Positions 1 through 20,188 of a stretch of 20,188 nucleotides of DNA are shown piece after piece. Source of the stretch: a virus. The notes under the pieces were generated by a model. The model searched no databases. It was not told the DNA's origin and saw only the letters and a program-made list of their open reading frames with translations. The stretch covers positions 1 to 20,188 of the IMG/VR virus record IMGVR_UViG_3300009470_000013. One strand, written 5' to 3'. Each line of letters opens with the position of its first letter. The stretch's first letter is position 1. The translations under genes and the position numbers were made by a program.

Positions 1-11
1 GCACTGGATTT

Positions 12-124
12 CCTCTCCGTCCAACGTCCGACCGTCCATCTAAGGGTTTAAGAGTTACCTAAACCCTCCCTCTCCCCCCTTCTCCCTCTTTTATTCATAT
101 AGGTTGGGAGGTTGGACGGAGAGG
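12..124. repeat. Nested inverted repeats in the leader region
   Basis: The sequence CCTCTCCGTCCAAC at 12-25 is repeated as its exact reverse complement at 111-124, a perfect 14-bp inverted repeat around an 85-base spacer. Inside it, AGGGTTTA at 43-50 and TAAACCCT at 60-67 form a second perfect 8-bp stem with a 9-base loop. Arms this long and exact are unlikely by chance in 113 bases. No T-run follows the inner hairpin, so it is not a standard intrinsic terminator. The stretch could be an operator, a replication origin element or a recombination/packaging signal; the sequence alone does not decide. The whole stretch 1-224 has no convincing gene. Confidence 0.75.
64..86 (-). other. Putative G-quadruplex motif (minus strand)
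   Basis: The plus strand is pure pyrimidine from 64 to 92. C-runs at 64-66, 68-70, 74-79 and 84-86 are separated by 1, 3 and 4 bases, so the minus strand fits the G3+N1-7 pattern for an intramolecular three-tetrad quadruplex (an i-motif on the plus strand). Directly downstream, plus-strand GG pairs at 102-103, 106-107, 110-111 and 114-115 also fit a two-tetrad pattern. Both sit within the 12-124 inverted repeat. Folding is an inference from the pattern. Confidence 0.55.
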
Positions 125-150
125 CCAAACCTCAGTTGTGGCAAGGCCGC

Positions 151-197
151 CGACCTCGTCCGACCTCGTCCATCTAGGTAGGACCTGCCTTGGACCT
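151..197. repeat. Iteron-like direct repeats
   Basis: CGACCTCGTC occurs twice in exact tandem at 151-160 and 161-170. The stretch from 157 (CGTCCGACCTCGTCCATCTA) repeats the one from 25 (CGTCCGACCGTCCATCTA) with a two-base insertion. Downstream, GGACCT occurs at 181-186 and 192-197, one helical turn (11 bp) apart. GTCC/GGAC cores therefore recur throughout 1-200. Such phased short repeats resemble operator or iteron arrays. The ribbon-helix-helix-like protein encoded at 225 is a natural candidate to bind them, but this is inference. Confidence 0.55.
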
Positions 198-224
198 ATC
201 CTGCATCGAACTCCTACGCATTCA

Positions 225-518
225 ATGCCTGAAATCAAGCTCAACGTGTCCGCTGACGATCTGGCGCGGTTGAACGCTGAAGCAACAGCGCATGGCATCC
301 CACGTGCGCATCTCATCCGGCAGCGTGCGCTTGGTGACGGTGGCGCTACTGGTAGTGTTGCACGATTGACCACGGCGGCATACCATGCGCTGGTGGCGGA
401 CGCCTGCGCTTTCATGCGTGGCGACCTAAGCCGCCGTCATGTTGAAACTCTCGTTGCATATGTCATCGCTCATTCACATCCCAGCCAAACAGCAGCCGGT
501 GATCAACCGACTGCATGA
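225..518 (+). CDS. Small ribbon-helix-helix-like DNA-binding protein
   Basis: This encodes a 97-residue protein. Residues 3-35 (EIKLNVSADDLARLNAEATA, then HGIPRAHLIR) have the beta-strand, helix, turn, helix pattern of ribbon-helix-helix (CopG/Arc-like or mobilisation-accessory) proteins, which bind DNA as dimers through the strand. The rest is Ala/His-rich and unassigned. I chose ATG 225 because it gives the strand at the N-terminus. An upstream in-frame ATG at 138 would add 29 residues translated from the repeat region and is unlikely. No good Shine-Dalgarno sequence precedes 225. Being first in the operon and just after the repeats, it may be an autoregulator. The family call is by pattern only. 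Confidence 0.55.
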   Translation: MPEIKLNVSADDLARLNAEATAHGIPRAHLIRQRALGDGGATGSVARLTTAAYHALVADACAFMRGDLSRRHVETLVAYVIAHSHPSQTAAGDQPTA

Positions 519-666
519 CGCCATGGCGCAAGCAGTGGCATACGCCGCTGCTATCGAAGACAACGCCATTGATGATCGGCACCCACTACCACCCGAGCTG
601 GTGCTGAGCTTCAAAGCTGATTACGACCGCATCATCACCAGCCTTTCCCGTGCCGCCGGACAATGA
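460..666 (+). CDS. Hypothetical small protein upstream of the beta clamp
   Basis: I do not recognise this protein of about 68 residues. It is mostly helical, with an Ala-rich stretch (HDAMAQAVAYAAAIED) and a C-terminal amphipathic helix. The start is uncertain: ATG 439 and ATG 460 overlap the preceding gene, while ATG 523 begins just after its stop; none has a clear Shine-Dalgarno sequence. I favour 460 because the residues from about 465 onward already look protein-like. Its stop overlaps the next start as ATGA (663-666), so it is probably translationally coupled to the clamp gene. Confidence 0.55.
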   Translation: MSSLIHIPAKQQPVINRLHDAMAQAVAYAAAIEDNAIDDRHPLPPELVLSFKADYDRIITSLSRAAGQ

Positions 667-1706
667 AACTCACCACCTGTCAATCTGATCTTGATTACGC
701 CTTACGCACCATTGCGCCAGCCGTTGGTCACCGCAGCAGTCACCCAATCCTTGATTGCTGCCTCATCACTGCTGCTGGTGGCACCATGTCCATCACCGGC
801 TTCAACCTGGACCTTGGTATCACCGTCAGTGGTCTGCCGGCTGCAGTCGAGACCGATGGCGCTGTTGCATTGCCGTACAGGCTGCTAGCAGGGCTTGCAA
901 GCCGCTTTGAGGGTGATGAGGCCATAACCCTCGCAGATGGCGCTCTGACCGCCTCCGCGGGCTCCTACGGGCTTGCTGCGGCTGATGCGGCGGATTACCC
1001 CGCAATGCCGGTTGTAGACGCCGCCACGAGTGAGCTGCACCTATCCGCCGGTATCCGCGCCTGCATGGCAGCCGCCAGCAGTGATGCCAGCAAGCAGATG
1101 CTGCAAGGCATCCACCTAGGCAGTGGTCACATGGAAGCCACAGACGGTCATCGCCTCATGCGTTACGCGCTAGACCTGCCCGCTGACCTAGACGTGGTAC
1201 TGCCAGCCAGCACCATGCGTCTGCTGCAGGATCGCGTTGCAGCAATCGCCGTTGCACATGGTCAAGCCGTCATCGACGCAGGTGATGGCATCACCATCTA
1301 CAGCCGCATCATGGATGGTGCCTACCCCGATGTGGCAAAACTCATCCCAGCTGCCTTTGAGCACACCATCACCGTCGACCGGCGACGCCTTACGCGTGCC
1401 CTAGAGCGTGTTGCACTCATCGCTGATGCGCATAACTCCGTGGTAAAGCTCGAGGCAGTAGGTGGCACCATTGCCATCACTGCCGAATCAGACGCCAACA
1501 ACGGCAAGGAGCTGCTCAAGGTGGAAGGCACCGCCACTGGCGCATGGGCGTTCAACGTCCACTACCTGCTAGATGGCATCAAGGCTTTCAAGCCAGCAGA
1601 AGCCGTCACCATCTCTGCTAATTCGGCAACCACACCCGTGGTATTGACACCTGCTGATACAGATGGTGTAACTTATCTCGTAATGCCAGTGCAAATCAAA
1701 GAGTGA
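663..1706 (+). CDS. dnaN: DNA polymerase III beta sliding clamp (phage-encoded)
   Basis: This is a 347-residue homologue of the bacterial beta clamp, the ring that tethers replicative polymerase to DNA. The three-domain layout is visible. The N-terminal domain has HPILDCCLI at 27-35 (E. coli LPILGNLLL). The middle domain has ATDGHRL at 159-165, as in E. coli, and MDGAYPD at 217-223 (E. coli VDGRFPD). The C-terminal domain ends in YLVMPVQIKE (E. coli YVVMPMRL), the segment that lines the partner-binding cleft. It is slightly shorter than the roughly 366 residues of E. coli DnaN. It starts in an ATGA overlap and ends in a GTGA overlap with the methyltransferase gene, so it lies inside the phage operon. 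It may replace the host clamp or recruit host polymerase to phage DNA; that role is inferred. Confidence 0.93.
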   Translation: MKLTTCQSDLDYALRTIAPAVGHRSSHPILDCCLITAAGGTMSITGFNLDLGITVSGLPAAVETDGAVALPYRLLAGLASRFEGDEAITLADGALTASAGSYGLAAADAADYPAMPVVDAATSELHLSAGIRACMAAASSDASKQMLQGIHLGSGHMEATDGHRLMRYALDLPADLDVVLPASTMRLLQDRVAAIAVAHGQAVIDAGDGITIYSRIMDGAYPDVAKLIPAAFEHTITVDRRRLTRALERVALIADAHNSVVKLEAVGGTIAITAESDANNGKELLKVEGTATGAWAFNVHYLLDGIKAFKPAEAVTISANSATTPVVLTPADTDGVTYLVMPVQIKE

Positions 1707-2899
1707 CATCCATCAAGGATCTCAAGTCAGACCACAAAAACGCAAGGCGTCGTACTGATCGTTCCGCATCACTTATTGCGGAATCACTCAAGCGGTACGG
1801 CGCCGCACGTTCAATCGTCATCGACGAAGAAGGTCGCATCCTTGCTGGTAATGGCACAGTAGAAGGCGCCAAAAAAGCAGGTATCAATAATGTTCGCATC
1901 ATCGAAGCAGAAGGTGATGAACTCATCGCTGTACGTCGTATTGGCCTATCCGAAGATGAAAAGGTTGGTCTAGCACTTGCTGATAACCGCAGCTCTGATC
2001 TCAGCGAATGGGACAATGAGATGCTGCGGCAGCTATCGGAAGAGCATGACCTAACACCATGGTTTGAAGATGACGAGCTGCTGGCTGAGGTACTAGAGCC
2101 TGAAGAAGGCAACACCGATCCTGACGACGTTCCCGAGCCACCGCCAGAGCCCATCACCAAACCTGGCGACCTTTGGATCCTCGGTGATCACCGTTTGCTG
2201 TGTGGGGACTCGACTGACGTGCTAGCTGTTGAGAGATTGATGGACGGGCAGAAGGCTAATCTTTGGCTTACTGACCCGCCTTACAACATCGCTTACGAAG
2301 GCGGCTCCAAAAAACGTAAAGCCATTGAAAATGACTCGATGGCAGCTAATGACTTTCGTCAGTTTTTGAAAGACGCCTACTCCGCTGCAGATGCCTGCCT
2401 TTGCCCAGGCGCAGCCTTCTACATCTGGCACGCCGACTCCGAGGGATACAATTTTCGCGGTGCAGCACTAGACATCGGTTGGCAGGTTCGCCAAACGCTT
2501 ATCTGGAACAAAAACAACTCGGCCTTTGGACGCTCTGATTTCCACTGGAAACACGAGCCTTGTCTCTACGGTTGGAAAGAAGGCGCTGCTCATTCTTGGT
2601 ACAACGACCGCAAGCAAACCACCGTCCTTGACTTTAGTCGCCCTGCTCGCTCAGAGCAGCACCCGACGATGAAGCCAGTTGACCTCATCGAATACTGCCT
2701 TGGCAATAACACCCAGCAAAACGCCATCGTCCTCGATTCTTTCGGTGGTTCAGGCACTACTCTCATCGCCTGCGAACGTCAGCACCGTCACGCTCGCCTG
2801 ATGGAACTTGACCCCGCCTACTGCGACGTGATCGTAAAACGCTGGGAAGACTTCACCGGCAAGAAGGCTACACTTGAGGAAGCACAGGAGGCGTTCTGA
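1703..2899 (+). CDS. ParB-like domain fused to beta-class DNA methyltransferase
   Basis: This is a 398-residue fusion. Residues 1 to about 110 match a ParB/Srx-like nuclease-type domain (for example ILAGNGTVEGAKKAGI near 46-61), common at the N-terminus of phage methyltransferases. The catalytic motif DPPY lies at 191-194 and the AdoMet-binding motif FGGSGT at 347-352. This IV-before-I order is that of beta-class amino-methyltransferases. DPPY fits N6-adenine methylation, although N4-cytosine cannot be excluded. The C-terminus (MELDPAYCDVIVKRWEDFTG) is typical. GTG is the start, overlapping the clamp stop; a stronger alternative start was not seen. No cognate restriction enzyme is adjacent, so it is probably an orphan modifier protecting phage DNA or marking it for replication or packaging. 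Confidence 0.92.
   Translation: MTSIKDLKSDHKNARRRTDRSASLIAESLKRYGAARSIVIDEEGRILAGNGTVEGAKKAGINNVRIIEAEGDELIAVRRIGLSEDEKVGLALADNRSSDLSEWDNEMLRQLSEEHDLTPWFEDDELLAEVLEPEEGNTDPDDVPEPPPEPITKPGDLWILGDHRLLCGDSTDVLAVERLMDGQKANLWLTDPPYNIAYEGGSKKRKAIENDSMAANDFRQFLKDAYSAADACLCPGAAFYIWHADSEGYNFRGAALDIGWQVRQTLIWNKNNSAFGRSDFHWKHEPCLYGWKEGAAHSWYNDRKQTTVLDFSRPARSEQHPTMKPVDLIEYCLGNNTQQNAIVLDSFGGSGTTLIACERQHRHARLMELDPAYCDVIVKRWEDFTGKKATLEEAQEAF
2886..2891 (+). promoter_or_regulatory. Consensus ribosome binding site for terminase small subunit
   Basis: AGGAGG lies 7 bases before ATG 2899, inside the end of the methyltransferase gene. It is the best Shine-Dalgarno match in the left part of the window and supports the TGATG-overlap start. 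Confidence 0.75.
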
Positions 2900-3222
2900 T
2901 GGCCGCCCCCAAAAGTACACAAGCCGAAACTCAACTACGCGCTCAACGCTTTGCTCGCATCATCGCAAGCGGTGGGCGTAGGTCTGACTGCGTTCGCTAT
3001 GCTGCCGAGAACTGGGGGGTTGGCGAGCGGTCTTGCGACAAATACCTTGCCATTGCTCGTGATCAGCTCAAAGCCGACTGGGACATCGAACGTCCGCAGA
3101 TGATCGCTGATTTACTATCGCAATGCAGCACATTGCAAATGGAAGCTAGGCGTGCTGGGCAGTATCACATTGCCCTTGGCGCCATCAATACCGCAGCCAA
3201 ACTGGCGCAACTCTGCTCGTGA
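2899..3222 (+). CDS. terS: Probable terminase small subunit
   Basis: This encodes a 107-residue basic, helical protein. Residues 17-55 (from RFARIIASGG through GVGERSCDKYLAIAR) look like a helix-turn-helix DNA-binding region, and the C-terminal half is helical (oligomerisation). Size, content and position immediately before the large terminase match small subunits, which recognise the packaging site and load the motor. It starts in a TGATG overlap after AGGAGG and ends in a GTGA overlap with the large subunit, which would keep the two in proportion. The assignment rests mainly on context, because small terminases diverge strongly. Confidence 0.75.
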   Translation: MAAPKSTQAETQLRAQRFARIIASGGRRSDCVRYAAENWGVGERSCDKYLAIARDQLKADWDIERPQMIADLLSQCSTLQMEARRAGQYHIALGAINTAAKLAQLCS

Positions 3223-4568
3223 GCATTCTTGCAGTTGCACCTGCTGGCAACGTATTGCAACAGCTCAATTACGGCAGCGGTGATGTTGACATGCCGGATC
3301 TGCTGCAACGTATCCGCAATGACTTGCACCCTGGGCAGCTTGATTTTGTAGACGACACCGCAACGCAAATTATTGGCATCTCAGCTGGCTATGGCGCCGG
3401 CAAGACTCGTGCGCTATGCGCTAAGGCAGTGATGCTGGCCGCGGCCAATCAAGGTTTTATCGGTGCCGTAATGGAGCCGACTGGCCCATTGATACGTGAC
3501 ATCTGGCAGAACGACTTTGAGCAATTCCTTGAGGCATACGAAATCCCATACACCTTCCGCGCTAGCCCGCTGCCGGAATACATGCTGCACCTGCCAGGCG
3601 GTGACACCAAGATCCTATGCCGCAGCTTCGAGAACTGGTCACGCATTATCGGCTTGAACCTTGCATGGGTACTGGCAGATGAAATCGACACCGTAACGCC
3701 AAGCATTGCAAACAAGGCATTTCCCAAGATCCTTGGTCGCCTGCGGTCCGGCAATGTCCGGCAGTTTGGTGCTGCCAGTACGCCAGAGGGTTTCCGCTGG
3801 ATGTGGAATACATTCGGCAGTGAGGAAGCGCAAGGTCGTGCAGATCGCAAGCTGATCAAGATGCGTTCTGTTGACAACCCACATCTACCGCCAGATTTTA
3901 TTGAACGGCTTGAAGCAAATTATGATCCGCAATTACTGCGGGCTTATCTTGATGGCGAGTTTGTCAACCTAACCACTGGCACTATTTACGACCGCTTTGA
4001 TCGCAGCAAGCACGTGGTAGCTGACCTACCAGACCTAGACCGCGAGCCATTACGCATCGGCGTTGATTTCAACGTTGGTAACATGTCTGCCATCATCGGC
4101 GTTCGCACCGGCAGCAGTCTGCTAGTGATAGATGAGATCAGCGGCGCACATGACACTGATGCATTGGCGCAAGAGATCCAAGCGCGTTACCCGCAACGGC
4201 GTATCTACATCTACCCAGACGCCAGCGGCGGCAACCGCAGCACCAATGCAAGCCAGACCGATATCCAGATCCTGGAGTCCTATGGCATGTCAAATCAATC
4301 GCCGCGGGCAAATCCTCCCGTCCGTGATCGCGTGGCTGCTGTTCAAGCTTTGCTGGAAAACGGCAAAGGTCAAGTGCGGCTCACCATCCACCAACGTTGC
4401 AAACGGCTCATTGAATGCTTAGAGCTGCAGTGCTACACCGATAAAGGCGACCCAGATAAGGATGCAGGCCATGACCACATGAATGATGCATTGGGCTACC
4501 TCGTCTGGCGTGAATTCAACCCACTCCACGCTGGTGCTGGCCGCAGCACAGGTATTAGGCTATATTGA
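3219..4568 (+). CDS. terL: Terminase large subunit (packaging ATPase/nuclease)
   Basis: This is a 449-residue packaging motor. The N-terminal ATPase has an upstream Q-like motif (HPGQLDFVDD, 37-46), a Walker A loop SAGYGAGKT at 55-63 with K62, and Walker B VLADEID at 151-157 with D154-E155; ASTPEG at 186-191 fits the coupling motif. The C-terminal RNase H-like nuclease has GVDFN with D283, VIDEIS near 303-308, YPDASG near 332-337, and DHMNDALGY near 419-427 with D423 as a likely metal ligand. The length is normal. The GTG start overlaps the small-subunit stop. It translocates DNA into the prohead through the portal and cuts it at the start and end. The sequence alone does not tell cos from headful packaging. 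Confidence 0.95.
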   Translation: MSILAVAPAGNVLQQLNYGSGDVDMPDLLQRIRNDLHPGQLDFVDDTATQIIGISAGYGAGKTRALCAKAVMLAAANQGFIGAVMEPTGPLIRDIWQNDFEQFLEAYEIPYTFRASPLPEYMLHLPGGDTKILCRSFENWSRIIGLNLAWVLADEIDTVTPSIANKAFPKILGRLRSGNVRQFGAASTPEGFRWMWNTFGSEEAQGRADRKLIKMRSVDNPHLPPDFIERLEANYDPQLLRAYLDGEFVNLTTGTIYDRFDRSKHVVADLPDLDREPLRIGVDFNVGNMSAIIGVRTGSSLLVIDEISGAHDTDALAQEIQARYPQRRIYIYPDASGGNRSTNASQTDIQILESYGMSNQSPRANPPVRDRVAAVQALLENGKGQVRLTIHQRCKRLIECLELQCYTDKGDPDKDAGHDHMNDALGYLVWREFNPLHAGAGRSTGIRLY

Positions 4569-4592
4569 TTGCGCAAACCATTTACCCTACCC

Positions 4593-4916
4593 ATGCTCAC
4601 GGGTGTTGAACTACTCGCCAAGGTCAAAGAACTTGGTGATTGCAGTAAGTCTGAACTGGTCCGCGCTTGCGGTTATGTGGTCAAGGAACGCCTTGCCTTC
4701 ACGCAGTTCTACGAAGCATTGCTTGAAGCAAAAGGCATTGAACTTGGCGGCAAGCCTGCCAATAAAGGTCGTAAATTGACCTACAAGACCAAGGTGCAAT
4801 TCAACGGCAAGCTATCCGTTGGCGATGGTTACGTCCGTGAGATGGGTTTTGAACCTGGCACTGAGTTTGAAATCAAGCTTGGTCGTAATAGCATCACGCT
4901 GACCGCGGCTGCGTAA
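4593..4916 (+). CDS. cyAbrB-like transcriptional regulator
   Basis: This encodes a 107-residue protein with the layout of cyanobacterial AbrB-like regulators. Its N-terminal half has LLAKVKELGDCSKSELVRA, CGYV and the signature FTQFYEALLEAKGIELG. Its C-terminal swapped-hairpin DNA-binding domain runs from RKLTYKTKVQ through EPGTEFEIKLGRNSITL. In cyanobacteria cyAbrB proteins act on nitrogen, carbon and stress genes, partly like nucleoid proteins. I chose ATG 4593, which begins as family members do (LTGVELLAKVKEL). A TTG at 4569, abutting the terminase stop, would add 8 residues. No clear Shine-Dalgarno sequence is present. It interrupts the usual terminase-portal pair, so it is probably an acquired cargo gene that modulates host or phage transcription (inference). 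Confidence 0.88.
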   Translation: MLTGVELLAKVKELGDCSKSELVRACGYVVKERLAFTQFYEALLEAKGIELGGKPANKGRKLTYKTKVQFNGKLSVGDGYVREMGFEPGTEFEIKLGRNSITLTAAA

Positions 4917-4945
4917 ACTACCGTCATGACCGCGGCGCTGTAATG
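4900..4945 (+). repeat. Short direct repeat and five-codon leader before portal gene
   Basis: TGACCGCGGC occurs at 4900-4909, at the end of the cyAbrB-like gene, and again at 4927-4936. The second copy lies in a five-codon reading frame, ATG 4926 to TAA 4941-4943, whose stop overlaps the portal start as TAATG. It may be a coupling leader, since the portal start has no Shine-Dalgarno sequence, or a footprint of the event that inserted the regulator gene. Either reading is tentative. Confidence 0.35.
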
Positions 4946-6388
4946 TACACCGGCTTTAATAACTACGACCGGCCTATTGCGCAGCGCCGCGTTACTCGCG
5001 TGCAGGATGCCAATACTGCATGGTATGCGCAGGAAGCACATTGGATCTTGATTGAAGATCTACTGCAAGGCACTTACGGTATGCGCCGCAAGCATCGGCG
5101 TTACCTACCGCAAGAACCACGTGAGCTAGATGAGTCCTACGACAACCGTTTAGCACGTAGCGTATGTCCGCCGTTCTATCAACGTCTAGAGCGGATGCTG
5201 GCTGGCATGTTAACGCGCAAGCCAGTACGGCTTGACGATACTGCAGACGTCATCCGCGAGCAGTTGTTTGATGTTGACCTGCAAGGCAATGACCTTAATG
5301 TTTGGACCTATGAAACAGCCCGCAAAATGGTCCGTTATGGCCATGTTGGTGTACTGGTGGATGCACCTGCTAATGGCGGTAGACCCTATTGGGTGACCTA
5401 CACACCACGGCAAGTCCTTGGTTGGCGTGCTGAGCAGCAAGAAGGCCGTCAAGTATTGACGCAACTGCGGCTTGCTGAAATGGTCAACGTACCAGATGGT
5501 GAATTTGGCGAAAAAGCAGTGGAGCAAATCCGTTTGCTAACGCCAGGTGAATTTCAGCTGCATCAAAAGCAAGACAATGGCGAGTTTCAAATCATCGACG
5601 AAGGCCGCACAAGCCTTAGTGAGATTCCATTTAGTGTTGCCTATGCGCAGCGCAGTGCATTCATGGAGTCACGGCCACCGCTTGAGGATATTGCAGAGCT
5701 AAACCTTAAGGCATATCAAATCCAATCTGACCTAGACAATCAGCTCCACATCAGCGCTGTGCCGATGCTGGCGTTTTATGGCTTCCCATCTGCTGCAGAG
5801 GAAGTAAGCGCTGGACCGGGCGAAGCAATTGCATTTCCTGCTGAAGGGCGTGCAGAATACATCGAACCAGCTGGCCGCAGTTTTGATTATCAGTTCAAAC
5901 GTCTAGAACAGCTTGCAGCGCAGATCAATGAACTTGGCCTATCAGCAGTGTTGGGTCAAAAGCTATCGGCTGAAACCGCCGAAGCAAAACGCATTGATCG
6001 CAGTCAAGGTGACAGCACCATGATGGTCATTGCGCAAAATGTGCAAGACATGATCGACAACTGCTTGCAGTTTCACGCGCAGTACATCGGCAACAGCACT
6101 GCACCAGGCAGTAGCTACGTGAACCGTGATTTCCTTGGTACACGCCTTGAACCGCAGGAAATCCAATCTTTACTGCAGCTTTACACTGCTGGCACCATCA
6201 CGCAGGAGACTTTACTGCGTGAGTTATCTGAAGGCGATGTGCTGGGCGATGACTTTAACGTAGATGAAGAGCTGGAGGCTACGGCCAATGCGGGGCTTGA
6301 TTTACCATCTGCTGGACTGGACAACCGACCGCTTAGTGGATTTGATGATAATGATCGAACCCAAGAGGCCGAGGAAGCAGGAGCTTGA
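4943..6388 (+). CDS. Portal protein (DUF4055 type)
   Basis: This 481-residue protein resembles DUF4055 portal proteins. Visible pieces are the early WILIEDLLQGTYGMRR and LPQEPRELDESYDNRL region, an SVCPPFYQRLERMLAGML helix, VRYGHVGVLVDAPANGG near 129-145, and the later stem/crown helices around QINELGLSAVL and KLSAETAEAKRIDR. The length is normal for portals. As a dodecamer it forms the DNA entry channel at one head vertex, docks the terminase during packaging and later carries the connector. The start is ATG 4943 within TAATG. It follows the terminase with only the cyAbrB-like gene between, which supports the call. Confidence 0.88.
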   Translation: MYTGFNNYDRPIAQRRVTRVQDANTAWYAQEAHWILIEDLLQGTYGMRRKHRRYLPQEPRELDESYDNRLARSVCPPFYQRLERMLAGMLTRKPVRLDDTADVIREQLFDVDLQGNDLNVWTYETARKMVRYGHVGVLVDAPANGGRPYWVTYTPRQVLGWRAEQQEGRQVLTQLRLAEMVNVPDGEFGEKAVEQIRLLTPGEFQLHQKQDNGEFQIIDEGRTSLSEIPFSVAYAQRSAFMESRPPLEDIAELNLKAYQIQSDLDNQLHISAVPMLAFYGFPSAAEEVSAGPGEAIAFPAEGRAEYIEPAGRSFDYQFKRLEQLAAQINELGLSAVLGQKLSAETAEAKRIDRSQGDSTMMVIAQNVQDMIDNCLQFHAQYIGNSTAPGSSYVNRDFLGTRLEPQEIQSLLQLYTAGTITQETLLRELSEGDVLGDDFNVDEELEATANAGLDLPSAGLDNRPLSGFDDNDRTQEAEEAGA

Positions 6389-6608
6389 TTATCACATCAG
6401 CGCCTTGCCTGAAGAAGTACTTGCTATTGTGCGCGTCACTTGGTACAAAAATGGCAAAGCAGATGAAGTGGATCAGGTGACACTGATGGAAGACGGCCAG
6501 AACGGTTACGACGCATTTGCTGCACTTGTCGGCAGTGCATTAAACCGTGGCGCTAATGTCAGTATCCGCAGTGGATATGCACCGGAAGATTTAGGCATCG
6601 TGCAATGA
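6345..6608 (+). CDS. Hypothetical protein between portal and minor head gene
   Basis: I do not recognise this protein of about 87 residues. It has an acidic/basic N-terminus (IEPKRPRKQELDYH) and then an alternating strand-helix pattern with RVTWYKNGKADEVDQVTLM and a C-terminal GANVSIRSGYAPEDLG. ATG 6345 (AGTGGA just upstream) and ATG 6351 are both possible; a longer frame from 6264 lies deep within the portal gene and is unlikely. The gene overlaps the portal end by about 40 bases and the next gene by four (ATGA), which fits a genuine coupled gene in the head operon. Confidence 0.6.
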   Translation: MIMIEPKRPRKQELDYHISALPEEVLAIVRVTWYKNGKADEVDQVTLMEDGQNGYDAFAALVGSALNRGANVSIRSGYAPEDLGIVQ

Positions 6609-7795
6609 GTACACCAGAAGCGCTATATCGTAATGCGATTGATTTAAACCGCTACAGCAATAGCGTTGCACGGCGTATTATCAATGCTTACAACGACATC
6701 ATTATTGATGCAGTCAATCAACTACGCACGATTGATGACTTAACAGCACCAGTCAAGGCAGCACGCTTACGGGCGATCTTGGCGCAACTCAAGGACAGCC
6801 TTGGTACATGGGCTGGTGATGCAACAGAGCTAACTGCATTGGAACTGCAAGGCTTAGCGCAGTTGCAGTCGGAATTTGTTACAGATCAATTAGCACGCGC
6901 ATTACCGATAGGTGCTCGTGATGCTGTACGCACTGTTGAGATCAGCCCACAATTTGCGCAGTCAGTTGTAACCACGGATCCAACGCAGATCAATGTGGTA
7001 GCGTTAAGTGATGACCTATTTGCAGCAGTGCAAGGCGCACCGCAAACTTTTAGCCTTACTGCAGCGCAAGGTGCAACGATCACATTACCCAATGGCCAAG
7101 TAGTCAGCAAAGCATTTCGTGGTATTGCTGTAGATCAAGCAGAGCGGTTCAATCAAGTAGTACGGCAAGGCTTGCTAACAGGTGAAACCACGCCTGACAT
7201 CGCTAAGCGATTGGTTGGTAACTTACAATTCGGCGAACGCGCACGCACCGTTAATCAACTTGTTGCAGCAGGCGGTCAAGCAACTGCTGTAGCTGATAAT
7301 CAGATCGTTACGCTTGTACGTACAAGCATTAACCAGGTAGCCAATGCAGCCAGCCAGCAGGTATATGAAGCAAATCAAGACATCACTAAGAAATATCGCT
7401 ATGTGGCAACACTGGATACCCGCACCAGCAGCATTTGTCGTGCATTGGATGGTAAAGAGTTTGAATATGGCAAAGGACCAACACCACCGCAGCACTTCAA
7501 CTGCCGTTCGACCACGGTGCCAGTAATTGACTACGACGAGCTTGGTTTTATACCACCACCACCAGCAACGCGTGCATCAGCCGGTGGTCAAGTGCCAGCC
7601 GATCAAACCTATGGGCAATGGCTGGCCAAGCAAGACCTAGAAACTAAAGCCAAAGCGCTTGGTGCCAGTAAGGTGCCATACTTCAACAGGCTTGCTGAAA
7701 AGCACGGCCCAACTAATGCCATTGCCAAACTTGTGCGTGATGATGGATCAGAGCTAACCTTGGATCAACTACGCGCACGATATGGACCTGCCTAG
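6605..7795 (+). CDS. Minor head/head morphogenesis protein (SPP1 gp7/Mu gpF-like)
   Basis: This is a 396-residue protein. The N-terminal about 250 residues are helical. Residues about 263-308 carry the hallmark of the phage head morphogenesis family: YRYVATLDTRTSSICRALDG, then a spaced PPQHFNCRSTTVP with conserved Cys, His and Asn-Cys-Arg residues. In SPP1, gp7 binds portal and DNA and helps DNA exit; Mu gpF acts in head assembly. Position just after the portal agrees. The start is in an ATGA overlap. A C-terminal extension of about 85 residues (Pro/Ala-rich linker, then a helical region QWLAKQDLETKAKALG) has no function I can assign. Confidence 0.88.
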   Translation: MSTPEALYRNAIDLNRYSNSVARRIINAYNDIIIDAVNQLRTIDDLTAPVKAARLRAILAQLKDSLGTWAGDATELTALELQGLAQLQSEFVTDQLARALPIGARDAVRTVEISPQFAQSVVTTDPTQINVVALSDDLFAAVQGAPQTFSLTAAQGATITLPNGQVVSKAFRGIAVDQAERFNQVVRQGLLTGETTPDIAKRLVGNLQFGERARTVNQLVAAGGQATAVADNQIVTLVRTSINQVANAASQQVYEANQDITKKYRYVATLDTRTSSICRALDGKEFEYGKGPTPPQHFNCRSTTVPVIDYDELGFIPPPPATRASAGGQVPADQTYGQWLAKQDLETKAKALGASKVPYFNRLAEKHGPTNAIAKLVRDDGSELTLDQLRARYGPA

Positions 7796-8081
7796 CCTGA
7801 GGCATTTTCGTAATGATGGCATCTATTACATCAGTAGCGATCCAGTAGAAGCATTGCACGGCGAAGCATGGATCAATGCTGTCTACACGGATAAGGGTTG
7901 GGCAACAGCTGATGGCTCTAAACTATTAACAGGCGTTGAGGATTGGCGTTATGCCATTGAAGAGGGGCAAGTCGCAGGCTGTGATCTCAGAAAACATTCG
8001 CAGGGAGATCAAGGCAGGCAAACCACGCAAGCAAGCCGTGGCAATCGCGTACGCAAAAGCCGGCAAAAAACGCAAGCGTAA
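7782..8081 (+). CDS. Hypothetical protein overlapped by a second small gene
   Basis: This 99-residue frame overlaps the end of the minor head gene by 14 bases. The first 68 or so residues look like a normal protein ([22 protein letters not shown], then [13 protein letters not shown], split here only for description). I do not recognise a family. The last 30 residues are a Gln/Arg/Lys-rich string that coincides with a well-supported gene in the +1 frame (7951-8085), so the tail probably reflects the other gene's constraint. No strong Shine-Dalgarno sequence is present. Confidence 0.55.
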
Positions 8082-8085
8082 GTGA
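7951..8085 (+). CDS. 44-residue basic phage protein in an overlapping frame
   Basis: Starting at ATG 7951, this frame encodes [18 protein letters not shown], then [20 protein letters not shown] and a Lys/Arg tail, ending at TGA 8083-8085. It matches a small family seen in many phages near the portal and scaffold genes: MP(L/M)K(K/R)GKS, then an xNI helix, then a PxKQAVAIA helix. Its function is unknown. TGAGG at 7936-7940 gives a plausible ribosome binding site. It lies almost wholly within the 7782-8081 frame, shifted by +1. A frameshift joining the two is possible, but the good start and family-like N-terminus favour an independent gene. Confidence 0.8.
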
Positions 8086-8102
8086 TAGTCTTAGTGGGCA
8101 AT

Positions 8103-8117
8103 TAAGCCTGCGGCTTA
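8103..8117 (+). promoter_or_regulatory. Perfect small hairpin before scaffold start
   Basis: TAAGCC-TGC-GGCTTA is a perfect 6-bp stem with a 3-base loop, ending three bases before the scaffold ATG at 8121, where a Shine-Dalgarno sequence would normally lie; none is present. Its core AGCCTGCGGCT recurs at 8146-8156 within the gene. It could affect translation initiation or RNA stability; this is inference. Confidence 0.45.
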
Positions 8118-8120
8118 TCC

Positions 8121-8789
8121 ATGTCTGATGAAAACCAAACCCAAGAGCCTGCGGCTACTGGGGACACCGATGCATTGCAGCGCAGTGTTGAGGCACTTGA
8201 ACGCAAAAATCAAGAACTCATTGCTGAGCTGCGTGCAGCAAAGAAATCTAAGGCGCCAGATGGGGTGAATGTTGATGAGCTACTTGAGTTCAAGCGCAAC
8301 TACGAGCAACAGCAACTTGAATCCCAAGGCAAATATCAAGAAGCGCGGCAAGCTTTGGAGCAGCAGTTCCGTGAGGCGACGGTTGAAAAAGACCAGCGCA
8401 TCACAGAACTTGAAGCCCGCGTCCGCGAATTGGAGCTTGTCACGCCTGCTGTAACAGCACTGGCTGACATCGTGCATGATCCTGACCTTGTGCTCAAAAC
8501 CAAGCTGTCGCCTGATTCAATCCAACGTGAACCAGATGGCACCGTTGTAGTCGTAGACGGCTACGAGCGCAAGCCAGTTGCAGAGTGGGCAAAAACGCTG
8601 CCGGCATGGATGCAAAAGCAACCCAAGCCACAAGGCAGTGGCGCGCCAACTGGCGGCAGCAATGGCACGATCCCAGCTGGCATGGCCAATCCATTCAGCC
8701 GCGATAGCTTTAACCTCACTGAGCAATCACGGTTGTTCCGTACAGATCGTGATCTATACGAGCGCATGAAAGCTGCCGCCAACCGTTAG
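8121..8789 (+). CDS. Capsid scaffolding protein
   Basis: This is a 222-residue, highly charged protein. Residues 18-110 form a long coiled coil (ALQRSVEALERKNQELIAEL, later REATVEKDQRITELEARVRE). A Gly/Ser/Pro-rich linker (QGSGAPTGGSNGTIP) precedes a short C-terminal helical end (TEQSRLFRTDRDLYERMKAA), the usual place for coat binding in scaffolds. Position immediately before the major capsid gene and the lack of an N-terminal delta domain in that protein support a separate scaffold that shapes the prohead and is lost before or during packaging. No protease domain is visible. The sequence itself does not rule out another coiled-coil role. Confidence 0.83.
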   Translation: MSDENQTQEPAATGDTDALQRSVEALERKNQELIAELRAAKKSKAPDGVNVDELLEFKRNYEQQQLESQGKYQEARQALEQQFREATVEKDQRITELEARVRELELVTPAVTALADIVHDPDLVLKTKLSPDSIQREPDGTVVVVDGYERKPVAEWAKTLPAWMQKQPKPQGSGAPTGGSNGTIPAGMANPFSRDSFNLTEQSRLFRTDRDLYERMKAAANR

Positions 8790-8874
8790 TATTTCATTGA
8801 TTGCTCGTGATGGCTGCGCCGCATTGAGCCAAGGGCTGCGCCCACAACCGTAAACCCTTTTTTGAGGATTAGTC
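8790..8874 (+). promoter_or_regulatory. Major capsid leader with two mini-hairpins and ribosome binding site
   Basis: This 85-base gap contains two copies of GGCTGCGCC, at 8812-8820 and 8834-8842. Each can fold as a tiny stem with a TGC loop, and the second extends to GGGC-TGC-GCCC (8833-8843). A short T-run (8858-8863) and the ribosome binding site GAGGA (8864-8868) follow, six bases before ATG 8875. It may be a transcript-processing, weak-termination or translation-enhancing leader for a very abundant protein. I saw no clear -35/-10 promoter. Confidence 0.5.
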
Positions 8875-9915
8875 ATGGCGACCCTTCGCTCTGACATCAT
8901 CATCCCCGAGGTATTTACGCCTTACGTCATTGAGCAAACCACTCAGCGTGATGCCTTCTTGGCTTCCGGTGTGGTGCAGCCTCTGGCGGAGCTAAATGCC
9001 ACCGAGGGCGGTGATTTCATCAACGTTCCTTTCTGGAAAGCAAACCTTTCCGGTGATTTCGAGGTGCTGACTGATAGCAGCAGCCTCACCCCTGGCAAGA
9101 TCCAAGCTGACAAGCAAGTTGGCGTGATCCTGCACCGTGGTCGTGCCTTTGAATCGCGTGACCTTGCAGCTCTTGCTGCTGGTTCCGATCCTATGGCCGC
9201 CATTGGCGCCAAGATCGCTGATTACATTGCTAACCAGCGTCAAAAGGATCTGCTGTCCTGCCTTGCCGGTATTTTTGGCACACTGGGTGGCACCACTAGC
9301 TCGGCTGCTTTCTTCCCCCTGACCATTGATGGCGAATCGGGCGACACCCCGACTGTGCTATCCCCGCGTCATGTGGCAGAAGCTAAAGCGCTGCTGGGTG
9401 ACCAAGGCGACAAGCTGACCGCTATCGCTATGCACTCCAAGGTCTATTACGACCTCGTGGAGCGCAAAGCGATTGATTATGTCACTGCTGGCGAAGCTCG
9501 TCAAACTGCACTTGGCACTGCCGAAGATGCATTTGGCGGCAGCATTGCTGCAGCCTATGCCGGTAATGTAAATGTGCCGACATACTGCGGCCTTCGCGTG
9601 ATCGTCTCTGACGATGTGCAAACCAGCGGCAGCGGTGCTACCACTGAGTACGCAACCTATTTCTTCACTCAAGGCGCTATCGCCAGCGGTGAGCAAATGG
9701 CAATGCAGACTGAAACCGACCGTGACATCCTCGCCAAGAGCGATGCCATGTCGATTGACCTGCACTATGTGTACCACCCTGTTGGTAGCAAGTGGGCAGT
9801 AACTACTGCTAACCCCACCCGCGCTCAACTGGAGACTGTGGGCAACTGGTCTAAGGTGTACGAAACCAAGAACCTTGGTATCGTTCGCGCGACCAACACC
9901 TCTAACTTCGATTGA
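8875..9915 (+). CDS. Major capsid protein (HK97 fold, SPP1 gp13/P22-like group)
   Basis: This is a 346-residue protein opening with IIPEVFTPYVIEQTTQRDAF, then LNATEGGDFINVPFWK near 41-56, a pattern of gp13-like major capsid proteins. The DKQVGVILHRGRAFESRDLA region and the later ALLGDQGDKLTAIAMHSKVY fit the spine helix and axial domain. It forms the icosahedral shell. The codons shift to GGC, CTG, ACC and AAG compared with the A/T-richer upstream genes, as expected of a highly expressed gene. A good ribosome binding site and its own leader also fit high output. No delta domain or prohead protease is seen, consistent with the separate scaffold upstream. Confidence 0.9.
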   Translation: MATLRSDIIIPEVFTPYVIEQTTQRDAFLASGVVQPLAELNATEGGDFINVPFWKANLSGDFEVLTDSSSLTPGKIQADKQVGVILHRGRAFESRDLAALAAGSDPMAAIGAKIADYIANQRQKDLLSCLAGIFGTLGGTTSSAAFFPLTIDGESGDTPTVLSPRHVAEAKALLGDQGDKLTAIAMHSKVYYDLVERKAIDYVTAGEARQTALGTAEDAFGGSIAAAYAGNVNVPTYCGLRVIVSDDVQTSGSGATTEYATYFFTQGAIASGEQMAMQTETDRDILAKSDAMSIDLHYVYHPVGSKWAVTTANPTRAQLETVGNWSKVYETKNLGIVRATNTSNFD

Positions 9916-9926
9916 GGTAATTAACC

Positions 9927-10340
9927 ATGGCTTCCATTTTTGAACTTGGTGACATCCCCAGCGGTCTTCTGCCGGCTCAGATGAACCTTGCGGCTCCTAC
10001 TGCGACCGCAACCCTGTCTGCCGCTAACAGCTACAACACCATCATCCGTGGTGTTCCTACCGCTGCTGCTACCTACACCACTGCTACTGCAGAGGCAATT
10101 GTGGCTGCAATCGGTGGCGACTGCGCTGTTGGCACCACCTTCATGGTGGTTGTGCTGAACGCATCGGCTGGCGCCAATACCATCACCATTGCTGGTGGTA
10201 CTGACGTGACCGTAAGCGGTGTAGCCACTGTTGTGCAAAGCGCTTCTAAGGTTTTCCTTGGCCGCGTAACCAACGTGACTGCAGGCTCTGAGGCCATTAC
10301 CCTTTATGGTCTTGGTTCTACTGCCGCTGCCGTTGCTTGA
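9927..10340 (+). CDS. Probable capsid decoration/head-stabilising protein
   Basis: This is a 137-residue, Ala/Thr/Gly/Val-rich beta protein with almost no charge after the first 20 residues (MASIFELGDIPSGLLPAQMN). Alternating strands such as GTTFMVVVLNASAGANTITI and VTVSGVATVV suggest a compact beta sandwich. Its place just after the major capsid gene, strong ribosome binding site (GAGG 9914-9917) and capsid-like codon use point to an abundant virion protein, most likely a decoration or cement protein. I do not recognise a named family, so a head fibre or other structural role remains possible. Confidence 0.6.
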   Translation: MASIFELGDIPSGLLPAQMNLAAPTATATLSAANSYNTIIRGVPTAAATYTTATAEAIVAAIGGDCAVGTTFMVVVLNASAGANTITIAGGTDVTVSGVATVVQSASKVFLGRVTNVTAGSEAITLYGLGSTAAAVA

Positions 10341-10342
10341 TT

Positions 10343-10534
10343 ATGGGCATGTTCGCCTTCCGGCGACTGCGTGAACTGGAGGCTGCTTCTAACGAGGCAG
10401 CCTCTCTTTCTATTGCAGAGCCTAAACTAGAACTACAGGAGCCACCGGCTGATGGCAATAACACTCGTAGCCACGCCAGGCGCGGCAGACGCAAACAGCT
10501 ACCTAACACTGGCAGCAGCGCAAGCGATCATTGA
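10343..10534 (+). CDS. Small basic hypothetical protein overlapping the adaptor gene
   Basis: This 63-residue frame starts two bases after the decoration-like gene's stop (ATG 10343, or ATG 10349). The N-terminal half is a charged helix (FAFRRLRELEAASNEAASLS). A Pro-rich acidic stretch and an Arg-rich tail (HARRGRRKQL) follow. Its last 83 bases overlap the 10452 gene in another frame. The helix part lies before the overlap and is plausible protein; the basic tail may be an overlap by-product. The family and function are unknown. The case for expression is position and the absence of a gap otherwise. Confidence 0.5.
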   Translation: MGMFAFRRLRELEAASNEAASLSIAEPKLELQEPPADGNNTRSHARRGRRKQLPNTGSSASDH

Positions 10535-11015
10535 TGGCTTTGTGGAAGATGCCGATGTAACCGCATGGGCATCAGCCACAACTGACCAGAAAAACCGGGC
10601 GCTGTTTACCGCAACGCAACGGCTGGATCGTGAGCGTTTTCTTGGCGCTCGTGCTACTGACACGCAAGCATTGCAATGGCCGCGTACTGGAGTACGCAAG
10701 CCTGATACCTACATCAATACCTACGCTGTTGGTTTTCCGTTTCGCATCACAACGGATTACTACACCGACGACGAGATCCCAACCCAAGTGCAATATGCGC
10801 AAGTGGTGCTTGCGACATACTTGCACAACAACCCAGATGGCATCGGCCTAAGCGGACTGGAAGATTACAAGAACGTAAAGATCGGCAGCATTGACGTCAC
10901 GCCAAATCTTGGTTACGGCGCTGTTGGTGTCGACAAGATACCACCGATTGTGGAACGCTACTTGACTGGGCTTAGAATTAGCGGACCAGGCAACTTTGCC
11001 ATTAAGCGGAGCTGA
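10452..11015 (+). CDS. Head-tail adaptor with DnaT-like fold
   Basis: This is a 187-residue protein beginning with ANSYLTLAAAQAIID, followed by ALFTATQRLDRERFLGARA and QALQWPRTGVRKPD. That is the signature of the phage DnaT-like/head-tail adaptor group found after capsid genes. The long helices pack on the bottom of the portal in the Ad1 connector role; the DnaT name is historical and does not mean primosome activity. The start ATG 10452 has AGGAG at 10437-10441. Position between capsid and head-closure genes supports the role. Confidence 0.75.
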   Translation: MAITLVATPGAADANSYLTLAAAQAIIDGFVEDADVTAWASATTDQKNRALFTATQRLDRERFLGARATDTQALQWPRTGVRKPDTYINTYAVGFPFRITTDYYTDDEIPTQVQYAQVVLATYLHNNPDGIGLSGLEDYKNVKIGSIDVTPNLGYGAVGVDKIPPIVERYLTGLRISGPGNFAIKRS

Positions 11016-11017
11016 TC

Positions 11018-11242
11018 ATGAGCGATTATCCCGGAGCTGAATACATCAGCGACACTGCCGCTCATACCGGGCGCTTTGGTGAAATCTACGCGCTAGAGGA
11101 TACGGTAGTGGCCACGCTGGTAGCTCAAGATTGGACTGGCAACGCCACTACCGCTGTGGTGATGAAAGCTGCCACGGAAATTGAAGGCGTGTTTACCAGT
11201 ATCACGCTTACTAGCGGCTCTGTTGTTGCCTACAGGATCTGA
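11018..11242 (+). CDS. Small putative virion protein
   Basis: This is a 74-residue protein with ISDTAAHTGRFGEIYALEDT and a C-terminal beta pattern EGVFTSITLTSGSVVAYR. Small proteins with this S-D-T-A-x-H-T-G-R opening and an F-T-S/A-I-T-L-x-S-G end recur in phages, including marine ones, as presumed structural accessories; the biochemical role is unknown. GGAG at 11008-11011 gives a ribosome binding site, and the gene begins two bases after the previous stop. It opens the three-gene insert between adaptor and head-closure genes. Confidence 0.65.
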   Translation: MSDYPGAEYISDTAAHTGRFGEIYALEDTVVATLVAQDWTGNATTAVVMKAATEIEGVFTSITLTSGSVVAYRI

Positions 11243-11244
11243 CC

Positions 11245-11454
11245 ATGGCACTTGTATTTTTAGGTGGTGGTGATGCTGTAGCACGCGAAGGGCTTGAGAT
11301 CCCAACGCATGATTACATCGTCAATACTTACGACGGCGCCAACAACATGCTGACATCAACGTTCAAGCGTGGCGGCGCAAGCGGTAAGGTGGTTGCGACG
11401 TTGACGATGACCTACGACGGCAACAATAATCTCTTAACCGTAACGCGGAGTTAG
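11245..11454 (+). CDS. Hypothetical small protein, beta-hairpin repeat
   Basis: This is a 69-residue protein with two similar units, NTYDGANNMLTSTFKR and MTYDGNNNLLTVTRS, each a YDGxNN turn followed by a strand, as in internal duplications of beta-hairpin proteins. I know no named family. AGGA at 11234-11237 precedes ATG 11245, and the gene begins two bases after the upstream stop. Likely a minor virion component by location. Confidence 0.6.
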   Translation: MALVFLGGGDAVAREGLEIPTHDYIVNTYDGANNMLTSTFKRGGASGKVVATLTMTYDGNNNLLTVTRS

Positions 11455-11457
11455 ACC

Positions 11458-11958
11458 GTGAGCTACATATTTAATCCCTTTACGCGCAAGCTTGACGACA
11501 TCGGCAACAAAACGATGGTGCGCGGTCAGTGCTCAAAAGTGACCGATGGGGCAATCACCATTGTCACGCAAAGTGTTTATGTGACCACAGGGCTAACTGC
11601 AACGTTGGATACAAGCACCGCGAATGGCATGACACTTGGAACAACTGACGCTTTTGGCCTAAAGAACGACAGCGGCGCCACAAAGTTGTTCAGGGTCTAC
11701 GGCAGCATTGATGCTAATACGGTCATCCAGAACAATAAGGTGCTCGGCGTCAAGCTTGCCAAAAACGGCACCGCGATCGATGAGACGGAATGCCGCGCCT
11801 ACACCGGCAGCAGCAATGAAGAGGCGAAGCTAGTTACCAGCTGGATGGTTGAGCTAGATGATGGCGATGAGGTGTCGCTGCTAATCGCAAACAACAGCAA
11901 CACCACAGACATTGTGCTGAAGCGAGGCCGCATCGTTGCCAGCGAGGTATTCGCATGA
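11458..11958 (+). CDS. Putative virion jelly-roll protein (C1q/TNF-like)
   Basis: This is a 166-residue protein. The start MSYIFNPFTRKLDDIG is typical of a group of phage structural proteins, where INPFT-like openings anchor to the virion. The rest alternates strands, with KLAKNGTAIDETECRAYTGS and SWMVELDDGDEVSLLIANNS near 100-155, resembling the last strands of a C1q/TNF-type jelly roll as used in adhesin or head-fibre tips. The start is GTG 11458 with GGAG at 11447-11450. It ends in an ATGA overlap with the head-closure gene. The fold is inferred by pattern; receptor binding is speculation. Confidence 0.6.
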   Translation: MSYIFNPFTRKLDDIGNKTMVRGQCSKVTDGAITIVTQSVYVTTGLTATLDTSTANGMTLGTTDAFGLKNDSGATKLFRVYGSIDANTVIQNNKVLGVKLAKNGTAIDETECRAYTGSSNEEAKLVTSWMVELDDGDEVSLLIANNSNTTDIVLKRGRIVASEVFA

Positions 11959-12311
11959 GCCTTTCCGGACCGCTACGTAAAGTTGCCAGCAAGCTAATGG
12001 CAAAGTTTGGTGGTACAGCCACTATTCGGCGTGTGGTGCCAGGCGTTTACAACCCAACTACTGGTACTGTCAGCGAGACCACGACTGATACTGCAGTACG
12101 TGGTGTGCTGGAAGACGTCAACCTACGCGAGGTCAATGATCTGATCCAAGCCAGTGACAAGCGTTTGCTAATTGCTGCAGCGGATATCGCAAATGCACCT
12201 ACCGCAGTCGATGAGGTAGTGATTGAAAGCATTACCTATCAAGTCGTGCAAGTGCGGACTATTGAGCAAGACAACACTGCTATTACCTACGAGTTAATTT
12301 TGAGGGCATAA
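11955..12311 (+). CDS. Head-closure (head-tail joining) protein
   Basis: This is a 118-residue beta-rich protein: ATIRRVVPGVYNPTTGTVSE, then a VRGVLEDVN strand, DLIQASDKRLLIAAADI and ITYQVVQVRTIEQDN. The T-x-x-R-x-x-x-G-x-Y-N-P-x-T-G-T pattern and size fit the Hc1/SPP1 gp16-like stopper family that plugs the connector after packaging. GAGG at 11944-11947 and ATGA overlap at the start, TAATG overlap at the end. It sits between the adaptor and gp10-like genes, as expected in the conserved connector order. Confidence 0.75.
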   Translation: MSLSGPLRKVASKLMAKFGGTATIRRVVPGVYNPTTGTVSETTTDTAVRGVLEDVNLREVNDLIQASDKRLLIAAADIANAPTAVDEVVIESITYQVVQVRTIEQDNTAITYELILRA

Positions 12312-12709
12312 TGGCACGCACGATCCGGGTTGCTGATATTGGTGATTACGCCAGCCAGCAAATGGAAAAGCTGTTGCGTGTTGCAGTGCTTGAGACTGAC
12401 AGCAGGCTTAAACAAGCAAGCCCTGTTGATACAGGCAGGTTTCGCGTCAGCTGGCAGGTAGGAGAAAATGCAGCGCCCGGCGGTGAAAAGCCTGCAGGCA
12501 CTTACACGGGTACTCCGCAAATTGACCGCATTGGCTACAGCCAAGAAAATCTAGGCAACATCTACAGCGTCCATAACAATCTGCCTTACGCTGAACCGCT
12601 AGCTAATGGCAGCAGCAAACAAGCACCAGCAGGTTGGGTGCAAGGAGTAGCGAAAGACATCCAAGGCTTTGTTCGCGTTAATGCTGAACGCATCGGGAGG
12701 CAATCATGA
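12311..12709 (+). CDS. HK97 gp10-like neck/tail completion protein
   Basis: This is a 132-residue protein with the family hallmark SPVDTGRFRVSWQV at about 38-51 and, later, YSVHNNLPYAEPLANGSS. HK97 gp10-like proteins join head and tail or complete the tail end. The helical N-terminus (ADIGDYASQQMEKLLRVAV) also matches. Starts in a TAATG overlap with GAGGG just before and ends in ATGA with the tail terminator gene. Confidence 0.83.
   Translation: MARTIRVADIGDYASQQMEKLLRVAVLETDSRLKQASPVDTGRFRVSWQVGENAAPGGEKPAGTYTGTPQIDRIGYSQENLGNIYSVHNNLPYAEPLANGSSKQAPAGWVQGVAKDIQGFVRVNAERIGRQS
12695..12700 (+). promoter_or_regulatory. Strong ribosome binding site for tail terminator
   Basis: GGGAGG lies five bases before ATG 12706, inside the end of the gp10-like gene. 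It supports ATG 12706 as the start and independent initiation at the ATGA overlap. Confidence 0.65.
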
Positions 12710-13113
12710 GCAGCACCTACAACGATGTGCGCAGTGCTATTGAAAGCCGCCTTGCAACGCAGATGGCATTAGCGCCGTCGTATCCGGTCAGCTATCAAAA
12801 CGTACCGTTCACACCGCCAAACAATACGCCATGGGTGCAAGTGTCCATTCGCTTTGGCGATAACAACTATGCAACGCTGACAAGCTTCAACCGCCAGACA
12901 GGCACGCTTGTGGTCAATGTTTTTACACCACAAGGGCAAGGCGCTGCTGCTAATTTCACCATTGCAGAGCGCATCAAGGATCTTTTTGATCGCGCTAAAT
13001 TCTCCAGCATTATCTTTGATGCAGCTTCCGGTCCAGCGCAAGTAACACCAGCATCACCTGAGCCGTATTATCAAACTCAATTGACAGCAACGTTTGAAGC
13101 CTATTTAGACTGA
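12706..13113 (+). CDS. Tail terminator protein
   Basis: This is a 135-residue alpha/beta protein with NDVRSAIESRLATQM, TPWVQVSIRFGDN, RQTGTLVVNVFTPQG and AERIKDLFDRAKF, the layout of DUF4128/lambda gpU-like terminators. They cap the finished tail tube and form the surface that joins the head. The genomic slot directly before the tail tube gene is the canonical one. The C-terminus (YYQTQLTATFEAY) is a final strand typical of the group. Confidence 0.8.
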   Translation: MSSTYNDVRSAIESRLATQMALAPSYPVSYQNVPFTPPNNTPWVQVSIRFGDNNYATLTSFNRQTGTLVVNVFTPQGQGAAANFTIAERIKDLFDRAKFSSIIFDAASGPAQVTPASPEPYYQTQLTATFEAYLD

Positions 13114-13136
13114 ACGAAGCCACTACCGTTCACAAC

Positions 13137-13895
13137 ATGGCTGTTACTGTTTTGTCCGGTACGTCCGGCGCCCTCTACTACAAACCCGCTGGCACCACCG
13201 GAACATTCGGTACTGCTGGCGTTGACATCGCTGATGATGAAATCACCGTTGAGCCTTACCTGAACCTACGGGTAGGCGATCCGGTTGTGTTCAGCGTCGT
13301 CAACAGCCAAACCGGAGGTACTGGTACTGGTACGTTGCCTGCCCCACTTAGTGGTGCCACAACCTACTACGTGATTGCCTACACCGCCGCAACCGGCGTC
13401 CTGAAGGTATCGGCAAGCGTTGGTGGCACTGCTGTCAACATCGCAGATGTCGGCGTTGCCGCTGCTCCCAACGAGTTTCAGGTTGCTTACGCCGATTACG
13501 CAGCCGTCGGTCAAGTGCAATCTTGGTCCTTTGAGATCAGCCGCGCTGAAATCGACGTGACCACTATCGGTCAAACCGCTGGGCAGTATGCACCATTCCG
13601 TGCCTACATCCCTGGTTTTGCTGATGGCACCGGCAGCGCTACTGTTTACGTCACCAACGAAGACAGCGCACTGTCCAACCGGATGGTAGAAGATGTTCTG
13701 CAACGTCAGCAGGTTGGTTGCGGTTTCAAGCTGTACACCGACAAGCAAAGCACTGAGGCACTAAGCCGTTCCATCGCAATGGATGCTGTGCTGCTGACCG
13801 CTAGCCTCAACATCAACCCTGATGATGCGCAGCAAGTGGAAATCACCTTCCGCCCCGCTGGTGCCCCTACTTTCGACTTCAGCACGTCTGCTTGA
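13137..13895 (+). CDS. Major tail (tube) protein with inserted Ig-like module
   Basis: This is a 252-residue protein. The C-terminal half (about 125-252) has tube features: QSWSFEISRAEIDVTTIGQT, RAYIPGFADGTGSATVYVTN and a final QQVEITFRPAG strand. Residues about 40-105 contain RVGDPVVFSVV, GTLPAPLSGATTYYVIAY and GVLKVSASVGGTAV, a beta module widespread in phage structural proteins, probably exposed on the tube surface. Hexamers stack to make the tail. Start ATG 13137 lacks a clear Shine-Dalgarno sequence; tandem stops TGA-TAG close the gene. Codon use is that of an abundant protein. Confidence 0.85.
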   Translation: MAVTVLSGTSGALYYKPAGTTGTFGTAGVDIADDEITVEPYLNLRVGDPVVFSVVNSQTGGTGTGTLPAPLSGATTYYVIAYTAATGVLKVSASVGGTAVNIADVGVAAAPNEFQVAYADYAAVGQVQSWSFEISRAEIDVTTIGQTAGQYAPFRAYIPGFADGTGSATVYVTNEDSALSNRMVEDVLQRQQVGCGFKLYTDKQSTEALSRSIAMDAVLLTASLNINPDDAQQVEITFRPAGAPTFDFSTSA

Positions 13896-13904
13896 TAGTT
13901 GAAC

Positions 13905-13926
13905 GGCCCTAGCCTATGCTGGGGCC
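13905..13926 (+). terminator. Hairpin after tail tube gene (attenuator-like)
   Basis: GGCCCTAGC (13905-13913) pairs with GCTGGGGCC (13918-13926) over a four-base CTAT loop: nine pairs with one G-U. It lies in the 46-base gap after the tail tube stop. No T-run follows, so it is not a textbook intrinsic terminator. It could partly end or protect the 3' end of the abundant tail tube mRNA, lowering chaperone and tape-measure output. Confidence 0.6.
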
Positions 13927-13941
13927 ACTTACACCTATTTC

Positions 13942-14289
13942 ATGGCATCATCTGCACTGGCACGGCTGAAGAAAGCAGCTAATCTTCAGCCGATCAAGCG
14001 TGTTGTTACCTTAACTGATGGCAGCACATTTGAGTTTTACGCCACTGCGCTGACAATGGCAGAACGCGAACGCGCGCAAAAGATGCCAGGCGGTGATGAT
14101 GCCAATGGCTTTGCACTGAACCTGCTGGTAACAAAGGCTGTTGACGAAGCCGGTCAGCGCTTGTTTCAAGCTGGTGAAATCGCCGAACTTAAAAACGAAG
14201 TGCTTGATGCTGATCTGCAAGGCATGATGCTGGCAATCATCACCAACCCCGAGGAAGCTGAAACCGACATGAAAAGCGCTAAAGGTTGA
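13942..14289 (+). CDS. Tail assembly chaperone, short form (gpG-like)
   Basis: This is a 115-residue protein with RVVTLTDGSTFEFYATALTM, AERERAQKM, LNLLVTKAVDEAGQRLF and ELKNEVLDADLQGMMLAII. That fits tail chaperones encoded between tube and tape-measure genes, which coat the tape measure during tail assembly and are absent from the virion. It terminates at TGA 14287-14289. The reading frame directly after carries a chaperone extension (14273-14461), reached by frameshifting, so two products in a fixed ratio are expected. No Shine-Dalgarno sequence is apparent before ATG 13942; the hairpin upstream may also lower its expression. Confidence 0.8.
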   Translation: MASSALARLKKAANLQPIKRVVTLTDGSTFEFYATALTMAERERAQKMPGGDDANGFALNLLVTKAVDEAGQRLFQAGEIAELKNEVLDADLQGMMLAIITNPEEAETDMKSAKG

Positions 14290-14461
14290 GCTTAAAAAAG
14301 ACAACCTATTACTGCTGCAACTTGGTGTAGCGAAAGAGCTGGGCTACACGCTAGCCCGGCTTAATCGTGAGGTAACACTGGAAGAGTTACTGATCTGGTC
14401 AAGTTACTTTGATCTACAAAACGAAGAGCAGGATCGTAGACTGAAGCAACGCCGTAGGTAA
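14273..14461 (+). CDS. Frameshifted C-terminal extension of tail chaperone (gpT-like)
   Basis: This open stretch (63 codons with stop) has no good start codon. It encodes KALKVELKKDNLLLLQLG, then AKELGYTLARLNREVT, LEELLIWSSYFDLQNEEQ and a basic end, typical of the T part of lambda-like gpGT. Relative to the 13942 gene it is in the +1 (equivalently -2) frame and is bounded by a TGA at 14270-14272. The shift must therefore occur at 14272-14289. A +1 slip of tRNA-Lys on AAAA (14272-14275) or AAAG (14281-14284), or a -2 slip at GCGCT (14276-14280), would do it. A -1 shift instead reaches a TAG after about 13 codons. Confidence 0.8.
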   Translation, partial: KALKVELKKDNLLLLQLGVAKELGYTLARLNREVTLEELLIWSSYFDLQNEEQDRRLKQRRR

Positions 14462-14464
14462 ATC

Positions 14465-16738
14465 GTGTCGGTTGTCGCCAACGTTGCTATTAACGTCGAC
14501 AGCCGGCAGGCAGTTACCAAGCTGCGGCAGGTTCAATCACAGTCGCAAGCAACAGAGCGTGCTGTAGGTAATCTTGGCGCTGCTGTTGGCAAACTTGCTG
14601 CTGCTCTTGGTGTTATTCAAGCAGCGCGTTTTGTCTTTGTCAAAACAGCTGAGCTTGAAAGTCAAACGCGCAGCCTTCAAGTATTAACGGGCAGCGCAGA
14701 AAAGGCTGGCCAGATCATTAAAGATCTGCAACGCCTTGGCGCTGTCACGCCATTCACAAGCTCCGAGCTGATTGATTCAGCAAAGCGCCTGCAGGCATTT
14801 GGCGTTGAAACCAACAAAGTTGTAGAAACAACGCGCAGGTTGGCAGATGTCAGCGGCGCAACAGGCGCTGAGCTGCAAGGCTTGGTGACTGCTTACGGGC
14901 AAGTACAAGCTAAAGGCAGGCTGCAAGGTGAAGAGCTACTGCAGTTCCAAGAGCGTGGTGTTGCGCTACAGCAAGAGCTGCGCAAGCAATACAACCTAAG
15001 CGGTGAAGAGTTTCAAGATGCACTGCAAAAAGGCAAGATCAGTGCCGAAGCTGTTGAGTTTGCAATTCAAAGCCTTACCAATGCAGGCGGCAAATACGCC
15101 AATGGTGCAATTGCCCAAAGCGACACATTAAATGGTCGATTTAGCACGTTGCAAGATGGCATTGAAGGGCTTGCCAGGACAATTGGCACGGCATTGACGC
15201 CAGCAATCAAAGCGGTGCTTAATGAAGCGATATTTGCGATCAATACAATCAACCAACTGCTGAATACTGGCGCTAGGGCAAAATCGTTTGGGCTGGATCA
15301 ACGCGCCCGAAAACAAATATTGGATCAAGCATTAAATGAAGCAGTAGATATTGTTGGTAAAAACGCGCAAACCGGAAGGCGTATTGCTGATCCTTTTGAG
15401 CGCGGGCGTCAAATTCAAGAAATTGCCGCGCAACGCGAACGCGATCTGATCGAAGCGTTTGGCATCCGCACCGGACAGGTCAAGCCGCAAGTCACTGCAC
15501 CGCAAGGCCAACGTGCGCTACCTGCTCTTGGCGCCGGTACAACTGGCGGAAGAAAGGGCAAATCCGATGCTGAAAAAGCTGCAGAAAAAGCAGCTCGTGA
15601 AGCTGAACGCCTTGCCAAAGAGCTAGAAAGATCGCTTGAGCTTGGCGATCAACTTGGTACTCAATTGGCGCGTGAAGCTGCATTGCTGTTTGAAGCTTCT
15701 GAGATTGAGCAGAAGCGTCTGCAAATTCAGTTTGATTTTGAAGATCGCGCAAAGCAGATTGCAGAGCTTAAAAACACAGAGCAGCAAGCCAACCTAAACC
15801 AACTCAACGCAGAAACCCAAAGGCTTAAGTTAATTGATCTGCAAACTGAAGCGCTTAAAAAGCAGGCCGAGGAAGCAGACAGGCTTTTTAAGAAGGCAAT
15901 GGATGACGCCGAGTTTGGTGTTGCGGGGCAAGGCACAGTAGCTTCTGGATTGAGCGATGCTATTAGCCAACTCAAGCAAGATCTAAATCCCATCAAGCTT
16001 GCAACTGATTCAATTGTTGGCGGCGCAAATGCAATCGGCGATGCTTTTGGTACTGCATTCCAGGATATTGCAAGTGGCGCTAAATCAACGCAAGAAGCAT
16101 TAGCAGATGCGTTTGAAAGCATTGGCAAGGCATTTATCAGCATGGCAGCTGAGATCATCGCTAAGCAGATGACGCTGATTATTCTGCAAACAATCTTTAA
16201 CGCATTAAGTGGCGGCGGAACCTTTGGCACGGCAAATAAAAACTTGTCAGGCGCTGGCGCCCTCAAGACTCCAATCCCAGGTTTAAAGATTGGAGGATAT
16301 GCAGAAGGCGGATTGGTAACAAGCCCCACGTTGGCCATGATCGGCGAAGGCGGTGAATCGGAATACGTCATTCCGTTTAGCAAAATGGACGATGCCATGG
16401 CGAACTACGCCAATGGCGCTCGCGGTGAAAGCGTCCTAAATCAAAGCAGCTCCAATGTCTCCAATTCCTTCTCAACGCTCAACACAGCAAACATTCCGTT
16501 CACTAAATCCACAGATCGCATGATGCAAGAACGCAGCGAACGCGAAACTGTCGCCGCTATCAACAACCCCAAACCGCTAGATGTGCGCTTTGAATCTCAG
16601 GTGATCAATGGCGTCGAATACGTCACCGCCGAGCAACACCAGCGCGGCATGGCACAAGCTGCAGAACGCGGACGTGCGCTAACGCTCTCCGCATTGCAGA
16701 ATTCCGTTAAGACACGCAAAAAGGTTGGTATGACATGA
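14465..16738 (+). CDS. Tape measure protein
   Basis: This 757-residue protein sets tail length; at about 1.5 angstroms per residue it suggests a tail near 110 nm. Residues about 60-240 match the tape-measure N-terminal domain (LQVLTGSAEKAGQIIKDLQR, TPFTSSELIDSAKRLQAFGV, KGRLQGEELLQFQERGVAL). From about 363 there is a charged coiled coil (DAEKAAEKAAREAERLAKEL), and near 562-582 a hydrophobic helix (EIIAKQMTLIILQTIFNAL) that could insert in the host membrane. The C-terminal region has YAEGGLVTSPTLAMIGEGG and EYVIPFSK, typical of the family. GTG starts three bases after the chaperone extension. No lytic enzyme domain is seen. Confidence 0.93.
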   Translation: MSVVANVAINVDSRQAVTKLRQVQSQSQATERAVGNLGAAVGKLAAALGVIQAARFVFVKTAELESQTRSLQVLTGSAEKAGQIIKDLQRLGAVTPFTSSELIDSAKRLQAFGVETNKVVETTRRLADVSGATGAELQGLVTAYGQVQAKGRLQGEELLQFQERGVALQQELRKQYNLSGEEFQDALQKGKISAEAVEFAIQSLTNAGGKYANGAIAQSDTLNGRFSTLQDGIEGLARTIGTALTPAIKAVLNEAIFAINTINQLLNTGARAKSFGLDQRARKQILDQALNEAVDIVGKNAQTGRRIADPFERGRQIQEIAAQRERDLIEAFGIRTGQVKPQVTAPQGQRALPALGAGTTGGRKGKSDAEKAAEKAAREAERLAKELERSLELGDQLGTQLAREAALLFEASEIEQKRLQIQFDFEDRAKQIAELKNTEQQANLNQLNAETQRLKLIDLQTEALKKQAEEADRLFKKAMDDAEFGVAGQGTVASGLSDAISQLKQDLNPIKLATDSIVGGANAIGDAFGTAFQDIASGAKSTQEALADAFESIGKAFISMAAEIIAKQMTLIILQTIFNALSGGGTFGTANKNLSGAGALKTPIPGLKIGGYAEGGLVTSPTLAMIGEGGESEYVIPFSKMDDAMANYANGARGESVLNQSSSNVSNSFSTLNTANIPFTKSTDRMMQERSERETVAAINNPKPLDVRFESQVINGVEYVTAEQHQRGMAQAAERGRALTLSALQNSVKTRKKVGMT

Positions 16739-17208
16739 GCAGCTTCGCCTTCGTCAACTACTCCCGCTTTCTCACCAGCGCAGGTGTTGCGACCGCCTAC
16801 GCCTACCAGAACTTTTCGATCAACCAACCGCGCACATACGGCGGTGTGACCTATCAGTTCGCACCGTTCGCCTACACGCTGGGTGCCGGCAGTAAAGGTG
16901 GTGACCGCAGTGATTCAAGCTTGGTGGCTGGCCTCGATCCAATCAGCGTCAACCTGTTTGCTGAAGCAGTGGAGGATCGCTATCTGCTGGAAGTCAAGAC
17001 GGTATCACTGGATCCCGAGACCTTTGCTGATGACGCTTTGATTCGCACGGAGTTGTGGCGAGTTGCGCAATACGAAATGGACACTGAGCGCGTCATCTTG
17101 AAGCTCTCCAGTCCGCTCGATGCCACCAAGGGCGATATCCCAAAGCGGCGTCTTACCACCAAGCTGGTGGGCGCACTGCCCAGCACCGGCAGCCTGGTGA
17201 TCAGCTGA
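16735..17208 (+). CDS. Distal/minor tail protein (gpL-like position)
   Basis: This is a 157-residue beta-rich protein with AGLDPISVNLFAEAVEDRYL, a middle helix region (DALIRTELWRVAQYEMD) and ILKLSSPLDATKGDIPKRRL near the end. The latter resembles the strands of lambda gpL-type minor tail proteins, and the gene sits in the gpL slot. It contains no cysteine, so it cannot carry the iron-sulphur cluster reported for lambda gpL; some DUF1833-like relatives are also smaller. It begins in an ATGA overlap with the tape measure gene and ends in a TGATG overlap. Confidence 0.68.
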   Translation: MSSFAFVNYSRFLTSAGVATAYAYQNFSINQPRTYGGVTYQFAPFAYTLGAGSKGGDRSDSSLVAGLDPISVNLFAEAVEDRYLLEVKTVSLDPETFADDALIRTELWRVAQYEMDTERVILKLSSPLDATKGDIPKRRLTTKLVGALPSTGSLVIS

Positions 17209-17582
17209 TGGATTGGAAGCGCTGGATTGGGCTGCCGCATCAGTTCGGTGCTGATCCTGAGGATGGCGAGGCGGCTGATTGTCTGCTGATGGTTTGGCGC
17301 ATCCTCGACGATGCTGGCATTGATCACCCAAATTTCAACGCCTACTGGCTGGAGATGGCACGTAGTGGGCTGTGGGCTCAGCTGGAAAGCATGTGGCATG
17401 AAGGGACAATCGAACTGGAAGCACCAGAGCCCTATGCCGTCACGCTGTTCCGCAATGGACCTAACGGGTTAGGTGTCGGTATCGTTGTTGATGACGGGCT
17501 TTTGCTGGTGCATCACCGCCGTGGCGTGAGATGGGTGCCTTTTGATTTCATGCCTGAACTTCGTTTTTATAGGTTCCGCTGA
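17208..17582 (+). CDS. NlpC/P60-like tail tip peptidase (gpK-like), possibly inactive
   Basis: This is a 124-residue protein with a family-like opening WIGLPHQFGADPEDGEAADC, where C25 in ADCLLMVW takes the catalytic Cys place. The second half, PEPYAVTLFRNGPNGLGVGI, then DDGLLLVHHRRGVRWVPF, follows the usual strand pattern. The catalytic His normally starts a HVGI strand; here that position is G89 (GVGI), so the classical dyad seems broken unless H102 or H103 compensates. In lambda-like phages gpK acts at the tail tip and may cut peptidoglycan during entry. Starts and ends in TGATG overlaps. Confidence 0.7.
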   Translation: MDWKRWIGLPHQFGADPEDGEAADCLLMVWRILDDAGIDHPNFNAYWLEMARSGLWAQLESMWHEGTIELEAPEPYAVTLFRNGPNGLGVGIVVDDGLLLVHHRRGVRWVPFDFMPELRFYRFR

Positions 17583-20188
17583 TGCTGCCTTCTGATCGCT
17601 ATCTCGCAGAACTGCTGGGGCTAACTGAAGAGCAGTTTTTGTATTTCAAGGCTGAGGTACAACGGCGGGCAAAGGAGCAGCCAGAGCCGGCTGTGGTGGC
17701 TGGACTGGATCCGTTCACGCAAGCATTGATTATTACGGTTATCGGCATTGGTTTTCAGGTTGCAGCAAGCTTCCTCAAACCATCCGTTCCGACACAGCAA
17801 GGCGGCGGGCGGCCAGCACAACTGCAGGCCCGCGCCCGTGGTGATGCACCGATCACAAATAACCAGCGCTACACCCCGCGCTATGGCTTCGACAGCACGC
17901 AGGACATCACCACACTGGGCAGCACCATCCCGTTGGTGTATGCGCTGCGTGAAGCGATCAGCGGCACCACCTACGGCGGTGTGCGTGTCTCCACCCCAAT
18001 GCTGTGGAGCCAGATCTACAGCCTCGGCGGCAGCCAACTGCTGCGTGCGATCTTCTTGGTCGGCGAGGGGCCGATCGGCGGCATTGACCTGAAAAACTTC
18101 GCGGCAGGTGGCAACACGCTGGCCAGTTACGACTTCGGTAACAGCACTGCTAATAGCGCCGGCAGCCGGCTCACCGTCTACGGCCGCGTGGATGTCGGCC
18201 TGACTACCAGGATCGCGTCAGGTGATCAGATCTTTGGTCGTGCTGCTGCGAGCGATGTGGGCAATGCCCAGAACGCAGGTGGCTCTGATGTGTTCATGGT
18301 GCGGCGTGGCAGCAGCTGGGCAGCAGACTTTTGCAGCGCCACCAGACCAAACAATCAGACGGTCTTTGGCGTTTACACGCTGATTGGCAACGACCTTGGT
18401 TTCAAGGTCAACCCGGTGATCAGACCGCGTGTGCAAGCGCAGCTGGTGCCAGAGGGCGACGATGGTGATGCGCAGGTGAAGTGCAAGATCGACGATGTGG
18501 CATGGGCACAACGCCAGAAGGCACGCACCACCTTCAGCAGCCGTAGCGGCCTGGTGAGCGGCAGTGTCGGCAGTGTCGGCAGCACGATCACCTACAAGCT
18601 GTTCCCCAGCAGCGACATTGATACGGAGTTCAGCAGGGATCTACGCACGCTAACCAACACTGCAGCGTGGAGCATTAGCAAAGAGCAAATTACACGCGAT
18701 GGCGCAGCGGGTTACAACAAGCCAGCAAGTGAAAGCAGCAGAGCCAAGTGGGTTTACAAATACGATGACGAAACCACCTACGACCTACGCAGCAGGCTAA
18801 GCGTTACAGTCAACAGCGTTACAGTCACGGATGGCAAGGGTACGCTAAATGCTACTTTTACATTTAACACAACTGGGCTTGGCGTTTACGACGATACCGA
18901 CAACCTTGATACGCAAGCCGAGGTTTTAAAGGCCAGTAAGTTTCGCGTTACCTTTACCAATCCAGCCATCGCTGACGATGATGATGAGGCAGTGTGCAAG
19001 TATACGGTCAAGATCCGTATGCGCCATAAGTCTAAGCAGAAGCTTAAACGTGTAACGCTTAGTGGTATCAGCCTTAGTACCACCACAACAGATATTGATG
19101 GCGTAACTGTCGTCACTGGTGTAAGCGCTAGCGGTGGTGGTGGTGATGTAGATATTGACGCTGACAACACCAACGATCCGATTGTGTTTCGGATGCCCGG
19201 CGGCACCAGCGTCACCGGCAGCGGCACTGTGAGCGTCACCAAGAACCTCAAGTTCGACGCCTCTCAGATCCACATTGAGCCCTGTGCTGATGTCGCTGGC
19301 ACCGTGGCTGGCCGGCAAAAAACCTGGGATGATGCGATCATCCCTGGCGAGCTTTACAAGATCGGCTCGGCGCTGGCGATTTGCACCAGCCGCACAGATG
19401 CGGCTTTTGTGTCTGAAGCTGATCTGTCGTCTGGCTCTGGCACGGAAGTGGCAGCGGTGTTCACCACGGTCCGCGCCGGTTCTGCCACCACCGTCGCGCA
19501 AGCCGTTCTTGAGCAAGACGGCAAAAGCTATTTAGAAAGCAGTCTCAAGCTGCGCAATGTCGCCACTGTTGATGGGCACGTGTTGCGCTGTGCTCTCGCC
19601 AGTGTCTCCACCAGCCGGCCATGCCAAGCGGTTGAGTTTGGCATCCGTTCACGCCTTGGCATCCGCATCAATGGGTTCTGCAACCTCCGGGATGCGATCA
19701 GCTTCGGTGATGCTGATGATCGCGCTTGTCTGAGCAGGAAGAACGACATCATCGAGCGTGGTTCCACGCTGAAGGTGGACGTGTTCCAAAGCAACACGAT
19801 CACCACCACAGAGGAGCGCTACAGCTTCTTTAAGATCAGCTACCGCGAAGCCGGCAGCGGTGGCGCCTACACAGAACTGGGTAACACCTACGGCATCCGT
19901 GGCGCCACGCAGCAGAACGTTTTCAACTACGTGCAGCTGGTGATGCCTTCGGTCAAGCAGTGGGAGTTCCAGATGGAGCCGCTGTCTGGTTTCGAGGTGC
20001 GTGCTGGCACGGGCATTGGCACGCTCTACGTGCTCGACGCACGCCTCAGCAGCCGTGTTGTAGTGACTGATGGCGCCGTGACCGTTGCATTCAACGGTGA
20101 ATCGGTGCCGCGCACCGCTGAGCAGTTCTCGATCGCTGCAGTACGTGGCGACGGCAAGGGTATCCCTGAGCTGGATCCGCAGAACTAC
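17582..20188 (+). CDS. Central tail hub/tip attachment protein (gpJ-like), partial
   Basis: An open frame from ATG 17582 runs unbroken to the window end (869 codons, no stop). The N-terminus has a short charged helix, then a hydrophobic segment at 48-65 (ALIITVIGIGFQVAASFL), then YTPRYGFDSTQDITTLGSTI and PLVYALREAISGTTYGGVRV. That is the start of host-specificity proteins, with the gpI-like hydrophobic portion apparently fused. Further on come SQIYSLGGSQLLRAIFLVGE and FVMVRRGSSWAADFCS-like beta regions (FMVRRGSS confirmed). Residues about 353-530 are compositionally distinct. It would form the tail tip hub and, through C-terminal parts beyond the edge, carry host recognition. The start overlaps the upstream stop as TGATG. 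Confidence 0.85.
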   Translation, partial: MLPSDRYLAELLGLTEEQFLYFKAEVQRRAKEQPEPAVVAGLDPFTQALIITVIGIGFQVAASFLKPSVPTQQGGGRPAQLQARARGDAPITNNQRYTPRYGFDSTQDITTLGSTIPLVYALREAISGTTYGGVRVSTPMLWSQIYSLGGSQLLRAIFLVGEGPIGGIDLKNFAAGGNTLASYDFGNSTANSAGSRLTVYGRVDVGLTTRIASGDQIFGRAAASDVGNAQNAGGSDVFMVRRGSSWAADFCSATRPNNQTVFGVYTLIGNDLGFKVNPVIRPRVQAQLVPEGDDGDAQVKCKIDDVAWAQRQKARTTFSSRSGLVSGSVGSVGSTITYKLFPSSDIDTEFSRDLRTLTNTAAWSISKEQITRDGAAGYNKPASESSRAKWVYKYDDETTYDLRSRLSVTVNSVTVTDGKGTLNATFTFNTTGLGVYDDTDNLDTQAEVLKASKFRVTFTNPAIADDDDEAVCKYTVKIRMRHKSKQKLKRVTLSGISLSTTTTDIDGVTVVTGVSASGGGGDVDIDADNTNDPIVFRMPGGTSVTGSGTVSVTKNLKFDASQIHIEPCADVAGTVAGRQKTWDDAIIPGELYKIGSALAICTSRTDAAFVSEADLSSGSGTEVAAVFTTVRAGSATTVAQAVLEQDGKSYLESSLKLRNVATVDGHVLRCALASVSTSRPCQAVEFGIRSRLGIRINGFCNLRDAISFGDADDRACLSRKNDIIERGSTLKVDVFQSNTITTTEERYSFFKISYREAGSGGAYTELGNTYGIRGATQQNVFNYVQLVMPSVKQWEFQMEPLSGFEVRAGTGIGTLYVLDARLSSRVVVTDGAVTVAFNGESVPRTAEQFSIAAVRGDGKGIPELDPQNY
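18800..18827 (+). repeat. 15-bp tandem repeat in tail hub gene
   Basis: AGCGTTACAGTCA occurs at 18800-18812 and again at 18815-18827, a 15-bp period that encodes SVTVNSVTVT. It preserves frame and lies in the A/T-richer insert of the gene. It is probably a small in-frame duplication of a beta strand. Confidence 0.6.

Follow-up and report, generated by a model that had tools for sequence, protein, structure and literature searches.

The 20,188 bases analysed here, which make up an entire virus record and are referred to as the window, encode on the plus strand a full-length cyAbrB protein of 107 amino acids (4593..4916), and its gene is sited between those for the large terminase and the portal. 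The gene is accessory cargo, and the interval that holds it is a variable cargo site in this phage group. A cyAbrB-type host regulator at this place had already been proposed by a sequence-only reading of the window; this analysis adds that the protein belongs to a single viral clade and lacks the acidic tail, that the site is a cargo slot, and that a promoter-like element precedes the gene.

Family assignment and predicted structure

The coding frame opens with an ATG at 4593, closes with the TAA stop at 4914-4916 and yields the 107-amino-acid product. A longer alternative frame opens with TTG at 4569, but the adjacent relatives listed have either TTG or TTC there, and the ATG is therefore the preferred start. 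A Pfam search placed residues 38-103 in PF14250 (AbrB-like) with an E-value of 2.4e-22 and a score of 79.3 bits against a gathering cut-off of 25, over model positions 1-70 of 70, and the residues upstream of this match aligned with the N-terminal region of host cyAbrBs (8 host rows). The cyAbrB identity claimed earlier was thus borne out: Pfam puts the C-terminal domain within the cyAbrB family, and all relatives seen came from cyanobacteria or cyanobacterial viruses. Searches of PHROGs and NCBIfam returned nothing for the protein up to E 0.1, and a PDB sequence search gave a single, chance-level row (E 1.2).

The structure was modelled on an alignment of 32 sequences (mean pLDDT 75.5, pTM 0.44), and the model showed two parts. 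The N-terminal cyAbrB region, delimited by alignment and model to residues 1-48 (4593..4736, plus strand), was modelled as three helices and a short hairpin followed by a weak linker, and its structural matches were weak winged-helix-like rows and nothing else. The C-terminal AbrB-type region, residues 60-107 (4770..4913, plus strand), was modelled as strands surrounding one short helix (block pLDDT 58-78) and ends without an acidic tail. Its top matches were AbrB, SpoVT and MazE chains, with Foldseek probabilities of up to 0.96 but weak E-values (0.14 at best), and structural comparison with these chains gave Z-scores of up to 4.1. Because MazE and VapB chains are among the fold matches, one might read the protein as an AbrB-type DNA-binding antitoxin belonging to a toxin-antitoxin pair, but the Pfam family is PF14250, the cyAbrB N-terminal region is present, and the flanking genes are portal and terminase, so that there is no adjacent partner toxin; we consider this role scarcely credible.

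Occurrence in viral contigs and phage isolates

The search for the gene in other viruses that had been proposed with the original reading returned at least 151 relatives in viral contigs. A direct-pattern scan found these 151, which excludes a chance occurrence, and amongst the best 80, which were kept, the terminase precedes and the portal follows the gene in 78; the remaining two (L054 and L071) run off the contig. Stray host contamination is therefore rejected, since 78 of the 80 best matches lie between phage genes and the remaining two have phage genes on one side. A wider pattern gave 386 relatives, the best 80 of which were identical to the earlier 80. A third scan with a different query found 109, from which 80 further loci were kept; a window-like terminase and/or portal adjoins the gene in 54 of these 80 loci and neither does in 26.

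In 50,697 phage records, 16 matches were obtained at E-values up to 10 and none spanned 80% of the query, so no isolate with a full-length gene is known from this set. The isolates KBS-S-2A, S-H1 and MED4-184 share 73-81% identity with the window in the terminase and 60-79% in the portal, and between these two genes they hold an 85-amino-acid gene (KBS-S-2A), three annotated ORFs (S-H1), of which one is presumably nucleotide-kinase-like, or no annotated gene (MED4-184).

A variable cargo site between terminase and portal

The left wall of the slot is the large terminase gene (3219..4568, plus strand; PF17289/PF03237, phrog_2) and the right wall is the portal gene (4943..6388, plus strand; phrog_145, PF13264). 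A possible small terminase gene, suggested by position and size, lies at 2899..3222 on the plus strand; it matches phrog_34910, a family with no assigned function. Across the distinct viral loci with both walls, cyAbrB was found in between in 133 of 237, made up of 109/109 loci from the cyAbrB scans, 17/61 from the portal scan, 7/64 from the terminase scan and 0/3 isolates. Each scan retained its best 80 matches, only distinct sequences were kept and cyAbrB-scan loci were counted first; 17/61 and 7/64 are thus lower bounds, because carriers already counted in the cyAbrB scans drop from the others. The gene was missing from the slot in 44 of the 61 distinct portal-scan loci and in 57 of the 64 distinct terminase-scan loci.

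Locus L302 presents an empty site, in which TAT-TGATT is joined directly to ATGTACACCGGC, whereas in the window TAT-TGATT is followed by the gene and then by ATGTACACCGGC. Elsewhere the slot contains a peptide of about 47 amino acids, unrelated genes or nothing. We take the small peptide to be membrane-bound by the look of its sequence, and some inserts are, we assume, homing-endonuclease-like genes; an insert in L225 matches endonuclease VII. The earlier statement that terminase and portal genes are usually adjacent holds only in part for this phage group, in which the two genes enclose a slot with variable cargo. The accompanying suggestion of an auxiliary gene is upheld by the patchy presence in the slot and the empty sites in relatives.

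The position between terminase and portal, and nothing more, would favour a structural or packaging part. Locus L319 lacks cyAbrB in the slot although its terminase and portal are 95% identical to those of the window, the slot elsewhere holds unrelated genes or nothing, and in L178, L225 and L234, which have an unrelated terminase, the gene still adjoins the portal. Such a part, disfavoured by the patchy presence, is very improbable. Unrelated terminases, with 29-34% identity, precede the same cyAbrB-portal pair in L035, L178, L179, L225, L227, L229 and L234, which may be a sign of terminase replacement.

Searches of 20 whole records gave two matches (L286 and the contig of L033/L299), both in the slot; cyAbrB was absent from the other 18, of which 17 show the slot, while in L281 the slot falls outside the contig. 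Additionally, recombinases of families PF00589 and PF00239 were found in 0/16 records (L212, L218 and 14 carriers of the slot gene), any of which may be a fragment; the absence of these integrase and resolvase families makes a role in lysogeny less likely.

Two further genes of the window lie ahead of the terminase genes. Positions 1703-2899, just before them, encode a DNA methyltransferase fused to an N-terminal part that is ParB-like (phrog_498, phrog_620; PF01555), and positions 663-1706 encode a beta clamp of DNA polymerase III (TIGR00663; score 172 bits, cut-off 137.65).

Phylogeny and probable host origin

Amongst 571 host proteins, the best 80 were 58-68% identical to the viral protein and carried titles mostly of Cyanobium, (freshwater) Synechococcus and uncultured cyanobacterium. 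Matches occurred in 41/41 sampled genomes from the family of one near host protein, with one to eight each, and the seven genomes behind the host loci had 3-11 PF14250 matches each (of the 11, one was below the cut-off and one was partial). In a phylum-wide sample, 21 of 59 genomes gave a match, mostly in two copies. One record with a typical freshwater picocyanobacterial cyAbrB (L104) is titled as a Bifidobacterium breve MAG, and for this reason its title or binning is probably wrong.

The cyAbrB tree that the sequence-only reading had called for placed the slot copies in one viral clade. After clustering of 231 rows to 125, one set with an SH-aLRT of 99 comprised the 43 slot rows plus three further viral ones. 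For a more careful tree of 103 rows and 111 columns, the tails were cut, 8 long-branch rows (L225 from the slot among them) were removed and only 5 of the distant hosts were retained; in this tree, 45 viral rows formed one clade with UFBoot 99 and SH-aLRT 86, recovered in 98% of 200 bootstrap trees, the columns being few and the bootstrap not settled. The clade groups with Cyanobiaceae-type rows, the support applying to the viral clade and not to one exact sister. The slot gene belongs to a viral branch of cyAbrB. Phages of freshwater picocyanobacteria most likely acquired it in a single capture from a Cyanobiaceae-type cyAbrB and have kept it since as accessory cargo, for the most part between terminase and portal; many separate captures in the slot are disfavoured by the single clade. 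The near host proteins and the place of the clade also fit the earlier expectation that this gene points to the host, and the virus most likely infects freshwater picocyanobacteria.

Two clade members, L212 and L218, adjoin a fused protease-capsid gene, and L212 also has a lambda-type portal; their presence in the clade with an unrelated head module indicates that the gene moved between unrelated phages. Other viral copies are scattered among hosts in the careful tree (15 rows, 11 changes), and their neighbours include RecT (L183, L204), a helicase (L196), a polymerase (L199) and another terminase (L195). L183, L195, L196, L199, L204 and L188 are viral cyAbrBs with acidic tails on host branches, and the gene in L188 is near a zeta-toxin-like ATPase domain.

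Selection and divergence from host proteins

Viral clade genes are under purifying selection. Median dN/dS was 0.13 in the clade of the window (12 genes) and 0.21 over all clade rows, compared with 0.08 for the terminase, 0.07 for the portal and 0.17 for hosts, all of these values being rough because dS is high.

The viral protein has the full two-part architecture of Cyanobium and Synechococcus cyAbrBs (PF14250; the family of Synechocystis cyAbrB1, Sll0359, and cyAbrB2, Sll0822), with conserved N-terminal motifs and AbrB region, but differs in being phage-encoded and of a single clade, in its shorter linker and in its missing acidic C-terminal tail. At least three D/E amongst the last 12 residues were found in 0/43 slot rows versus 53/63 host rows; the tail is absent from ten host rows too and is a common host feature, not a stated criterion of the family. 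The window protein lacks some five residues of the loop that follows CGYV in hosts, and the stretch is missing in 27 more of the 46 clade rows. Other differences from host proteins fall at positions 78, 81-84, 86, 99, 100 and 102, and a K/R is fixed at position 65 (46/46 clade rows). The host K/R78, present in 38/39 host rows, is replaced in 46/46 clade rows, host K99 and R/K102 are mostly replaced, and R or K occupies position 82 in 25 of the 46. A higher charge of the DNA-binding core was sought and not found, the net charge being 4.7 in the clade versus 5.6 in hosts; what differs is where the basic residues sit.

Two genes appear to be chimeric viral cyAbrBs. The gene of L321 (2079-2411) is 97% identical to that of the window in the leader and 95% in the C-terminal part, but only 69% in the N-terminal part, and the gene of L077 (5001-5318), which combines the leader of L251 with the C-terminal part of L010, looks like a second chimera.

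A promoter-like element ahead of the gene

A -10-like hexamer, TATATT (4561..4566, plus strand), lies 32 bases before the ATG, where it overlaps the last terminase codons and the stop, and it is followed by a short leader (4567..4592, plus strand) with no evident Shine-Dalgarno sequence. The hexamer fits TAnnnT, which occurred 26-33 bases before the ATG in 78/78 distinct slot leaders, compared with 12.5 expected from shuffles. The first count also included 26 non-slot viral leaders (22 with TAnnnT) that mix clade and non-clade genes; recounted by clade, the motif was present in 79/79 distinct clade leaders and 4/8 other viral leaders. Host leaders had it at the same distance in 40/106 cases (17.7 expected). 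The motif recurs in L010 and L029, in which other DNA has taken the place of the terminase end, and in L212 and L218 with their different backbone; in the latter two loci the 3' part of the leader, ATTTACCCTACC, also stands ahead of the gene. These observations make it likely that the cyAbrB gene has its own promoter. A scan of positions 3100-6700 for consensus sigma-70 promoters gave a single site, at 4867, and none at the cyAbrB leader, and of the three terminator-like sites in the same interval none is just downstream of cyAbrB.

The overlap with the terminase gene is mirrored in its codons. Where the ATG is no more than 32 bases past the terminase, the motif extends into the end of the terminase gene, and the penultimate terminase codon ends in TA in 62/62 cases. 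A penultimate leucine is encoded by CTA in 55/57 terminases with cyAbrB adjacent, in 1/27 with cyAbrB distant and in 3/49 without cyAbrB, and CTA makes up 15% of leucine codons in these terminases as a background (Fisher 7.5e-24 for 55/57 versus 3/49, with relatedness ignored). Such count tests overstate the effect because the sequences are related, and joint inheritance of terminase end and leader could mimic selection on the codon. In addition, 40/100 terminases lacking cyAbrB in the slot end in a TA codon (37 ATA, 3 CTA; freshwater type 3/50), showing that the AT-rich marine type has the same bases without the gene.

The portal gene is preceded by a similar element, TAAACT (4914..4919, plus strand), which overlaps the cyAbrB stop codon; in relatives, TAAACT ahead of the portal often straddles the stop codon of the preceding gene. 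TAnnnT was present at 26-33 bases in 112/151 distinct portal leaders (15.2 expected). The promoter-like element is thus not special to the cyAbrB gene, and in these phages the head-module genes may each have a promoter.

These motifs bear on the idea that the protein is a regulator of phage genes, acting mainly on TAnnnT promoters near head genes, perhaps including its own leader, and timing the head module. TAnnnT lies ahead of both cyAbrB and portal, the leader is partly common even to an unrelated backbone, and in L212 and L218 the gene is again beside a capsid gene. The 17 records with the slot seen and no cyAbrB in it have no copy elsewhere, however, so head gene control works without the protein, unless fragments hide a copy. 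We regard this function as unlikely.

Proposed role and comparison with known systems

The explanation that we tentatively prefer, and hold to be plausible without calling it probable, is that a viral cyAbrB, captured once and carried as accessory cargo with its own promoter, competes or co-assembles with host cyAbrBs on AT-richer DNA. Host RNA polymerase would transcribe the gene from this promoter, and not only with the late operon, and the protein, like host cyAbrB, would be a DNA-binding oligomer of swapped-hairpin type. Lacking the tail, it could then compete or co-assemble with several host cyAbrBs on AT-richer DNA, that of the phage included, and phage and host promoters would escape host cyAbrB control by counter-silencing or redirection. 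In published work, cyAbrB2 binds AT-rich DNA, has been likened to H-NS/Lsr2 and was put forward as a nucleoid-associated protein of cyanobacteria with a possible part in defence against foreign DNA (PMC11368403), and cyAbrB1/2 are positively charged, bind a promoter in vitro and were reported as a dimer (PMC9241938). GC content is 53.5% in the phage versus a mean of 66.4% in the host loci. A lower GC content in carriers was sought and not found (55.1% versus 55.7% in freshwater-type non-carriers), so GC does not predict carriage of the gene.

A stronger version would make cyAbrB a xenogeneic silencer that picocyanobacteria hold in several copies and the tail-less viral clade a dedicated counter-silencer acting in mixed swapped-hairpin oligomers with host cyAbrB, its N-terminal regions having been traded among phages (L321, L077) to suit different host partners. 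As a whole, we find this version improbable.

The viral copy might instead act at host promoters, the main idea of the sequence-only reading, and turn carbon and nitrogen or day/night metabolism to the phage's advantage. One study describes cyAbrB1/2 as acting in carbon and nitrogen metabolism and in the day-night switch of Synechocystis (PMC9241938), and conservation with hosts extends over the N-terminal region and much of the AbrB domain. The clade-specific changes in the AbrB domain and the missing tail argue against a plain copy, however, and the neighbours in the window are packaging genes; metabolic reprogramming is rather unlikely, if somewhat less so than the regulation of phage head genes.

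The viral protein resembles the Lsr2/H-NS regulators carried by phages. The Lsr2- and WhiB-type regulators of actinobacteriophages, which are already known, are likewise host nucleoid or transcription factors carried by phages and show group-specific synteny (PMC8612146). They belong to another protein family and another host phylum. In the same paper, their phage sequences are described as grouping within bacterial clades and as enriched in temperate phages. The cyAbrB slot, by contrast, is dominated by one viral clade, and none of the 16 possibly fragmentary cyAbrB records mentioned above had PF00589 or PF00239. AbrB domains in jumbo phages are mentioned in general terms in another paper (PMC7824862). 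Amongst the open-licence papers listed for AbrB or cyAbrB and for phage-borne silencers, most of them judged by their listing, we found no report of cyAbrB in a cyanophage.

The gene also resembles moron cargo. Morons are accessory phage genes located between other genes and equipped with their own promoter and terminator. Like these, the gene described here is an accessory gene among structural genes with a promoter-like element and a site that is empty in relatives (L302, L319); unlike a moron, it has no terminator-like site just after it in the window, and the neighbouring portal gene has a similar -10-like element.

A viral branch of cyAbrB that has long been maintained under selection would count as evidence from nature for the importance of this regulator in infection. 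The host and viral proteins would form a defined pair for testing xenogeneic silencing in cyanobacteria, and the terminase-portal slot offers a convenient site at which to seek more anti-host cargo.

Parts of cyAbrB also occur in other protein contexts. The N-terminal region alone is found inside an 'antirestriction protein' gene of Synechococcus phage WH11-B (L085:1647-2207), with a match also in phages 7B11-B and S-B28, and P-TIM68 has it as a short protein (L086:2001-2159). In the host genomes G084 and G092, the N-terminal part lies within open frames of 589, 1110 and 1276 residues.

Follow-up and report, generated by a model that had tools for sequence, protein, structure and literature searches.

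The tail gene locus of virus record IMGVR_UViG_3300009470_000013 (20,188 nucleotides; the whole of this stretch is called the window) raises the question how an open frame that lacks a start of its own, and overlaps the end of a tail assembly chaperone-like gene in another reading frame, comes to be translated. The upstream gene resembles gpG of long-tailed phages, begins with ATG and ends with GGT TGA; the gpT-like frame is offset relative to it by +1 (equal to -2). The features of the locus are the following.

13137..13895, + strand: major tail protein gene (context; phrog_158, E 6.6e-7)
13942..14289, + strand: gpG-like tail assembly chaperone, the normal termination product (open reading frame, 115 aa)
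14270..14272, + strand: TGA closing the +1 frame just 5' of the shift site (from the sequence)
14272..14277, + strand: proposed shift site AAA_AGC (site conservation; constraint switches frame at the next codon)
14273..14461, + strand: gpT-like extension in the +1 frame, 62 codons and TAA (open frame under selection, without its own start)
14287..14289, + strand: gpG stop TGA, the 3' limit of the shift window (from the sequence)
14465..16738, + strand: tape measure protein gene (context; PF20155 TMP_3, E 2.7e-23; phrog_9959, E 7.1e-39)

The coding part of T spans 14273-14458 and is closed by TAA at 14459-14461; its translation is KALKVELKKDNLLLLQLGVAKELGYTLARLNREVTLEELLIWSSYFDLQNEEQDRRLKQRRR. 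At the junction the gpG frame reads GAC ATG AAA AGC GCT AAA GGT TGA and the T frame AAA GCG CTA AAG GTT GAG CTT. The original prediction, made from the window alone, had placed T in the +1/-2 rather than the -1 frame and had confined the shift to the interval between the TGA at 14270-14272 and the gpG stop at 14287-14289. Both limits are present in the sequence as described, and the frame was borne out by the homologues (see below). It had also been argued that no X_XXY_YYZ heptamer could serve because a -1 shift would soon run into a TAG. There is indeed no in-frame heptamer of this type in gpG, but the stop had been misidentified: the first one in the -1 frame past the site is TAA at 14280-14282, and the TAG follows at 14328-14330. 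With T in the +1 frame and no in-frame heptamer in gpG, a canonical -1 heptamer shift was rejected for the window.

The pair sits between the genes for the major tail protein and the tape measure protein. The profile phrog_344 (tail assembly chaperone) was matched by 30 of 46 gpG homologues with a best E of 5e-6, the window's own gpG scoring E 0.026. An AlphaFold2 model of gpG (pLDDT 87.7) had the HK97 tail assembly chaperone 2OB9 as its top PDB match (E 1.8e-3, probability 1.00, TM about 0.5), the fold of the two being similar. These scores are modest yet concordant, and they point to gpG as a relative of the known tail assembly chaperones. Homologues of T match the tail-protein families phrog_337 and phrog_14766; when the fusion was translated with AGCG read as Ala, phrog_14766 aligned, weakly, across the junction (E 0.0017, residues 61-160). 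A chaperone role of the pair is backed by gene position and fold and is otherwise inferred.

Homologous junctions were collected from IMG/VR by searching with gpG, with T, with alignments of both and with two annotated homologues. The best 80 matches per search, a part of the whole family, were examined in every forward frame for the two halves, with no shift direction presupposed. Among the matches listed, gpG and T were both present in 429 of 439 loci, T being offset by +1 in 388 and by -1 in 41. Many of these loci are closely related, and the same contig sometimes occurs among them more than once; counted as distinct T regions, which are distinct sequences and not independent events, the offset was +1 in 171 of 204 and -1 in 33 (among the matches listed). 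An offset common to so many distinct junctions excludes a sequencing indel, which had been named as a way in which the prediction could fail. No relatives were found in the bacterial genome contigs searched for prophages.

In all 171 distinct +1 junctions among the matches listed, AAAAG directly follows the stop (TGA or TAA) of the +1 frame. That a stop bounds each T frame upstream is true by definition; that AAAAG comes after every such stop is not. The variants of the site were ATGAAAAGC (109), TTGAAAAGC (28) and TTAAAAAGC (27), with TTAAAAAGT (3), TTGAAAAGG (2) and ATGAAAAGT (2) as rarer forms among the matches listed. In the same set the run consists of four A in 141 homologues and of five in the 30 that carry TTA, and the A-site codon is AGC in 164, AGT in 5 and AGG in 2. 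The end of gpG varies, lying 1 to 8 codons past the AAA, while the T segment aligns without gaps. In a marine clade, gpG ends AAA AGC stop in 46 of 60 junctions (among the matches listed). With the stop directly after AGC just two codons are left to shift in, with either AAA or AGC in the P site, and since of the two only AAA can re-pair (AAA to AAA), AAA_AGC is the sole credible site. AAAAG is thus a conserved site at which the P-site tRNA could re-pair one base forward, as a +1 shift calls for. Of the three candidates put forward originally, the AAAA at 14272-14275, with the junction MKALKVEL for a +1 shift, is the one that the comparative data back. The other two vary or are missing in relatives: AAAG (14281-14284) is absent in most of the marine clade, and GCGCT (14276-14280) has no place in most marine gpG genes, which stop right after AGC.

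Selection on the two frames was followed by reconstructing substitutions by parsimony for the window's clade (105 distinct sequences), with P values that treat the changes as independent. These sequences were picked by ATGAAAAG, so the zero change inside those eight bases is built in, and the evidence for site conservation is the unfiltered count of 171 of 171 and not the parsimony set. In the 57 bases upstream of the ATG that precedes the site, 45% of the changes were synonymous in the gpG frame (25% expected). Between +7 and +18 after the first A of AAA the T frame had 58% synonymous changes against 28% expected (p 1e-10), whereas the gpG frame had 9% against 24% expected, that is, no constraint. 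Past all gpG stops, 826 of 1167 changes were synonymous in the T frame (71% against 30% expected). Constraint passes from the gpG to the T frame at the codon after AAA, and the first base to change freely, with 28 changes, is in the wobble position of the GCN that forms the first T codon after AAA. Judged by these substitutions, T is no chance open frame and is under strong purifying selection.

Frame offset, site position, site conservation and the coding selection in each frame are all read directly from the sequence. The reading that we consider very probable is a programmed +1 ribosomal frameshift at AAA_AGC (14272-14277) yielding a gpG-T fusion. tRNA-Lys would occupy the P site on AAA 14272-14274 with AGC waiting in the A site, and would then slide forward by a single base to re-pair fully with AAA 14273-14275, which overlaps the first AAA. 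The A site would thereby change from AGC to GCG (GCN, Ala), and translation would go on in the T frame to give a fusion of 172 residues with the junction ...ETDMK-ALKVELKKDN.... As in other long-tailed phages, the fusion is expected to be a minority product beside a majority of gpG; this efficiency, like slippage in the P site itself and the chaperone function of the fusion, is inferred. The window's clade invariably has ATG as the codon before AAA (14269-14271 in the window), and the marine clade has TTG or TTA. No reason was found for this invariance, which counts against the explanation.

The rival that survives best, although we regard it as unlikely, is a -2 shift at the same site. AAA 14272-14274 would be decoded, the ribosome would move two bases back and AAA 14273-14275 would be read, giving ...DMKKALKVEL with an extra Lys. 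The net frame is the same and phage Mu uses -2 (PMC5009743); where homologues have TTA AAA, the tRNA would re-pair with UAA, on which two positions still pair. In the window, however, tRNA-Lys (UUU) would have to sit on UGA, at the cost of a U-U mismatch and one G-U pair, while the +1 slide offers three standard pairs, and the alternative -2 site, GCT to GCG, requires GCGCT, which is found in few homologues. A +1 shift is therefore favoured by pairing logic, and the two readings predict different Asp-N junction peptides, DMKALKVELKK for +1 and DMKKALKVELKK for -2.

Less probable again is that T is translated independently, either because ribosomes re-initiate once they have passed the gpG stop or because a weak start, CTG for instance, is used. 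The gpG stop overlaps T, a layout common among coupled genes. Yet a conserved ATG, GTG or TTG is absent from the first 15 T codons, with none whatever in 99 of 171 junctions among the matches listed, and T-frame constraint sets in with the codon that follows AAA, 5' of any plausible start. Moreover, a homologous -1 group reaches the same T through a shift site of its own, a classic heptamer followed by a hairpin, so that shifting into T is the rule for the gene family. RNA polymerase slippage, which would alter the frame in place of the ribosome, is very improbable: the site is an A run, but its 4-5 A make it shorter than the runs, of about 8 or more, for which transcriptional slippage is reported (PMC3711429). 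That T is a non-functional remnant and the fusion not made can be dismissed almost entirely in view of the purifying selection on its frame and its presence together with gpG in nearly all loci (see above).

The preferred +1 shift was also examined for stimulatory elements. A prfB-like upstream Shine-Dalgarno element is absent: 9-mers starting at -12 to -4 gave mean anti-SD pairing of -2.0 to +0.4 kcal/mol, which is weak. At -18 to -13 the window's clade pairs more weakly than synonymous shuffles do; the marine clade, whose rows are closely related, pairs more strongly around -30 and -20, a spacing unlike that of prfB. No conserved structure was found near the site in the window's clade, either upstream (z about 0) or downstream; for +6 to +51 the mean z was -0.74 and -0.15 in the +1 clades against -2.78 in the -1 group. 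A hairpin at about 14336-14362 inside T was rejected as a stimulator: it is strong (z -4.5 for a stretch of 92 nt containing it) but lies far downstream and is unconserved in relatives. AGC makes up 46% of the Ser codons in the window's clade and 6% in the marine clade. Because AGC is not rare in the former, a slow A-site codon is no obvious cause there; the marine site keeps AGC in 55 of 60 junctions (among the matches listed) despite its rarity; a slow codon may be the reason, or no more than the Ala (GCN) that the T product carries. AAA-AGC pairs are avoided elsewhere in the window's clade (5 against 15.5 expected), yet AAG-AGC is avoided more, and this avoidance was discarded as evidence. 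The window contains no tRNA genes.

The 33 junctions with T in the -1 frame use A_AAA_AAC (23) or A_AAA_TAA (6) among the matches listed, and have strong structure close downstream (the mean z given above is from 29 sequences). One of them belongs to cyanophage KBS-S-2A (NC_020854), whose gpG and T are 68% and 72% identical to those of the window; there, T lies in the -1 frame after A_AAA_AAC, and a hairpin of -18.6 kcal/mol (z -3.6) begins a few bases past the site. On average, the +1 clades have no hairpin of this kind. The T extension of this phage (4288-4473 of locus L158) is unannotated in NC_020854. Since homologues including KBS-S-2A use -1, shift direction appears to have changed within one gene family. 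On a gpG tree (58 rows, 103-column alignment) the direction label requires four changes, and the starred branches force four. Two of these are single rows, L308 and L355, the latter on a very long branch; with both set aside by eye, two changes remain. In L308 (983-1493) gpG is nearest a -1 row and T is nearest +1 rows, which suggests recombination between its two halves. The window's clade (25 rows, 99/94) is nested in a set (98/91) that also has -1 members; beyond the -1 rows, on their other side, comes the marine +1 clade. The tree is unrooted, and gain and loss of +1 look alike on it. From these comparisons, the direction of the shift seems to have been reversed within a single gene family, in a group of cyanobacterial viruses that is very common.

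In its position, its chaperone-related G and its startless T in another frame under selection, the pair fits the lambda-type G/GT layout. Lambda gpG/gpGT shares the order tail tube, G, T, tape measure and an expected minority fusion, but lambda shifts -1 on a slippery heptamer, whereas T of the window is in the +1 frame and its site is AAA_AGC. That shifts other than -1 occur in this gene pair, as the original prediction had said, is established: tailed phages use -1, -2 or +1 for this pair of products, Mu using -2 and haloarchaeal HSTV-2 very likely +1 (PMC5009743, a review of 2016), and the chaperone of the mycobacteriophage cluster F1 (Karhdo) is annotated with a +1 shift (PMC10793310). HSTV-2 and cluster F1, known as predicted and annotated, respectively, are likened to the window by the direction of entry into T alone. 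The Mu shift gives the same net frame, but by inspection AAA_AGC offers poor -2 re-pairing (AAA to UGA or UAA). Bacterial prfB (RF2; PMC3711429, PMC10885494) likewise shifts +1 by P-site slippage, but on CUU_UGA, where the A-site codon is a stop and a Shine-Dalgarno element lies upstream, whereas the window has the sense codon AGC and no such element. The SPP1 tail tube protein gp17.1* is made by a +1 shift at CCCUAA (PMC6316719), in a phage tail gene and on a homopolymeric P-site codon as here, but the gene encodes a tube protein and the A-site codon is a stop; the shift of SPP1's own chaperone is putatively -1. The forward-shift motifs of PRFect are three or four identical bases (PMC10885494), which would include AAAA. 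In the mostly open-access literature neither AAA_AGC in this role nor this gene family was found described, nor was any frameshifting in KBS-S-2A, which is weak evidence of absence. Frameshifts other than -1 are thus a class already known for this gene; what is new is the site with its conservation, and the switch of direction.

The window also encodes a DNA polymerase III beta sliding clamp (663-1706; PF02768, E 2.3e-18), a DNA methylase (1703-2899; PF01555, E 1.4e-25) whose N-terminal about 180 residues have no Pfam match, and, between the terminase and a DUF4055 gene, an AbrB-like regulator (4569-4916; PF14250, E 2.9e-22), which we take to be of a kind familiar from cyanobacteria. This gene and the kinship to Synechococcus phage KBS-S-2A suggest that the host is probably a picocyanobacterium. 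Tentatively, and with slightly less than even confidence in the two parts jointly, AAA_AGC may be a compact sense-codon +1 site of picocyanobacterial phages that needs neither an RF2-type Shine-Dalgarno element nor RNA structure, with at least two evolutionary moves between it and a -1 site with hairpin through small changes at the junction. The annotation of KBS-S-2A lacks the C-terminal part of the chaperone, and those of related uncultured phages probably lack it too. The locus provides a precise +1 site for which homologous genes, including one of a cultured cyanophage, are a natural -1 control. With the two together it can be studied how a +1 site functions in the absence of the usual helpers, and by what means the chaperone ratio of a phage is maintained when the direction of the shift reverses.
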